Positions 1 through 64,000 of a stretch of DNA of 64,000 bases are shown piece by piece (within the stretch, counting starts at the first letter, position 1; the number at the start of each line of letters is the position of its first letter). This DNA comes from Rhodanobacter sp. FW104-R8. Its GTDB lineage: Bacteria > Pseudomonadota > Gammaproteobacteria > Xanthomonadales > Rhodanobacteraceae. The position numbers were made by a program, and so were the translations under genes. The notes below the pieces were generated by a model that worked only from the letters and a program-made list of their open reading frames with translations, was not told the origin of the DNA and did not search any database. Location of the stretch: NCBI RefSeq assembly GCF_001617365.1, contig NZ_LVJR01000020.1, positions 1 to 64,000 on the forward strand. Reading direction: 5' to 3'.

Positions 1-22
1 CAGCCGCCACAGTCTACGCGTC

Positions 23-65
23 GCGGCGGGGGGAGGGTGCGCCGTCCGCCGCCCTCCCCCGCCGC
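23..65 (-). terminator. Hairpin downstream of the first gene
   Basis: A G-rich arm (23-37) pairs with a C-rich arm (52-65) with one bulged base and a 14-base loop. It lies just past the stop of the minus-strand gene ending at 79. No U-tract follows, so it may be a weak terminator or only an mRNA-stabilising hairpin. Confidence 0.35.
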
Positions 66-78
66 GTCATTGCGGGCG

Positions 79-534
79 TCAGCGCTCGTTGATGCTGAAC
101 TTGCCCACCGAAATGCCCAGGTTCACGCCTTCGCCGGTGCCGGACAGCGCCAGCGAGGTGGTGCCCTTGGTCAGCAGTTGCACGGTACCGCTCTTCACCA
201 CGCCGGCCTCGGCGCCGGCCTGCACGTAATCGCCATAGACGTCGGCGATGCCGTGCACCTTGCTGATCTCGCCCTTGCCGTTGTCGATGCGGTACTTGCC
301 GGCCGTGAGGCCGCCGCCAACCAGCGTGATCTTCACGTTCGCACGCTGGCCATTGTTGCAGGTGATCGTGCCGCTGCCCTCGGCATGCTTGTAGAGCAGC
401 GACCAGCCCTCGAGCTTGTAGCTGAGGTCGCATTTCACCTGCGCGCCTTCGGCCCGAGTCGGGGTCGCCGGCAGCAGCGTCGCACCGCCAGCACAGGCCA
501 GCAGCAGGGTCAAGCCGAGAATGTGTCTGTTCAT
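79..534 (-). CDS. Secreted protein of unknown function
   Basis: This 151-residue protein has a clear Sec signal peptide (Met-Asn-Arg-His, then a hydrophobic run to about residue 22, with an Ala-Glu-Gly region at the likely cut site). The mature part is small, rich in Gly, Thr and beta-prone segments, and has two cysteines (near residues 35 and 59) that could form one disulfide. This suggests a periplasmic beta-sandwich protein. The start is supported by an AAGGAG ribosome-binding site 6-7 bases upstream. It is divergently transcribed from the glycine-zipper gene at 764. I recognise no catalytic motif and assign no function. Confidence 0.75.
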   Translation of the reverse strand: MNRHILGLTLLLACAGGATLLPATPTRAEGAQVKCDLSYKLEGWSLLYKHAEGSGTITCNNGQRANVKITLVGGGLTAGKYRIDNGKGEISKVHGIADVYGDYVQAGAEAGVVKSGTVQLLTKGTTSLALSGTGEGVNLGISVGKFSINER

Positions 535-681
535 GGTTGTCTCCTTCGATTGCGGCGGAGGGGGATCCTCACGCCGGCGCAGGCGACGTCACGTCGCGAA
601 CCGTCCGGTGCGCCCGGACTCGCGATCGAGCATCGGCAAGCCGGCGTGACAGGCATGTGCAGGCACGCCGCACGTCGTCGT

Positions 682-701
682 AGGATGCATCGCTGCATCC
701 T
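682..701. promoter_or_regulatory. Perfect inverted repeat in a divergent promoter region
   Basis: AGGATGCA-TCGC-TGCATCCT is an 8-base perfect inverted repeat with a 4-base centre. It sits in the 229-base space between the divergent genes at 79-534 and 764-1225. It could be an operator shared by both promoters. It is not followed by a T-tract, so it does not look like a terminator. No regulator family is assigned. Confidence 0.35.
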
Positions 702-763
702 TGATGTTTCGCTAACAAACTTCCGCGCAGACTGCCTGCCAGGTCCGACGACGAGGTGGTGCC

Positions 764-1225
764 ATGAGAAAGCATTTGGTGTTGTCCGCGAGTTTCATCC
801 TGCTGCTCGCCGCGACCCCGCTCGTACTGGCCCAGTCCGGCAGCGCTTCGCCCACAGCAGCGAGCACGGCCGGCACGCCACACCACACCACGACCAAGCA
901 CCACACCACGACGAAACATCACACCACGACCAAGCACAAGGCGTCCAAGCCCACCGCCGCGGCCGCCGCCCAGCCGAAGACCCGCACGGTGTGCGAAGAC
1001 GTCGTGGTACAGGACACGCCGAAGGACAACAACCAGATTGCCGGCATGGCGATCGGCGCGGTGGCCGGCGGCCTGCTCGGCAACCAGGTCGGCGGCGGCA
1101 AGGGCCGCACGCTGGCAACCGTGGCCGGGGCCGTCGGCGGCGGTTATGCCGGCAAGAAGGTCCAGGAGCACCAGCAGGCGAAGAACACGCATACCGAGCG
1201 GCGCTGTCACGAAGTCACCGACTGA
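764..1225 (+). CDS. Glycine-zipper envelope protein with His/Thr repeats
   Basis: This 153-residue exported protein has an N-terminal signal peptide (about residues 1-23), then a low-complexity Ser/Ala/Thr linker containing three exact HHTTTK repeats (residues about 40-57), then a Lys/Ala/Pro stretch. The C-terminal half (about 88-130) is a Gly-rich segment with GxxxG spacing (GMAIGAVAGGLLG, GAVGGGYAG). This is typical of glycine-zipper 2TM (Rick_17kDa_Anti / SlyB-like) outer-membrane-associated proteins. Two cysteines flank the zipper. A GAGGTGG ribosome-binding site precedes the ATG. The family is linked to envelope integrity; the metal-binding look of the His repeats is only a possibility. 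Confidence 0.8.
   Translation: MRKHLVLSASFILLLAATPLVLAQSGSASPTAASTAGTPHHTTTKHHTTTKHHTTTKHKASKPTAAAAAQPKTRTVCEDVVVQDTPKDNNQIAGMAIGAVAGGLLGNQVGGGKGRTLATVAGAVGGGYAGKKVQEHQQAKNTHTERRCHEVTD
881..934 (+). repeat. Three tandem 18-base repeats encoding HHTTTK
   Basis: Three near-identical in-frame 18-base units lie inside the glycine-zipper gene. Each encodes His-His-Thr-Thr-Thr-Lys. Differences are at third codon positions only, so the peptide repeat is kept while the DNA drifts. Confidence 0.85.
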
Positions 1226-1254
1226 GCGGCTTGGCCCACGCGCAGGGAGGACGC

Positions 1255-1671
1255 ATGCTCAAGTATTCGCTGGTCGGCTACGACGGCTCCAAGTCCTCGC
1301 AGCGGGCCTTCCGGTTGGCCGTCGCGCTGGCCCGAGCCTGCGGGGGCCGGGTGCGGGCGGTGTCCGTGCTGCGCGTCGTCGAGGGCGGCGCCGACCTCTG
1401 CGCCCTGATGATGACCGACTCCGGCACGCAACGCGTGCAGGAACTGCGCGACGAACTGGCCGCGCTGGCCCCGGACGCCGCCGACCTGGTCGACCTGGAG
1501 GTGGTGCACGGCAGCCCCGGCGACGTGCTGCTCAGCCAGGTCGAGCAGCATGGCGTGGACCACATCGTGATCGGCCACACCGAGCGCGGCGCGCTGGCGC
1601 GCTGGCTGCTCGGCTCGGTGTCCGGCAACGTGCTGGCGCGTGCCCATGTGCCGGTGACGGTGGTGCGCTGA
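1255..1671 (+). CDS. Universal stress protein (UspA family)
   Basis: This single-domain 138-residue Usp opens with the beta1 strand YSLVGYDGS and ends with the nucleotide-binding signature IGHTERGALARWLLGSVSGNV and a VPVTVV beta5 strand. The GxxG-9-GS/T pattern is characteristic of ATP-binding Usp members. It is a cytoplasmic stress protein of unspecified role. The ATG at 1255 is chosen because a GGGAGG ribosome-binding site sits just upstream and the homology begins at the second residue. The gene starts 29 bases after the glycine-zipper gene on the same strand, so co-transcription is likely. Confidence 0.9.
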   Translation: MLKYSLVGYDGSKSSQRAFRLAVALARACGGRVRAVSVLRVVEGGADLCALMMTDSGTQRVQELRDELAALAPDAADLVDLEVVHGSPGDVLLSQVEQHGVDHIVIGHTERGALARWLLGSVSGNVLARAHVPVTVVR

Positions 1672-1806
1672 AGTGCGGCGACGCCGTCGTGCGAGTCGGG
1701 CCGCGTTAATCCGGCGCGGCGCCCGCGTCGTATCCTGTGTCATCTTTCCGTCACACGGTCGCCTGCCGCGACGGCCGGCGACCGCCTTGCCCTGTGGGAA
1801 ATCCGC

Positions 1807-2628
1807 TTGAGTTATTCCACCGCCCTGCCCTGGACCCTGGAAAGCATCGATCTGGACCGGATCGAGGTTGCGCGCATACGCCACGACGAGGACCTGTTCT
1901 TCCTGTTGTGCAGCTCGTCCTTCGTCGAGAGCGGCTCGGACCTGTACACGCAGAACCTGGTCCGCCACTTCGCCGGCGACGAAGAGCTGGGCACCTGGCT
2001 CAGCCAGCACTGGGAGCAGGAGGAACTGCAGCACGGCCGCGCGCTGGCCGCCTATGTCAGGAGGGTCTGGCCGGAGTTCGACTGGGACAAGGGCTTCGCC
2101 TCGTTCTGGCAGGAGTACGGCGCGGTGTGCACCGCCGAGCAGCTCGAACCCGACCGCGGGCTGGAACTGGCCGCGCGCTGCGTGGTGGAAACCGGCACCG
2201 CCAGCCTGTACCGCGCGCTCAACGAGATCACCGACGAGCCGGTGCTGAAGCTGCTGACCAACCACATCAAGAGCGACGAAGTCCGCCACTTCAAGTATTT
2301 CTACCAGCATTACCGGCTGTACCGCGAGCGCGGGAGCTTCGGCCGCTACCAGGTGTTCCGGGTGATCCTGCGCCGGGTCAACGAGATCAAGAGCGAGGAC
2401 GGCGACATCGCGCTGCGCCACGTGTTCAACCAGTGCTATCCGCAGCACCAGGGCAACGAGGCCGAGTTCCGCCGCATCAGCGACCGCGCCCAGGGCCTGC
2501 TGCGCCGGCACATTCCAGCCGCGATGACGGTGAAGATGCTGCTCAAGCCGCTGGACCTGCCCGCGCGCCTGCAGAACGCGCTGGAAAAGCCGCTGGCGAA
2601 GGTCACCGAGAAGCTGTTCCTGCACTGA
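1807..2628 (+). CDS. Ferritin-like diiron protein (acyl-ACP desaturase-like)
   Basis: This 273-residue, largely helical protein has no signal peptide. It shows paired diiron motifs: EExQH around residues 72-76 and DEVRH around residue 158, with a further Glu in VETGTASLY between them. This EExxH / E / DExRH arrangement is that of the ferritin-like superfamily and most resembles plant-type acyl-ACP desaturases (EENRHG, DEKRHE). A redox role on a lipid or other substrate is inferred, not shown. The start is a TTG at 1807, with a GGGAA ribosome-binding site. It converges on the DUF6491 gene only 3 bases away. Confidence 0.75.
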   Translation: MSYSTALPWTLESIDLDRIEVARIRHDEDLFFLLCSSSFVESGSDLYTQNLVRHFAGDEELGTWLSQHWEQEELQHGRALAAYVRRVWPEFDWDKGFASFWQEYGAVCTAEQLEPDRGLELAARCVVETGTASLYRALNEITDEPVLKLLTNHIKSDEVRHFKYFYQHYRLYRERGSFGRYQVFRVILRRVNEIKSEDGDIALRHVFNQCYPQHQGNEAEFRRISDRAQGLLRRHIPAAMTVKMLLKPLDLPARLQNALEKPLAKVTEKLFLH

Positions 2629-2631
2629 CGT

Positions 2632-3102
2632 TCACGGCGATCCGGCAGGTTGGTCCTTGCTGCGCGCCTTGCTGTCGATCTGCCGCTGCTCCTGCTGCGC
2701 GACCTTCAGGCGCTTCACGTCGACCGGGCGGATCCGGGTGATCGTGCAGGGGAAATTGCGCGCCCCGGTGAGCACCTTGTCGAAGCCGACCATCACCTGG
2801 CCGAGGTTGGAGGTGAGCCCGATCGCGTTGACGAATTCCAGCTCGTGGCAGCCGCCGAGGTCGAGCAGCCATGCCTCGTTCGGCCGCGTGTAGACCACCA
2901 GCTCGGTGTCGCCCAGCGGCTCCCACGTGTACAGGCTGGAGTAGCGGAAGCTGCGCACCGGCGCGCCGGCCGCGGCGGCATACGCGGCCTGGCGCTCGTT
3001 GACGCGCTGCGTGTAGGGCGCGCCGGTGCAGGCGCCGAGCAGGATGGCCAGGGTCGTCGCCAGCAGAAGCCGCGTCTTGGTGGTCACGTCGTCGGATTCC
3101 AT
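2632..3102 (-). CDS. DUF6491 lipoprotein
   Basis: This 156-residue protein has a lipoprotein signal ending in the lipobox LLGAC, followed by a short domain with the hallmarks of DUF6491. Those are VRSFRY, a TRPNEAWLLDL block, two cysteines likely disulfide-linked (CHELEF and FPCTITRIRPVDV), and a Lys/Gln-rich tail. DUF6491 is common in Xanthomonadales and has no assigned function. The chosen ATG at 3102 leaves a short N-region before the hydrophobic core; a GTG 15 bases further in is also possible. It lies 46 bases past the stop of the upstream lipoprotein gene, so the two may share a transcript. Confidence 0.8.
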   Translation of the reverse strand: MESDDVTTKTRLLLATTLAILLGACTGAPYTQRVNERQAAYAAAAGAPVRSFRYSSLYTWEPLGDTELVVYTRPNEAWLLDLGGCHELEFVNAIGLTSNLGQVMVGFDKVLTGARNFPCTITRIRPVDVKRLKVAQQEQRQIDSKARSKDQPAGSP

Positions 3103-3148
3103 CGGCGGGATGCATGAAAACGCACGAGACGGCTTTTCGCGTACCCCG

Positions 3149-3880
3149 CTACTTCTTTTTCTGCTTGCCGACGGCAACCCACCTGGCCGGGTCGAAGCCG
3201 GCCACTTCGTAGACCAGGGTCTGCTTCTTCTCGCCGTCGACCAGGGTGACGTCCAGCGCGATCTTCTTCGCCTTGCGCAGCATCGCGATGAAGCCGTTGT
3301 CGTCGCGGACCATCAGCGCCGGCTCGCCGGTAGACGGCGCGAACGCCTTGATCCGCACCGGCTTGCCGTCGGCGGTGCCGGCGATGGTGCAGTTGCCGCG
3401 GCAGACGAAGCCGGGCTTGCTGCCGTACAAGAACACGCTCTGGCCCCACTCGGTGTGCCGGCGCAGCACCAGCCGCACACGGTCGCCGCCGGCGGGCTGG
3501 CTGTTCTCGATGGCGGCGGTGGACTGCGTGCCGCCGGCCATCGGCGCCACCTGGTACAGCCACAGCCCGGCCAGCCGGCTCTTCTCGCTGGCCTCGGCGT
3601 AGCGCTGCTCGATCGCCGGCAGGGTCTGCTGCACTTCCTTCGCCGCGTCGCTGTCCGGGAAGCGCTTGACGATGTCCTTGCCCATCGACACCGCCATCTC
3701 GTCGTTGCGGATGCGCAGCAGCTGGCGGTAGGTGTCGAGGTTGCGCGCCGCATCCGCCGCCTGCGCCTGCGCCGCCTGCTGTGGCGCGCCCGGTGCCGGC
3801 GCCCCGCCCTGCGAGCAACCGGCGAGCAGCGCGGCGACACAGAAAACCACGGCGGCGGAGCGGGAAAAGTCGGGATTCAT
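3149..3880 (-). CDS. Lipoprotein of unknown function
   Basis: This 243-residue protein has a lipoprotein signal with lipobox LLAGC at residues 18-22, then an Ala/Pro/Gln-rich linker. A helical segment (about 45-95) resembles the start of a TPR-type helix pair. The C-terminal globular half has a Cys-x3-Cys pair (FVCRGNC). It ends in a basic KQKKK tail. The ATG at 3880 is preferred over longer readings because it places the lipobox correctly. I recognise no enzyme motif. It is divergent from the amidinohydrolase gene at 4002. Confidence 0.75.
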   Translation of the reverse strand: MNPDFSRSAAVVFCVAALLAGCSQGGAPAPGAPQQAAQAQAADAARNLDTYRQLLRIRNDEMAVSMGKDIVKRFPDSDAAKEVQQTLPAIEQRYAEASEKSRLAGLWLYQVAPMAGGTQSTAAIENSQPAGGDRVRLVLRRHTEWGQSVFLYGSKPGFVCRGNCTIAGTADGKPVRIKAFAPSTGEPALMVRDDNGFIAMLRKAKKIALDVTLVDGEKKQTLVYEVAGFDPARWVAVGKQKKK

Positions 3881-4001
3881 CGGCGGGCTGCCTGGCGGGA
3901 ACGGGAGGCTAGCTTGGAACGACCCGCCGCCGGCATGCAACCGGCGCCGCGCCAGGCCGGCCGGCAGCGGATATCCTCCGGGTTTCCGGAAGGAGCCCGT
4001 C

Positions 4002-4919
4002 TTGATCACCACCTCGCGCACCGCGTTCCTCGACGCCCATGCCGCACTGGCGCCGTTGCCGCAGGCCGCGGCGACCGCGCGGGCCGCGTTCATGGTGGCG
4101 CCGGCCGAATTCGCCCTGGCGCAGGAATCGGCGCGCGACAACCGCTACATGGACCTGAGCCTCGCGGTCGACCCGCTCAAGGCGCTGGCCCAGCATGCTG
4201 CGCTGGCGCAGGCGCTGCGCGCGGACGTGCCGGTGATCACCTTTCCCGGCGACCCGGCGACGCCCGACGCGGTGTTTCCGAACAACGTGTTCGCCACCGC
4301 GCCGGGGCGGCTGATCGTCGGCCGCATGCGCCACCCGGTACGCCAGCGCGAGGCCGCGCGCGCGGACATCCGCGGGTTCTTCGGCAACGTGCTTGGCTAC
4401 CGCGAGATCGACCTGTCCGGCCGCAGCGACCTGGTTGCCGAGCTGACCGGTTCGCTGGTCATCGACCGTGCCCGCGGCATCGGTTATTGCGGCCTCAGCG
4501 AACGCTGCGACCTGGCCGGCGCCGAGGCGATGCACCAGGCGTTCGGCCTGCGCCTGACGTACTGCTTCGAGCTGGCCGAAACCGAGTACCACACCAACGT
4601 GGTGCTGACCCTGCTGGCCGGCCGCGCCGCGATCATCGCCGCCGACGGCTTCCGCGACCCGGCCGACGCGCAGGCCATCGCCCATGCTTGCGGCGATCGC
4701 GCAATCCGGCTCACCCCGGCGCAGAAGCAGGCCTTCGCCGGCAACGCGATCACCCTCTCCGACGACCGCGTGTGGATGAGCGCCCGCGCCGCCCGCTCGC
4801 TCACCGACGCCCAGCGCGAAGCGCTGGCCGGCTACGGTTTCGCGGTGGGCGCGGTGGAACTGGGCGAAATCGAGAAGGCCGGCGGCAGCCTGCGCTGCTG
4901 CGTGGGCGAGATCTACTGA
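4002..4919 (+). CDS. Amidinohydrolase of the CtlX/DDAH superfamily
   Basis: This 305-residue protein of the amidinotransferase fold (pentein) likely hydrolyses an arginine- or citrulline-type guanidino/ureido group. Visible signatures are FPNNVFA after FPGD, the catalytic His in EYHTNVV (His197), and a C-terminal catalytic cysteine in SLRCCVGEIY. Cys299 is probable because relatives have S-x-R-C there; the adjacent Cys300 is unusual. The length fits the CtlX / Amdntrnsf_FN0238 group. The TTG at 4002 is chosen because a strong GGAAGGAG site lies 7 bases upstream and reading further back enters the divergent promoter. The exact substrate cannot be told from sequence. Confidence 0.8.
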   Translation: MITTSRTAFLDAHAALAPLPQAAATARAAFMVAPAEFALAQESARDNRYMDLSLAVDPLKALAQHAALAQALRADVPVITFPGDPATPDAVFPNNVFATAPGRLIVGRMRHPVRQREAARADIRGFFGNVLGYREIDLSGRSDLVAELTGSLVIDRARGIGYCGLSERCDLAGAEAMHQAFGLRLTYCFELAETEYHTNVVLTLLAGRAAIIAADGFRDPADAQAIAHACGDRAIRLTPAQKQAFAGNAITLSDDRVWMSARAARSLTDAQREALAGYGFAVGAVELGEIEKAGGSLRCCVGEIY

Positions 4920-4966
4920 GGCTGGTCCGCGTTGCACAGCCGGCATCGCCGGGGCATGCTCGGCGC

Positions 4967-6820
4967 ATGCCAGCGTCGATACCTTGCACGCGCCTGCTCC
5001 AGCTGATCGCGCCCGCGATCCTGCTGGCCGCGGCGGGTGCGACGGCCGCGCCCGCCGTCACGGGCGGACGCACCTGGGCCAACCCGCTGGACATCGACTA
5101 CCGCTACAACTACGAACAAATGAACCAGGGCATCTCGTACCGCACCGGCGCGGACCCCGCGTTCGTGCGCTACGGCGATGCGTACTACCTGTTCCTAACC
5201 CTGGCCGACGGCTACTGGCGCTCGACCGACCTGGTGCACTGGCGGTTCGTGCAGCCGGACAGATCGCCGTTCGATGGCCCGGTGGCGCCGGCCACCCTGG
5301 TCGCCGACGGCAAGCTGTTCCTGATGTCGTCGGCGATGGAACCGCGCCCGCTGCTGTACTCGACCGACCCGGCGCACGGCCGCTGGCAGTTCTGGACGCG
5401 CCTGCTGCCCGCGGTACCGGGCGCGGTGTGGGCCGGCCACGAGAGCGAAATGAAACCGGGCGACCTGCCGCCGGGGCCGTGGGATCCGGGCCTGTTCCGC
5501 GACGAGGACGGCAAGACCTACCTGTACTGGGATTCGTCCAACGTCTTCCCGCTGTACGGCGCGCAGATCGACCTGGCGCTGGACCACGCCGACGAGGGCG
5601 AAGGCAAGCGGATGGCCTTCGCCACGAAACCGGCCCCGCTGCTCAGGGCCGATCCGGCCGCGCACGGCTGGGAGCGCTTCGGCCGGGACCACACCGACAC
5701 CCGCATCGCGCCCTACGTCGAGGGCGCCTGGATGAACCGCCACGGCGACCGCTACTACCTGCAGTACGCCGCGCCAGGTACCGAGTACAACGTCTACGCC
5801 ACCGGCGTCTACGTCGGCAGCAAGCCGCTCGGGCCGTTCACCTACGCACCGTACAACCCGGTCGGCTACAAGCCCGGCGGCTTCGCCACCGGCGCCGGCC
5901 ACGGCTCGACCTTCCAGGATGCCTGGGGCAACTGGTGGAACAGCGGCACCATGTGGGTCGGCCTGAACTGGACGTTCGAGCGGCGCGTCGAGCTGTTCCC
6001 CGCCGGCTTCCATGCGGACGGCCAGATGTGGGTCGACACGCGCTTCGGCGATTTCCCCCAGCGCATGCCCGACCGCGCCCTGCGCGAGGGGGAGAGCACC
6101 TTCACCGGCTGGATGCTGCTGTCGTACCGCAAGGCCGCGCGCGCCTCGTCGCAACTGCCGGGGCACCCGCCCTCCGCCGTCGCCGACGAGAACCCGCGCA
6201 CGTTCTGGGCGGCGGCAAGCAACACCGCCGGGCAGACGCTCACGCTCGACCTCGGCGGCCTGCGCACGGTGCGCGCGGTGCAGGTGGACTACGCCGACTA
6301 CCGGTCCGGCCGCTACGGCGACGCGCCCGACATCGTCGCCCGGTTCCGCCTCGAGGGCTCGGCGGACGGCCAGCGATGGATCGCCCTGGCCGACCTCTCG
6401 CACGAGACCCGCGACCGCCCGAACGCCTACCTCGAGCTCGCGCATCCGGCGCGCATCCGCTACCTGCGCTACGTGCACGGCCACGTCGGTGCACGCACGC
6501 TGGCGATCTCCGACCTGCGCGTGTTCGGCAACGCCGACGGCCCGCCGCCGCCGGCACCGGTGCTGGTCTCCGCCCGCCGCCTGGCCGACACCCGCGATGC
6601 CGAGATCGTGTGGAAGCCGGTGCCCGGCGCGGTCGGCTACAACGTGCGCTGGGGGCTGGCCGCCGACCGCCTGCACGAGACCTGGCAGCGCTTCGCCGAC
6701 CAGCCGACCCGGCTGACCCTGCGCGCGTTGAACAAGGGCGTGACATACGTCGTGGCGGTTGAGGCGTTCGACGAGCGCGGCGTGTCGACGCTGTCGCGGG
6801 CCGCCGTGCTGCAACCCTGA
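4967..6820 (+). CDS. Secreted GH43-type glycosidase with discoidin and FN3 domains
   Basis: This 617-residue exported enzyme has a signal peptide (about 1-26, ending AAAGATAAPA). An N-terminal five-bladed propeller (about 35-380) of the glycoside hydrolase family 43 type carries the acidic triad pattern: Asp in GADPAFVRYG, Asp in WDPGLFRDEDG, and Glu in PYVEGAWM. It is followed by a discoidin/F5/8C carbohydrate-binding-like domain (about 390-510) and a fibronectin type III domain (about 520-615). GH43 enzymes usually act on arabinose-, xylose- or galactose-containing plant polysaccharides; the specificity here is not known. It stands alone, with no neighbouring sugar transporter or regulator. 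It probably works in the periplasm or outside the cell. Confidence 0.85.
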   Translation: MPASIPCTRLLQLIAPAILLAAAGATAAPAVTGGRTWANPLDIDYRYNYEQMNQGISYRTGADPAFVRYGDAYYLFLTLADGYWRSTDLVHWRFVQPDRSPFDGPVAPATLVADGKLFLMSSAMEPRPLLYSTDPAHGRWQFWTRLLPAVPGAVWAGHESEMKPGDLPPGPWDPGLFRDEDGKTYLYWDSSNVFPLYGAQIDLALDHADEGEGKRMAFATKPAPLLRADPAAHGWERFGRDHTDTRIAPYVEGAWMNRHGDRYYLQYAAPGTEYNVYATGVYVGSKPLGPFTYAPYNPVGYKPGGFATGAGHGSTFQDAWGNWWNSGTMWVGLNWTFERRVELFPAGFHADGQMWVDTRFGDFPQRMPDRALREGESTFTGWMLLSYRKAARASSQLPGHPPSAVADENPRTFWAAASNTAGQTLTLDLGGLRTVRAVQVDYADYRSGRYGDAPDIVARFRLEGSADGQRWIALADLSHETRDRPNAYLELAHPARIRYLRYVHGHVGARTLAISDLRVFGNADGPPPPAPVLVSARRLADTRDAEIVWKPVPGAVGYNVRWGLAADRLHETWQRFADQPTRLTLRALNKGVTYVVAVEAFDERGVSTLSRAAVLQP

Positions 6821-6857
6821 GCTTGCGCGCACCCGTGCCGTGCGCTCTGATGCACGG

Positions 6858-7526
6858 ATGATCGTCGTCCACCATCTGAACAATTCGCGCTCGCAGCGCA
6901 TCCTGTGGCTGCTGGAAGAGCTCGGCGTGCCGTACGAGATCAGGTGCTACCAGCGCGATCCGCAGACCATGCTGGCGCCACCGGCACTGCGCGCGATCCA
7001 CCCGCTGGGCAAGTCGCCGGTGATCACCGACGGCGAGCTCACCCTGGCCGAGTCCGGCGCGATCGTGGAATACCTCGCCGACCGCTACGGCGCCGGCACC
7101 CTGATCCCCGCGCACGGCACGCCCGCGCGGCTGCGCTGCAACTACTGGCTGCACTACGCCGAAGGCTCGGCGATGCCGCCGCTGCTGCTGAAACTGGTGT
7201 TCCGCCGGATCGAGACGAGGCCGATGCCGTTCTTCACGAAGGCGGTCGCGAAAGGCATCGCGCGCAAGGTGCAACGCAGCTTCGTCGACCCGCAGCTGAA
7301 ACTGCACCTGGATTACCTCGAAGGCGAACTCGGCAAGAGCGAGTGGTTCGGCGGCGACACGTTCGGCGTCGCCGACACCCAGTTGAGTTTCCCGCTGGAA
7401 GCGTTCGCCGCGCGCGGCGGGCTGGATGACCGTTACCCGCGGCTGGCCGCCTTCCTGCAGCGCATCCACGCGCGGCCGGCTTACCGGCGCGCGCTGCAGC
7501 AGGGCGGCGAATACCGCCTCGGCTGA
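6858..7526 (+). CDS. Glutathione S-transferase
   Basis: This 222-residue cytosolic GST has an N-terminal thioredoxin-fold domain (1-80) with HHLNNSRSQRILWLLEEL, the cis-Pro region GKSPVI and the GSH-binding ESGAIVEYL. An all-helical C-terminal domain (about 90-210) follows. The N-terminal motif places it near the yeast GTT1-like group. It would conjugate glutathione to electrophiles or reduce peroxides. The ATG at 6858 gives the canonical beta1 start. It follows the glycosidase gene by 37 bases on the same strand, without obvious functional link. Confidence 0.9.
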   Translation: MIVVHHLNNSRSQRILWLLEELGVPYEIRCYQRDPQTMLAPPALRAIHPLGKSPVITDGELTLAESGAIVEYLADRYGAGTLIPAHGTPARLRCNYWLHYAEGSAMPPLLLKLVFRRIETRPMPFFTKAVAKGIARKVQRSFVDPQLKLHLDYLEGELGKSEWFGGDTFGVADTQLSFPLEAFAARGGLDDRYPRLAAFLQRIHARPAYRRALQQGGEYRLG

Positions 7527-7614
7527 ACGGGGCGCGACGCTGCGCGGCGCTGTTTACGCCTCGCTCACGAGGGCCCTGGCAGCCTCGGAAGCCCGCCGAC
7601 GAGGAGAACACTCC

Positions 7615-7944
7615 ATGCACAACCACGATATCGAGAGCCGACTCCGCGACGCCGGCGAGCGCGCCGGCGAACAGGCGCGCCGCTACGCCGACGGCGCCGC
7701 CGAGCGCGCGCATACCCTGTTCGAACGGGGCCGCGAGCTGGGCTCACGCTGGAACCAGCGCGGCGATTCGTACGGCCGCCGGCTGTCGCATGCGGCCGAG
7801 GATCTCGCCGACGAGGCGAACTACCACTACCGCCGCCTGCGCCGCCAGGCAAGCCGCCACCCGCTGGCCACGGCGGCGATCGTCGCCGGCACGCTCGGCG
7901 CCTTCCTGCTGCTGCGCCGCGCGTTCCGCAACGACGACGAATGA
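7615..7944 (+). CDS. Small tail-anchored helical protein (ElaB/YqjD-like)
   Basis: This 109-residue protein is strongly charged and helical over residues 1-80, with Arg/Glu/Ala heptad-like patterns. One transmembrane helix near the C-terminus (about 84-100, HPLATAAIVAGTLGAFLLL) ends in a short charged tail. The layout resembles ElaB/YqjD/DUF883 inner-membrane-anchored ribosome-associated proteins, though no diagnostic motif proves this. A GAGGAG ribosome-binding site precedes the ATG. Confidence 0.65.
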   Translation: MHNHDIESRLRDAGERAGEQARRYADGAAERAHTLFERGRELGSRWNQRGDSYGRRLSHAAEDLADEANYHYRRLRRQASRHPLATAAIVAGTLGAFLLLRRAFRNDDE

Positions 7945-8036
7945 ACGCGGCGCGCGCCGCCTGGGCGCGGCGCGCGCCGGCGGACGCCCGTCCGCCGCTG
8001 CTATGCTGGTAGCCTGTACGTCAGGCTGGCCGATGC

Positions 8037-9650
8037 ATGCGTTCGAAGGACCTCACCTTCCACCATCCGGTGGCGTTCTGGCTCGGTTGCGCCATGGTGA
8101 TCGCCGGCGTGCTGGCGCACCTGCCGATGCTGGCGATGGCCGCGCCGATGCACTACCAGCTCGCCGGCATGCCGATGGACAACGCGATGCTGGCCGGGAT
8201 GGTGCTGGTGCCGCTGGGCGTGCTGCTCGCCGGTTACGGCCTGATGCCGCGGCTGGAACAGATGCGGCGCACGCTGCATCCCGACCGCGACCCGCTGCCG
8301 TTCCACGCCGCCGACCACGTACCACTCAACCGCGAGCACTGGAAGCTGGTGACCGTGCTGACCATCGCGCTGGCGGTGGACGTGATGAAGCCGGCGACGA
8401 TCGGCTTCGTGATGCCAGGGCTGTCGGTGGAGTACGGCATCGGCGCCTCGACCGCCGGCCTGCTGGCGTTGTCGGCGCTGACCGGCACCGTGATCGGCTC
8501 GGTGGTGTGGGGCCGCCTCGGCGACCTGTTCGGCCGCCGCGCGACGATCCTGCTGTCGGCGCTGATGTTCATGGGCACCTCGATCTGCGGCGCGATGCCG
8601 GCGTTCGGCTGGAACCTGGTGATGTGCTTCATGATGGGCGCCGCCGCCGGCGGCATGCTGCCGATCACCTTCACCCTGATGGCGGAGACCATCCCGACCC
8701 GCCATCGCGGCTGGCTGCTGGTGGCGCTGGGCGGCGTCGGCACCTCGGCCGGCTACCTGCTCGCCTCCGGCGCCGCGACCCTGGTCGAACCCGGCTTCGG
8801 CTGGCGCGCGCTGTGGCTGCTCAACCTGCCCACCGGCACGCTGATCATCCTGCTCAACCGCTACATTCCCGAATCGCCGCGCTTCCTCGCGCTGGCCGGC
8901 CTGGAGGATCAGGCCCGCGCGGTGCTGCAGCGGTTCTCGGGCACGGCGGCACCGACGGCTGCGCCTGTCCACGCCGCGGGCGAAGCGGCCCGACCCGACC
9001 CGCATGCCTCTGCCCGCATCGGCATGCGCCAGCTGCTGCGCGGAAGGCATGCGGCGATCAGCTGGGGGCTGATGGTGTGCGCGGTGGCCTGGGGGCTGGC
9101 GAACTTCGGCTTCCTGCTGTGGCTGCCGGCAAACCTGGTCAACCTGGGCATCGACGCGCAGGCCAGCGCCGCGCTGCTGGCGCGCTCGGCGATCCTGGCA
9201 CTGCCCGGCATCGGCGTGGTGGTGTGGTTCTACCAGCGCTGGAGCAGCATCCGCACCCTGGTGCTGTTCATCGGGCTGACCGCGCTGTCCCTGCTGTTCT
9301 TCTTCGCGATCGCGCTGGCCAACCTGCACTCGACGACGCTGACCATCGTCGGCACGGTGGCGCTGCTGCTCAGCATCAGCGGGGTGATCGCCACGCTGAT
9401 CCCGTATGCGGCGGAGATCTACCCGGTGCACCTGCGCAGCACCGGCGCGGGGCTGATCGCCGGGGGCTCGAAGTTCGGCGGCATCCTGGGCGCGGTGATC
9501 GGCGTGGCCGGCCTGTTCGAGCACTTCATGCTGTCGGCGCTGCTGATCGCGCTGCCGATGGCAGTGGCCGGCTGGATGCTCGCGCGCAGCGGCATCGAGA
9601 CGCGCGGGCACGGGCTGGAGGCGATCCAGCAGGCGCTGTCGGCGGAATAG
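8037..9650 (+). CDS. MFS transporter
   Basis: This 537-residue inner-membrane carrier has two leading hydrophobic helices (residues about 12-70), then a canonical 12-helix MFS core. The loop 2-3 motif WGRLGDLFGRR is intact, and the loop 8-9 counterpart is degenerate. A cytosolic loop at about 300-335 is rich in Ala and Pro. It looks like the sugar/aromatic-acid-type (SP/AAHS) MFS group, but substrate and direction cannot be predicted. The additional N-terminal helix pair gives about 14 membrane segments. It ends at a shared terminator facing aceE. Confidence 0.8.
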   Translation: MRSKDLTFHHPVAFWLGCAMVIAGVLAHLPMLAMAAPMHYQLAGMPMDNAMLAGMVLVPLGVLLAGYGLMPRLEQMRRTLHPDRDPLPFHAADHVPLNREHWKLVTVLTIALAVDVMKPATIGFVMPGLSVEYGIGASTAGLLALSALTGTVIGSVVWGRLGDLFGRRATILLSALMFMGTSICGAMPAFGWNLVMCFMMGAAAGGMLPITFTLMAETIPTRHRGWLLVALGGVGTSAGYLLASGAATLVEPGFGWRALWLLNLPTGTLIILLNRYIPESPRFLALAGLEDQARAVLQRFSGTAAPTAAPVHAAGEAARPDPHASARIGMRQLLRGRHAAISWGLMVCAVAWGLANFGFLLWLPANLVNLGIDAQASAALLARSAILALPGIGVVVWFYQRWSSIRTLVLFIGLTALSLLFFFAIALANLHSTTLTIVGTVALLLSISGVIATLIPYAAEIYPVHLRSTGAGLIAGGSKFGGILGAVIGVAGLFEHFMLSALLIALPMAVAGWMLARSGIETRGHGLEAIQQALSAE

Positions 9651-9659
9651 CCCACAGCG

Positions 9660-9685
9660 AAAAGCCGCCCCTCGGGGCGGCTTTT
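9660..9685. terminator. Bidirectional intrinsic terminator between MFS gene and aceE
   Basis: An 8-base-pair GC stem (GCCGCCCC / GGGGCGGC) is flanked by AAAA on the left and TTTT on the right. It therefore works as an intrinsic terminator on both strands. It sits exactly between the convergent MFS gene (stop at 9650) and aceE (stop at 9703). Confidence 0.85.
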
Positions 9686-9702
9686 CGGATCGCGCAGGGC
9701 GC

Positions 9703-12417
9703 TCAGACGGTCAGCGGGTTCGGCTTGTCCGGGTCGAGCTTGTACTCGCGGATCGCGCGCGCCACGTCCTTGGCGTTGACCTTGCCTTCCTTCGCCAGCG
9801 CGGCCAGCGCGGCGTGGGCGATCCAGTAGCGGCTGATCTCGAAGAACTCGCGCAGGTGCTCGCGGGTGTCCGAGCGGCCGTAGCCGTCGGCGCCCAGCGC
9901 GGTGAAGGAGCGGCCCTCGGGCACGAACGCGCGCACCTGGTCCACCACGCCGCGCACGTACTCGCTGGCGGCGATCACCGGGCCGTCGTGCCCGTCCAGG
10001 CACTGCGCGACGTGGGGCACGCGCGGTGCCTTCGCCTCCGGATGCAGGCGGTTCCAGCGTTCGCAGTCGAAGCCGTCGCGCGACAGTTCGCTGAAGCTGG
10101 GGCAGGACCACACGTCGGCCTTCACGCCGAAGTCGGCATCCAGCAGTTCGGCCGCGGCGATCGCCTCGATCAGCGAGCCGCCCGCCGCCATCAGCTGCAC
10201 GCGCGGCGCGCCGTTCTTGCCCTTGCCCTTGGCCGTGCCGGCGCCCGAATCGCGGAACAGGTACATGCCCTTGACGATGCCGTCGTAGCAGCCCTCGGGC
10301 ATGTCCGGATGGGTGTAGTTCTCGTTGGTGGTGGTGATGTAGTAGAAGACGTCCTGCTGCTCCTCGTACATCTCCTGCACGCCGCGATGCAGCAGCACCG
10401 CCACCTCGTAGGACCAGGTGGGGTCGTAGGCGCGGCAGTTGGGCACGGTGCCGGCCATCAGCTGCGAAGCGCAGTCGGAGTGCTGCAGACCCTCGCCGGG
10501 GAAGCTGGCGCCGGCGGTGGCGCCGATCAGGAAGCCGCGCGCGCGCTGGTCGCCGGCCGCCCAGATCAGGTCGCCCACGCGGCGGAAGCCGAAGAACGAG
10601 TAGTAGATGAAGAACGGCAGCATCGGCTGGTTGGACACCGAGTAGCTGGTGGCCGCCGCGATCCACGCCGACATACCGCCGGCCTCGGAGATGCCTTCCT
10701 GCAGCACCTGGCCGTCCTGCGCCTCGCGGTAGTACAAGAGCTGGTCGGCGTCCTGCGGGCGGTACTTCTGGCCGAACGGCGCGTAGATGCCGATCTGGCG
10801 GAACATGCCTTCCATGCCGAAGGTGCGCGCCTCGTCGGCCACGATCGGCACCACGCGCGGGCCGAGCTGCTTGTCGCGCAGCAACAGGTTCATGCCGCGC
10901 ACCAGCGCCATGGTGTTGGAGATCTCGCGCTCGCCGGTGCCGGCGGTGATCTGCGCGAAGGCGGACAGCTCCGGCGCCTTGCACGGCACGTCGGTGCGGC
11001 GGCGGCGCTGCGGCAGGTGGCCGCCCAGCGCGCGGCGGCGCTCCGCCATGTATTCCACCTCGGCCGAGTTCGCGCCAGGGTGGTAGTAGGGCACGCTGTC
11101 GAGCTTGTCGTCGGCAATCGGGATCTGGAAGCGGTCGCGGAAGTGCCGCACCGCGTCGCCGGTCATCTTCTTCTGCTGGTGGGTGGGGTTTTCCGCCTCG
11201 CCCGAGCCGATGCCCATGCCGTAGCCCTTCACCGTCTTGGCCAGGATCACCGTGGGCATGCCCTTGGTGTTCACCGCCGCGTGGTAGGCGGCGTAGACCT
11301 TGTGCGGATCGTGGCCGCCGCGGTTGAGGCGCCAGATGTCGTCGTCGCTGAGGTTGGCGACCATCTCGCGGGTCTGCGGGTACTTGCCGAAGAAGTGCTC
11401 GCGCGTGTACGCGCCGCCGAACGCCTTGCAGGCCTGGTACTCGCCGTCGACGGTTTCCATCATCAGCTTGCGCAGCACGCCGTCGTTGTCGCGCGCCAGG
11501 AGCGGATCCCAGTAGGAACCCCAGATCACCTTGATCGCGTTCCAGCCGGCGCCGCGGAATACGCCTTCCAGTTCCTGGATGATCTTGCCATTGCCGCGCA
11601 CCGGGCCGTCCAGGCGCTGCAGGTTGCAGTTGATCACGAAGATCAGGTTGTCCAGCCGCTCGCGGCCGGCCAGCGCGATGGCGCCGAGCGATTCGGGCTC
11701 GTCCACCTCGCCGTCGCCCAGGAAGCACCACACCTTGCGGTCGGACTTGGGCACCAGGCCGCGGTTCTCCAGGTAGCGGAAGAACTGCGCCTGGTAGATC
11801 GCCTGGATCGGGCCCAGCCCCATCGACACCGTGGGCATCTGCCAGTAGTCGGGCATCAGCCACGGGTGCGGGTAGGAGGTGAGCGAGCGCTGGCCGCCGA
11901 TCACGTCGGCGCGGAACAGGTCCATCTGCTCCTCGCTGATGCGGCCTTCGAGGAAGGAGCGCGCGTAGATGCCGGGGCTGATGTGGCCCTGGTAGCCGAT
12001 CAGGTCGCCAGGATGCTCGGCGCTGGGCGCGCGCCAGAAATGGTTGAAGCCCACGTCGTACAGCGTGGCCGAGGAGGCGAAGCTGGCGATGTGGCCGCCC
12101 AACATGCCGGGCTTGCGGTTGGTGCGCACCACCATCGCCATCGCGTTCCAGCGGATCAGCGAGCGGATGCGCCATTCCATCGCCGCGTCGCCGGGGCTCT
12201 TGGCCTCGTTCGCCGGCGCGATGGTGTTGACGTAGGCGGTGGTCGGGTCGAACGGCAGATGGCCACCGGAGCGGCGGGTGGTATCGACCATCTTCTCCAG
12301 CAGGAAATGCGCGCGTTCGGTGCCGTCGTGATGGATCACCGCATCGAGCGAGTCGATCCACTCACGGGTTTCGGTGGGGTCGATGTCCTGGTTGAGGATA
12401 TCGTCGAGCTGATCCAT
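9703..12417 (-). CDS. aceE: Pyruvate dehydrogenase E1 component, homodimeric type
   Basis: AceE of 904 residues (E. coli 887) decarboxylates pyruvate on thiamine diphosphate and acetylates the E2 lipoyl groups. Clear family blocks include the opening DPTETREWIDSLDAVI, the thiamine-binding GDGEVDEPES...NCNLQRLDGPVRGNGKI, the GHDPHKVYAA region and the C-terminal ALGADGYGRSDTR. The ATG at 12417 with a GGAG ribosome-binding site matches the usual N-terminus (MDQLDDILNQD). The E2 and E3 genes are not adjacent. It lies downstream of maeB on the same strand, after 206 bases that contain a small tandem repeat. Confidence 0.97.
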   Translation of the reverse strand: MDQLDDILNQDIDPTETREWIDSLDAVIHHDGTERAHFLLEKMVDTTRRSGGHLPFDPTTAYVNTIAPANEAKSPGDAAMEWRIRSLIRWNAMAMVVRTNRKPGMLGGHIASFASSATLYDVGFNHFWRAPSAEHPGDLIGYQGHISPGIYARSFLEGRISEEQMDLFRADVIGGQRSLTSYPHPWLMPDYWQMPTVSMGLGPIQAIYQAQFFRYLENRGLVPKSDRKVWCFLGDGEVDEPESLGAIALAGRERLDNLIFVINCNLQRLDGPVRGNGKIIQELEGVFRGAGWNAIKVIWGSYWDPLLARDNDGVLRKLMMETVDGEYQACKAFGGAYTREHFFGKYPQTREMVANLSDDDIWRLNRGGHDPHKVYAAYHAAVNTKGMPTVILAKTVKGYGMGIGSGEAENPTHQQKKMTGDAVRHFRDRFQIPIADDKLDSVPYYHPGANSAEVEYMAERRRALGGHLPQRRRRTDVPCKAPELSAFAQITAGTGEREISNTMALVRGMNLLLRDKQLGPRVVPIVADEARTFGMEGMFRQIGIYAPFGQKYRPQDADQLLYYREAQDGQVLQEGISEAGGMSAWIAAATSYSVSNQPMLPFFIYYSFFGFRRVGDLIWAAGDQRARGFLIGATAGASFPGEGLQHSDCASQLMAGTVPNCRAYDPTWSYEVAVLLHRGVQEMYEEQQDVFYYITTTNENYTHPDMPEGCYDGIVKGMYLFRDSGAGTAKGKGKNGAPRVQLMAAGGSLIEAIAAAELLDADFGVKADVWSCPSFSELSRDGFDCERWNRLHPEAKAPRVPHVAQCLDGHDGPVIAASEYVRGVVDQVRAFVPEGRSFTALGADGYGRSDTREHLREFFEISRYWIAHAALAALAKEGKVNAKDVARAIREYKLDPDKPNPLTV

Positions 12418-12555
12418 GAAGATTCTCCGCGGCGCCGTTGCAGCGCCCATGCTTGAAGGGGGACACCCCGCCGCCGAGGACCGCGGCGGGATCAACGTCC
12501 AAGTCTAGCCGCTGGACCCGAAGGCCGCCAATTCGGCATCCATGCGCCGGCGGAT

Positions 12556-12597
12556 GGCGACGGGTCGGCGGCGATGGGTTGGCGGCGATGGGTCGGT
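12556..12597. repeat. Three tandem 14-base GC-rich repeats
   Basis: GGCGAYGGGTYGGC is repeated three times head to tail between maeB and aceE, with only one or two base differences per copy (the third ends in GGT). It is non-coding and could be a slippage-prone minisatellite. No function is claimed. Confidence 0.6.
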
Positions 12598-12623
12598 CGC
12601 TCGTCCGGAGCGGCCCGGCCCGG

Positions 12624-14915
<2,292 letters not shown>

Positions 14916-15027
14916 GGATGCTTTTTTAGGGGTGAAGGGGGCGGCGAGCGCCTCGACGGGGAATGGCCTGTGATGTTAGCACCGGGGCGGACCTGCCTGG
15001 CCGGCACCTGCGACGCGACGACACGTC

Positions 15028-16311
15028 TCAGCCGCCCTGCAGCAGTTCGTCGCCCTGCACCCGGTTCATGTGGATGCCGTTGATGAACACCGAGAACGCC
15101 AGCTTGCCGGCCAGCCCGTGCACGTGCTGCATCCACGGCGGCAGCCAGCGCGGCGGCAGGATCGCGCCGGAGGCGAAGTGCGGCTGCAGCGCCACCACGT
15201 CGTGCAGGGTCAGCTTGCCGGCGAACAGGTGGCGCAGCAGGTCCATCCGCCGCTGCTTCAGCGCCCAGCGGAAGAACGTGTGCACGGTGAGCAGGCCGGA
15301 GAGGTAGACGTTGTCCTTGGCGAACGCCACGCCGCCGCCCGGCGGCACGCCGCGGAACACGCGCTGGGCCGAGTGGAAGCTGTCCGCCGCGCTCTGCCCG
15401 CAGGCGCTGAAATAGCGGTAGACCTCCACGAAATCGGCGCCGTTGAGCGCCATGTCGATGGCCAGGATGCGCAGGCTGATGCGCTTGAGCCGCGCGATGT
15501 CGATCGCGCCGGACATCAGCTCGGCGAACACCGCCAGGCCTTCCTGGGTCGCGGTGACCCGCGGCGAGGTGCGCGCCAGCGAGGCCAGCAGCGGCTGCCG
15601 CCGGCCGTTCAGCGCGGTCAGCGAATGCACGAACGCCTCGTGCGCCAACAGCTGGTGGCGGTCGTATTCGCTGAAGCAGGTGCCGCCGCGCAGGCGGATG
15701 CGGGTGGCGCCGGCGGCCGCCTTGGCGGTCAGCTCGGGGTCGACCTCGACCTTGATCGTGCCGGCGCCGAAGAACGCGTCCAGCGTGGCGGCCAGGTCCG
15801 CGCGCAGCTCGTCGGCCGGCATGTTCACGCTGGTGTCGTCGGCCAACAGGTCCGCGCCGAGCTCGTCGGACAGCTCGACGAAGTAGCGCGCCGCGTCCAG
15901 GTTGCTGCGCTGGCTGCCGGGGATGGCGTCGTCCGGACGCCCGTACAGCACGATCGACGGCGCGGTGAAGCCGCTGGTGCCGACCGATTCCAGCATCTCC
16001 GCGGCGATCCGCCACGACTCGGCGGTGCGCCGCAGGTAGTCGCCCAGCGGATCGATGTCCGCCGCGTCGCCGCCGCCTGCGGCCGTCTCGATCGCGGCCA
16101 GTTCGGCGCGCGCCGCGGCCAGGTCCGGCCGCACGTAGTCCACCTGCGGCAGCGCGAACCGGCCCTTGCTGTAATCCGCGATCATGCGGTTCTCCAGCGA
16201 GGCCGGCCACGCCACGGTCGGCAGGATGCGGATGCCGCGCACCGCCGCCAGCAGGCGCTGGTCGAGCGCCGCGTAGCGCTGCAGCGCGGCGTCCGTCGCG
16301 GGCGCGCTCAC
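15028..16311 (-). CDS. QEGLA-motif (DUF1704) putative metallopeptidase
   Basis: This 427-residue protein carries ATQEGLAVF (Gln256-Glu257), the defining motif of the DUF1704 / 'flavohemoglobin expression-modulating' family. It also carries an HExxxH helix, HEAFVH (His224, Glu225, His229), 32 residues before it. The pairing matches the zinc site of the eukaryotic MATCAP/TMCP tubulin carboxypeptidases, which belong to the same superfamily; Glu257 would be the third ligand. A peptidase activity is therefore inferred. No signal peptide is visible. It lies upstream of maeB and may be co-transcribed with it. Confidence 0.85.
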   Translation of the reverse strand: MSAPATDAALQRYAALDQRLLAAVRGIRILPTVAWPASLENRMIADYSKGRFALPQVDYVRPDLAAARAELAAIETAAGGGDAADIDPLGDYLRRTAESWRIAAEMLESVGTSGFTAPSIVLYGRPDDAIPGSQRSNLDAARYFVELSDELGADLLADDTSVNMPADELRADLAATLDAFFGAGTIKVEVDPELTAKAAAGATRIRLRGGTCFSEYDRHQLLAHEAFVHSLTALNGRRQPLLASLARTSPRVTATQEGLAVFAELMSGAIDIARLKRISLRILAIDMALNGADFVEVYRYFSACGQSAADSFHSAQRVFRGVPPGGGVAFAKDNVYLSGLLTVHTFFRWALKQRRMDLLRHLFAGKLTLHDVVALQPHFASGAILPPRWLPPWMQHVHGLAGKLAFSVFINGIHMNRVQGDELLQGG

Positions 16312-16437
16312 CGGCGCCCCGCGCGCTTCGACATGCCAAGCCCTGCCGTCATCTGCCCTCGATCTCCTGCATGGGCTGCCGGGCCCTGTCGTTCCGGCAG
16401 CGCGTCGAAATCCCGTATCCGCGGCTCGCCCACCGGC

Positions 16438-17493
16438 TCACTCCCGCTCGTGCCGCCCGCGATGCCCGTGCGGCCGCTCGATCGGTCGGCCGCCACGCTG
16501 GCGGCGCAGGCGCGCCTCCAGCGTGGCGGCCTGCTCCTCGCGCTCGTCGTGCAGCTTCAGGTAGTTGCGCCAGCGCGCCGCGGTCAGCTCGCCGTTGTCC
16601 AGCGCCGCCTGCACCGCGCAGCCCGGCTCGCTGCCGTGGCCGCAGTCGGCGAAGCGGCATTGTTCGGCCAGCAGCCCGATGTCAGCGAACAGGTCGAGGT
16701 TTTCCTCGCCGGTCAGCTTCAGCTCGCGCATCCCCGGGGTGTCGATCAGGCAGCCGCCCGAGGGCAGCTGCAGCAGGGCGCGGTGGGTGGTGGTGTGGCG
16801 GCCACGGCTGTCGTGGCTGCGCACGGCGGCGGTGGCCATGCGCGCCGTGCCGAGCAGGGTGTTGGTGAGGGTGGACTTGCCGGCACCGGAGGAGCCGACC
16901 AGCACCGCGCTGTCGCCCGGCTGCAGGTACGCCGCCAGCGAGGCCACGCTGGCCGGGTCCTTGCCGTTCAACGCATGGATCGGGGTGCCGGCGGGCAGCC
17001 GCGCGCGCAGGGCCGCGACCTGCGCCGCGGCGTCCTCGCGCACGTCCAGCTTGCTCAGCAGCACCACCGGCTGCGCGCCGGAATCCTCGGTCAGCGACAG
17101 GTAGCGCTCGATCCGCGCCGGGTTGAAGTCGCCGTCCAGCCCGGTCAGCACCAGCACGTAGTCGATGTTGGTGGCGATCAGCTGCCGCTCGTAGCGCTCG
17201 CCGGCGGCCGCCCGCGACAGTACCGTGCGCCGCGGCAGCACGCTGACGATGTGCGGCGGGGTGCCGGCGGCGACCTCGACAAAATCACCCACCACCGGCC
17301 GCTCGGCGGGATCGAGGCCGCGCTTGAGGAAACGCCCGTCCGGCTGCGCGCCGAACAGGTTCGCGCCGTCGTGCAGCTCGTAGCCGGCGCGATGCTGGGC
17401 CACCACCCGGGCCAGGCGCAGGCCGCCGGCCGGCAGGGCCTCGCCGCGCCAGCCGATGCGGCGCAGGCGTTCGATCGTTTCGGCGTCACTCAT
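16438..17493 (-). CDS. rsgA: Ribosome small-subunit GTPase RsgA
   Basis: This 351-residue circularly permuted GTPase checks late 30S maturation. It has an N-terminal OB fold (about 35-100), a G4-like LLSKLD, the Walker A GSSGAGKST, switch/G3 region DTPGMRE and a C-terminal zinc finger (Cys-x4-Cys-x-His-x5-Cys in CRFADCGHGSEPGC). The circular permutation G4-G5-G1-G2-G3 is visible. The ATG at 17493 is chosen because upstream in-frame sequence is unconserved and runs into the divergent aminotransferase promoter. It precedes the QEGLA gene on the same strand. Confidence 0.95.
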   Translation of the reverse strand: MSDAETIERLRRIGWRGEALPAGGLRLARVVAQHRAGYELHDGANLFGAQPDGRFLKRGLDPAERPVVGDFVEVAAGTPPHIVSVLPRRTVLSRAAAGERYERQLIATNIDYVLVLTGLDGDFNPARIERYLSLTEDSGAQPVVLLSKLDVREDAAAQVAALRARLPAGTPIHALNGKDPASVASLAAYLQPGDSAVLVGSSGAGKSTLTNTLLGTARMATAAVRSHDSRGRHTTTHRALLQLPSGGCLIDTPGMRELKLTGEENLDLFADIGLLAEQCRFADCGHGSEPGCAVQAALDNGELTAARWRNYLKLHDEREEQAATLEARLRRQRGGRPIERPHGHRGRHERE

Positions 17494-17662
17494 GGGAAGG
17501 ATCAGTCGGCACGGTTCGCCGATTATGCCCTGCCCCGGGATGGCCCGAGGATGAACCGGAAATTGCCTCACGGGACCCTCGCGCTGCACTGCATCACGCT
17601 GCTAGCATCCCTCTTGCCGGCGGTTGCCGCCGGCCCACCCCCACTCGTTCAGGACTCCGGCG

Positions 17663-18907
17663 TTGGCTCCAATTACCCCCAGTGCGCACCTGGCGGACGT
17701 GCGCTACGAAATCCGCGGCGCACTGACCCGGCGCGCGCGCGAGCTGGAGGCCGCTGGCCTCGACATCATCAAGCTCAACATCGGCAACCCCGGCCGCTAC
17801 GGTTTCGCGGCACCGGCGCACCTGCGCGAGGCGATCGCCGGCCACCTGCACGACAGCGAAGCCTACGGCCACGAACAGGGGCTGGAGCTGGCCCGCGAGG
17901 CGATCGCCGCGCAGCAGCGCGCGCGGGGTGCGCGCGGCGTCGAACCCGAGCGCATCTTCATCGGCAACGGCGTCAGCGAGCTGATCGACCTCAGCCTGCG
18001 CGCGCTGCTGCAGCCCGGCGACGAGGTGCTGCTGCCCAGCCCGGACTACCCGCTGTGGAGCGCCGCCACCATCCTCAACGGCGGCCAGCCGCGCTATTAC
18101 CGCTGCCTGGCCCGTGACGGCCACCTGCCCGATCCGGACGAGGTCGAGGCGCTGATCACCCCGCGCACCCGCGCGCTGGTGCTGATCAACCCGAACAACC
18201 CGACCGGCGCGGTGTATCCGCGCGCGCTGCTGCAGCGGCTGGTGGATATCGCGGCACGGCACCGGCTGCTGCTGCTGTCCGACGAGATCTACGACGAGAT
18301 CCTGTACGACGGGGCCAGCTTCCAGCCGCTGGCCGAAGTGGCCGGCGAGGTGCCCTGCCTCAGCTTCGGCGGCCTGTCCAAGGTGCACCGCGCCTGCGGC
18401 TACCGGGTCGGCTGGGCGAGCCTGTCCGGCAACCCCGCCCACACCGCGGCCTACCGCGACGCGCTGCAGCTGCTCGCCGCGCTGCGCCTGTGCGCGAACG
18501 TGACCGCGCAATGGGCGGTGCCGCCGGCGCTGCAGGCCGCGCCCACGATCAGCGCCCTCACCGCGCCCGGCGGCCGCCTGCACGAGGCGCGCCGCCTGGT
18601 GCTGGAAGGCGTCGCCGCCAGCGACTACCTGGAGCTGGCGGCGCCGCAGGGCGCGCTGTATGCGTTCCCGCAGGTACGCGCCGACCGCATCGCCCACTTC
18701 GACGACGAGGCCTTCGCGTTGCGCCTGCTGGAGGAGGAGTCGGTGCTGGTGGTGCCAGGCAGCAGCTTCAACGTGCCGTGCAGCCACCACTTCCGGCTCA
18801 CCCTGCTGCCGCCGCCGGCGCAGCTGCAGGAGGTGTTCGTGCGGATCGAGCGGGTACTGGCGCGGATGGCGCGCGAGCAGTTGCCGCGGTCGGCCGCGGT
18901 CGCCTGA
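17663..18907 (+). CDS. alaA: AlaA-like pyridoxal-phosphate aminotransferase
   Basis: This class I aminotransferase of 414 residues aligns well with E. coli AlaA, the glutamate-pyruvate aminotransferase. Matches include VRYEIRG near the start, KLNIGNP, IGNGVSELI, PDYPLW, INPNNPTGAVY, DEIYDEILYD, the PLP-lysine block SFGGLSKVHRACGYRVGW, and CANVTAQ. The TTG at 17663 is preferred to a TTG 39 bases upstream. It has an AGGA site 8 bases away, and AlaA homologues begin about ten residues before the conserved block. The gene is divergent from rsgA and only 7 bases from the SGNH hydrolase. Confidence 0.85.
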   Translation: MAPITPSAHLADVRYEIRGALTRRARELEAAGLDIIKLNIGNPGRYGFAAPAHLREAIAGHLHDSEAYGHEQGLELAREAIAAQQRARGARGVEPERIFIGNGVSELIDLSLRALLQPGDEVLLPSPDYPLWSAATILNGGQPRYYRCLARDGHLPDPDEVEALITPRTRALVLINPNNPTGAVYPRALLQRLVDIAARHRLLLLSDEIYDEILYDGASFQPLAEVAGEVPCLSFGGLSKVHRACGYRVGWASLSGNPAHTAAYRDALQLLAALRLCANVTAQWAVPPALQAAPTISALTAPGGRLHEARRLVLEGVAASDYLELAAPQGALYAFPQVRADRIAHFDDEAFALRLLEEESVLVVPGSSFNVPCSHHFRLTLLPPPAQLQEVFVRIERVLARMAREQLPRSAAVA

Positions 18908-18914
18908 TCCCACG

Positions 18915-19526
18915 ATGCCGGCCGCGCTTCCCCGCTTCCTCGCCCTCGGCGACTCCTACACCATCGGCGAAGCGGTGGCCGCGCACGAAAACTGGCCGGC
19001 CACGCTGACGCAACGCCTGCGCCAGGCCGGCATCCCGCTCGACGGACCGCGGATCGTCGCCGTCACCGGCTGGACCACCGACGAACTGGCGCAAGGCATG
19101 AACGCCGCCGCGCTGGTGCCGCCGTACGACCTGGTCAGCCTGCAGATCGGCGTCAACAACCAGTACCGCGGCCGCCCGGCCGAGGATTACCGCGGCGAGT
19201 TCGCCGGCCTGCTGGTGCGTGCGGTCGGGCTGGCCGGCGAGCGCGCCAGCCGCGTGGTGGTGGTGTCGATCCCGGACTGGGGCGTCACCCGCTTCGCCCG
19301 CGAACAGGATCGGGACCCCGCCCGCATCGGCGCCGAGCTGGACGCCTACAACGCGATCGCCCGCGTCGAAGCCAGGCGCACCGGCGCCGGTTTCGCCGAC
19401 ATCACCGGCATCTCGCGCCGGCATCCCGAGCTGCTCGCTGCCGATGGCCTGCACCCCTCGGCCGCGCAATACGCCTTGTGGGCGGAGGCGATTGAGCCGG
19501 CGGTGCGCGCCGCCCTGGATTCGTAG
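18915..19526 (+). CDS. SGNH/GDSL-family hydrolase
   Basis: This 203-residue esterase/lipase-like protein has the four SGNH blocks: block I ALGDSYTIG (nucleophile Ser14), the block II Gly region, block III IGVNNQYRG (Asn), and block V DGLHPS (Asp and His). There is no signal peptide, so a cytoplasmic location is expected, unlike the periplasmic TesA. The substrate is probably an acyl or acetyl ester but is unknown. It starts 7 bases after the aminotransferase gene, so the two are likely translated from one message. Confidence 0.88.
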   Translation: MPAALPRFLALGDSYTIGEAVAAHENWPATLTQRLRQAGIPLDGPRIVAVTGWTTDELAQGMNAAALVPPYDLVSLQIGVNNQYRGRPAEDYRGEFAGLLVRAVGLAGERASRVVVVSIPDWGVTRFAREQDRDPARIGAELDAYNAIARVEARRTGAGFADITGISRRHPELLAADGLHPSAAQYALWAEAIEPAVRAALDS

Positions 19527-19619
19527 CCGCCGCCGCAACCGCGCTGCAATCTGTCCGCCATCGCACGGTGACGTGGCGATCGCACACTGGCGCCCCGGGC
19601 CACCACCGGGGACCGTGCC

Positions 19620-20486
19620 ATGAACAGCTTCCATTGCCGCAGCGCCTTCATCTCCGATGTGCACCTGGGCACGCCGGACTGCAAGGCCGCCTACCTGCTC
19701 GACTTCCTGCGCCGGCTGCGTTGCGAAAAGCTCTACCTGGTCGGCGACATCGTCGACCTGGAGGCGCTGTCCCGGCGCCACTGGTGGCATGCCGAGCACA
19801 GCGCGGTGATCGCCGAGGTGTTGGCGCTGGCGCGCCGCGGGGTCGAGGTGGTCTACATCCCCGGCAACCACGACGCGCCCATGCGCGGCCTGCACGGGCA
19901 GAACTTCGCGGGCGTGCGGATCGAACTGGACGCCGTGCACGTGGGTGCCGACGGCCGCCGCTACCGGGTCAGCCACGGCGACGAGTTCGACCCCGAGCGG
20001 ATCGGCCGCCGCTGGATGCTGCTGCTCGGCGAGGCGATGCATCGCCTGATCTGCTGGAGCAACCGCCGGCTGCACGCGCTGCGGCGACGGCTGGAACTGC
20101 CGTACCTGCCGCTGTCGATCATCGTCAAGTCGCACGTGGGCAAGGCGCTGGCGTATATCCGCGCCTACGAGCAGCGCGTCGCCGACGACGCGCTGCGGCG
20201 CGGCTTCGACGGCCATATCTGCGGGCACATCCACTTCGGCCACGTGCGCGAGCTGGGCGGCGTGCTCTACCTCAACGACGGCGACTGGGTCGAGCACTGC
20301 ACCGTACTGGTCGAGGACCACGCCGGCGCGATGGAGCTGATCCACTGGAGCGAACAGTCCACCGCGCTGGGCCGCGCCAGCCGCGAGCGGGTGTGGCCCT
20401 CGCCCGCCGCGGTGCTGGCGCTGGCGCCGCTGGGCACGGCGCGCCGCGGCGATCCGGACCCGGGCGAGCTGCATCGCGCCGCCTGA
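19620..20486 (+). CDS. LpxH-like metallophosphoesterase
   Basis: This 288-residue calcineurin-fold phosphoesterase has all metal-site motifs: FISDVHLG (DxH), YLVGDIVD (GD), IPGNHD (GNHD), SHGDEFD and GHIHFGH (GHxH). The arrangement and the HGDE block are those of the COG2908 UDP-2,3-diacylglucosamine pyrophosphatase group, which acts in lipid A synthesis. Whether this copy is the lipid A enzyme or a paralogue is not decidable here. A Leu/Arg-rich helical insert (about 135-180) may contact the membrane. It is followed by the glutaredoxin fusion on the same strand. Confidence 0.85.
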   Translation: MNSFHCRSAFISDVHLGTPDCKAAYLLDFLRRLRCEKLYLVGDIVDLEALSRRHWWHAEHSAVIAEVLALARRGVEVVYIPGNHDAPMRGLHGQNFAGVRIELDAVHVGADGRRYRVSHGDEFDPERIGRRWMLLLGEAMHRLICWSNRRLHALRRRLELPYLPLSIIVKSHVGKALAYIRAYEQRVADDALRRGFDGHICGHIHFGHVRELGGVLYLNDGDWVEHCTVLVEDHAGAMELIHWSEQSTALGRASRERVWPSPAAVLALAPLGTARRGDPDPGELHRAA

Positions 20487-20567
20487 GCGGGCGGCCTTGA
20501 AGGCCGGCGGGAGCCCCGCATATCGGGGCGGCGTATCATGGCCGTCTTCCCTGCCGGAGTTATCCCC

Positions 20568-21491
20568 ATGTCCCTCGACAGCGCCACCCGCGAACGTATC
20601 GAAACCCTGCTCAAGGACCACCGCGTGGTGCTGTTCATGAAGGGCAACCGCCAGCAGCCGATGTGCGGCTTCTCCGCGGCGGCCACCAACACGCTGAACG
20701 AGCTGCTGCCCGAGTACCACACAGTCAACGTGCTGGAGGATCCGGAAATCCGCGAGGGCATCAAGGCCTACGGCGACTGGCCCACCATCCCGCAGCTGTA
20801 CGTGGAGGGCGAGCTGGTCGGCGGCGCCGACATCATCCGCCAGATGTACGGCAGCGGCGAGCTGCACCAGCTGTTCGGCCTCGCCGCGCCGGATCGCACG
20901 CCGCCGGAAATCACCATCACCGACGCCGCCGCCGAGGCGATCCGCCAAGGCACCGCGAACGCGCAGGGCGTGGCGCTGCACCTGGAGATCGGCCCCGACC
21001 ACAGCGCCGGCTTCCAGCTGGCGCCGGCCGGCGAACACGACATCGTGGCCCATGCGAACGGCCTCGAAGTGCACTTCGACCCGGCCAGCGCGCAGCGCGC
21101 CAAGGGCATCGTGATCGACTGGGTCTCCACCGTGCAGGGCGAGGGCCTGAGCCTGAAGTTCCCCGGTGCGCAGGAGATCAAGCCGCTCAGCGTGCAGCAG
21201 CTGCGGGACCGCCTCGCCGCCAACGACCTCGTGCTGATCGACGTGCGCCCCGCCGCCGGCCGCGCCATCGCCGCACCGCTGGCGCGGGCGCGGGTGCTGG
21301 AGGAGGAAGGCTACGAGGCCCTCGCCGGCCTGCCGAAGGACACCGCGCTGGCTTTCATCTGCCACCACGGCATGTCCAGCCGCGCCATGGCCGAGCGCTT
21401 CGCCGCGCACGGCTTCGTCAACGTGTACAACGTCGAGGGCGGCATGGACGCGTGGGCGCGCGAGGTGGACCCGGGCGTGCCGCGTTACTGA
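20568..21491 (+). CDS. Monothiol glutaredoxin fused to an A-type-like and a rhodanese domain
   Basis: This 307-residue three-domain protein starts with a Grx4-type monothiol glutaredoxin (1-105, active CGFS at Cys33, with WPTIPQLY and GGADI glutathione-binding blocks). The middle domain (about 110-200) has the HesB/IscA A-type carrier look but lacks the Cys-x(n)-Cys-Gly-Cys ligands. The C-terminal rhodanese (about 205-305) has active loop CHHGMSS (Cys265). CGFS glutaredoxins ligate and transfer [2Fe-2S] clusters with glutathione; the rhodanese could supply or sense sulfane sulfur. A GGAG site supports the ATG at 20568. A terminator hairpin follows the stop. Confidence 0.9.
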   Translation: MSLDSATRERIETLLKDHRVVLFMKGNRQQPMCGFSAAATNTLNELLPEYHTVNVLEDPEIREGIKAYGDWPTIPQLYVEGELVGGADIIRQMYGSGELHQLFGLAAPDRTPPEITITDAAAEAIRQGTANAQGVALHLEIGPDHSAGFQLAPAGEHDIVAHANGLEVHFDPASAQRAKGIVIDWVSTVQGEGLSLKFPGAQEIKPLSVQQLRDRLAANDLVLIDVRPAAGRAIAAPLARARVLEEEGYEALAGLPKDTALAFICHHGMSSRAMAERFAAHGFVNVYNVEGGMDAWAREVDPGVPRY

Positions 21492-21516
21492 TCATCCGGC
21501 CGACCGCATCGCGTCG

Positions 21517-21543
21517 CGGAAGGCCCCGGCACGAGGCCTTCCG
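21517..21543 (+). terminator. Intrinsic terminator after the glutaredoxin fusion gene
   Basis: A perfect 9-base-pair stem (CGGAAGGCC / GGCCTTCCG) with a 9-base loop and a short T-run lies 26 bases past the stop codon at 21491. It also faces the convergent hydroxylase gene ending at 21587. Confidence 0.7.
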
Positions 21544-21586
21544 TTTGCCGGCGATCGGGCATTCCGCGCGAACTGCTCCCCCCGGC

Positions 21587-22900
21587 TCAGTCCCCGGGCA
21601 GGTCGCAGCTCCGGTTGAAATCGCCGATGCCGGCGACCAGTTCGGCAAGCGCGGCGCGTTCGGCTTCGCTCAGGTCGGGATTCCAGCAGTCCATGATCAG
21701 CACCACGCGCGTCTCGCCGCTGCGGTTCCACGCCTCGTGCTCGAACGTGTCGTCGAAGGTGACGCAGCGGCCCTCCTGCCACTCGTGAACCTCGCCGCCC
21801 ACGTTCAGCGCGCAATCCGGCGGCACGATCAGCGGCAGATGGGTGACCAGCCGCGCGTTGGTGACGCCGCGGTGCGGCAGGATATGGGTGCCCGGCCGCA
21901 ACACCGAGAACAGCGTCTCCGGCCCGTGCTCGCGAATGCGCGACAGCGGCATCCGCTCGATCAGCGCGGCGGTTTGCGGGCAGCGGGTGCAGTGCGCGTC
22001 GTAGCGCTGGCCGTGCCGGTAGAAGAAGTAGGCGTCCCACGCCGCCTGCTGCGCTCCGGAGGCGCGCAGCATGGTCCCCATGTCCTGCGGCGAGTCGACC
22101 TTGAGGAAGGCCTCCAGGTCGCGCGGCCGCTCCAGCACCGCGCGCAGCTCCGCGCGGATCGCCGCGGTGCCGGCCTCCAGCGCCTCGAATTCCGGGAAGC
22201 GTTCGCGCGGATAGTAGGGCTGGCTGGGGATGCCCGGGAAATACAGGAACTTCGGCTGTTGCCGCGGATCGGGCAGGTCCGCCGGCTGCTCGTGCAGGTA
22301 GATCGCCAGGCACTGTTCGACGCGCCGCAGTTCCGAACGGCCGTAGCGTTCGCGCAGCGGCTCCAGGATGCCGTCGAACAAGGCATGCCGGCCGGCATCG
22401 ACGTAGCGCATGGCGTGCTTGACCGCGTCGCGCATCCCCGGCGCGGTGCTCGCGTCGCTGAGCCAGCGCCCCTGCGCCTGCGCAGAGCTGATCGCAGCGA
22501 AATACGCCACCAGCGCTTCGTGCGAGTGCCCGAGATGCTCCAGCGCCACGCCGAGTCGGAGCCGTACGGTGAAAAGCTGCGGCTCGAGATCAAGCGCCCT
22601 GCGCAGGTCGCCGGTGGCGCCCGCGTTGTCACCCGCCACCATCCGGGCCGTGCCCAGTTGATGCAGCACGCCCACGCTTTGCGGGTGTGCCTGGTGCGCA
22701 ACAAGCAGATGCTCGATCGCCCGATCCGCCTTGCCAGTCGCAAGCTCGCGCATGGCCAGGAACTGCAATGCCTCGAGGTCGGTCGGTTCGATGCCAAGAA
22801 GGCGCACGAAAGCCTGCTCCGCCACCAGCTCGTCACCGTGATTCAAGGCGAAACGCGCGCGCTCACGGTAATGCGACGTATCGAGCAGCTGTTCATTCAT
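21587..22900 (-). CDS. TPR-containing aspartyl/asparaginyl beta-hydroxylase
   Basis: This 437-residue protein has about 160 residues of TPR repeats (about 15-170, e.g. LEALQFLAMRELATGKADRAI), then a C-terminal aspartyl/asparaginyl beta-hydroxylase domain (about 260-430). Iron-ligand histidines are visible in LPHRGVTN (His343) and FEHEAW (His388). In that family, two His and water or an acidic residue hold Fe(II), with 2-oxoglutarate as cosubstrate. The TPR portion probably holds a peptide or protein substrate. It is the last gene of the receptor-linked cassette, 103 bases after the second sulfotransferase. The sequence TATCAT at 22965-22970 (minus strand) could be the -10 of a separate promoter. 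Confidence 0.85.
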   Translation of the reverse strand: MNEQLLDTSHYRERARFALNHGDELVAEQAFVRLLGIEPTDLEALQFLAMRELATGKADRAIEHLLVAHQAHPQSVGVLHQLGTARMVAGDNAGATGDLRRALDLEPQLFTVRLRLGVALEHLGHSHEALVAYFAAISSAQAQGRWLSDASTAPGMRDAVKHAMRYVDAGRHALFDGILEPLRERYGRSELRRVEQCLAIYLHEQPADLPDPRQQPKFLYFPGIPSQPYYPRERFPEFEALEAGTAAIRAELRAVLERPRDLEAFLKVDSPQDMGTMLRASGAQQAAWDAYFFYRHGQRYDAHCTRCPQTAALIERMPLSRIREHGPETLFSVLRPGTHILPHRGVTNARLVTHLPLIVPPDCALNVGGEVHEWQEGRCVTFDDTFEHEAWNRSGETRVVLIMDCWNPDLSEAERAALAELVAGIGDFNRSCDLPGD

Positions 22901-23003
22901 GGTGGGTTTGCCTGACGGGCGATGCGCGACCATGCGCGTCTGGCACGGCTTGCGGACGGCAAGCATGATAGACCGTTATCGAAGCCCTGATCCCGGGGTG
23001 TCA

Positions 23004-24386
23004 TCAGCCATCCGCATCCGCGAACTTTTCCGCCAGCTCGGGCACGAACGGCGCATACAGCCGCCAGCGTGCCACCGAGCGCCGATAGACCGGCTGGCGC
23101 GCCTGCCACATGCTGGCCGAGCTTATCGCGTATTCCCGCGACACCGGCTTGCTGGCTTCCTGCTCGCCGACTTCGCCGGGAAGGCCGAGAAATGCCCTCA
23201 GGCCAGCCATGGTTCGTTCGGGCTGTTCCACCATCTGCTCGTAGTCGACCGTGTGGATCGGCAGCACCATTCGTTGCCGCCAATGCTCCATCAGACGGTC
23301 ACAGCCCGCACCAAAGGCGGCGATATCGTCGAAATCGTACGCGTAGTCGTTGTCCATGTGGCCGAACAGCTGGCTCCAGATCGACAGGGCGTTGTCGCGG
23401 CGATTGCGTCGGCAATGGATGATCCGCGCCTGCGGAAACAAGCTGGCGATCTGCCCGAGATAGCGGAAGTTCAGCGGGTGCTTGTCCACGTACCACGTCG
23501 CCGGCGCATCGTCTTGCCGAAGATGCGCCAGGTAGATCCTGCGCGCTTCGGCGAGCGCCTGCGGATCGGCGGCAAGGCCGTGTGTTGCCAGCTGGCCCGC
23601 CAGGTAGCCGATGAACGGCATTTCGCCGCGGTTGCGCACGGCCGGGTCGCGACCGAGGCGGTCAGCCACCAGCGTGGTGCCGCTGCGCACCATGCCGACG
23701 ATGAATACCGGGATGCAGTCGGATTCCGCCTTTCCCGGCACTTGGGGCGCCCGCACCCGCAACTGGTCGGCGACGAACCTGTCCCAGTCTCCGCGCGCCC
23801 AGGCTATCGTGCTCCGCGCCAGCGCGTTCGCTTCGCGCAACAGCCCTGCTGCGCGCGCGTGATCGCCGATGTCGTCGCAGGCCTTGCCGAAAGCGAACAA
23901 GATGGATGCGCGCGCGCGCGCGGTCAGCGCCGGATCACGAAGATGCGTTTCAAACAGCGCGAAGTCGGGATGGCCAACATCGGTGTAGCGCGTAGTATTT
24001 GCCAGCGCCTGCAGCACGAACCACTCGTTGATGTTCACGCCGGTGCGCAGGGCTGCCAGATAGTGCGCGCGCGCCTCGTCGAATCGCCCCAGTTCGTGGG
24101 CGATACTCCCTGCCAGCGCGAACAACCGGGGACTTCGCTGACCGGCCCACAGCTGTTGCTCGCATACCTCGGCCGCCTGGGCGTGGCGACCGCACTCCCT
24201 GATGAACTTGGCACAATCGAACATGGCGTCCGGGTCGCCTGCATGCCTGTGCGCAAACTCCCGCATCGCGGTCGTGGCTGCCTCCAGCCGCCCCTGCGAA
24301 CGCAGCTCCGACGCCCGCGCAAAGCTGCTTGCGGCGTCGCTGGCATCAGTGAGCTGAGGCATGGGAGGATGAATCGGGTCGCTCAT
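23004..24386 (-). CDS. TPR-sulfotransferase (second copy)
   Basis: This 460-residue protein has an N-terminal TPR-like helical array (about 15-210) and a C-terminal Sulfotransfer_1/3 domain (about 228-455). The PAPS 5'-phosphosulfate loop VGMVRSGTT is clear, and the 3'-phosphate-binding region CRRNRRDNALSIW lies downstream. It would move a sulfuryl group from PAPS to a hydroxyl. TPR-ST proteins are relatives of tyrosylprotein sulfotransferases, but the substrate is unknown. No signal peptide, so cytoplasmic. Its ATG overlaps the stop of the 2OG-oxygenase gene (ATGA), showing translational coupling. Confidence 0.87.
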   Translation of the reverse strand: MSDPIHPPMPQLTDASDAASSFARASELRSQGRLEAATTAMREFAHRHAGDPDAMFDCAKFIRECGRHAQAAEVCEQQLWAGQRSPRLFALAGSIAHELGRFDEARAHYLAALRTGVNINEWFVLQALANTTRYTDVGHPDFALFETHLRDPALTARARASILFAFGKACDDIGDHARAAGLLREANALARSTIAWARGDWDRFVADQLRVRAPQVPGKAESDCIPVFIVGMVRSGTTLVADRLGRDPAVRNRGEMPFIGYLAGQLATHGLAADPQALAEARRIYLAHLRQDDAPATWYVDKHPLNFRYLGQIASLFPQARIIHCRRNRRDNALSIWSQLFGHMDNDYAYDFDDIAAFGAGCDRLMEHWRQRMVLPIHTVDYEQMVEQPERTMAGLRAFLGLPGEVGEQEASKPVSREYAISSASMWQARQPVYRRSVARWRLYAPFVPELAEKFADADG

Positions 24387-24985
24387 GCCGGCGCCGGAGG
24401 AAAGAGCAGGTAGGTCGACAGAATGTACTTGTCGCCCGATATCGGCGGACGACCGGCATGCTGGAACATCCAATAGGGCGGAAACATGAGCAGGCGCCCG
24501 GTGCGGGCACTTACCTTGATGCCCAAGTCGCAGAATTCCGTTTCGCCGCCCTTTTCCACATCATTCAGGTACCAGAGAAAAACCATATAGCGGTTGGACA
24601 CTTCCCCCAGCGAATCGAAGTGCGGCTGGAAGGCCTCGCCGCTGCCGGCGACGTAGCGCTTGATGCGCAGCGAATCCAGCAGCGTCGACGTCGGCACCGG
24701 GATGGTCAGTCCGAACTGCCGGTTGTACAGCGACAGGTAATCATCGATCTTCCGATAGAAGAAGCCCTTGAACGCATCGTCCGCCAATGGCGTGATGTCG
24801 AGTTCCGTCCACGAGCTCTCGTCCAGCCCGGCGCGCCAGCCCTTGCGGCGCGTCACATGGCGGTCCCTGGCCTGATGGAAGGAGGCGACCAACTGCTGGC
24901 AGAACGACACCGGCAACGAATCGTCGAAAACCTGCACGTAGCCGCGCAAGTCGCAGATGGGCGGGGAAACGGTTTCAGGCGTCAT
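24383..24985 (-). CDS. Prolyl-4-hydroxylase-like 2OG-Fe(II) oxygenase
   Basis: This 200-residue dioxygenase has a single double-stranded beta-helix domain. The facial triad and cosubstrate lysine are all visible: His122-x-Asp124 in PHFDSLGE, His176 in FQHAGRP, and Lys186 in GDKYILSTYL. The second half, from RYMVFLWYLND to GGETEFCDLGI, is typical of the P4Hc / PF13640 group. These enzymes hydroxylate proline or other residues in peptides, or small molecules. It sits between two sulfotransferase genes and overlaps both: its start overlaps the first (24975-24985) and its stop overlaps the second. The three are one translational unit. Confidence 0.9.
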   Translation of the reverse strand: MTPETVSPPICDLRGYVQVFDDSLPVSFCQQLVASFHQARDRHVTRRKGWRAGLDESSWTELDITPLADDAFKGFFYRKIDDYLSLYNRQFGLTIPVPTSTLLDSLRIKRYVAGSGEAFQPHFDSLGEVSNRYMVFLWYLNDVEKGGETEFCDLGIKVSARTGRLLMFPPYWMFQHAGRPPISGDKYILSTYLLFPPAPA

Positions 24986-26804
24986 AGCCCCAATGCTCCA
25001 TGACTTCCCGCAGAACCGGCAGCAATGGCTCGAATGCGCTCTCGTAGCGGCGCCACCGCCCCATCGCTTGCCTGTTGGGCGGTTGCGTCACCTGCGAATA
25101 ACTTGGCGTACTGATGAAGCCTTTTTGCCGGGCATGCTGATGGAAATTGCGCAAGGGATCTGCGTCATCCAATCCGATGAAGCTGCCGATCCGCTCCACC
25201 ATCCCGTCGAAGTCGTCCAGCAGATCCTCGTAACGCAGGTGCAGCACCTGCAGTCCCAGCAGCGCTTCGTGATGGATGACGTACTGCATGGCATGGACGT
25301 AACCGCGTGCAAGTCGTTCGAGCGACGAACACATCACCTGGAATCCGGGCGAACGGAAATCCTGCATGTAATTGCTGAGGATCACGTCGCAAGGATGGCG
25401 CAGCGCCAGAATGACCTTGGCGTCCGGGAACAGGCGCCGTATCAATGGCAGGTGCAACAGGTTCAGCGGGTTCTTGTCCACCAGCTGCTGCCCCGGCTTC
25501 AGCTGCACGACATCGGCCACCCGTGCCCAATATGCCTGCCGCAACGCTTCGCAGCGCGACTCGTCGAGTTGGCCCAGGGCCTCGGGGTAGAGCACGCCCC
25601 ATCCCTGCAGCTCTTCCACCAGTTCCTGCATGAACGGGCGCTCGTCCATCGACGCCAACGCGGGATGGGCATCGAGCATCTGCTCCAGCATGGTGGTACC
25701 GGAGCGGGGGAAGCCCACCACGAATACCGGCGAAGGCCTCGCCGCGGGCGCCAGGCCGGTGGGCCACCCGGCCACGTCGGCCGCCGTCATCCGCACCAGC
25801 GCCGGCGCCAACGGCTCCACGCCCGGAGCCATAAGCTCGGGCACCAGCTGGGCGGCGGTTTCGAGTTGCGCCGCGTGGGCCTGGGCCAGGGCATGCATGA
25901 CGGCCTCGGTGTCGCCGAGCCTGTCGCAGGCCTTCGCCAGCGCGAAGTAGAGGTTGCTGCGATGCCTGTGCTCGCGTATCTGCGCGATCAGTTGCTCCAG
26001 CTGATGTCTGGCGGCCGCCGGGTCGGCGCCGCGCATGGCCATCGTGCAGATGGCCGCCGCGACGTCCTCCCGCTCGCTGTCATCCGCCAGTGTCCGCGGT
26101 TCCGGCAGGCGCGCCAACAGGCTTCGCGCCTCGTCCAGCCGATTGACGCGCTCATACAACAGGATCAGCCTTGCGATCGTGCGCGGGCGTTCGCCGTCGA
26201 GCACCATCGCCTTGTCCAGCAGTTGCTCGGCCTCCGCCACGCGTCCCGTCTGCGAGAACAGCCAGGCCAGGTCGATGCGCAATTGCCCGTCCAGCTCCGG
26301 CCAGGCGCGCCAGTCCGCCAGCAGATGCTCCACCGCCAGGGTATCGCCGCATTCGTGCGAGACGAGCGCGGCGTTGATCCGCAAGGAAAGATCGCCGGGC
26401 TGGTGCAAGGCGGCGTCCAGCAGGAGATCGCGCGCCTGCACCAGCTCGCCGCGTTCCATGCACAACAGGCCCAGGTTGGCCTTGGCGAGGATGTCGTCCG
26501 GCTCCAGCCGCAGCGCCTGTTCATAGCATTGCTGCGCCTCCGCAAGACGCCCGACAGCACGCAGCAGGGTGCCGAAATTGCCCCAGTGCCTCCCCGCCTT
26601 CGGATAAAGCACGGTCAGCCGCTGGTAGGTTGCCAGAGCCTCGTCCATCCTCCCCTGTTGCTGCTGGGCGTAGGCCAGCCACAACAGCGCGGACTCGTCA
26701 TCGGGAATGGCCTGCAGCCAACCCCGGCATTCGCGTTCCGCACGGACCGCATCGCCAGCCTCCAGCGCCTGCCGAATGCGTTCGTTGTTGCCGGTTACTG
26801 TCAT
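24975..26804 (-). CDS. TPR-sulfotransferase (first copy)
   Basis: This 609-residue protein has a long TPR superhelix (about 10-330, e.g. AEQLLDKAM and GRLAEAQQCYEQALRLEPDDILAKANLGLLC-type repeats) followed by a sulfotransferase domain (about 355-600). The PAPS loop is VGFPRSGTT, and LRHPCDVILSNY is the 3'-phosphate-binding strand/helix. It is larger than the second copy and not a recent duplicate of it. The ATG at 26804 is chosen because longer readings enter the terminator hairpin. A GGAG lies just upstream. The substrate is unknown; the TPR part suggests a protein or peptide. Confidence 0.88.
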   Translation of the reverse strand: MTVTGNNERIRQALEAGDAVRAERECRGWLQAIPDDESALLWLAYAQQQQGRMDEALATYQRLTVLYPKAGRHWGNFGTLLRAVGRLAEAQQCYEQALRLEPDDILAKANLGLLCMERGELVQARDLLLDAALHQPGDLSLRINAALVSHECGDTLAVEHLLADWRAWPELDGQLRIDLAWLFSQTGRVAEAEQLLDKAMVLDGERPRTIARLILLYERVNRLDEARSLLARLPEPRTLADDSEREDVAAAICTMAMRGADPAAARHQLEQLIAQIREHRHRSNLYFALAKACDRLGDTEAVMHALAQAHAAQLETAAQLVPELMAPGVEPLAPALVRMTAADVAGWPTGLAPAARPSPVFVVGFPRSGTTMLEQMLDAHPALASMDERPFMQELVEELQGWGVLYPEALGQLDESRCEALRQAYWARVADVVQLKPGQQLVDKNPLNLLHLPLIRRLFPDAKVILALRHPCDVILSNYMQDFRSPGFQVMCSSLERLARGYVHAMQYVIHHEALLGLQVLHLRYEDLLDDFDGMVERIGSFIGLDDADPLRNFHQHARQKGFISTPSYSQVTQPPNRQAMGRWRRYESAFEPLLPVLREVMEHWGYDA

Positions 26805-26825
26805 GGTCTGGTCGCCGTGCTCCAG

Positions 26826-26859
26826 AAAAAAAAGCCGCGCGGCTTGCACCGCGCGGCTT
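26826..26859 (-). terminator. Terminator between the TonB receptor and its enzyme genes
   Basis: On the minus strand, a 9-base-pair stem (AAGCCGCGC / GCGCGGCTT, 10-base loop) is followed by eight U residues, with some overlap between stem and U-tract. It lies 30 bases past the receptor stop and only 21 bases before the ATG of the first sulfotransferase. Downstream expression therefore needs read-through or a promoter upstream of the hairpin. TAGAAT (26862-26867, minus) is a possible -10, but its -35 is poor. Confidence 0.85.
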
Positions 26860-26888
26860 CAATTCTAGCGAAACAGCCTGCTAGAGGA

Positions 26889-29747
26889 TCAGAACTTCAC
26901 GGTCACACCGGCGAAGAAGTAGCGGCCGATGGTGTCGTACGTGTTCACGTCGGTGTTCGCGTTGAGCACGTTGTTCTGGTACATCAGCGGCGGCTGCTTG
27001 TCGAACACGTTGTCAACACCGGCGTTCAGCGTGGTGTTCCACCGGGCGATGTTGTAGGCGACCGCGAAGTCGTTGTAGATCATCGTCGGCACCCGCAGGA
27101 CCACGTTCGGCAACGATTGATCCGCGCTGAAGGTCTCGGTGGTATTGCGCGAACCGACGTTCAGGGCGCCGAAGTAGCGCATCTTCCACGTCGCGCTCCA
27201 CGGGCCGGTGCTCCAGTTCAGCATGCCGACGCCGCGCCAGCGGGTGTAGTTGCCGTAGCCGTTGTTGTACATGCCCGCAAGGTGGTTGATCACGTCGCCG
27301 GCCTGGCCCGGGGCGGTATCGTTGTCGTACTTGATCAGGTAGGTGGTGTTCAACGACAGCGCGAAGTCGCCGATGTTGGTGCCGGCTACGTCGAAGTGCG
27401 GGATCTTGTACTTCCCGGTGAAGTCGATGCCGCTGGTGTTCAGCGTGCCCAGGTTCACCGTCGGCGAGTTGATGAAGAGGATCTGGCCCGTGTCGTCGCG
27501 GTGGATGAAGCTGCAGAACGGGCTGCTGCCGTTCGCGTAGCAGATCGACATGGTGTTCTGCACGCCGAGCGGGGTGATCGTGTCGTTCAGGTGCACGCGC
27601 CAGTAATCGGCACTCAGCGACAGGCCCGGGATGAAATGCGGGTCGTACACCGCGCCGAAGTCGAACGACTTGCCGTATTCCGGCTTCAGGTTGTAGCCGG
27701 CGGCCACCGAGCCCGACACCACGGCCGTGGTCTGACCCAGGCCCGAGCCCTTGAACGAACCGTTGGTCGGCACGTTCGCGCATGCGGCCGCATGGCCGCC
27801 GGTGTAGCCGATGCAGGGATCGGTCAGCTGCGGCGCCGAGCCGGCCGCGCCGGCGTACAGGTCGCTGATGGTCGGCGCACGGAACACGCCCTCCATCGTG
27901 CCGCGTACCAGCAGGTCGTCAACCGGGCGCCACTCGAGCGCCACCTTGTTGGAGGTGCGGCTGCCCGCCGAGGAATAGCTCGAATAACGCGAGCCCAGGG
28001 TCAGGTTCAGCGACTTGATGCCCGGCAGGCCGGTCAGCAGCGGCACGAACAGCTCGCCGTAGACTTCCTTCACGTTGAAGGAGCCCGCCAGCGGCGTGGC
28101 GCAGGCCTCCTGCGAGATGAAGCAGGTGCCGCCGGTGCCGCTGGTCCGGGCGATGTAGTCGACCTGGGTGTTCTGGTAGTCCTTCTCGTAGTCGGCGCCG
28201 ACCGCCAGCGAGACCGTGCCAGCCGGCAGGCTGAACAGGTCGCCGTTCGCGTTGACTTCGGCGCGGCGGGTGGTGATCAGGGTATGGCCGAACGGAGCCG
28301 CCGCATAGTTGCCCAGCGTGCTGACCGTCTGGGGGTCATTCACGTTGAAGATGTTCAGCGGGGTGCAGCCGGAGACCGGCGCGGTCGGCGTGCCGCAGGT
28401 CACCTTGCCGGAAACCGGGTCCAGGAACGACGGACCCAGGGCCGACTTCAGGCCGTTGTAGTACACGTAGCCATGCTGAACCGTATCCTGGCCGACGTGG
28501 CCGTAGTTGAGGTCAGCGGACCACTGCCAGCTGGTGTCGCCCACGGAGCCCTTCAGGCCGGCGTCCACCTGGCCGGTCTGGGTCGCGAAATCCTCCATGC
28601 GCTGGCCCAGCGTGGTGAAGCGGCTGCGGAAGGTCCTGCCGCCCGGCCCGAAATTGATGCCGAACGGGTTGTAGTAGTTCTGGGCCGAGACCACCACGCC
28701 GTCGCTCTTCGCGTCGAATGGCAGCGGGGCGATCGCGAAGTGCGAGCTGGTCTTGTTGTAGAAGAAGTCCAGATGGGCCTGGAGATTGTCGGTCACCTGG
28801 TAGGTTGCCAGCGCAAACGCGTTGAAGCGTTCCTGCGGCGTGGTGATCAGGTTCACCGCCTGGTAGTTGAACGAGTCGGTCTTGGAGTTGTACGGACGAT
28901 AGTCGCTCGTCGAGGTCTTGCCGTTCACCGGATGCGCCAGCGTGACCGGTCCGGTCGGCAGACTGACGTAGCCGTTGGGGTTGCGGCTGGAACCGCCGTG
29001 ATACACCGAACCGCTCGACAGGTAGGTGGCGTACTTGGAGAAGTCGCGCTTGGCCGAGGAGATTTCATCGAACTTGTTGTAGTCGATGCCCGCCGTGATG
29101 CTGCCCTTGTCGCCGGCGGTGCCGAAGAGGGCCGAGAAGCCGCGGCGGGTACCGTCGTTGTGGTCGGATTCGCCGACGTTGGCGCTGAGCTCGAGGCCCT
29201 GGAAATTCTTGCGCAGGATGAAGTTCACCACGCCGCCGATCGCGTCCGAACCGTACGTGGCCGACGCACCGTCCTTCAGGACTTCGATGCGGTCGATCAT
29301 GCTGGCCGGGATCGCGTTGATGTCGTTGCGGGCGACGCGGTGGCCGTTCACCAGGATCAGGGTGCGCTGGGAGCCCAAGCCACGCAGCGATACGGTCGAG
29401 GCACCGTCACCACCGCCGTTGTTGACGTTCGGGTTGGTCGCCGCGCCCGCTACCGCGGGGAGTTCCTGCAGCAGATCGCCGGCCGTCAGCTTGCCGCTGG
29501 ACTTGATCTCCTCGCGCGTCACGGTAGTGACGGGGTTGGCCGTTTCGAGGTCGACGCGGCGAATGCGCGAACCGGTGACCACCACGGTCTGCAGCGTCTT
29601 GGCATTCTGCTGATCAGCCGGCTGGTTGTTTTGCTGACCGCTCGTATCCTGCGCGAAGGCCGAAGTGGACACGCCCACCGCGATGACAGCACCCAGCGAA
29701 AGGCCGAGACGGACCGCCGAAGAAAGTTTCTTGACCCCAAGTTTCAT
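26889..29747 (-). CDS. TonB-dependent outer-membrane receptor
   Basis: This 952-residue receptor has a signal peptide (1-32, ending SAFAQ), a Gln/Asn-rich linker, a TonB-box-like segment TLQTVVVTG (about 51-59), a plug domain (about 60-190, with LRGLGSQRTLILVNGHRV), and a 22-stranded barrel ending in the aromatic VTVKF. It takes up a ligand at the outer membrane using TonB-ExbBD energy. The plug and barrel are of the long TonB type abundant in Xanthomonadales, Caulobacterales and sphingomonads, without ferric-siderophore hallmarks. A GGAGG site is 8 bases from the ATG. The downstream sulfotransferase and hydroxylase genes suggest a peptide-like or modified substrate, or modification of the receptor; both are inference. 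Confidence 0.92.
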   Translation of the reverse strand: MKLGVKKLSSAVRLGLSLGAVIAVGVSTSAFAQDTSGQQNNQPADQQNAKTLQTVVVTGSRIRRVDLETANPVTTVTREEIKSSGKLTAGDLLQELPAVAGAATNPNVNNGGGDGASTVSLRGLGSQRTLILVNGHRVARNDINAIPASMIDRIEVLKDGASATYGSDAIGGVVNFILRKNFQGLELSANVGESDHNDGTRRGFSALFGTAGDKGSITAGIDYNKFDEISSAKRDFSKYATYLSSGSVYHGGSSRNPNGYVSLPTGPVTLAHPVNGKTSTSDYRPYNSKTDSFNYQAVNLITTPQERFNAFALATYQVTDNLQAHLDFFYNKTSSHFAIAPLPFDAKSDGVVVSAQNYYNPFGINFGPGGRTFRSRFTTLGQRMEDFATQTGQVDAGLKGSVGDTSWQWSADLNYGHVGQDTVQHGYVYYNGLKSALGPSFLDPVSGKVTCGTPTAPVSGCTPLNIFNVNDPQTVSTLGNYAAAPFGHTLITTRRAEVNANGDLFSLPAGTVSLAVGADYEKDYQNTQVDYIARTSGTGGTCFISQEACATPLAGSFNVKEVYGELFVPLLTGLPGIKSLNLTLGSRYSSYSSAGSRTSNKVALEWRPVDDLLVRGTMEGVFRAPTISDLYAGAAGSAPQLTDPCIGYTGGHAAACANVPTNGSFKGSGLGQTTAVVSGSVAAGYNLKPEYGKSFDFGAVYDPHFIPGLSLSADYWRVHLNDTITPLGVQNTMSICYANGSSPFCSFIHRDDTGQILFINSPTVNLGTLNTSGIDFTGKYKIPHFDVAGTNIGDFALSLNTTYLIKYDNDTAPGQAGDVINHLAGMYNNGYGNYTRWRGVGMLNWSTGPWSATWKMRYFGALNVGSRNTTETFSADQSLPNVVLRVPTMIYNDFAVAYNIARWNTTLNAGVDNVFDKQPPLMYQNNVLNANTDVNTYDTIGRYFFAGVTVKF

Positions 29748-30000
29748 GAAAGCACCCTCCGATTAATTATTTAATGCGTCAGTAAAACCAATTCCCACAA
29801 GGCGATTGTGAGTTGACGTGACCTTCTCTCGGCTCCTGCTGAGTGCCAGGCCATGGGAACTCCCGATCCGGGCCGATACTAACAGGGAAATAACACTGCG
29901 AGAACACAGCAGCCTCGCGATGGCCAGTACCGCGGAGGGCACCGGAAAGCGTTACGGCTGGCTTGTCGACCCTTCAGCCCGCTCCACGTGTGATCCGTCT

Positions 30001-30028
30001 TTATTACGCTTCATTTACGCATTGTCAA
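30001..30028 (-). promoter_or_regulatory. Sigma70-like promoter for the TonB receptor
   Basis: Reading the minus strand, TTGACA (30028-30023) is a perfect -35. It is followed after 16 bases by TAATAA (30006-30001) as a weak -10. A TGCGTAA box lies inside the spacer, where a bound regulator would compete with RNA polymerase. The perfect -35 and AT-rich context support it; the -10 is poor. Confidence 0.5.
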
Positions 30029-30090
30029 CAAATTTTCTATAGCAAGAATTTACGCATTCACGATTATCTTGTGCGTAAAAACTTACGCAT
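30004..30090. promoter_or_regulatory. Cluster of TTACGCA boxes, candidate operator
   Basis: TTACGCA occurs at 30015-30021, 30050-30056 and 30083-30089, and inverted (TGCGTAA) at 30072-30078. A partial copy TTACGCT is at 30004. The first two full copies are identical over ten bases (TTTACGCATT). The last two form an inverted repeat TGCGTAA-AAAC-TTACGCA. Direct copies are about 33-35 bases apart, near three helical turns. The arrangement suggests cooperative binding of an unidentified regulator over the receptor promoter. Confidence 0.6.
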
Positions 30091-30202
30091 AGACCCTGAT
30101 TGCGATCATCATCGCGATTCCCTGTCGATGCGCGCAGTAATAACTTGCGATACAGCTTGACTTGCCCCGCATCCGACCGCCGACCAAGGAGCGTCGTGCC
30201 CC

Positions 30203-30994
30203 CTACTCGTTCTCCCCGTCGGCCTCGAAGCGCAGGTGCTTCACGCTGCGGCCGTTGCGGCGCACCAGCTTGAGTGCCTCGATGCCGATGCGGATGTGCG
30301 CCTCGACGAATTCCGAGGTGATCCGGCGGTCGCTGGCCTCGGTCTTCACGCCTTCCGGGATCATCGGCTGGTCGGACACCAGCAGCAGCGCGCCGCACGG
30401 GATGCGGTTGGCGAAGCCGGCGGCGAAGATGGTGGCGGTCTCCATGTCCACCGCCATGCAGCGGGTGCGCCGCAGGTAGTCCTTGAACGCCTCGTCGTGC
30501 TCCCACACGCGCCGGTTGGTGGTGTACACCGTGCCGGTCCAGTAGTCGTGGCCGAGGTCGCGGATCATGGTGGAGACCGCGCGCTGGAGCTGGAACGCCG
30601 GCAGCGCGGGCACCTCCGGCAGCAGGTAGTCGTTGCTGGTGCCCTCGCCGCGGATCGCCGCGATCGGCAGCACCAGGTCGCCGAGCTGGTTCTTCTTCTT
30701 CACCCCGCCGCACTTGCCGAGGAACAGCGCGGCCTTCGGTCCGATCGCGCTGAGCAGGTCCATCATGGTGGCGGCGTTGGGGCTGCCCATGCCGAAGTTG
30801 ATCAGGGTGATGCCGTCGGCGGTGGCGCTCGGCATCGGCCGGTCGCGCCCCTGCACCTCCACGCCGTGCCATTGCGCGAACAGCTCCACGTAATGGCCGA
30901 AGTTGGTCAGCAGGATGTGCTCGCCGAACTGCTCGAGCGGCACGCCGGTGTAGCGCGGCAGCCAGTTGGAGACGATTTCCTGTTTGCTTTTCAT
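30203..30994 (-). CDS. amn: AMP nucleosidase, short form
   Basis: This 263-residue nucleoside-phosphorylase-fold enzyme hydrolyses AMP to adenine and ribose-5-phosphate. Visible blocks are NFGMGSPNAATMMDLL, the GKCGGVK active-site loop, the MEMETATI-like nucleoside-binding VDMETATIF, and SDQPMIPEG. It lacks the N-terminal regulatory domain of the E. coli enzyme (484 residues) and matches the short catalytic-only form known in other bacteria. The ATG at 30994 is preferred over a start 72 bases upstream, which adds an unconserved extension. It is divergent from degV. Confidence 0.88.
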   Translation of the reverse strand: MKSKQEIVSNWLPRYTGVPLEQFGEHILLTNFGHYVELFAQWHGVEVQGRDRPMPSATADGITLINFGMGSPNAATMMDLLSAIGPKAALFLGKCGGVKKKNQLGDLVLPIAAIRGEGTSNDYLLPEVPALPAFQLQRAVSTMIRDLGHDYWTGTVYTTNRRVWEHDEAFKDYLRRTRCMAVDMETATIFAAGFANRIPCGALLLVSDQPMIPEGVKTEASDRRITSEFVEAHIRIGIEALKLVRRNGRSVKHLRFEADGENE

Positions 30995-31125
30995 GGATGA
31001 AGCGATACCTGGTGGGGTTGCCGGCGACGCCACGCCGGCGGAATGCCAGACACATGCGGTGGTCATTCTAGGGCCGGACCATGCGCCACGGCCCCCGGCA
31101 TCCCCGCGCCATGGGCACTTTTTCC

Positions 31126-31141
31126 TGTGACCGCAGTCACT
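31126..31141. promoter_or_regulatory. CRP/Clp-like binding site upstream of degV
   Basis: TGTGA-CCGCAG-TCACT matches the CRP half-site consensus TGTGA-N6-TCACA at nine of ten positions. It lies 49 bases before the degV ATG and 132 bases before the amn ATG, in a divergent intergenic region. In Xanthomonadales the CRP homologue Clp binds the same consensus and responds to cyclic di-GMP. A GTGC...GCAC repeat follows at 31143. Confidence 0.5.
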
Positions 31142-31189
31142 TGTGCCATGTTATGTTGCACTTGCCATTCATGACGGGGGAGGAAACGT

Positions 31190-32134
31190 ATGCGGATGGG
31201 CCTGGCAATCGACGCGGCCTGCGACCTGTCGCAGGCGTTCCTGCAACAGCACAATGTTGCGGTGATGCCGATCACCGTGAGGGTGGACAGCGAAGTCTTC
31301 ATGGACGACCGCAAACCGGCCGAGATCCAGCGCTTCATCGATCGCCGCCTGGGCAGCCGCAGCCATTCGGCGGAGACCGAGCCGTGCCCGGTGGACGAGG
31401 TGCAGAAGCTGTTCCTGGAGAAGCTGGTGCTGGAGCAGGACTGCGTGTTCTGCCTGACCATCACCGCCACCCGCAGCCCGATCAACGAGCACGTCAACAA
31501 GGCCAGTTTCGGCATCCTCAAGAACTACCGGCAGGTGCGCGAGCGGGCCGGCGTGCCCGGCCCGTTCATGATGCGCGTGATCGACACCCGCAACATCTTC
31601 GCCGGCGCGGCACCGGCGGTGTACGAGGCGGCCCGGCTGATCGCGGCCGACGAGACGCCCGGGCTGATCCGCGAACGGCTCACCCACCTCGCCAACCACA
31701 CCTACGGCTACATGTTGCCGCGCGACCTCTACTACCTGCGCGCCCGCGCCAAGAAGAAGAACGACCGCAGCGTCGGCCTGGTCAGCGCGATGCTGGGCTC
31801 GGCGCTGGACATCAAGCCGATCCTGCGCTGTTTCCGCGGCGAGACCGGCCCGGTCGGCAAGGTGCGCGGCTTCGAGCAGGGCGCGGAGGCGCTGTTCGGC
31901 TATGCCGCACAGCGCGTGCGTGCCGGCCTGCTGGTGCCGATGGTCTGCGTCAGCTACGGCGGCGACCTCGAGGTGCTGCCGCACCTGCCCGGCTACACCG
32001 AACTGCGCGCCGTCTGCGAAGAGCACGGCGTCGAGCTGATGGAAGCGCCGATGAGCATCACCGGCATGGTCAACGTGGGCGAAGGCGCGGTGACGGTCGG
32101 CTTCGCCGCCGAGGAGCACGAGGCCGAGTTCTGA
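31190..32134 (+). CDS. DegV family fatty-acid-binding protein
   Basis: This 314-residue DegV-fold protein starts LAIDAACDLSQ, where the family has D-S-x-x-D, and has an ITATRSPINEHV block for the family's S/T acyl-carboxylate contact. In Gram-positives, DegV/FakB proteins present fatty acids to the kinase FakA; no FakA partner is visible here, so the role is open. Two helices are more basic than usual (RARAKKKNDRS). A GGGAGGAAA ribosome-binding site precedes the ATG, and a CRP-like site lies upstream. Confidence 0.82.
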   Translation: MRMGLAIDAACDLSQAFLQQHNVAVMPITVRVDSEVFMDDRKPAEIQRFIDRRLGSRSHSAETEPCPVDEVQKLFLEKLVLEQDCVFCLTITATRSPINEHVNKASFGILKNYRQVRERAGVPGPFMMRVIDTRNIFAGAAPAVYEAARLIAADETPGLIRERLTHLANHTYGYMLPRDLYYLRARAKKKNDRSVGLVSAMLGSALDIKPILRCFRGETGPVGKVRGFEQGAEALFGYAAQRVRAGLLVPMVCVSYGGDLEVLPHLPGYTELRAVCEEHGVELMEAPMSITGMVNVGEGAVTVGFAAEEHEAEF

Positions 32135-32173
32135 CCGCCGGCTGCCGCGGCGTGACGACGGACGGCCGGGTGT

Positions 32174-32956
32174 TCAGAACCCGTAGTTGAGGAACCCGCC
32201 GTCCACCGCCAGCACCTGGCCGGTGATGTAGCTGGCTGCCGGCAGGCACAGGAAGGCGATCGCCGCGGCCACTTCCTCCGGCTCGCCGATCCGCTTCAGC
32301 GGCGTGCGGTCGAGCACCTCGTCCAGGTAGTCGGCATCGGCCAGCGCGGGATCGGTGCGCTGGGTGCGGATGTACCACGGCGCCACCGCGTTGACGCGGA
32401 TGCCGTCCACCGCCCACTCGGCGGCCAGGTTGCGGGTGAGCTGGTGCAGCGCCGCCTTGCTCATGCCGTAGGGCGCGCCGGTGCGCACGTGGGTGACGCC
32501 CGACACCGACCCCACGTTCACGATCGCCGCATTCGCGTGCTGCACCAGCTGCGGATGCGCCAGCCGGCACATCTCGAACGCGGAGAACAGGTTCTGCTCG
32601 AAGATCGCGCGGTAGTCGTCCTCGCGGTAGTCCAGCGCGGCGGCCGGCTGGTTGCCGCCGGCGTTGTTGACCAGCAGCGAAACCGGCGCGCCGAGATCGG
32701 CGATCCAGTCGAACACGGCCAGGCGCTCCTCCGCGTCGACCAGGTCGGCGCCGAACGCCAGCACCTCGACGTCGGCGAACTCGTCGGCCAGCTCCACCCG
32801 CACCTGCTCGAGGTAATCCTCGTCGCGCGCCACCAGCAGCAGGTCGGCGCCGCGCCCGGCCAGCTCGCGCGCGGTGGCGTGGCCGATGCCCTTGCTGGCC
32901 CCGGTGATCAGGGCGGTGTGGCCATGCAGATGCCAGGCGTCGAGGCGGTTGTCCAT
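32174..32956 (-). CDS. Short-chain dehydrogenase/reductase
   Basis: This 260-residue classical SDR has the TGASKGIG cofactor motif near residue 18, NNAGG, and the catalytic Ser-Tyr-Lys (VGSVSG...YGMSKAA). The spacing and the LNAEWAVDGIRVN-like block place it near tropinone-reductase-like SDRs. Arg/Lys after the second strand (VARDEDYL) suggest NADP(H). The substrate is unknown. It converges with degV at 32134. Confidence 0.88.
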   Translation of the reverse strand: MDNRLDAWHLHGHTALITGASKGIGHATARELAGRGADLLLVARDEDYLEQVRVELADEFADVEVLAFGADLVDAEERLAVFDWIADLGAPVSLLVNNAGGNQPAAALDYREDDYRAIFEQNLFSAFEMCRLAHPQLVQHANAAIVNVGSVSGVTHVRTGAPYGMSKAALHQLTRNLAAEWAVDGIRVNAVAPWYIRTQRTDPALADADYLDEVLDRTPLKRIGEPEEVAAAIAFLCLPAASYITGQVLAVDGGFLNYGF

Positions 32957-33058
32957 GCGCGCAGCTTAAAGCGTCGATCACGCCGCGCCTAGGCGGCGCC
33001 TTGCCTGCGGCAGGGCATGGCGGGACACTCGGCCGGTCGATCCCGCGCGAGAACCGCC

Positions 33059-33268
33059 ATGAAACCGCTGCCGCTCCTGCTCTGCGTCCTTGCCCTCGGC
33101 GCCTGCTCCGGCAAGCCGCCGGAACCCCAGGCCAAGCCGGCCGCGGCCGACACCGCCACGCCGTTCGACGCGCTGAAGGCGGACGAGCAGCGCGCGAAGG
33201 ACGTGCAGAAGGCCGTCGACAAGCAGGCCGAGGAGCAGCGCAAGCAGATCGAGGCGCAGGAACAGTAG
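33059..33268 (+). CDS. Small charged lipoprotein
   Basis: This 69-residue protein has a lipoprotein signal (1-16, lipobox LGAC), a Pro/Ala linker (about 18-35) and a highly charged helix of Lys/Glu/Gln repeats to the end (KAVDKQAEEQRKQIEAQEQ). The mature part is about 53 residues and probably an extended helix tethered to the membrane. No function is recognised. A GTAG-type palindrome follows the stop. Confidence 0.7.
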   Translation: MKPLPLLLCVLALGACSGKPPEPQAKPAAADTATPFDALKADEQRAKDVQKAVDKQAEEQRKQIEAQEQ

Positions 33269-33282
33269 CGATTGAACACTCG

Positions 33283-33359
33283 CGTAGGAGCCCGCTGGCG
33301 GGCGATGCTTCTGCTCTGAATATCCAGAAAAGAGCATCGCCCGCCAGCGGGCTCCTACG
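33283..33359. repeat. GTAG-type REP palindrome pair (BIME-like)
   Basis: A perfect 26-base inverted repeat (33283-33308 and 33334-33359, 25-base loop) begins CGTAGGAGC and ends in GCGATGC. Each arm itself contains a small hairpin (GCCCGC/GCGGGC). The GTAG head and internal stem are those of REP elements known as SMAG in Stenotrophomonas and as similar elements in Pseudomonas. It lies between convergent genes and may act as a terminator. Confidence 0.85.
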
Positions 33360-33371
33360 AGGCGGCAGCGC

Positions 33372-35252
33372 TCAACGTGGGCTGCACAGGCAATCCGCGT
33401 AGATGTTCGGCGTGCCGGCCTTCGCGCTGCGCAGCAGTTCGAGTTCCGGCGCCAGCGCCGGCAATTGGGCGAACCAGGGCGGCAGGCGCACGCCCCACGA
33501 CTGCAGCAGACGCACGCCGGCGCCCTGGTTGAGCCCGATCAGGAAACGCTCGAAGCCACCTAGCGGCGCCTCCACGTAGCGCACCGGGTAATCCTTGCCC
33601 AGCCTGGCCAGGCCGGCCGCGTCGGCGACGGCCGCGTCCAGCCCGCCGAGCCGGTCGACCAGGCCGCGCTCGATCGCCTGCTTGCCGGTCCACACCCGGC
33701 CCTGCGCGATCGCGTCGATCGCCTCGTAACTCTTGCCGCGCGCCTTCGCCACGTTGCCGACGAAGTCGCGGTAGCCCTTGTCGATGATCGCCTGGATCAC
33801 CGCGCCGACCTTCGGGTCGAGCGGGCGGCTGATGTCGAATGCGCCGGCCATCGGCCCGGTGCCGACGCCGTCGCTGCGGACGCCCAGCTTGGCCAGCGTG
33901 TTCGGCACCGTGTAGTACATGCCGAAGATGCCGATCGAGCCGGTGATGGTGTTCGGCTCGGCGTAGATGCGGTTCGCGTTCATCGCAATCCAGTAGCCGC
34001 CGCTGGCCGCCACGTCGCCCATCGACACCACCACCGGGATGCCCGCGCTGCGGGTCAGCTCGATCTCGCGGCGGATCTGCTCGGCCGCGTAGACCTCGCC
34101 GCCGGGCGAGTTGACCCGCAAGACCAGGGCCTTGGTCTTGCGATCCTCGCGCGCGCTGCGGATCAGCGCCGCGGTGGATTCGCCGCCGATCGAGCCGGCC
34201 GCGCGCTTGCCGCCGGCGATCTCGCCCTCGGCCACCACGATCGCCACGCTGGGCGCGAACGCGCCGCCGTCGCGCGGCAGGCCGGCGGCGTAACGGCCCA
34301 GATCGACCTGGCGGAAGCTGTGCCCTTTCCTGTCGGCCGGCACGCCTTCCCTGCGCATCATCGCGATCAGTTCGCTGCGCGTGGCCAGCCCGTCCACCAA
34401 GTGCTGGTCCAGCGCCAGCTGCGCCAGGTTGCCGCGGGTGCCGGCGATATGCTGCGGCAGGTTGTCGACGTCGTCGCGCAGCGTCGCCGGATCCAGCCTG
34501 CGCATGGCCGCCACCTCGTCGAGCCAGCCGTCCCACAGGCCGCCCATCCAGTAGCTGTCGGCCTGCTTCGCCTCGGCCGAGGCGTGGTCGAGGATGTACG
34601 GCTCGGCCGCGCTCTTGAACTCGCCCACACGGAACAGGTGCACGTCGACGCCGAGCCTGTCCAGCAGGTCCTTGTAGAACAGCCGGTAGTTGGCCAGCCC
34701 GGTGATCATCACGCCGCCCTGCGGGTCGACCAGCAGGCGGTCGGCATGCGCGGCCAGGTAGTACTGGCCCTGGTCCAGGTTCACCGCCCAGGCCACCACC
34801 GGCTTGCCTGCAGCGCGGAAGCGGTCCAGCGCCGCTCCCACCTCGCGCAGCGCGGCGAAGCCGCCGCCCTGCAGCTCGTCCGGCAGCAGCAGGATGCGGC
34901 TGATCCGCCGATCCTTCGCCGCCGCGTCGATCGCGTCGACCAGGTCGCGCAGCTGCACCTGCTTCGGCTGCTCGCCGGACAGGCCGGCCAACGCACGCTG
35001 CAGCGGATCGATGCTGTACTGCTCGACCAGCTGGCCCTGCGGCCGGATCACCAGCACGCTGTCGTCCTGCACCGCGCGCTCCATGCGGCTGCCGAACACG
35101 CCCGCGGTCAGCAGCAACAGCAGCACGGCCAGCACGCCGAAGAACACCAGGTTGAGGATCACCAGCCGCAGCAGGTTGATGCCGCGGCCAAGCGAGCGCA
35201 GGAAGGCCCGGAAACCGTTGCGGCGAGGCGGTAGCGGTGGCGGAAGCGTCAT
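33372..35252 (-). CDS. sppA: Signal peptide peptidase SppA, 67-kDa type
   Basis: This 626-residue inner-membrane protease has one N-terminal transmembrane helix (about 27-49) and two tandem peptidase_S49 domains. The catalytic lysine lies in the first domain (EFKSAAEP, Lys213) and the serine in the second (AASGGYW, Ser417), the split Ser/Lys dyad expected for this type (E. coli Lys209/Ser409). It degrades cleaved signal peptides. No clear ribosome-binding site is seen at the ATG. It lies downstream of the MATE gene on the same strand. Confidence 0.95.
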   Translation of the reverse strand: MTLPPPLPPRRNGFRAFLRSLGRGINLLRLVILNLVFFGVLAVLLLLLTAGVFGSRMERAVQDDSVLVIRPQGQLVEQYSIDPLQRALAGLSGEQPKQVQLRDLVDAIDAAAKDRRISRILLLPDELQGGGFAALREVGAALDRFRAAGKPVVAWAVNLDQGQYYLAAHADRLLVDPQGGVMITGLANYRLFYKDLLDRLGVDVHLFRVGEFKSAAEPYILDHASAEAKQADSYWMGGLWDGWLDEVAAMRRLDPATLRDDVDNLPQHIAGTRGNLAQLALDQHLVDGLATRSELIAMMRREGVPADRKGHSFRQVDLGRYAAGLPRDGGAFAPSVAIVVAEGEIAGGKRAAGSIGGESTAALIRSAREDRKTKALVLRVNSPGGEVYAAEQIRREIELTRSAGIPVVVSMGDVAASGGYWIAMNANRIYAEPNTITGSIGIFGMYYTVPNTLAKLGVRSDGVGTGPMAGAFDISRPLDPKVGAVIQAIIDKGYRDFVGNVAKARGKSYEAIDAIAQGRVWTGKQAIERGLVDRLGGLDAAVADAAGLARLGKDYPVRYVEAPLGGFERFLIGLNQGAGVRLLQSWGVRLPPWFAQLPALAPELELLRSAKAGTPNIYADCLCSPR

Positions 35253-35288
35253 GGAGGTATCCGGAATCGTCGGGCCAAGCGTAGCCGG

Positions 35289-36680
35289 TCAGGCCAGCGC
35301 GGTCACCGGCGCATGGCGGCGCCAGCGCTGCCTCCACGCGCTGCGCCAGAAGCGGGTGAACAGCATCGCGGCCGCCACCGACAGCCCGGCGATCAGGCCG
35401 ACCCACATCCCGCGCGCGCCCATGCCATGGTGGAACGCCAGCCACCAGCCCACCGGCATGCCGACCATCCAGTACGCGAACAGGGTGATCGCCATCGGCA
35501 CGCGGGTGTCCTTGAGGCCGCGCAGCGCGCCGTTGGCGGCGACCTGGATGCCGTCGGAGAACTGGAACAGCCCGGCCAGCATGATCAGCTGCGCGGCCAG
35601 CGCGATCACCTTCGGCTCGTGCGTGTACAGCGAGGCGATGAAGTGCGGCAGGCCCAGCATCAGGCCGGCCGAGAACAGCTGGGTGACCAGGGTCAGGCCG
35701 ATCCCGCAGAAACCGGCGTAGCGCACGCCGCGCTCGTCGCCGCGGCCCACCGCGTTGCCCACGCGCACGGTGATCGCCATCGCCAGGCCGAGCGGGATCA
35801 TGAAGAACAGCGAGGCGATGTTGATCGCCACCTGGTGGCTGGCGATCACGTCCTCGCCCAGCGTGGCGATGATCAGCGCGGTGGCCACGAACAGCCCGGC
35901 CTCGGCCAGCAGGGTCACCGCCATCGGCAGGCCGATATGCACCAGCTGGCCGATCCGGCCCAGGTCCGGCCACTGGAAACGATCGAACAGGCCCAGCCCG
36001 CGATAGTTGCGCCGCAAGACCACGTAGACGCCGAACGCCAGCAGCTCCAGCCACAGCACGATCGCGGTGGCCATGCCGCAGCCGTGCGCGCCCTGCGGCG
36101 GAATGCCCAGCTTGCCTAACATCAGCACGTAGCCCAGTGGCACCAGCAGCACCAGACCGCCCAGGCTGAAGTACATCGACGGCCGGGTCAGCGACAGCCC
36201 TTCGGACAGGCCGCGCAGCGCGAAGTAGCAGGTCAGCGCCGGGGCGCCCCAGCTGATCGCCAGCAGGAAGCGCTGCACGTCGTGGCGAAGGCTCGCCGTC
36301 ACCCCGATCAGCTCGATCAGCGGCCCCGCGTGGCGCACCGCGAACCACAGCAGCGCGCCCATGCCCAGCGCCAGCCACAACGCCTGGTGGAACACCGCGC
36401 CGACCTCGCCGCGGCGCCCGGCGCCGTCGAGCTGGGCCACCGACGGCGGCACCGCCATCATCATGCCGATGCCGCAGACGATCGCCAGCGACCAGATGCT
36501 GGCGCCCACCGCCACCGCGCCCAGTACGTGCGCGCTGACGTGCCCGGCCAGCACCGCGTCGATCACGTTGCTGCCGACCGCGGCCAGCTGGGCACAGATC
36601 AACGGCAGCGCGAGACGCACGGTGGCGCGCACCTCGTGCAGCAGATGGGCGCGCTCGGGATGGAAGGGTTTCATCGGCAC
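35289..36680 (-). CDS. MATE family multidrug/Na+ antiporter
   Basis: This 463-residue, 12-helix NorM-like exporter carries the two-fold MATE repeat. The N-half opens with RLALPLICAQLAAVGSNVIDAVLAG, and the second half contains the MAVTLLAEAGLFVATALII counterpart. Such pumps export cationic drugs in exchange for Na+ or H+. The GTG at 36680 is preferred, being six bases from a GGAG site; an ATG six bases later is also possible. It is divergent from the DUF3667 gene. Confidence 0.9.
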   Translation of the reverse strand: MPMKPFHPERAHLLHEVRATVRLALPLICAQLAAVGSNVIDAVLAGHVSAHVLGAVAVGASIWSLAIVCGIGMMMAVPPSVAQLDGAGRRGEVGAVFHQALWLALGMGALLWFAVRHAGPLIELIGVTASLRHDVQRFLLAISWGAPALTCYFALRGLSEGLSLTRPSMYFSLGGLVLLVPLGYVLMLGKLGIPPQGAHGCGMATAIVLWLELLAFGVYVVLRRNYRGLGLFDRFQWPDLGRIGQLVHIGLPMAVTLLAEAGLFVATALIIATLGEDVIASHQVAINIASLFFMIPLGLAMAITVRVGNAVGRGDERGVRYAGFCGIGLTLVTQLFSAGLMLGLPHFIASLYTHEPKVIALAAQLIMLAGLFQFSDGIQVAANGALRGLKDTRVPMAITLFAYWMVGMPVGWWLAFHHGMGARGMWVGLIAGLSVAAAMLFTRFWRSAWRQRWRRHAPVTALA

Positions 36681-36780
36681 AGCAGACTCCAGGGCCGGTC
36701 ATTCTACCTGAGCCATAGGTCACGCCCGGCCGGCCGCCGCGCTGTGCGAAGATCTTCCGCTGTCGCGAACGGGAACCTCG

Positions 36781-37977
36781 ATGAAGCAGCTGATCAGCTA
36801 CGAAGGCTTGCGTTGCGCCAACTGCGGCGCCGCGATGCAGGGCGAGTTCTGCCACGAGTGCGGGCAGTCGATCCACAGCGTGCTGAAGCCGATGCACCAC
36901 ATGGTCGAGGAAACCGTCGAGACGGTGCTGCACATCGACGGCCGCATCGTGCACACGCTGCCGCCGCTGCTGCTGAAACCTGGCTTCCTCACCCTGGAAT
37001 ACTTCGCCGGCCGGCGGGTGCGCTACATCGCGCCGTTCCGGCTGATGTTCGTGCTGTGCCTGCTGTCGTTCTTCGTGTTCCACTTGGCGATCGACCAGGT
37101 CGCCGGCAAGATGCCTGCGAACGGCCGCCCCCTGCTGAGCGTGGACAGCCGGGCGATCGAGACCGCCGCCAGCCCGGCCGGGGTGCGTGAGGCCTTGCAG
37201 AAGGAACTGGATGACCTGCAGAGCGCCCGGGCGACCGGCATGCTGCCGCCGAACCTGCTGGAACAGGCCGATGTCGCCGAACGCGACCTGCGCCGGAAGG
37301 CCGACCGCCGGCTGGCCGAACTCGGTGCGGCGCCGGTCCCGACCGCCGCCGTGGCGGCGAAGCCGCCGGAAGCCGCGAAAACCGCCGCCGCTCCACCTGG
37401 CGATGCCACGCGCCGGGCGATCCGGCGGGAATCGTCGCCGGTCCGCATCGGCTGGCTTCCCGACGCCGCCAACGCGCGCCTGACCGAGCTGGGCCACCAC
37501 CTCCAGGACAACTTGCAAACCTTCAGGCATGGCGATACCGCGGCCAGCGCCGAGGCGAAGCAGCGGATGATCAACGGCGTCTTCGGCACGCTGCCGCCGA
37601 CCATGTTCGTGCTGATCCCGGTATTCGCGGTCCTGCTCAAGCTGTTCTACGTGTTCCGCCGGCGGCTGTACATGGAACACCTGATCGTGGCCCTGCACAG
37701 CCATGCGTTCATGTTCCTCAGCCTGCTGCTGGTCACCCTCGCCGGCATGCTCTCGACTTGGCTGCAGCCGCATGCGGCCTGGGCCGGTAACGTGCTGGGC
37801 TGGCTGCAGGCCGCGCTGATCCTGTGGATTCCGGTCTACCTGCTGCTCACGCAGAAACGGGTCTACCGCCAGGGCTGGCCGATGACCCTGCTGAAATTCT
37901 GGTGCATCGGCTGGTGCTATTTCTGGCTGCTGGCATTCGCGCTGATGGTGGCCTTGCTGCTCGGCGCGGCCCACTGA
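36781..37977 (+). CDS. DUF3667 zinc-ribbon membrane protein
   Basis: This 398-residue protein begins with a zinc ribbon (CANCG at residues 12-16 and CHECGQ at 25-30). The DUF3667 hallmark region follows (VLHIDGRIVHTLPPLLLKPGFLT, YFAGRRVRYIAPFRL), then about five transmembrane helices. A cytosolic charged insert at about 110-245 separates the first helix from a C-terminal bundle. The family is common in Xanthomonadales and Bacteroidota and has no assigned role. Confidence 0.8.
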   Translation: MKQLISYEGLRCANCGAAMQGEFCHECGQSIHSVLKPMHHMVEETVETVLHIDGRIVHTLPPLLLKPGFLTLEYFAGRRVRYIAPFRLMFVLCLLSFFVFHLAIDQVAGKMPANGRPLLSVDSRAIETAASPAGVREALQKELDDLQSARATGMLPPNLLEQADVAERDLRRKADRRLAELGAAPVPTAAVAAKPPEAAKTAAAPPGDATRRAIRRESSPVRIGWLPDAANARLTELGHHLQDNLQTFRHGDTAASAEAKQRMINGVFGTLPPTMFVLIPVFAVLLKLFYVFRRRLYMEHLIVALHSHAFMFLSLLLVTLAGMLSTWLQPHAAWAGNVLGWLQAALILWIPVYLLLTQKRVYRQGWPMTLLKFWCIGWCYFWLLAFALMVALLLGAAH

Positions 37978-38374
37978 GGCCACTTCCGGGCCACGAAGCC
38001 GGGGTTTTGCACAGCGTCATGGACCTGTCAAGGCGACCGGGGGTGGTTTGTCAATTGTGTGAACTGCAACCGAACAAAATTTTCAAGCCATTGAGAAAGA
38101 TAGATATTTTTATCTGACCAAAACCTCGTCAGACTGTCGAAAAAGGCGCTGCGGCGCGCTTTGAGGCTCCCCCTCCCCGCTGCATCCACAGACTTATCCA
38201 CAGCTACTGTGGATAAGCGCAAAAACTTCCCGGGGATAGCCACTTAGCCCCAATTCCTCGATAACCGGGCAGCAAGTTCGCGCAACTCCAGCAGGCACGC
38301 CACGCTTGCCGTCACCAGCTTCGCCACGGGCCCGGCGACGGCCGCAGCTACACTGTGCCGCCACGAGGTAGTCC
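37978..38374. other. Intergenic region before priA with AT-rich tract and DnaA boxes
   Basis: This 397-base non-coding space has an AT-rich tract at about 38040-38125, then the DnaA-box palindrome listed separately, and finally the priA leader with a possible -10 TACACT (38349-38354) and a GAGG ribosome-binding site. No coding segment with normal codon use is seen in it. Confidence 0.7.
38193..38217. promoter_or_regulatory. Palindromic pair of perfect DnaA boxes
   Basis: TTATCCACA (38194-38202) and its inverse TGTGGATAA (38208-38216) are both exact matches to the strict DnaA box. They form an 11-base perfect inverted repeat with centre CTA. A weaker box, GCATCCACA, lies at 38182-38190. An AT-rich tract lies 70-150 bases to the left. 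The pair sits about 160 bases upstream of priA, which encodes the replication-restart helicase. Confidence 0.75.
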
Positions 38375-40549
38375 ATGCCCGCCGTCCTTCGCGTCGCCCT
38401 GCCGGTTCCCCTGCCCAGCCTGTTCGATTACCTGCCGCCCGCGGCGGGCGAGGCCCGCGTGGGCAGCCGGCTTCAGGTGCCGTTCGGGCGGCACCGACTG
38501 GTCGGCGTGGTGGTGGCGATCGAGGCCGAGGCGGCGGTCGGCGGCGGCCGCCTGAAGCAGGCGCTGCGGCTGCTCGACGACGACGCGCTGCTCGACGCCG
38601 AACTCATGCAGACGCTGGCCTGGGCCGCCGACTACTGGCTCGGCGCGCCGGGCGAGGCCTACGCCAATGCCTTGCCGCTGGCCCTGCGCGAGGCGAAGCC
38701 GCTGCCGCCGATCGGCGACGAATACTGGTCGCTCACCGGCGCCGGCCGCAGCGCCCACGATGCCGGCAGCCGCCGCGGCGGCAGCCGGGCGCTGCTGGCC
38801 CTGCTCGGCGGCGGTGCGCTGAGCGCGCAGGAGCTGGGCGAACGCCAGAGCGGCTGGCGCGAGGCGGCGCGCCGGCTGGCCGCGGCCGGCCTGCTCGAAC
38901 GCAGCGAACGGCCGCCGCCCGATCGCCCGGCGCCGCCATCGCTGGCACCGCAACTCAGCGACGAACAGCAACAGGCGGTCGCCGCCGTAAGCGCCAGCCT
39001 CGGCCGCTACCAGCCGTTCCTGCTCGACGGCGTCACCGGCAGCGGCAAGACCGAGGTCTACCTGGCGCTGATCGAGCAGGTGCTGGCGCAGGGCAAGCAG
39101 GCGCTGCTGCTGGTGCCGGAGATCGGCCTGGCGCCACAGACCGAGCGGCGCCTGCGCGAGCGGCTCGGGGTGAACGTCGAGGTACTGCACTCGAACCTTT
39201 CCGAAGGCGACCGCGCGCGCGCCTGGCTGCGCGCCCGCGCCGGCGGCGCGCGGGTGATCCTGGGCACCCGCTCGGCGGTGTTCACGCCGCTGCCGCAGGC
39301 CGGGCTGATCATCGTGGACGAGGAGCACGACGGCGCCTACAAGCAGCAGGAAGGCTTCCGCTACCACGCCCGCGACCTCGCCCTGGTGCGCGCCCGCACG
39401 CTGGGCGTGCCGGTGCTGCTGGGCTCGGGCACGCCCTCGCTGGAATCGCTGGCCAACGTCGACGCCGGCCGCTACCGCAGCCTGCACCTGCGCGCCCGGC
39501 CCGGCGCGGTGCGGCCGCCGCAGGTGCAGATCATCGACATGCGCGCGCAGCGGCTGGAGCACGGCATGTCGCCGGCGCTGCTGGCGGCGGTGGCGGAGAC
39601 GGTGGCGCGCGGCGAGCAGGCGCTGGTATTCCGCAACCGCCGCGGCTACGCGCCGGTGCTGCTGTGCCACGCCTGCGGCTGGCACGCCGGCTGCCCGCGC
39701 TGCGAACATCCACTGACCCTGCATGCCGCCCGGCGCCAGCTGATCTGCCATCACTGCGATTATCGCCAGCGCGTGCCGGCCGCCTGCCCCGCGTGCGGCG
39801 CAGGCGACCTCAAGCCGCAGGGCCAGGGCACCGAGCGGCTGGAGGAGGCGCTGGTCGCGCAGTTCCCGCAGGTGCCGGTGCTGCGGGTGGACCGCGAGAC
39901 CACCCGCCGCCGCGACGCGTTCGAGCAGCTGCTGGCCATGCTCGAGGACGACCGGCCGGCGATCCTGGTCGGCACCCAGATGCTGGCCAAGGGCCACGAC
40001 CTGCCCAACCTCACCCTGGTCGCGATCGTGGGCGTGGACGAGGGCCTGCACAGCATCGACTTCCGCGCCGGCGAACGGCTGGCGCAGCTGGTGGTGCAGG
40101 TAGCCGGCCGCGCCGGCCGCGCGCGCAAGCCCGGCCGCGTGCTGCTGCAGACGCACCAGCCGGAACATCCGCTGCTGCGCAGCCTGCTGGCGCAGGGTTA
40201 CGCCGCCGCTGCGCGCGAGCTGCTGGCCGAACGCCGGCTGATCCAGCTGCCGCCGTACAGCCACCAGGTACTGCTGCGCGCCGAGGCGCCGCAGCGCGAG
40301 CAGGTCGAGGCGTTCCTCGCCGCGGCGCATGCCGCGCTGCCGATCAACGATCAGTTGCAGGTCGCCGGGCCGATGCCCGCGCCGATGCCGCTGCGCGCGG
40401 GCCGCCATCGCGGCCAGCTGCTGCTGGAGGCCGCCAGCCGGCAGCTGCTGCACGCGATGCTGCGACCGTGGCAACTGGCGCTGACCGCACTGCCCCCGGC
40501 ACGCAAGGTGCGCTGGTCGCTGGACGTCGACCCGATCGACCTGTATTGA
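38375..40549 (+). CDS. priA: Primosomal replication-restart helicase PriA
   Basis: This 724-residue superfamily 2 helicase has an N-terminal 3'-DNA-binding domain (about 1-100, LPVPLPSLFDYLPP), Walker A GVTGSGKTE (about 219), and Walker B DEEH (about 315). An eight-cysteine zinc-binding insertion lies at about 430-478 (CHACGW, CPRC, CHHC, CPACG). Conserved helicase C-terminal motifs follow, such as LVGTQMLAKGHDLPNL and QVAGRAGR. It restarts stalled forks by loading DnaB. A GAGG site supports the ATG. Confidence 0.96.
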   Translation: MPAVLRVALPVPLPSLFDYLPPAAGEARVGSRLQVPFGRHRLVGVVVAIEAEAAVGGGRLKQALRLLDDDALLDAELMQTLAWAADYWLGAPGEAYANALPLALREAKPLPPIGDEYWSLTGAGRSAHDAGSRRGGSRALLALLGGGALSAQELGERQSGWREAARRLAAAGLLERSERPPPDRPAPPSLAPQLSDEQQQAVAAVSASLGRYQPFLLDGVTGSGKTEVYLALIEQVLAQGKQALLLVPEIGLAPQTERRLRERLGVNVEVLHSNLSEGDRARAWLRARAGGARVILGTRSAVFTPLPQAGLIIVDEEHDGAYKQQEGFRYHARDLALVRARTLGVPVLLGSGTPSLESLANVDAGRYRSLHLRARPGAVRPPQVQIIDMRAQRLEHGMSPALLAAVAETVARGEQALVFRNRRGYAPVLLCHACGWHAGCPRCEHPLTLHAARRQLICHHCDYRQRVPAACPACGAGDLKPQGQGTERLEEALVAQFPQVPVLRVDRETTRRRDAFEQLLAMLEDDRPAILVGTQMLAKGHDLPNLTLVAIVGVDEGLHSIDFRAGERLAQLVVQVAGRAGRARKPGRVLLQTHQPEHPLLRSLLAQGYAAAARELLAERRLIQLPPYSHQVLLRAEAPQREQVEAFLAAAHAALPINDQLQVAGPMPAPMPLRAGRHRGQLLLEAASRQLLHAMLRPWQLALTALPPARKVRWSLDVDPIDLY

Positions 40550-40570
40550 ACGCTCCGCGTCGAACCGGGC

Positions 40571-41329
40571 TCATCCCGCGCCGGGCTTCAGCGAGCCCGG
40601 CTTCACCAGCCAGCGCACCGCCAGCATGCCCAGCTCGTAGAGCAGGCACATCGGCACCGCCAGCATGATCATCGAGGTGATGTCCGGCGGGGTGATGAAG
40701 GCGGCGATCGCAAACGCGCCCACGATGGCGTAGCGCCGGCTGCTGCGTAGCTTGTCCAGGTCGACGACGCCCACCGCAGCGAGGATCACCACCGCCACCG
40801 GCACCTCGAAGCACAGGCCGAAGGCGAAGAACATCAGCATCACGAAGTCGAGGTAGTGGGTGATGTCGGTCATCATCTCCACCCCCTGCGGCGTGATCGC
40901 GGTGAGGAAGCGGAACGCCGCCGGCAGCACCAGGAAATAGGCGAACGCGCAGCCCAGGTAGAACAGCACCAGTGCCGCAGCGAGCAGCGGCCGGGCCAGG
41001 CGCTTCTCGTGCTTGTACAGGCCCGGGCTGACGAAGGCCCACAGCTGGTACAGGATCATCGGCATGCTGATGAACAGCGCCGCGTAGAACGCCAGCTTCA
41101 GCGGCGTGACGAACGGGCTGGCCACCTCGGTGGCGATCAGGTGCGCGCCCTCGGGCAGCCGCGCCACCAGCGGCGCGGCCAGTTCCGCGTACAGGCGGTT
41201 GGCGAACGGCACCAGCGCCAGCAGCACCGCCAGCACGGTGGCGCTGGCCTTGAGCAGCCGCGAACGCAGTTCCAGCAGGTGCGAGAACAGCCCCTGCTGC
41301 AGGTCGACCTCGGGCTCAGGCGTGGCCAT
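40571..41329 (-). CDS. tatC: Twin-arginine translocase subunit TatC
   Basis: This 252-residue, six-helix inner-membrane receptor for twin-arginine signal peptides has the family start HLLELRSRLLK, the conserved cytosolic Glu region, and PPDITSMIMLAVPMCLLYE near the end. It works with TatA and TatB to export folded proteins. Its ATG overlaps the end of tatB by 14 bases. It converges with priA. Confidence 0.96.
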   Translation of the reverse strand: MATPEPEVDLQQGLFSHLLELRSRLLKASATVLAVLLALVPFANRLYAELAAPLVARLPEGAHLIATEVASPFVTPLKLAFYAALFISMPMILYQLWAFVSPGLYKHEKRLARPLLAAALVLFYLGCAFAYFLVLPAAFRFLTAITPQGVEMMTDITHYLDFVMLMFFAFGLCFEVPVAVVILAAVGVVDLDKLRSSRRYAIVGAFAIAAFITPPDITSMIMLAVPMCLLYELGMLAVRWLVKPGSLKPGAG

Positions 41330-41768
41330 GCGGCGGCTCCCTGGCGGCCGTCGCGGCGGTGCCCGCGAACAGGTCGCCGGTGGCAGGGTCCGGTGCGCCT
41401 TCCGGCAGGTTTTCCGCCGTGGCTTCCGCTCCGAGGGCAGGGCCGGCTGCCGCCGCGTTCGCCGCGCCGGTCACGGCTTCATGGTCAGGCGCCACGACGA
41501 CGTGCTGCACGTCGCGCACCTTCTGCACGGCGGCGTCCAGTTCCGCCTGCGCCGCTTCCGCCTTCGCGGCGGCCTCGCGCGCGGCGCGCTTGATTTCCTC
41601 GACCTGCAATTCGCGCTCCACCTCGGCGCGCACGTCGTCCCAGCCGCTGCGCATGCGCCGCAGCAGCGCGCCGGCCGTGCGCGCGGCGCCCGGCAGTTTC
41701 TCCGGGCCGAGCACGATCAGCGCGATCAGCGCGAGCAGCACCAGCTTGCCGAAGCTGATCTCGATCAT
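41316..41768 (-). CDS. tatB: Twin-arginine translocase subunit TatB
   Basis: This 150-residue protein has an N-terminal membrane helix (GKLVLLALIALIVLGPEKLP, with the conserved Glu and Gly-Pro) and an amphipathic helix (about 25-45). A long Ala/Glu-rich cytosolic tail follows and is of low complexity and variable in the family. It forms the substrate-receptor complex with TatC. It is preceded by tatA with a 27-base gap. Confidence 0.93.
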   Translation of the reverse strand: MIEISFGKLVLLALIALIVLGPEKLPGAARTAGALLRRMRSGWDDVRAEVERELQVEEIKRAAREAAAKAEAAQAELDAAVQKVRDVQHVVVAPDHEAVTGAANAAAAGPALGAEATAENLPEGAPDPATGDLFAGTAATAAREPPHGHA

Positions 41769-41795
41769 CGCCGCGAACCCGCCCGTCGCCGCGGC

Positions 41796-42038
41796 TTACT
41801 TCGCGTCGCTGGAGTCGCGCTGGCCTTGCGTCGCCTTGTCGGCGGAGGCGGCCGGCGGCGGATCGGCGCGCAGGCGCTCGGCCTCTTCCTTGCGCTTGGC
41901 CTCGTCCTCGTCGCCGTTGAGGCCTTTCTTGAAATCCCGCATGGCGTTGCCGAGATCGGAGCCGATGTTGCGCAGCTTGCCGGTACCGAAGATCACCACC
42001 ACCACGACCAGCAGGATTATCAGATGCCAGATGCTCAT
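41796..42038 (-). CDS. tatA: Twin-arginine translocase subunit TatA
   Basis: This 80-residue pore-forming subunit has a single N-terminal helix, the [10 protein letters not shown] hinge and an amphipathic helix ([12 protein letters not shown]), followed by a charged, Ala/Asp-rich tail. It is the first gene of a tatABC operon read on the minus strand, 61 bases downstream of the SYLF-domain gene. Confidence 0.95.
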
Positions 42039-42099
42039 GTCTTACCTCGAAAACGGACCGGACCGGAAATTCCTTCGCGCGGCGCGCCGGTCTTCCGTA

Positions 42100-42789
42100 T
42101 CAGCGCGAAGTGTACTCCTCAAGCCGGTCGCGGAAATCCACCACCGGCGTCGGCACGTTGCTGACGCCGCCTTCGAAGATGCGCCGCGGCGTGATGCCGG
42201 CGCCGTAGATCGCGGCGTTCGCGTCGTAGTCGATGCGCAGCGCCGAGCCGTCCAGCGCCACGCCGGCGAACAGGCCGCGGCTGCGCGAGTACGAGTAGAT
42301 CTCGGCCTTCATCTGCGCGTCGGTGGATGCCGTGGCGGTGCGCCCGACCGGGCCGGCCGCGGCGGACGCGTCGGCGCCCAGGGTGAACTTGCCGTTGACG
42401 ATCGAATCCACGCCGCGCTGGGTGCGGAACACCAGGATCACGTCGGTCGAGGACACGCCGACCTGGAAGCCCACGCTGCCGCCGGTCATGGTGATGAAGC
42501 TGGGGTTGGACCAGGTGCCATCCGGACCCTTCACCGAGATCAGCCCCTCGCCGCGGCGGCCGCCGAAGATGAAGCCGGCCTTGATCATGTCAGGGATCAC
42601 CGCGATCGCCCTGGCGTTTTGCAGCAGGTCCTGCGGGATCGACTTGTCCGGCGCCTGCATGATGTCGTTGAGCACGCGCACGGCGTTGCTGGCGCGCACC
42701 AGCGGCGGATCCTCGGCGTGCACGGCCATGGCCGGCAGCAACAGGGCCAGTCCGGCCAGCAGCAGGCGTTGCAACGATGTCTTCAACAT
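42100..42789 (-). CDS. SYLF-domain (YSC84-like) exported protein
   Basis: This 229-residue protein has a signal peptide (about 1-25, AVHAED) and a SYLF/YSC84 domain (about 50-200). Recognisable blocks are PQDLLQNARAIAVIPDMIKAGFIFGGRRGEG, FQVGVSSTDVILVF, and the TDAQMKAEIYSYSRSRGLFAGVAL block. Eukaryotic SYLF proteins bind phosphoinositides; the bacterial periplasmic members are unassigned, with lipid binding the usual guess. It lies upstream of tatABC on the same strand and may share the transcript. Confidence 0.88.
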   Translation of the reverse strand: MLKTSLQRLLLAGLALLLPAMAVHAEDPPLVRASNAVRVLNDIMQAPDKSIPQDLLQNARAIAVIPDMIKAGFIFGGRRGEGLISVKGPDGTWSNPSFITMTGGSVGFQVGVSSTDVILVFRTQRGVDSIVNGKFTLGADASAAAGPVGRTATASTDAQMKAEIYSYSRSRGLFAGVALDGSALRIDYDANAAIYGAGITPRRIFEGGVSNVPTPVVDFRDRLEEYTSR

Positions 42790-42884
42790 GGGGCAGCTCC
42801 ACGCTCGGGTTCGGGGGAAGGCGCGGCGCCACGCGGTACGCCGGGCTTGTGGCAGACTGCGCGGTTCCAGCGGCCACGACTGTC

Positions 42885-43943
42885 ATGATGCCACGCAGCA
42901 ACCACTATACCGGCGTTGCCGAGGATTCCGACGCGCCGGTCGTTCAGTCCGTTCAGGCTGGCGTGCTGCTGGTCAACCTGGGCACGCCGACCGCGCCGAC
43001 CGCCAGCGCGGTGCGGCCGTACCTGGCCGAATTCCTGGGCGACCCGCGGGTGATCGACTACCCGCGCTGGCTATGGTGGCTGATCCTGCATGGGGTGATC
43101 CTGCGCGTGCGGCCGCGGCGCTCGGCGCACGCCTACGCGCGGATCTGGGACGACCGCGGCTCGCCGCTGCGCTACGGCAGCGAGGCGCTGGCCGCCGGCC
43201 TGCAGGCCGAACTGGACCGGCAACGGCCCGGCACGCTGCGGGTGGCGCTGGCGATGCGCTACGGCGAGCCGTCGGTGGCGCATGCCATCGGACGGCTGCA
43301 GCGCGAGGGCGTGCGCCGGCTGCTGGTGCTGCCGCTGTATCCGCAGTACTCGGCCACTTCCACCGGCTCGGTGATCGACGCGGTGGCGGACGCCTTCAAG
43401 CGGCTGCGCTGGCCGCCGGAGCTGCGCATCGTCAACGACTACCACGACGACCCCGGCCACATCGAGGCGCTGGCCGCCGGCATCGAGCGCTGGTGGGCGG
43501 CGAACGGCCGCGGCGAGAAGTTGCTGCTGTCGTTCCACGGCATCCCCGAGCGCTACGTGCGGCTCGGCGATCCGTACGCGGAGCAATGCCGACGCACCGC
43601 GCAGCTGCTGCGCGAACGGCTGCAACTGGGCGAAGACGGATTGATCGTCAGCTTCCAGTCGCGGGTGGGCCGCGAGCGCTGGCTGCAGCCGTACACCGAC
43701 GCCACCGTGCGCCGGTTGGCCGCCGACGGCGTGCGCAAACTCGACGTGGCCTGCCCCGGCTTCGCGGTGGATTGCCTGGAGACGCTGGAGGAGATCGCGA
43801 TGCAGAACCGCGACTTCTTCACCGCCGCCGGCGGCGAGGCGCTGCGCTACATCCCCGCCCTCAACGACAGCGCCGGGCAGGTGGCCAGCCTCGCCGCACT
43901 GGTGCGCCGGCAGCTGGGCGGCTGGCCGGAAGCCGCCGCGTGA
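42885..43943 (+). CDS. hemH: Ferrochelatase
   Basis: This 352-residue enzyme inserts Fe2+ into protoporphyrin IX, the last step of haem synthesis. Blocks seen are VLLVNLGTPTAP, YPQYSATSTGS, the catalytic SFHGIPERY, FQSRVGRE-W, CPGFAVDCLETLEE and the closing YIPALND. The start is one of two adjacent ATGs (42885 or 42888), as upstream in-frame sequence is unconserved; no strong ribosome-binding site is seen. Its stop overlaps the GTG of the alpha/beta hydrolase. Confidence 0.96.
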   Translation: MMPRSNHYTGVAEDSDAPVVQSVQAGVLLVNLGTPTAPTASAVRPYLAEFLGDPRVIDYPRWLWWLILHGVILRVRPRRSAHAYARIWDDRGSPLRYGSEALAAGLQAELDRQRPGTLRVALAMRYGEPSVAHAIGRLQREGVRRLLVLPLYPQYSATSTGSVIDAVADAFKRLRWPPELRIVNDYHDDPGHIEALAAGIERWWAANGRGEKLLLSFHGIPERYVRLGDPYAEQCRRTAQLLRERLQLGEDGLIVSFQSRVGRERWLQPYTDATVRRLAADGVRKLDVACPGFAVDCLETLEEIAMQNRDFFTAAGGEALRYIPALNDSAGQVASLAALVRRQLGGWPEAAA

Positions 43944-44791
43944 CGACTCCCGCCGAGCGCCGCATCGCGCTGCCGCACCTGTCATTGGCCGCGCAGGTGT
44001 GGGGCGACGACACGCGCCCGCCGCTGCTGGCGCTGCACGGCTGGCTCGACAACGCCGGCAGCTTCGCGCATCTGGCGCCGCGGCTGGCCGCACGCTGGCG
44101 GGTGATCGCGCTGGACCTGCCCGGCCACGGCCACTCCGGCCATCTCGCCACTGGCGCCAGCTACCACTACGTCGACCATGTGCAGGCCGTGCTGGCCGCC
44201 GCCGACGCACTGCGGCTGGATCGCTACGCCCTGCTCGGCCACTCGCTGGGCGCGGGCATCGCCGCCCTGGTCGCCGCGGCGCGGCCCGAGCGGATCGAAC
44301 GCCTGCTGCTGATCGAAGGCCTCGGCCCGCTCGGCGACGACGGCTCGCACACCCTGCAGCGCTTCCGCGACGCACTGGCCCCGCGCGGCGACAACGGCAA
44401 GCCGTTGCGGGTGTTCCGCGACGTCGATCTGGCGATCAGCGCGCGCAGCCTTGCCAGCGGCCTCTCCGCCGCGCTGGCGCGACTGATCGTCGAACGCGGC
44501 CTGGTCGCAACCGACGGCGGCTGGCGCTGGCGCAGTGACCCGCGGCTGACCCGCCCCAGCGCCGCGCGCCTGGCCGAAACGCAGGTGCGCGCGCTGCTGC
44601 GCGGCATCGCCGCGCCCACCGCCCTGCTGCTGGCGCGACCGGCCACCTCCTACCTGCCCAGCGCGCCGATGCAGGCGCGTGCCGAGTGCGTGGCGAACAT
44701 CACGGTCAGCCATCTCGACGGCGGCCACCACCTGCACCTGGAACACCCACAGGCCGTCGCCGACTGGATCGGCCGATCACGAAACCCGTAG
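43940..44791 (+). CDS. Alpha/beta hydrolase coupled to ferrochelatase
   Basis: This 283-residue alpha/beta-hydrolase has the oxyanion region LHGWLDNAGSF, the nucleophile elbow GHSLGAG, an acidic residue in the LLARPATSY-to-HLDGGHHLHLEHP region, and the catalytic His in GGHHLHLE. It resembles serine-hydrolase-like and MenH-type esterases; the substrate is unknown. The GTG start overlaps the hemH stop by four bases (GTGA), showing translational coupling. Its TAG stop is supplied by the GTAG head of the REP palindrome that follows. Confidence 0.85.
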   Translation: MTTPAERRIALPHLSLAAQVWGDDTRPPLLALHGWLDNAGSFAHLAPRLAARWRVIALDLPGHGHSGHLATGASYHYVDHVQAVLAAADALRLDRYALLGHSLGAGIAALVAAARPERIERLLLIEGLGPLGDDGSHTLQRFRDALAPRGDNGKPLRVFRDVDLAISARSLASGLSAALARLIVERGLVATDGGWRWRSDPRLTRPSAARLAETQVRALLRGIAAPTALLLARPATSYLPSAPMQARAECVANITVSHLDGGHHLHLEHPQAVADWIGRSRNP

Positions 44792-44868
44792 GAGCGCACC
44801 CTGTGCGCGATGGCTCTTCGTCGCGTGCACGTGGCGGAAAGCATCGCGCACAGGGTGCGCTCCTACGG
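44786..44868. repeat. Second GTAG-type REP palindrome pair
   Basis: A perfect 27-base inverted repeat (44786-44812 and 44842-44868) begins CCGTAGGAGC and ends in GCGATG. It shares the head and tail with the element at 33283 but has a different internal stem (GCGCAC/GTGCGC). The left arm overlaps the stop codon of the hydrolase gene. It sits between two convergent genes. Confidence 0.85.
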
Positions 44869-44883
44869 AAATTACCCGCGACG

Positions 44884-46611
44884 TCAGGGTTGCTTCAGCC
44901 CCAGCACGTCGAGGCCCTGCTCGAAGCGGATGTCGACCGGGATGTGCGCCTGGTCGAGCCGCTTCAGGTCGCCGGCCAGTTCGGCGTCGACGGCACCCAT
45001 CTGGTCGGTGAGCTGCTTCGCGGCCTCGTAGTCGCCGTCGCCCTGGATGGTCAGCAGCTTCGCCGACAGCGCGTTCATCGCCGCGGTCATCTTGTCGAAG
45101 TCGACGCGGTAGCGGCCGGTCTTTTCGTCGCGGCTGAACGCGCCCTGCTGCTTGAAGAAATTGAAGCGCACCATGTTCGCCTTGGCGTGCGCGTCGCTGG
45201 CGCCGAAGCGCACCGAGCGCAGGATGCCGGCGAGGAAGGTGACGTAGTTGTCCATCAGCTTCGACTTGTCCAGCTCGCCCTTGCCGGCCAGCTTGCTGAC
45301 CATGTACAGGCCGAGGATGTCGGCCTTGCCTTCCTCGAAGCTGGAGGCCTGGTCCTTCAGCGCCTTGCGCACGGTGCCCTTGCCGTCCAGCCCGCTCTTG
45401 CCAAGCACGTTCTTGATGCCCAGCCCGTGCGCCACCTCGTGGAACATGGTGTTCTGGAAGAACGCGTCGAAGCTGAGGTTCTTCTGCTGGTCGTCGGCGA
45501 TCAGCGCCTTCGCGATCGGCAGCATGATCCGGTCGAACTTCGCCTGCATCACGTTCTCCAGCTGCAGCCGGCGCGCACCCTTCTTCAACTGCACCTGCTC
45601 GTCGTTGGGCAGGTTGATCGCGATGGTCTTGGCGCCGGAGTTGGCGTCGCCGCCGTAGTAGATCGCGAAGTAGGCGTTGAGGTCGGCGTCGGAGCCGGGC
45701 TTCTCCGCCTTGTACTTGTCGGCCACCGGCAGCTCGCGCTGCAGTTCGGGCAGGTACCCGGCGAAGCGGGCCAGCTTCGCGCTCCAGGCCTGGTCCTTGA
45801 TCAGCACGTAGGATTCGTAGCTGGCCTTGTAGCCGTACAGCTGGTCCTCGTAGGTCTCGATCGGGCCGATCACGATGTCGACCGGGTTGTGCTTCATATC
45901 CATCCAGGCAAAGTCGCTGGCCTGGTAGTCGTCGCTCAAGAGCGCGTCGGCACGCAGCGTGAGGTACTTGCGAAAGCCGGGGTCGCGCGCCAGCTTCGCG
46001 GCTTGGCGCAGCAGGCCGGCGGTCTTCTCCAGCTCGGCCTTGTACGCCTCGTGGTAGGGCACGGTGATCAGCTGGCCCTGGGCGTCGCGGCGCAGCAGGG
46101 TGTACAGCGAGGTCTTGTCCTTCAGCGAGGACTTTTCGAACTCGGCCTTGCCCATGTCGGCCGGATAGAACTGCGCGCCCGGCGGACGCGCGCCGACGCC
46201 GTCGACGAACGGCTGGTCGTTGTCCAGCCGGTCCCACGGGCCGTAGTTGATCTCGGCGAATTCGCGCGTGGCCGGGTCGGCGATCTTCTGCAGCAGCGCG
46301 TTCTTGTCGCCCCATGCCTGCTGCCAGTAGATCGCGTTCATGCTGTCGGCCGCCTCGACCAGCAACGCGATCATCTTCTTCTGCCTGGCGTCGAACTTCG
46401 ACAGGTCGGCGCCGAGCTTCACCGTGGCGTAGTCGGCCAGATGCCGCTGCACCGCGGTGCCGGTCCCGTCGCCGGTGGGTGCCAGGGCGGGCGCGCTGGC
46501 GGTCGGCGCCGGCGCCAGCTCTTCCTTCGACACCGGAGCCGGCGTGTCCTGGCGGGAGGAGCAGGCGGCCAGCGCCAGCAGCAGGCATACGGGCAACAGG
46601 CGTCGGACCAT
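44884..46611 (-). CDS. Lipoprotein metallopeptidase of the dipeptidyl-peptidase III type
   Basis: This 575-residue protein has a lipoprotein signal (lipobox LAAC, Met-Val-Arg-Arg start) and a peptidase_M49-like body. The zinc motif is FHEVAHGLG (HExxH, not the HExxxH of classical DPP III), followed by the downstream Glu motif EEGKADILGL. Such enzymes remove dipeptides from short oligopeptides. The lipobox predicts an envelope-anchored protease. The ATG at 46611 is chosen over one 48 bases upstream because it gives a proper signal. The GTAG palindrome follows its stop. Confidence 0.85.
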   Translation of the reverse strand: MVRRLLPVCLLLALAACSSRQDTPAPVSKEELAPAPTASAPALAPTGDGTGTAVQRHLADYATVKLGADLSKFDARQKKMIALLVEAADSMNAIYWQQAWGDKNALLQKIADPATREFAEINYGPWDRLDNDQPFVDGVGARPPGAQFYPADMGKAEFEKSSLKDKTSLYTLLRRDAQGQLITVPYHEAYKAELEKTAGLLRQAAKLARDPGFRKYLTLRADALLSDDYQASDFAWMDMKHNPVDIVIGPIETYEDQLYGYKASYESYVLIKDQAWSAKLARFAGYLPELQRELPVADKYKAEKPGSDADLNAYFAIYYGGDANSGAKTIAINLPNDEQVQLKKGARRLQLENVMQAKFDRIMLPIAKALIADDQQKNLSFDAFFQNTMFHEVAHGLGIKNVLGKSGLDGKGTVRKALKDQASSFEEGKADILGLYMVSKLAGKGELDKSKLMDNYVTFLAGILRSVRFGASDAHAKANMVRFNFFKQQGAFSRDEKTGRYRVDFDKMTAAMNALSAKLLTIQGDGDYEAAKQLTDQMGAVDAELAGDLKRLDQAHIPVDIRFEQGLDVLGLKQP

Positions 46612-46758
46612 GGCGATTCCTTGGCGGGGGATGGCCCATGGTATCGCGCTCTCCGCCATGTCGGCGTCCGCGCGTTGCGTGCCGCATCGCGGCGCCTGAC
46701 GAGCTGCACGTGCCGCATCGCCGGCGTTCGGCTATCGTGCGCCTCTCCCAGCCACGCC

Positions 46759-48117
46759 ATGTCCATGGACCAGCCGTCGACTCCCGCCGAACCGCGCCAC
46801 CGTGCCGTACTGGCCTTCATCTACGTCACGGTGCTGCTGGACATGCTGGCGTTCGGCATCATCATCCCGGTGTTGCCGCACCTGATCGAGCAGCTGGCCG
46901 GCGGCGGCATCGCGAAGGCGGCGTGGTGGGTGGGCATCTTCAGCACCGTGTTCGCGATCGTGCAGTTCGTGTTCTCGCCGGTGCAGGGCGCGCTGTCGGA
47001 CCGCTACGGACGACGCCCGGTGATCCTGGTTTCCAACCTGGGCCTGGCGGTGGATTTCGTGGTGCTGGCGCTGGCGCCCACGCTGTGGCTGCTGTTCCTG
47101 GCACGCATCCTGCTCGGGATGACCGCCGCCAGCTTCAGCACCGCCAATGCCTATATCGCCGACATCACGCCGAAGGAAAAGCGCGCCGCCGCGTTCGGCA
47201 TCCTCGGCAGCGCGTTCGGGCTGGGCTTCATCATCGGGCCCGGCCTGGGCGGGTTCCTTGGCGGCATCGCGCTGCGCCTGCCGTTCTGGGTGGCGGCGGG
47301 GCTGGCGCTGTGCAACTTCCTGTACGGCTGCTTCATCCTGCCCGAGTCGCTGCCGAAGGAGCGCCGCACCCACCGGCTCGAACTGCACAGCGCGCATCCG
47401 TTCGGCTCGCTGAAGCTGCTGCGCCGCTACCCGCAGGTACTCGGCCTGGCGGTGGTGCTGTTCCTGGTTTACCTGGCGCACTACGTGCTGCAGACGGTGT
47501 TCGTGTTGTACGCGGACTACCGCTACCACTGGGGCCCGCAGGCGGTCGGCTACGTGCTGATGCTGGTCGGCGCCTGCGACGGCGCGGTGCAGGCGCTGCT
47601 CACCGGCAGGCTGGCGCCGCGCTTCGGCGAACGCCGCGTGCTGCTGGCCGGCATGCTGTTCGGTGTGGGTGCGTTCCTGGTGATGGGTGTCGCCGATACC
47701 GGCTGGGTGTTCCTGCTCGGCGTGCCGCTGCTGGCGCTGTGGGGGCTGGCGATGCCGCCGATCCAGTCGATCATGACCCAGCAGGTCGACCCTTCCGAGC
47801 AGGGCCGGCTGCAGGGCGCGATCAGCAGCCTCGGCAGTTTCGCCGGCATCTTCGGGCCCTATCTGTTCGCCCAGGTCTTCGCGCTGTCGATCGCCCCGGC
47901 TTTGCCCGTGCACCTGCCCGGTGTAGCCTTCGTGCTTTCCGCCGCCCTGATGCTGGCCGGCATGCTGATCGCTGCCCGGGTGACGCGAAGCCTGCCGATT
48001 GCCGCCGCTCCGCGGCCGGCCGAGCCGGTTCCCGCCGTGTTCCCCGGTGACCTGCCCCCGCTCGCCACCGCCCATCCCTCCGAACCCCCTCACCCACCAC
48101 AGGAAGATCACCCATGA
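46759..48117 (+). CDS. MFS drug-efflux-type transporter (Tet-like)
   Basis: This 452-residue, 12-helix MFS protein has the Tet/DHA1 features FGIIIPVLPHLIE in helix 1, SDRYGRRPVI in loop 2-3, and GMTAASFSTANAYIADITPKEKRA in helices 4-5. Those are the hallmark motifs of tetracycline-resistance-like exporters, so proton-driven drug or metabolite export is the likely role, without proof of the substrate. The start could be the ATG at 46759 or at 46765. It ends overlapping the DUF1993 gene. Confidence 0.9.
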   Translation: MSMDQPSTPAEPRHRAVLAFIYVTVLLDMLAFGIIIPVLPHLIEQLAGGGIAKAAWWVGIFSTVFAIVQFVFSPVQGALSDRYGRRPVILVSNLGLAVDFVVLALAPTLWLLFLARILLGMTAASFSTANAYIADITPKEKRAAAFGILGSAFGLGFIIGPGLGGFLGGIALRLPFWVAAGLALCNFLYGCFILPESLPKERRTHRLELHSAHPFGSLKLLRRYPQVLGLAVVLFLVYLAHYVLQTVFVLYADYRYHWGPQAVGYVLMLVGACDGAVQALLTGRLAPRFGERRVLLAGMLFGVGAFLVMGVADTGWVFLLGVPLLALWGLAMPPIQSIMTQQVDPSEQGRLQGAISSLGSFAGIFGPYLFAQVFALSIAPALPVHLPGVAFVLSAALMLAGMLIAARVTRSLPIAAAPRPAEPVPAVFPGDLPPLATAHPSEPPHPPQEDHP

Positions 48118-48620
48118 CCATCTCGATGTACCAGGTCGCCGTTCCCGTCTTCGTCCGCGCACTGGGCAACCTCGCCCACGTGCTGAAGAAGGGCGAGCAG
48201 CACGCGAAGTCGAAGAACGTCAGCGACGAAGTGCTGCTGCAGACCCGGCTGATCCCCGACATGCTGCCGCTGATCAAGCAGATCCAGATCGCCTGCGACA
48301 TGGCCACCCGCGGCACCGCCCGCCTGGCCGGCGTGGAGCCCAAGAGCTTCGAGGACAACGAGACCACGCTGGAGCAGGCCCACAGCCGCATCGAGCGCTC
48401 GATCGCGTACATCGAGAGCTTCAAGCCGGAGCAGATCGACGGCAGCGAGACCCGCGCGATCCACCTGAAGATGCGCAACGGCGAGATGAACTTCGAAGGC
48501 CAGGCCTACCTGCTGCATTTCACCCTGCCGAACCTGTTCTTCCACTGCACCACCGCCTACGACATCCTGCGCCAGGCCGGCACCGACATCGGCAAGACCG
48601 ACTTCATCGGCAACACCTGA
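48114..48620 (+). CDS. DUF1993 family protein
   Basis: This 168-residue cytoplasmic protein is almost all helix, as expected for DUF1993, a DinB-like four-helix bundle. Blocks are FVRALGNLAHVLKKGEQHA, RLIPDMLPLIKQIQIACD and FHCTTAYDILRQAG. DinB relatives often bind a metal through three histidines, but here no clear triad is seen. The ATG overlaps the stop of the Tet-like transporter (ATGA) and has an AGGA site, so the two are coupled. Confidence 0.87.
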   Translation: MTISMYQVAVPVFVRALGNLAHVLKKGEQHAKSKNVSDEVLLQTRLIPDMLPLIKQIQIACDMATRGTARLAGVEPKSFEDNETTLEQAHSRIERSIAYIESFKPEQIDGSETRAIHLKMRNGEMNFEGQAYLLHFTLPNLFFHCTTAYDILRQAGTDIGKTDFIGNT

Positions 48621-48772
48621 ACAGGCGGCATGGCGGCGGCCCACGGCAGGGTCGCCGCAGCCAAATGCAAAAAATGTGATGTACTCCGCATTTTGCCACC
48701 GGCTGATGGCTCGACTTCTGCTTGAAGGGAAAGGACACCTCCACCGTCCCTCCCTTTATTCGAGCAAGCGTC

Positions 48773-48994
48773 ATGGAACAGATCAAATGCATCATCGTCG
48801 GCGGCCCGCAGCATGGCCTGGTGCTCCGCCATCCGTGGGACCGGCGCCGCCCGGTCCCGTTGTGCGTGACCGCCGCCGATGGCGAGCCGTGCGTCGTCGC
48901 CGCCCGCCGGCATGACCGAAGCATGCGTCCGCACTACCTGCTGCTGCACCCCCGCGCCACGGGCGAACAAATCCTGACCATGCTGGCGGCATGA
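48773..48994 (+). CDS. Small conserved-looking hypothetical protein
   Basis: This 73-residue reading frame has a mixed, codon-biased composition (MEQIKCIIVGGPQHG start, then an Arg/Pro/His-rich centre and a short hydrophobic tail). It has no transmembrane or signal segment. The upstream 150 bases have an AT-rich stretch with an AAATGC...GCATTT repeat (48663-48693) that could be promoter-related. The ribosome-binding site is poor. It may be real; I cannot assign a function. Confidence 0.4.
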   Translation: MEQIKCIIVGGPQHGLVLRHPWDRRRPVPLCVTAADGEPCVVAARRHDRSMRPHYLLLHPRATGEQILTMLAA

Positions 48995-48996
48995 AC

Positions 48997-49011
48997 TGAC
49001 CCGCCGGGTCA
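48997..49011. promoter_or_regulatory. Tight perfect palindrome TGACCCG-C-CGGGTCA
   Basis: A 7-base perfect inverted repeat with a single central base begins two bases after the stop of the small gene. The one-base centre makes a hairpin unlikely, so a dimeric-regulator operator for the flavoprotein gene at 49148 is more plausible. No regulator identified. Confidence 0.3.
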
Positions 49012-49147
49012 CTTCGGGGCCGCGCCGCACGCGCTGGCGGCCGCCCGGGGACCGGACACGAGGCCGCAGGCCCTGCTGCGCTTGTCGAGTGCGCGCCATC
49101 GCATCGACAATAGCCGATCGGGCCAACGCCCATCTTTCCGGGCCCCC

Positions 49148-50812
49148 ATGCTGCGACTGACCGACCTCAAGCTGCCGCTCGATCACGGCGAGGCCGCGCT
49201 CACCGCCGCGATCCTCAAGCGGCTGGACATCGACGCCGCCGCGCTCACCGGCTACAGCGTCGCCCGGCGCGGCTACGACGCCCGCAAGCGCGGCGCGATC
49301 ATGCTGATCTACGCGCTGGACATCGACACCCCGCGCGAGGCCGAGCTGCTGCAGCGCTACGCCGACGACCCGCATGTGCAACCCACGCCGGACACGAACT
49401 ACCGCTTCGTGGCCCAGGCGCCGCCTCGACTGGAGCACCGCCCGCTGGTGATCGGCTTCGGCCCCTGCGGGCTGTTCGCCGGATTGGTCCTGGCGCAGAT
49501 GGGCTTCCGTCCGATCATCCTCGACCGCGGCAAGGAAGTGCGCGAGCGCACGAAAGATACCTGGGACCTGTGGCGCAAGCGCCAGCTGCACCCGGAGTCG
49601 AACGTGCAATTCGGCGAGGGCGGCGCCGGCACGTTCTCCGACGGCAAGCTGCACAGCCAGATCCGCGACCCGCAGCACCACGGCCGCAAGGTGCTGACCG
49701 AATTCGTCAAGGCCGGCGCGCCGGAGGAAATCCTCTACGTCAGCAAACCGCACATCGGCACGTTCCGGCTGGTCTCGATGGTGGAGAACATGCGCGCCAC
49801 GATCGAAGCGCTGGGCGGCGAGATCCGCTTCAGCCAGCGCGTGGACGACCTGCTGATCGACACCGACGCCGCCGGCGAACGCCACATCCGCGGCGTCGCC
49901 CTGGCCAGCGGCGAGCAGTTGCGCGCCGACCACGTGGTGCTCGCGCTCGGCCACAGCGCGCGCGACACCTTCGCCATGCTGCACGCGCGCGGCGTCTGCC
50001 TGGAGGCCAAGCCGTTCTCGATCGGCTTCCGCATCGAGCACCCGCAGTCGGTGATCGACGGCTCGCGCTTCGGCCCGCAGGCCGGCCACCCGATCCTCGG
50101 CGCCGCCGACTACAAGCTGGTGCATCACGGCAGAGGGGGGCGCTCGGTGTACAGCTTCTGCATGTGTCCCGGCGGCACGGTGGTGGCCGCCACCAGCGAA
50201 CCCGGCGGGGTGGTCACCAACGGCATGAGCCAGTATTCGCGCAACGAGCGCAACGCGAACGCGGCCGTGGTGGTCGGCATCGACCCATCCGATTTCGCGC
50301 CCTACGACTCCACATCTGATGAAAGCGACGGCGGCCCGCTCGCCGGCATCGCCCTGCAGCGCGCACTCGAAAGCCACGCCTATATGCTGGGCGGCGAAAA
50401 CTACAGCGCCCCGGCGCAACTGGTCGGCGACTTCCTTGCCGGCCGCGCCTCGCGCGAATTCGGCGACGTGCAACCCTCGTACAAGCCCGGCGTCACCCTG
50501 GGCAGCCTCGACAGCGCGCTGCCCGGCTACGCGATCGCCGCGATCCGCGAGGCGTTGCCCGCGTTCGAACGGCAGCTTCGTGGTTACGCGATGCACGACG
50601 CCATCCTAACCGGCGTCGAGACGCGCACCTCCTCGCCGGTGCGGATCAGGCGCGACGACAGCCTGCAAAGCCTCAACACCCGCGGCCTCTACCCCGCCGG
50701 CGAAGGCGCCGGCTACGCCGGCGGCATCCTGTCCGCCGCGGTGGACGGCATCAAGGTGGCCGAGGCGGTGGCGCTGAACATCGCCGGCAGCCAGGTTTCG
50801 TCCTGCGCTTGA
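49148..50812 (+). CDS. FAD-dependent oxidoreductase of the COG2509 type
   Basis: This 554-residue flavoprotein begins with a short ferredoxin-like region (about 1-85). The FAD-binding motif VIGFGPCGLFAGLVLAQMG follows (about 98-116), and conserved GEGGAGTFSDGKLHS and FCMCPGGTVVAATSEPGG blocks are present. The C-terminal EGAGYAGGILSAAVDG completes the dinucleotide domain. This is the COG2509 'uncharacterised FAD-dependent dehydrogenase' family, whose substrate is not established. It precedes the FrnE-like gene by 74 bases. Confidence 0.88.
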   Translation: MLRLTDLKLPLDHGEAALTAAILKRLDIDAAALTGYSVARRGYDARKRGAIMLIYALDIDTPREAELLQRYADDPHVQPTPDTNYRFVAQAPPRLEHRPLVIGFGPCGLFAGLVLAQMGFRPIILDRGKEVRERTKDTWDLWRKRQLHPESNVQFGEGGAGTFSDGKLHSQIRDPQHHGRKVLTEFVKAGAPEEILYVSKPHIGTFRLVSMVENMRATIEALGGEIRFSQRVDDLLIDTDAAGERHIRGVALASGEQLRADHVVLALGHSARDTFAMLHARGVCLEAKPFSIGFRIEHPQSVIDGSRFGPQAGHPILGAADYKLVHHGRGGRSVYSFCMCPGGTVVAATSEPGGVVTNGMSQYSRNERNANAAVVVGIDPSDFAPYDSTSDESDGGPLAGIALQRALESHAYMLGGENYSAPAQLVGDFLAGRASREFGDVQPSYKPGVTLGSLDSALPGYAIAAIREALPAFERQLRGYAMHDAILTGVETRTSSPVRIRRDDSLQSLNTRGLYPAGEGAGYAGGILSAAVDGIKVAEAVALNIAGSQVSSCA

Positions 50813-50886
50813 TTGCGCCCGTGGCGGCCGCATCTTGATCGGGTCCGCGGCACCCGCGCTGCCCGCCTCACGATGAAGGTATCCCG

Positions 50887-51540
50887 ATGTCCACGCCCGC
50901 TCCTCTCCGCATCGACTTCGTTTCCGACGTTTCCTGCCCGTGGTGCGCGATCGGGCTGGCTTCGCTGCAGCAGGCGCTGGCGAAGCTGGAGGGCGAGGTC
51001 AGCGCGGAGATCCACTTCCAGCCGTTCGAGCTGAATCCGCAGATGGCGGCGGAGGGCGAGGACGCCGTCGAGCACCTGGTGCGCAAGTACGGCAGTTCGG
51101 CCGGGCAGATCGCGGCGAACCAGGAGGCGATCCGCGAACGCGGCGCGGCGCTGGGCTTCACCTTCGACATGGATCGGCGCGGCCGCGTCTACAACACGTT
51201 CGACGCGCACCGGCTGCTGCACTGGGCCGAGTTGGAAGGCCGCCAGCTCGCGCTGAAGCAGGCACTGCTGCGCGCGTACTTCACCGACGGCGAGGATGTC
51301 GGCGCGCACGACACGCTGGCGCGGCTGGCCGGCGAGGTCGGCCTGGACATCGAACGCGCGCGGCAGATCCTGGCCAGCGGCGAGTTCGCCGACGAGGTGC
51401 GCGCGCAGGAGGAGTTCTTCACGTCGCGCGGCATCCATTCGGTACCGGCCACCATCGTCAACAGCCGGCACCTGATTTCCGGCGGGCAGCCGCCGGAGGC
51501 GTTCGAGCGGGCGCTGCGGCAGATCGCCGCCGCGGCGTAA
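50887..51540 (+). CDS. DsbA-family oxidoreductase, FrnE-like
   Basis: This 217-residue thioredoxin-fold protein has the active motif CPWC (Cys17-Cys20). The inserted helical domain, the FNTFDAHRLLHWAE-like block and the cis-Pro region SVPATIVN are typical of FrnE/2-hydroxychromene-2-carboxylate-isomerase-like DsbA proteins. It lacks a signal peptide, so it works in the cytoplasm, probably as a disulfide oxidoreductase in oxidative stress. It converges with the GGDEF-EAL gene. Confidence 0.9.
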   Translation: MSTPAPLRIDFVSDVSCPWCAIGLASLQQALAKLEGEVSAEIHFQPFELNPQMAAEGEDAVEHLVRKYGSSAGQIAANQEAIRERGAALGFTFDMDRRGRVYNTFDAHRLLHWAELEGRQLALKQALLRAYFTDGEDVGAHDTLARLAGEVGLDIERARQILASGEFADEVRAQEEFFTSRGIHSVPATIVNSRHLISGGQPPEAFERALRQIAAAA

Positions 51541-51546
51541 CCCGGC

Positions 51547-54498
51547 TCACGCGCCGGCGGCGTGCGGCTCCTGCGGCGGGGTGATCAGCGCCGGATGGCC
51601 GAGCAGATAGCCCTGGCCCATCTCGCAGCCCATCGCCATCAGCGCGCCGTGCTGGATCGCCGTCTCGATGCCTTCGGCGATCACCTGGATGTTCAGCGCG
51701 CGGGCCAGCGCCAGGATCGCGGCCACCACGGTGGTGCTGGAGGTGTTGGCGCCCTTGTCCAGCTCGTTCACGAATGCGCGGTCGATCTTCAGGATGCGCA
51801 GTGGCAGCGAGTGCAGGTAGCTGAGCGAGGAGTAGCCGGTGCCGAAGTCGTCCAATGCCGCGCCTACGCCGATCGCGCGCAGGCGGTCGAGGGTGGCGCG
51901 CACGTGCTCGGGATTGTCCAGCAGCGCGCCTTCGGTGACTTCTATCACCAGCCGCGACGGTGACAGGCCGGTGCGCTCCAGCAACCGGACCAGGCGCCGG
52001 TCGAAATCCGCATGGCGCAGGTGCAGCGCCGAGACGTTCACCGTTATGAAGACGTCGGTGCGGTGCAGCTGCAGCAGCCGCCTGCAGCTGAGTTCGAACA
52101 TGCGCCAGTCGATCGCCTCGACCAGGCCGCTGTCCTCGGCGATCTTCAGGAAATCGCCCGGCCGCAGCAGGCCGCGCTGCGGATGGTTCCAGCGGATCAG
52201 CGCCTCGTAGCCGACCACCCGGTCGCTGCCGTCGAGCGCGCAGATCGGCTGGAAGTGCGGCTCGAACTGGTCGTGCAGCAGCGCCTGGCGCAGCTCGCCT
52301 TCCATCGCCAGCACGTCGACCACGTCCCTGGCCAGCCTCTCGTCGAACAGCTCGTAGCGCTTGCGCCCCAGCTCCTTGGCCCGGTACAGCGCGATGTCGG
52401 CGTCGCGCAGCACCTCGTCGGCGCCCGCGTGGCGGCTTTCGCCAACCGCGATGCCCACGCTGGCGGTCACCTGCAGCTCCTTGCCCGCGACCAGCATCGG
52501 CGCGCCCAGCGCATCCAGCACGCGCTGCGCCACGATGGTGGCCGCCGACGGCAGGTCGTCCTGTTCCAGCAGGATCGCGAACTCGTCGCCGGACAGCCGC
52601 GCCACCAGGTTGGGATGACGCACGCAGCCGGCCAGCCGCGTCGCCACTTCCTTCAGCACCTCGTCGCCGGCGAGGTGGCCGAGGCTGTCGTTGATGATCT
52701 TGAAGCGGTCCACGTCCAGGTACAGCAGTACGCAGCGACGCGGCGGCTCGCGCCGCATCGTGGCCAGCGCGCGGTCGATGCGGTCGCGCAGGTAGCTGCG
52801 GTTCGGCAGCCCGGTGAGCGAGTCGTGCATGACCTGATGGCGCAACTGGTCCTGCATGCGCTCGCGCTCGATGATTTCCTTGCGCAGCGCCAGCGTGCGC
52901 TCCTCCACGCGGTGTTCAAGCTCCTCGTAGGCCTGCTTCAGCGATTCGGCGGAGCGGCGCCGGGTGAGGCTGTTGGCGACCTGCGAGGCGACGAAGCTGA
53001 GCAGTTCCTGGTCGGCCGGGCCGTACGCCACGTCGGCCCGGTAGCTCTGCACGGAGACCAGGCCGATCACTTCGTCGCCGACCATCAGCGGCACGCCCAG
53101 CCAGGATTCGGCCGGCGAGTTCATGCGCCCCGGCGCAATCTCGCCGCGGCGCTCCAGTTCCTCGATGTCCGGATTCTCGACGCGCAGCGCCCGGCCCAGG
53201 CGCAGCACGTACTCGCTCAGGCCGCGTCCCAGCGGACGTTCGGCCGGCGGCGCCAGCACCGCGTCCACCGAGTAGGGAAAGGCCAGCCGCCGGCCGTCGT
53301 CGGAGAGCAGCGCGATGAAGAAGTTCTCCGCGTTCAGCAGCTCGCCGACCACCGCGTGCACGCGCCGGTAGAACGCGTCCTGGTCGACGTCCGCCGTCGC
53401 CAGCTCGGCGAGCTGGAACAGCGCCGACTGCAGGTGCTCGGCGCGCTGGCGCTCCAGGATCTCCAGCTGCAGGCCGCGGTTCGCCTCGGCCAGCTGCAGC
53501 GTACGCAGTTGCACGCGCTGCTCCAGCTCTTCCTTGCCCTGCTTGCGCTCCAGCGCGGTGAGGATGTGACTGCCGACGAACTGCAGCAGAGCGAGGTCCT
53601 CGTCGGTGAAGCCGATGTCCGGGCGATAACTCTGCACCACCAGCACGCCACACGGCTGGCTGCCGCGCAGCATCGGCACGCCGAGCCAGTCGTGGCTGTC
53701 CGGACCGATCAGGGCCACCGGCCCGGCCACCTGGCTGCGCAATTCCTCGGCGTCGCCCATGCGGGCCTTGCCATCGCTGATCACGTGCCAGGTCAGCGTG
53801 TGCTCGATCGCGCTCAATGGCAGGTCACGGCCGACCTCGAACAGGGGTGGCGACTTGACATCGACGAAATACAGGAAACGGATCGTGCTACGCGCGACAT
53901 CGTGCAGCACGATGAAGAAATTCTCCGCGTACATCAGCGTGCTGACGATCGCATGGATGCCGCGCAGCATGTCCGGCATGTCGCGCTCGGAACCGGCCAG
54001 GTCGGAAATCGCGAACAACGCGCGCTGGAGCGCCTCGGAACGTTCGAGCTGCTCGTGCGAATCCTGCAGCTCGGCCCATTCCATGGCGCGCCGCAGGTGC
54101 TGGCCGGCGAGCCGCAGCGGCGCCTCCAGATCGTCGAAAAAACCGCCGGCCGCCGGTTCGTCCAGCTGCAGCAGCAGCAAGGCCGGCTGCGGCTGCACGC
54201 ACAGGCGGACCGCCACGCGCGATCCGTCCGGATGCCGGTGCGGGGCGGTCGCGCGAACGGCGCCGGCCAGCCATGCCTCATCCATCGCGGCCGGCAACGG
54301 CGGCACGCTGCGCCAGGTTGCGCCATCGTCCAGCCCCCACACCACGCAGGCGGCGGAACAGCCCGGCAAGGCCTGCGCCAGCTCGGCGATCGCGCCGGCC
54401 ACCTCGTCCGGCGCATGCGCGGCGGTCAGCCGGGCCAGCCAGCCCAGCTGCAACGATCCTTCGTACGACATCGACCCGACGGCACCGTCATGCTTCAT
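51547..54498 (-). CDS. GAF-GAF-GGDEF-EAL cyclic di-GMP protein
   Basis: This 983-residue cytoplasmic signalling protein has two GAF domains (about 160-320 and 365-525, each with WLGVPM/WLGVPL and SVQSYR/VQSYRP blocks), a coiled coil, a GGDEF domain (about 565-725) and an EAL domain (about 735-975). The cyclase signature reads SGDEF instead of GGDEF, so activity may be kept or reduced. The EAL site is intact: EALIRW, NVSALHLR, DDFGTGYSSLSYL, KIDRAF. A composite phosphodiesterase with a GGDEF sensing or cyclase role is likely. The start is taken as the ATG at 54498. Confidence 0.9.
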   Translation of the reverse strand: MKHDGAVGSMSYEGSLQLGWLARLTAAHAPDEVAGAIAELAQALPGCSAACVVWGLDDGATWRSVPPLPAAMDEAWLAGAVRATAPHRHPDGSRVAVRLCVQPQPALLLLQLDEPAAGGFFDDLEAPLRLAGQHLRRAMEWAELQDSHEQLERSEALQRALFAISDLAGSERDMPDMLRGIHAIVSTLMYAENFFIVLHDVARSTIRFLYFVDVKSPPLFEVGRDLPLSAIEHTLTWHVISDGKARMGDAEELRSQVAGPVALIGPDSHDWLGVPMLRGSQPCGVLVVQSYRPDIGFTDEDLALLQFVGSHILTALERKQGKEELEQRVQLRTLQLAEANRGLQLEILERQRAEHLQSALFQLAELATADVDQDAFYRRVHAVVGELLNAENFFIALLSDDGRRLAFPYSVDAVLAPPAERPLGRGLSEYVLRLGRALRVENPDIEELERRGEIAPGRMNSPAESWLGVPLMVGDEVIGLVSVQSYRADVAYGPADQELLSFVASQVANSLTRRRSAESLKQAYEELEHRVEERTLALRKEIIERERMQDQLRHQVMHDSLTGLPNRSYLRDRIDRALATMRREPPRRCVLLYLDVDRFKIINDSLGHLAGDEVLKEVATRLAGCVRHPNLVARLSGDEFAILLEQDDLPSAATIVAQRVLDALGAPMLVAGKELQVTASVGIAVGESRHAGADEVLRDADIALYRAKELGRKRYELFDERLARDVVDVLAMEGELRQALLHDQFEPHFQPICALDGSDRVVGYEALIRWNHPQRGLLRPGDFLKIAEDSGLVEAIDWRMFELSCRRLLQLHRTDVFITVNVSALHLRHADFDRRLVRLLERTGLSPSRLVIEVTEGALLDNPEHVRATLDRLRAIGVGAALDDFGTGYSSLSYLHSLPLRILKIDRAFVNELDKGANTSSTTVVAAILALARALNIQVIAEGIETAIQHGALMAMGCEMGQGYLLGHPALITPPQEPHAAGA

Positions 54499-54703
54499 CG
54501 ATGAGCTTCCCCCTTGCCCGGGCGTCCCCTCGCCCATCGGTCGAACCGCTCCTGCCGACCGCATGGCGACGCCGGGCTATCGCCAGCCTGCCTGCATGCG
54601 GGTGAACGCGCAATACCGATAAACTGCCGCCTGCCGTCCGGCGTCACGCTCGCCGCCGCCATGCACCTCGCATCATCAGCGCCACAGGCTTCCGATCCAC
54701 CGC

Positions 54704-56809
54704 ATGCTCGCCGACTCCACCAAAGACGCCATCCGCGCCGCCTACACGCGCCTGAAGGACGGCCTGCCGGATTTCCGTGCGCGCGCCTCGCAGGGACGCA
54801 TGATCGCCGAGGTGGCCAAGGCACTGGCCACCGAAGGCGGCGTGGCGGTGATCGAGGCTCCCACCGGCACCGGCAAGTCGATGGCCTACCTGATCGCCGG
54901 GGTGGCGGTGGCGCGCTTCCAGAAGAAGAAGCTGCTGATCGCCACCGCCACCGTGGCGTTGCAGGAACAGCTGGTGCAACGTGACATCCCGCTCTACCTC
55001 GGGCTCAACGGCATCGAGGCGAAGGTGGCGCTGGCCAAGGGCCGCGGCCGCTACCTGTGCCCGCGCAACCTGCTGATGGCGCGCAACAGCATCAACGACA
55101 GCGCACAGATGGGCCTGGCCGGTTTCGATGCGGATCTCGCGCTGTGGAGCAAGCCGCCGCAGGCGCGCGACAAGCAGGCGCTGGCCAAGCTCGGCGCCGC
55201 GTTCGACCGCAACGAGTGGGACGGCGACATGGACGGCGCGCCGGAGCCGGTCAGCGACTTGCTGCGGCCGATGATCACCACCAGCGCCGGCGGCTGCACC
55301 AACCGCAAGTGCGGCCAGTTCATGATCTGCCCGTTCTTCGCCGCGCGCCGCGCGGTGGACGACGCCGAGATCATCGTAGCGAACCAGGACCTGGTGCTGG
55401 CCGACCTCACCATGCCGGGCGAGGATGAGAGCTGGGGCGGCGTGATCCTGCCGCGTCCGGACGAAACGCTGTACGTGTTCGACGAAGCCCACCACGTGCC
55501 GGGCAAGGCGATCGACCGCGGCGCAGCCGAGGTCTACATGACCGCCACCGTGCGCCAGCTGAGCCGGCTCGGCCGGCAGGTGCACGCGGCGTATTCGCTG
55601 ACCGACAAGGAAAGCCTGGGCAAGCTCGCGCTGGATGCCGGCGACGCGAAGCTGCAGGAACTCAGCGACGCGCTGGAGGAGCTGGAAAAGGCCATCCGCC
55701 TCGGCTGGCTGCCCGACCCGGCCGAGACCGAGCCGATGTACCGCGGTTCGCTGGGCCAGCTGCCCGAGCCGTGGGTGGAGCACGCGCGCATGCTCAGCCT
55801 GCTCACCGGCGAGGTGCAGCGCTGGCTCGGCGCGGTGCGCCGCGCGGTGGTCGAGATGACCGACGGCGGGCCGACCCAGGAGGCGCTGTCGCGCGAGCTG
55901 GGCATCGCGCTGGAACGCATCGGCCGACAGGCGGCCTGCTGGCGCGTATGGTCCGGCGACGATCCCGACGACGCGCCGCCGCTGGCGCGCTGGGTCACCC
56001 TGGGCGGCGACCAGCAGTTGGTCTGTCACGCCTCGGCGGTCTCCGCCGCCGGCCTGCTGCGCAGCGTGCTGTGGGGCAACGCCAGCGGCGTGCTGCTGAC
56101 CTCGGCCACGCTGAGCGCCGGCGGCAATTTCCGCGGCTTCGCCGATGCGGTGGGCCTGCCCGACGACGCGGTGACGCTGAGCCTGCCCTCGCCGTTCGAC
56201 CTCGCTGCACAGGCGCGGCTGGAAGTGCCGGCGATGCGCAGCCTTCCCGACGCGCGCGAAGCGCACGCCGAGGAAATCAGCGCGTGGCTGGCGGAAAACC
56301 TCGACTGGGATGCCGGCAACCTGGTGCTGTTCACCTCGCGCGCCAAGCTCGACCGCGTGCTGCAGAAGCTGCCGATCGCGCAGGTGCGCAGGGTGCGCGC
56401 GCAGGGCTCGCTGGGCAAGTCGCAGCTCGTCGCCGAGCACTGCGCCGACATCGAGGCGGGCAAGGGCAGCACGCTGTTCGGGCTGGCCTCGTTCGGCGAG
56501 GGCCTGGACCTGCCCGGCAAGCTGTGCGAGACGGTGGTGATCACCCAGCTGCCGTTCGCCGTGCCTACCGACCCGGTCGGCGCCACCTATGCGGAGTGGC
56601 TGGAATCGCGCGGGCGCAACCCGTTCATCGAGGTCAGCATCCCCGAGGCCACGCGCCTGCTCACCCAGTACTGCGGCCGCCTGATCCGCAACGAGACCGA
56701 CCACGGCCGCATCGTGCTGCTGGACCGCCGTGTGGTCACCAAGCGCTACGGCGCCGGCATGCTGAAGGCGCTGCCGCCGTTCCGGCGCGTCATCGAGAGA
56801 ACCGCATGA
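54704..56809 (+). CDS. dinG: ATP-dependent DNA helicase DinG
   Basis: This 701-residue XPD-like 5'-3' helicase has the Walker A APTGTGKS (about 50-57), a DEAH box in FDEAHHV, and the four iron-sulfur ligands Cys119, Cys198, Cys203 and Cys209 (CPRN, CTNRKC, ICPF). These form the [4Fe-4S] cluster domain. It also has the C-terminal helicase motifs, including GEGLDLPG and the QxxGRxIR-type CGRLIRNE. It resolves R-loops and DNA structures after damage. No LexA box was searched exhaustively. The stop overlaps the HutD gene. Confidence 0.94.
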   Translation: MLADSTKDAIRAAYTRLKDGLPDFRARASQGRMIAEVAKALATEGGVAVIEAPTGTGKSMAYLIAGVAVARFQKKKLLIATATVALQEQLVQRDIPLYLGLNGIEAKVALAKGRGRYLCPRNLLMARNSINDSAQMGLAGFDADLALWSKPPQARDKQALAKLGAAFDRNEWDGDMDGAPEPVSDLLRPMITTSAGGCTNRKCGQFMICPFFAARRAVDDAEIIVANQDLVLADLTMPGEDESWGGVILPRPDETLYVFDEAHHVPGKAIDRGAAEVYMTATVRQLSRLGRQVHAAYSLTDKESLGKLALDAGDAKLQELSDALEELEKAIRLGWLPDPAETEPMYRGSLGQLPEPWVEHARMLSLLTGEVQRWLGAVRRAVVEMTDGGPTQEALSRELGIALERIGRQAACWRVWSGDDPDDAPPLARWVTLGGDQQLVCHASAVSAAGLLRSVLWGNASGVLLTSATLSAGGNFRGFADAVGLPDDAVTLSLPSPFDLAAQARLEVPAMRSLPDAREAHAEEISAWLAENLDWDAGNLVLFTSRAKLDRVLQKLPIAQVRRVRAQGSLGKSQLVAEHCADIEAGKGSTLFGLASFGEGLDLPGKLCETVVITQLPFAVPTDPVGATYAEWLESRGRNPFIEVSIPEATRLLTQYCGRLIRNETDHGRIVLLDRRVVTKRYGAGMLKALPPFRRVIERTA

Positions 56810-57363
56810 TCATCCGCCTGGCCGATTGCCCGCCGCAGCCGTGGAAGAACGGCCTGGGCCGCACCCGCGAAATGGCCGTCCAGCCGACCGTCGACGGCAG
56901 CGGCGGCTTCCTCTGGCGGATCAGCGTGGCCGAGGTCGACAGCGCCGCGCCGTTTTCCTCGTTCCCCGGCATCGACCGGCAGATCGCGCTGCTCGACGGC
57001 GCCGGCTTCACGATGGCGCTGGACGACGGCCGCGTGCACGCGCTGACCACGCCGTTCGCGCCGTTCGCGTTTCCCGGCGAGGCGAAGGTGGACGTGGCGC
57101 TGGCCGGCGGCCCCACCCGCGACTTCAACCTGATGCTGCGCCGCGGACACGTGCGCGGCGGCATCGAGGTGTGGCGGGATGCGGGCGCGCGCGCAGCCGA
57201 CGCCGCCACCGTGCTGGTGTACTGCGCCCGCGGCACGATCGGCAGCGCCGACGGCGTGCTGCAGGCGGGCGACGCCTGGTGGCGCTCGTTGCCCGCGTCC
57301 GCAGCGCTGACCTTGCAGCCGGGTGCGCTGGCGCTGGTCGTGCGGATCGAGGCCGTCGCCTGA
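56806..57363 (+). CDS. HutD/Ves family protein
   Basis: This 185-residue bicupin-like protein shows the HutD family pattern: opening PPQPWKNGLGRTRE, FLWRISVAEVDSAAPFSSFPGIDRQIALLDGAG, and GEAKVDVALAGGPTRDFNLMLRRG. The family is associated with histidine utilisation regulation, but no hut genes are nearby. The ATG overlaps the dinG stop (ATGA), indicating translational coupling rather than a pathway link. Confidence 0.87.
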   Translation: MIIRLADCPPQPWKNGLGRTREMAVQPTVDGSGGFLWRISVAEVDSAAPFSSFPGIDRQIALLDGAGFTMALDDGRVHALTTPFAPFAFPGEAKVDVALAGGPTRDFNLMLRRGHVRGGIEVWRDAGARAADAATVLVYCARGTIGSADGVLQAGDAWWRSLPASAALTLQPGALALVVRIEAVA

Positions 57364-57432
57364 CGACTGTCACTATGGCGGAGGGCGCCACGCCCCTACG
57401 CTTGTCACTCACCGTCCCCTGGAGTTTCGACC

Positions 57433-58011
57433 ATGCCCGTGCTGATCCTCGGTCTCGTGTTGTTCCTCGGTGTGCATTCGCTGCGCATCTTCGCCGACGG
57501 CTGGCGCAACCGGCAGCGCGCGCGACTGGGCGAGCTGCGCTGGAAGGGCCTGTACGCGCTGGTATCGCTGATCGGCTTCGCGCTGATCTGCTGGGGCTTC
57601 GGCCTGGCGCGCCAGCATGCGGTGCTGCTGTACGTGCCGCCGCTGGCCCTGCGCCACGCCAACGCGCTGTTCACTTTGATCGCGTTCGTGCTGGTGGCTG
57701 CCGCCTATGTCCCGCACAACCATCTCAAGGCGGCATTCGGCCATCCGATGCTGCTCGGCGTGAAGGTGTGGGCGTTCGGCCACCTGCTGGCCACTGGCAT
57801 GCTGCATGACGTGCTGCTGTTCGGCGCCTTCCTGCAGTGGGCGGTGGTGCTGTTCATTGTGTCGCGCCGGCGCGACCGGCTGGCCGGCACTGTCTACCCG
57901 GCGGGCAGGCTGCAAGGCGACATGCTGGCCGTGGCGATCGGCGTCGCGGCCTGGGCGGCCTTCGCACTGTGGCTGCATCTGTGGCTGATCGGAGTGAACC
58001 CGATGCCGTGA
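57433..58011 (+). CDS. NnrU family membrane protein
   Basis: This 192-residue inner-membrane protein has about six transmembrane helices. It opens with LGLVLFLGVHSLRIFADGWR (family-typical His-Ser), has the central HPMLLGVKVWAFGHLLATG block, and contains several histidines that could bind haem. NnrU was named from denitrification loci, but the family is wider (including isoprenoid-type isomerases such as Z-ISO). No nitrogen-oxide genes are nearby. A GGAG site supports the ATG. Confidence 0.9.
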   Translation: MPVLILGLVLFLGVHSLRIFADGWRNRQRARLGELRWKGLYALVSLIGFALICWGFGLARQHAVLLYVPPLALRHANALFTLIAFVLVAAAYVPHNHLKAAFGHPMLLGVKVWAFGHLLATGMLHDVLLFGAFLQWAVVLFIVSRRRDRLAGTVYPAGRLQGDMLAVAIGVAAWAAFALWLHLWLIGVNPMP

Positions 58012-58091
58012 GGGGTGTCGGGAGTCACCCGCGCGCAGGCCTCGGCCTGCGCTACAGTGAGCGTCGTCCAACCCTTCGCGAGGATCGGCGC

Positions 58092-58289
58092 ATGGCTGCC
58101 TTCCTGCTCTGGCTGTTGCTGCTGGTGTTCTGCTGGCCGCTGGCGCTGCTGGCGCTGGTGCTGTACCCGATCGTGTGGCTGCTGTTGCTGCCGCTGCGCC
58201 TGGTCGGCATCACCGTGGGCGCCGTATTCGCCTTCCTCGACGCCCTGCTGATGCTGCCGGCACGCGTGCTGCGCGGGCGCCCGGTCTAA
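58092..58289 (+). CDS. Very small membrane protein
   Basis: This 65-residue protein is almost wholly hydrophobic, with two or three membrane helices (about 3-24, 25-42 and 45-58) and a short basic tail (RVLRGRPV). It has no polar catalytic residues. A weak AGGAT is upstream. Its hydrophobic, Leu-rich make-up and clean GC-biased codons suggest it is real. It is followed by a hairpin. Confidence 0.55.
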   Translation: MAAFLLWLLLLVFCWPLALLALVLYPIVWLLLLPLRLVGITVGAVFAFLDALLMLPARVLRGRPV

Positions 58290-58327
58290 CACCGGCTCCG
58301 CCCTTTACGCCGGTGTCTCGCTGGTTT

Positions 58328-58345
58328 GAAGGGCCAAAGCCCTTC
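58328..58345 (+). terminator. Hairpin between small membrane gene and STAS-like gene
   Basis: A perfect 7-base-pair stem (GAAGGGC / GCCCTTC) with CAAA loop is followed by an AT-rich run rather than a clean U-tract. It marks the left edge of the AT-richer segment that carries the HTH-ATPase-STAS gene. It could be a weak terminator or an operator. Confidence 0.4.
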
Positions 58346-58406
58346 ATAACTTTACAATGGGGCCAAATAACTATCCAATAAGCACCGCATACTTTATGGT
58401 GCACGC

Positions 58407-59468
58407 ATGGCCCGACCCAATCGTTCTGCGGAAATTGATGCATCACTGCTGGCCCAGCTCCAGAGCCATCCCAACGACCTGGTACGCGTCGTCGCCGAAG
58501 TGCTCGGCCTAAGCCGCGCCGCCGTAGCTACGCGTGCTCGCGCGCTGATCAGCGAGGGCTATCTGGCCAAAGTCGGAACGACACGGCCAACTTATCGTCT
58601 CGGCAGCTCCCGCCGCGCCACTTTTCGCTATCTGCTGCATGGTCTCGCCGAAGATCGCGTATGGACACGTGATGTTGCGCCGATGCTGAAAGGGCTGCCG
58701 GCGAACGTCGTCGACATCAGCCACCACGGTTTGACCGAAATGGTCAACAACGCCATCGATCACTCCGAAGGAAAACACCTCAGGGTTCTCGTGGATCGCA
58801 ACGGCCGCCAGATTGCCATGATGGTGGCGGACGATGGCATCGGCATTTTTCGCAAGATCACTCGCGCGCTGGATCTTCCCGACGAACGGCTGGCATTGCT
58901 TGAGCTTTCAAAAGGAAAGTTGACCACCGACCCAAGGCGCCATTCGGGCGAAGGCGTGTTTTTCACTTCGCGCATGTTCGACCGTTTCCAGATTGCTTCC
59001 GGCGACCTGGTTTTCGACCACGACGATGGAGCGGGCGACGACCTGCTTTTCGACATTGACATGCGCCGTGTCCGCCATGGCACGACGGTGCTTATGGAAA
59101 TCAGGGCCGACACCACCAGGACGGCCAAGGAAATTTTCGACCAATTCTCCACCGGGCCGGACGATTACACCTTCGCCAAGACAGTCGTTCCTGTCAGGCT
59201 GGCCAAGGTTGGTGACGAGAACCTGATCTCGCGCTCGCAAGCCAAGCGCCTGATGCAACGGGTAGAGCGATTCCGCACCGTGGTACTCGACTTCGAAGCG
59301 GTCACCAGCATCGGCCAGGCCTTTGCGGATGAAGTGTTCCGTGTCTTTGCGCACGACCACCCCGATGTGACCCTGGTTCCGGTGCATGCGGTTCCCGCGG
59401 TTCAGCAGATGATTCGTCGAGCTGAAGTCGCACGCGATGCAGAAGGCGATCAACTCCCGCTGCTCTGA
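58407..59468 (+). CDS. HTH - GHKL ATPase - STAS-like (DUF4325) regulator
   Basis: This 353-residue protein has three parts. The N-terminal helix-turn-helix-like region (about 10-65, SRAAVATRARALISEGYL) is followed by a GHKL/HATPase domain (about 75-240): N-box MVNNAIDHSEG, G1-box ADDGIGIF, and G2-like HSGEGVFFTSRMF. The C-terminal STAS-like DUF4325 domain is at about 255-340 (NLISRSQAKRL, VLDFEAVTSIGQAFADEVFR). There is no histidine phosphoacceptor. The domain pair recalls anti-sigma-kinase/antagonist systems. An AT-rich upstream segment and less biased codons point to acquisition. No partner gene is adjacent. Confidence 0.8.
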   Translation: MARPNRSAEIDASLLAQLQSHPNDLVRVVAEVLGLSRAAVATRARALISEGYLAKVGTTRPTYRLGSSRRATFRYLLHGLAEDRVWTRDVAPMLKGLPANVVDISHHGLTEMVNNAIDHSEGKHLRVLVDRNGRQIAMMVADDGIGIFRKITRALDLPDERLALLELSKGKLTTDPRRHSGEGVFFTSRMFDRFQIASGDLVFDHDDGAGDDLLFDIDMRRVRHGTTVLMEIRADTTRTAKEIFDQFSTGPDDYTFAKTVVPVRLAKVGDENLISRSQAKRLMQRVERFRTVVLDFEAVTSIGQAFADEVFRVFAHDHPDVTLVPVHAVPAVQQMIRRAEVARDAEGDQLPLL

Positions 59469-59470
59469 CC

Positions 59471-60070
59471 ATGGCCATCAAACCGTACTCGCCCGCCTGC
59501 GAGCGCAACCGCGAACCGATCCTCGGCGTGCTGCGCGAGTATTTCGCCGACCGCCGGCACGCGCTGGAGATCGGCAGCGGTACCGGCCAGCACGCGGTGC
59601 ATTTCGCTGCGGCGCTGCCGCAGTTGAGCTGGCAAAGCTCCGATCGCGCGGAAAACCTGCCCGGCATCCGCGCCTGGCTGGACGAGGCGGCGCTGCCGAA
59701 CACTCCGCCGCTGCTGGAACTGGACGTCGAACGCGCCTGGCCGCCAGGCCCGTTCGACGCGGTGTTCAGTGCCAACACCCTGCACATCATGGCCTGGCCC
59801 GAAGTACAGCAGTTGTTCGCGCAGTTGCCCGCGATCACCACCGGCGATGCGGTGCTGGCGATCTACGGCCCGTTCAACGACCGGGGCCGCTACAGCAGCG
59901 ACAGCAATGCGGCGTTCGACGCATGGCTCAAGGCACGCGGCACGCACATGGCGATCCGCGACGCCGAAGCCGTGGACGCGCTGGCCGACGCCGCCGGTTT
60001 CCACCTGCTCGCCGACGTCGCGATGCCGGCGAACAACCGCTGCCGCGTGTGGCGGCGCCACCACGGCTGA
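59471..60070 (+). CDS. DUF938 SAM-dependent methyltransferase
   Basis: This 199-residue class I methyltransferase has the SAM motif ALEIGSGTGQHAVHFA (about 32-47) and the DUF938 hallmarks PYSPACERNREPIL and SANTLHIMAW. The catalytic substrate is unknown in this family. It starts two bases after the STAS-like gene, an unusually close spacing, so the two may be co-translated, although the methyltransferase has the host-like codon use and its neighbour does not. Confidence 0.88.
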   Translation: MAIKPYSPACERNREPILGVLREYFADRRHALEIGSGTGQHAVHFAAALPQLSWQSSDRAENLPGIRAWLDEAALPNTPPLLELDVERAWPPGPFDAVFSANTLHIMAWPEVQQLFAQLPAITTGDAVLAIYGPFNDRGRYSSDSNAAFDAWLKARGTHMAIRDAEAVDALADAAGFHLLADVAMPANNRCRVWRRHHG

Positions 60071-60125
60071 GCAGCGCCTGCACGGCATGCCTGCATAACC
60101 GCACCGAACCGGGTACAAAGGCGGC

Positions 60126-60527
60126 ATGAAGTCGATCGACACGCTGACCCCCTGCCCCTGCGGCAACCCGGCCGGTTACAGCCAGTGCTGCGGCCCGCTG
60201 CACGACGGCGCCATCGCCGCCACGGCCGAGCAGCTGATGCGCTCGCGCTACAGCGCCTACGTGCTCCGGCGCGAGGACTACCTGCTGGCCAGCTGGCATG
60301 CCGACACCCGCCCGGCCTCGCTGCGCCTGGCCGCGCAGCAGCCGCCGCCGACCTGGCTGGGGCTGGAGGTGCGCCGCCAGCAGGTCGTCGACGACGACCA
60401 CGCCGTCGTGGAGTTCGTCGCCCGCTACCGCCTCGGCGGCGGCCGCGCGCAGCGCCAGCACGAGACCAGCCGCTTCGTGCGCGAAGACGGCCGCTGGTAC
60501 TACCACGACGGCGAGCTGAAGAGCTGA
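60126..60527 (+). CDS. YchJ family SEC-C protein
   Basis: This 133-residue protein has a metal-binding SEC-C-type cysteine cluster at the N-terminus (CPCG, QCCGP, at residues about 9-22) and an NTF2-like alpha+beta domain (about 30-130, RSRYSAYVLRREDYLLASWH, EFVARYR, and the C-terminal FVREDGRWYYHDGEL). The family (UPF0225) is uncharacterised. It converges with ligB, only 3 bases from its stop. Confidence 0.92.
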   Translation: MKSIDTLTPCPCGNPAGYSQCCGPLHDGAIAATAEQLMRSRYSAYVLRREDYLLASWHADTRPASLRLAAQQPPPTWLGLEVRRQQVVDDDHAVVEFVARYRLGGGRAQRQHETSRFVREDGRWYYHDGELKS

Positions 60528-60530
60528 CGC

Positions 60531-62255
<1,725 letters not shown>

Positions 62256-62315
62256 CTAGCCGCCGGCCGCACGCACCGGCAGCCGACGATGCCGATCGCT
62301 CGCGTAGGCGCCAGG

Positions 62316-63092
62316 CTAGCGGTGCAGCGCGAACGGGCCGAAGCGCAGCATCGTCTCGCCGTGGAAGCGGCCGTCCGGGCCGAAGCGCCGTTCCGCGATC
62401 ACCCCCTCGCCGTCATGGCCGATCGCCACCACGGTGCTGGCGCGGGTACCGTACTGCTCGCCGCGGATGAACGCGGGCGACAGCAGGCGCTCGCGCTCCA
62501 GTCCCACGCCGGTATCGGGCAATTGCGCATCCGGCGCCTGCCGCTCGTCGGCAAGCGCCTCGAACAGCGGCGCGAAGTCCGCGTCGCCGCCGGCGTCGAT
62601 CCACTGCTGCAGCCGCTGCATCAGCGCGCGGGTCTTCGGCCACGGCGTGTTGAAGTCGGCGTTCGACAGGCCGTGCACGCCGGGGCTCACCGCCTGCGCC
62701 CTCGGCTCGGGGCGATTGCCGAGATAGAACGCCTCGCGCGCATCGAAGGTGAGCAGGTTGAACGGGCGGTAGTCGGCGGCCGCGCGCAGCAGCCGTCGGG
62801 CGTGCGCGGCGGCATCGGCGTCGCCGATGAGGTAGTCGGTGGCGAGCAGGCCGCGCGAGGCGCCCAGCTGCGGATCGCGCGGGTCGCGCACATTGGTCAC
62901 CACGCAGCAGCGGCCGCCGTCGGTGACCCCGAGCCAGGTACCGCCCGCCTCGAGATCGCGCCCGCCGACGATCGGCGCATCGTCCCAGCGTGCCAGCGCC
63001 GCGCTGGGACGCGCGTGGAACTCATCGCGGTTGCCGGCCAGCAGCAGGCGCCAGCGCGGGTGGGCGTCCCAGGCGAAGGCAATCAGGCACAT
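62316..63092 (-). CDS. NRDE-family (TANGO2-like) protein
   Basis: This 258-residue protein opens with MCLIAFAWDAHPRWRLLLAGNRDEF. These are the N-terminal Cys2 and the NRDE motif that define the family, related to Ntn-type hydrolases. The rest includes GGRDLEAGGTWLGV, TNVRDP and HGLSNADFNTPWPK blocks. The human relative TANGO2 is linked to haem or lipid handling; the bacterial role is open. It may be preceded on the same transcript by a small open frame (63083-63244). Confidence 0.93.
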   Translation of the reverse strand: MCLIAFAWDAHPRWRLLLAGNRDEFHARPSAALARWDDAPIVGGRDLEAGGTWLGVTDGGRCCVVTNVRDPRDPQLGASRGLLATDYLIGDADAAAHARRLLRAAADYRPFNLLTFDAREAFYLGNRPEPRAQAVSPGVHGLSNADFNTPWPKTRALMQRLQQWIDAGGDADFAPLFEALADERQAPDAQLPDTGVGLERERLLSPAFIRGEQYGTRASTVVAIGHDGEGVIAERRFGPDGRFHGETMLRFGPFALHR

Positions 63093-63244
63093 CGCGGCGA
63101 CCCGGACGGGGCAGGCCGCGCCGGCATCCGGTGGCGGTCGCCGCGGATGGCGTCGAACGCGCCGTCACGCGCGGGCGGGCCGAAGCCGCCGCCGTCGAGT
63201 CCGGAAACCGGTGCATGGAGTATGGAGTCGCCTGGCTGCGCCAT
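63083..63244 (-). CDS. Possible small coupled leader gene
   Basis: This 53-residue open frame (MAQPGDSILHAPVSG start) overlaps the NRDE gene start by 10 bases. It has a GGAAG ribosome-binding site five bases upstream of its ATG. A promoter (TTGACG-N17-TTTAGT, minus strand, 63345-63317) lies about 70 bases upstream. The product is Gly/Pro/Asp-rich, without signal or membrane segment. It may be a leader peptide or spurious; the promoter and ribosome-binding site are the only support. Confidence 0.3.
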   Translation of the reverse strand: MAQPGDSILHAPVSGLDGGGFGPPARDGAFDAIRGDRHRMPARPAPSGSPRCA

Positions 63245-63471
63245 CGTGTCTTCCGTCGTGGGCGTACCGGGCGCATGCCCGCCGGTGACACCGTCGCGGC
63301 ACGCGGATGGACGCCCACTAAAGCACAGCTGTTGCGACGCGTCAAAAGGGATTTGGACGGCCATACGCTTTCGGTTTTGAGCAGCCATCGGCGAGATCCA
63401 CCCGGGAAGTCGCCGGTCAGCCGTGGCGAGGTCGTCTCGCCTGGGCCAGCCGGCTCGGTGATAATCCGGAC
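63093..63471. other. Divergent intergenic region NRDE/envC with promoter
   Basis: This 379-base space separates the divergent NRDE and envC genes. On the minus strand TTGACG (63345-63340), a 17-base spacer, and TTTAGT (63322-63317) form a good sigma70-like promoter. On the plus strand, GATAAT just before the envC ATG could be a -10 that would give a very short leader, but no -35 is evident. Nothing else is recognised apart from the small open frame. Confidence 0.5.
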
Positions 63472-64000
63472 ATGCCCAAGCCCGCCCGCCTGCTTCGCCA
63501 CGCCCTGCCCATCCTTGCCATCGGCCTGGCCATCGCTTTCGCGCCACCCGCGCTGCAGGCGCGCCAGGACGGCAGGAGCCGCAGCGAGCAGGTCGAGGCG
63601 AAGCAGAAGCTGGCCGAACTGCGGCACCGGATGGAAGCGCTGGCGAAGGAGCAGGCCGACACCGCCGCCCGCCGCGACAGCGCGAATGCGGAGCTGGCGC
63701 GGCAGGCCAATGCGCTGGCCGGTGCGGCGCGCGCGGTGCGCCAGACCGATGCCGAACTGGCCGCCAAGCAGCGGCAGCTGGACCAACTGCAGCAGCAGCG
63801 CGCCGAACTGGGCAGGAAACTGGACGGCCAGCGCGCCGCGATTGCCGACCTGCTGCGCGCCACCTACGCGCTCGGCCACGGCTCGGACCTGCGCCTGCTG
63901 CTGGGCGACGAGGACGTGGCGCGAATCGCGCGCGCGCTGGTGTACTCGAAATATTTCCAGCAGGACCGCGTGCGGCGCGTGCAGCAGCTGATGGCCGACC
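63472..64000 (+). CDS. envC: EnvC-like murein hydrolase activator, 5' part
   Basis: The open frame runs off the window end after 176 codons. It has a signal peptide (about 1-31, ALQARQ) and then a long coiled coil of heptads rich in Gln, Ala, Glu and Leu (about 40-140), with RATYALGHGSDLRLLLG and ARALVYSKYFQ blocks. These are typical of EnvC septal factors, which activate amidases AmiA/B during division. The C-terminal LytM (M23) domain should lie beyond the window. The ATG is chosen at 63472 because signal and coiled coil begin there. Only part is seen. Confidence 0.88.
   Translation, partial: MPKPARLLRHALPILAIGLAIAFAPPALQARQDGRSRSEQVEAKQKLAELRHRMEALAKEQADTAARRDSANAELARQANALAGAARAVRQTDAELAAKQRQLDQLQQQRAELGRKLDGQRAAIADLLRATYALGHGSDLRLLLGDEDVARIARALVYSKYFQQDRVRRVQQLMAD

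Follow-up and report, generated by a model that had tools for sequence, protein, structure and literature searches.

Five genes lie together on the minus strand between positions 21587 and 29747 of the window (the 64-kb stretch of DNA analysed here) and form one unit, whose products are four enzymes (two sulfotransferases, a TPR-hydroxylase and a 2OG-Fe(II) oxygenase) and one TonB-dependent receptor (TBDR). All five open reading frames (ORFs) were recovered at the positions and on the strand given in the preliminary description, which had claimed five consecutive minus-strand genes. The first gene of the unit (26889-29747) encodes the TBDR, a protein of 952 aa with Plug and TBDR barrel domains, as seen with Pfam and in an AlphaFold model. 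It is followed, in Pfam assignments, by the first TPR-sulfotransferase (24975-26849), which combines a PF13469 domain (Sulfotransfer_3, 6.5e-38) with TPR and has its TPST-like catalytic part at residues 374-601; by a stand-alone 2OG-Fe(II) oxygenase resembling prolyl 4-hydroxylases (24383-24985; PF13640, 2OG-FeII_Oxy_3, 2.3e-10); by the second sulfotransferase (23004-24473; PF13469, Sulfotransfer_3, 6.6e-35); and by a TPR protein similar to Asp/Asn beta-hydroxylases (21587-22966; PF05118, Asp_Arg_Hydrox, 2e-48).

The overlap described earlier for the three central genes is real but small once the likelier starts are used, which are internal Met codons at 26804 in the first sulfotransferase and at 24386 in the second: the second sulfotransferase then overlaps the oxygenase stop by 4 nt, and the oxygenase overlaps the first sulfotransferase by 11 nt. 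This is the pattern of coupled operons. The hydroxylase gene does not overlap its neighbour (gap of 37 nt or more). The eight flanking genes that were checked, with a glutaredoxin-rhodanese protein on one side and a nucleoside phosphorylase family protein and DegV on the other, are unrelated to the unit.

Upstream of the TBDR, at 30015-30089, are four TGCGTAA/TTACGCA heptamers, two of which form the palindrome TGCGTAAGTTTTTACGCA (18 bp). The heptamer occurs nowhere else in the 64-kb window than within these 75 bp. The palindrome is absent upstream of the other 119 TBDRs scanned, two of which have a single heptamer. The cluster is likely to be an operator for some regulator.

Relatives and catalytic residues of the four enzymes

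Both window sulfotransferases exceed the Pfam cut-off for PF13469, a family that is not restricted to protein substrates. A sequence search against solved structures gave TPST2 as the best catalytic-domain match of the first (1.7e-12) and TPST1 as that of the second (2.4e-5). The conserved Glu and the PAPS-binding motifs of TPST1 and TPST2 align with the window proteins, but the similarity amounts to only about 50 bits for the first and 27 bits for the second, which leaves tyrosine specificity putative, and TPSTs are Golgi enzymes that are not known to carry TPR. The features of PF13469/TPST-like enzymes are present, namely a P-loop (PRSGTT), the conserved Glu, an Arg at the 3'-phosphate site and a Lys. 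Among the sulfotransferase homologues in the fetched loci, the Glu and the P-loop Arg are each kept in 234/235, the 3'-site Arg in 235/235 and the Lys in 231/235; in these and the other residue counts over enzyme homologues some proteins are counted twice, as identical enzyme proteins were not merged. TPR arrays had been attributed to three of the four enzymes. The array is strong in the first sulfotransferase, but the matches in the second all fall below the Pfam cut-off; in the hydroxylase the best match lies at the cut-off (27.1 against 27 bits), and the model has a helical array over residues 30-223.

The HxD...H...K motif of the oxygenase, said to be complete, corresponds to H122, D124, H176 and K186 and is kept in 92/92 oxygenase ORFs of the fetched loci. 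The best solved match of this protein is a prolyl 4-hydroxylase (2.4e-6), and all five matches at E <= 1 are prolyl hydroxylases. We regard the enzyme as prolyl-4-hydroxylase-like by sequence, with peptidyl-proline as a putative substrate.

The two ligand histidines expected of the beta-hydroxylase were located at H365 and H410. By sequence its best solved match is human AspH, an ER enzyme (4.2e-30), and its AlphaFold model (pLDDT 93.5) shows a helical-repeat array and an oxygenase domain. The TPR array is N-terminal to the PF05118 oxygenase, the same domains in the same order as in AspH, and the oxygenase domains of the two proteins superpose with a TM score of 0.83 at 30% identity. Set against the residues named for AspH (PMC6817910), the window protein keeps the Fe histidines and the equivalents of the 2OG-binding Ser668, His690 and Arg735, but has Leu in place of Lys666, a ligand of the substrate carboxylate, and Val in place of Arg688, a 2OG contact. 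Given these two replacements the target residue may not be Asp or Asn, and the protein may act in the manner of AspH while not being classed as an Asp/Asn hydroxylase. Superposition of the whole chains is poor (TM about 0.4, rmsd 18-20 Å), and AspH itself moves upon substrate binding (PMC6817910). Both iron histidines are present in 85 of the 97 hydroxylase homologues, one in three and none in nine.

The nearest solved relatives of the enzymes, TPST, prolyl 4-hydroxylase and AspH, support the peptide- or protein-type chemistry proposed earlier. A different reading makes the substrate a small molecule or a lipid handled by the TBDR, for example a lipid bearing hydroxyl and sulfate groups or a ligand of the siderophore kind. 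PF05118 also includes lipid hydroxylases, and PF13469 as a family extends beyond proteins; the scores of the PF05118 protein (P0001) to OlsC and LpxO (112.8 and 77 bits) are far below the cut-offs for these two (450 and 500). The TPR on the first sulfotransferase and on the hydroxylase argues for polypeptide binding instead, with a precedent in AspH, whose TPR is required for hydroxylating a protein substrate (PMC6817910), and no small-molecule biosynthetic gene set was recognised by eye among the neighbour clusters. We consider this small-molecule reading improbable.

Linkage and modularity across genomes

The association of the enzymes with the receptor was borne out by the neighbourhood comparison in 60 genomes, a set that includes the window's own genome and genes and in which sulfotransferase, hydroxylase and receptor were searched separately. 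First-sulfotransferase homologues lie within 3 kb of 51/65 TBDRs of the same subfamily as the window receptor, against 0/40 of the other TBDRs (E <= 1e-100), of which 1/40 has such a sulfotransferase within 15 kb. In the reverse direction, 51/58 first-sulfotransferase homologues lie within 3 kb of a subfamily TBDR, and 39 of the 40 best TPR-hydroxylase matches are within 15 kb of a first-sulfotransferase homologue. In these counts each search scored part of its candidates per genome, coordinates were copied by hand, and TBDR matches in two halves were merged and fragments kept; the 14 subfamily TBDRs without a near sulfotransferase include seven from a single genome (G022), and some are at contig ends.

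Named records were scanned for the oxygenase family, and the best 80 of 116 stretches gave 79 loci; they come from Rhodanobacter, Dyella, Xanthomonas, Pseudoxanthomonas, Lysobacter, Rudaea, Dokdonella, Steroidobacter-type bacteria and MAGs. Of these loci 47, mostly of Xanthomonadales-type bacteria and again from the best 80 of 116 stretches, have at least 9 kb on both sides of the oxygenase, and within 9 kb a sulfotransferase is present in 42/47, a subfamily TBDR in 40/47, both together in 40/47 and a hydroxylase homologue (dead ones included) in 29; all 47 have either a sulfotransferase or a TPR-PF05118 homologue. Three of the fetched loci (L051, L054 and L055) duplicate the records of L032, L031 and L030, in that order. 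The oxygenase itself is sparsely distributed: a sample of 398 genomes from across the phylum gave five with a match at E <= 1e-20, one of the five being the window's genome, and a match is missing in 31/36 genomes of the same genus. One oxygenase locus is labelled outside the Proteobacteria names, a MAG record labelled Edaphobacter aggregans in which TBDR, sulfotransferase and oxygenase share a 5.6-kb contig (L103), and this is a case of mis-binning or transfer.

Gene order and strand vary between groups of loci, and this variation speaks against simple inheritance of a single block. Of 20 loci outside the order with distant TPR-sulfotransferase homologues, which cover 21 of the 27 distant matches listed and are in several cases truncated by contig ends, two gave a TBDR with the subfamily profiles; the TBDR link is thus a feature of the Xanthomonadales-type group. 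The comparisons of order and strand, of module content and of the oxygenase-tracking residues described below use loci mostly fetched around enzyme matches and are biased towards enzyme presence, the 60-genome comparison less so. The functional link of the enzymes with the TBDR subfamily is thus supported by two-way linkage and by the conserved oxygenase loci. As for the five-gene set as a unit, its linkage to the TBDR is conserved, but its composition varies, the second sulfotransferase and the hydroxylase being present in some cases and missing in others.

Within the genus the unit occupies two chromosomal sites with variable content. When TBDRs of identical sequence were merged, the commonest core was receptor plus sulfotransferase; the hydroxylase is frequent, and the oxygenase and extra sulfotransferases are optional. 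The window's genome has a second, minimal copy of this kind (receptor plus sulfotransferase) on contig C118. The host genome (3.72 Mb) has seven PF13469 matches, two of them in the five-gene unit, and this concentration, together with linkage conserved in relatives, takes the grouping beyond chance. It could still be held that receptor and enzymes merely share a chromosomal hotspot and have no joint biochemical function, since the third-position GC of the unit (0.78-0.90) is below that of its flanks (about 0.92-0.97) and the content of the site varies between congeners. The association recurs, however, in different families and at two or more chromosomal sites, with differing order and strand, and is specific to one TBDR subfamily; we regard a shared hotspot as very improbable.

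Hydroxylation and sulfation, a pairing proposed earlier on chemical grounds, are joined physically in one relative, where PF05118 is fused to PF13469 in a single ORF (L033:7431-9413); that island has six sulfotransferase ORFs, the fusion included. In three other loci (L114, L115 and L119) a methyltransferase is fused to the TPR-hydroxylase. An otherwise complete module in another relative (L044:7903-12748) includes genes for an accessory methyltransferase and for a protein of PF02129 (X-Pro dipeptidyl-peptidase S15), and three relatives have a neighbour that resembles, by eye, an M1 aminopeptidase. A RiPP recognition element suspected by eye on the accessory methyltransferase was rejected, its N-terminal part having no Pfam or NCBIfam match at loose E-values. 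Short PF05118 proteins lie beside the core in 10/79 loci, and a second kind of PF13640 protein in 5/79 (one representative of each was confirmed).

Nine TPR-PF05118 proteins lack both iron histidines (in L059, L061, L062, L063, L080, L090, L096, L102 and L112). The gene of each stands directly upstream of an intact oxygenase gene on the same strand and either overlaps it or ends no more than 9 nt before it, and this arrangement suggests that the catalytically dead proteins serve as scaffolds. Lacking a TPR of its own, the small oxygenase would, we infer, reach its substrate via the TPR domain of a partner. Four of these loci are sulfotransferase islands, with a TBDR in view in three; around the other five pairs neither a sulfotransferase nor a subfamily TBDR occurs within 9 kb. 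Four of the five were inspected, and three of them adjoin apparent rluD and pgeF genes (by eye).

The TBDR is the commonest non-enzyme member of the loci. To call it the only non-enzyme partner is too strong, given an uncharacterised protein of about 285-375 aa, with no Pfam match and a signal peptide by eye, that is encoded upstream of the TBDR in 22/79 named loci, on the same strand and with a gap of up to 2.1 kb (for example L059:3-980, L062:2907-3935 and L078:1290-2423). It is possibly a further partner; eight of the 22 copies directly follow an Hsp33 gene (one Hsp33 was confirmed), on which account it may instead be a resident gene of the site. A homologue was found in 24/159 loci searched and is missing from the window's locus.

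The receptor and the search for a substrate

The AlphaFold model of the TBDR (pLDDT 82) has a generic TBDR fold, and Foldseek gave matches to generic TBDRs only (PfeA, FepA, BtuB), with no ligand class to be read from the structure. Comparison of 62 receptors that occur with the oxygenase and 58 that occur without it identified five residues that accompany the enzyme: G111, R255, Q296, D345 and Y427. At D345, for example, the frequency is 0.95 in the former and 0.03 in the latter. Four of the five (R255, Q296, D345 and Y427) are predicted to lie in extracellular loops L2-L4, as read from the strands of the model. The oxygenase changes state only three times on the tree, and in three independent pairs the tracking residues change in the same direction in 1.2-1.8 and in the opposite direction in 0-0.1 on average; the correlation is not significant, since a sign test with three state changes cannot reach significance. 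The five residues differ in chemical type; they may serve as sites of modification or of recognition, or may line a ligand pocket.

For the hydroxylase, which has 14 state changes, no TBDR residue shows convincing tracking (best 30 of 42 candidate columns; 99/120 rows had a state, and some zeros were set by hand). The best column changes in the same direction in 3.0, in the opposite direction in 0.1 and not at all in 5.8. Three loop tyrosines are commoner in enzyme-linked TBDRs (n=79; Y242 0.65 and Y244 0.76, both in L2, and Y937 0.70 in L11) than in orphan TBDRs (n=9; 0.11, 0.22 and 0.33, respectively); the window TBDR has Ser at 244.

Some members of the receptor subfamily stand apart from the enzymes. 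For two TBDRs of more than 50% identity (G025:C8 and G004:C1), the 20 kb fetched gave no match to any of these enzyme families. G022 has ten TBDR matches to the window receptor at E <= 1e-100 (fetched loci L132-L136). Seven of the ten belong to the subfamily and have no sulfotransferase nearby, and several of those fetched adjoin ORFs that resemble, by eye, amidohydrolases, a cyanophycinase-like protein and M28/M14 peptidases, which may reflect an expansion for peptide scavenging. The orphan receptor on G025:C8 (L129) has neighbours that look like a GH35-type beta-galactosidase and a GH127-type enzyme, which suggests plant glycan uptake. Overall, unlinked subfamily receptors in L129, L132 and L134-L136 lie near peptidase-, amidohydrolase- or glycosidase-like genes (by eye), and those in L130, L131 and L137 do not. 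From the neighbours of several unlinked members we infer that the receptor subfamily imports nutrients; sulfation and hydroxylation may be an add-on for some members.

A conserved precursor was sought among 1533 ORFs of 18-120 aa in 137 loci, with ORFs of at least 100 aa called as genes masked, and none was found; the largest cluster covers four loci. The 25 clusters listed in another scan of small ORFs read, on inspection by eye, as antisense or frame-shifted pieces of flanking genes. No exporter-like gene was seen by eye among the 25 neighbour clusters present in at least 5/79 loci, and no signal peptide was seen by eye on the enzymes. It is possible that a peptide is encoded elsewhere, or inside a called ORF of at least 100 aa.

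We take the conserved receptor-plus-modification module to be real, with modification of a polypeptide as its most likely chemistry, judging from the sequence relationships. Our best explanation, held tentatively, is that the TBDR chain itself is hydroxylated or sulfated before export. In this scheme, cytoplasmic PAPS-dependent TPST-like sulfotransferases, the prolyl-4-hydroxylase-like oxygenase and the AspH-like TPR-hydroxylase would hydroxylate and sulfate one polypeptide, held by the TPR domains during modification. The likeliest polypeptide would be the TBDR chain, modified ahead of Sec export at residues that become extracellular loops, and the sulfate or hydroxyl groups of the folded receptor would then change the binding of ligand or phage. 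We counted in favour of receptor modification the two-way linkage, the specificity of the TBDR link to the group, the conserved catalytic residues and the fusions; the lack of a small ORF cluster common to more than four loci, together with the distance of 247 kb between the enzymes (L043) and the only subfamily receptor match (L137) in genome G038; and the position of four oxygenase-tracking residues in loops L2-L4. We counted against it that no residue convincingly tracks the hydroxylase and that the oxygenase-tracking residues could be a ligand pocket; that TBDRs more than 50% identical occur without the enzymes, and a pseudohydroxylase and oxygenase pair without a TBDR; and that the exported-looking protein lies upstream of the TBDR in 22/79 named loci.

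That protein also bears on the main competitor, in which the enzymes work on a distinct substrate, a small peptide or protein (RiPP-like, or an exported partner) that is encoded elsewhere or is too variable to be detected, and that is exported and then recognised or imported by the TBDR. The five oxygenase-tracking residues, in the plug and loops L2-L4, could form one binding site for it, and the S15 peptidase with a methyltransferase in one relative and the M1-like neighbours in three would suit peptide handling. Methanobactin operons do join a precursor, a TBDT and, in two of them, the sulfotransferase MbnS (PMC3621798). Against this reading stand the small-ORF result, with no cluster common to more than 4/137 loci, the absence of an exporter-like cluster by eye, the unmatched N-terminal part of the methyltransferase and the window's locus, where the exported-looking protein has no homologue. 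We give this possibility something over a third of the weight, and the receptor as substrate is favoured over it narrowly, the two being nearly even. A fuller version of receptor modification, in which Xanthomonadales-type bacteria decorate an outer-membrane TonB receptor with hydroxyl and sulfate groups, TPR enzymes hold the unfolded chain in the cytoplasm, the oxygenase borrows the TPR of a partner (catalytically dead scaffold hydroxylases among them) and the modified extracellular loops set ligand choice or hide the receptor from phage, is somewhat less likely than either.

Comparison with known systems

No published description of this gene set was found in a literature search outside which most subscription papers and all preprints lay, and a query combining tetratricopeptide, sulfotransferase and TonB-dependent receptor returned only a paper on sialic acid use by gut microbes. 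The bacterial sulfated peptides known to us are RaxX and methanobactin. Methanobactin operons (MbnA-MbnB, MbnT, MbnS) resemble the unit in that one operon, centred on a modified peptide, can include both a TonB-dependent transporter and a sulfotransferase (PMC3621798). The window differs in having no MbnA/MbnB-like gene among its five genes and the eight flanking genes, in sulfotransferases whose best match is PF13469 and in the addition of two 2OG oxygenases. PF05114 (MbnB/TglH/ChrH) genes are present elsewhere in the window's genome (C28:12652-13440 and C23:22717-23514).

The comparison drawn earlier with RaxST/RaxX of Xanthomonas holds only as an analogy, that of a bacterial sulfotransferase acting on a polypeptide: no RaxX-like precursor cluster was found among the small ORFs scanned, no exporter was recognised by eye among the neighbour clusters, and the unit adds TPR, hydroxylases and a TBDR. 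HMW1C and OGT offer a likeness of another kind, a helical-repeat or TPR domain that holds a polypeptide, and HMW1C glycosylates an adhesin in the cytoplasm ahead of export; the similarity seen here is of TPR units with OGT only, and the chemistry is glycosyl transfer rather than hydroxylation and sulfation. The grouping points to a little-explored chemical decoration of a surface receptor, or of a peptide recognised by the receptor, and would bring either a further level of receptor specificity or sulfated peptides of a new class. One TBDR subfamily is tied to a conserved set of several enzymes in Rhodanobacter, Dyella, Xanthomonas, Pseudoxanthomonas, Lysobacter and Steroidobacter-type bacteria, so that the target of the TPR-enzymes is directly testable in soil strains that are easy to work with. 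Protein sulfation and AspH-like hydroxylation are known chiefly from the eukaryotic secretory pathway, and the unit, if the fuller reading is true, would be a bacterial equivalent of the way in which eukaryotes hydroxylate and sulfate their secreted and surface proteins.
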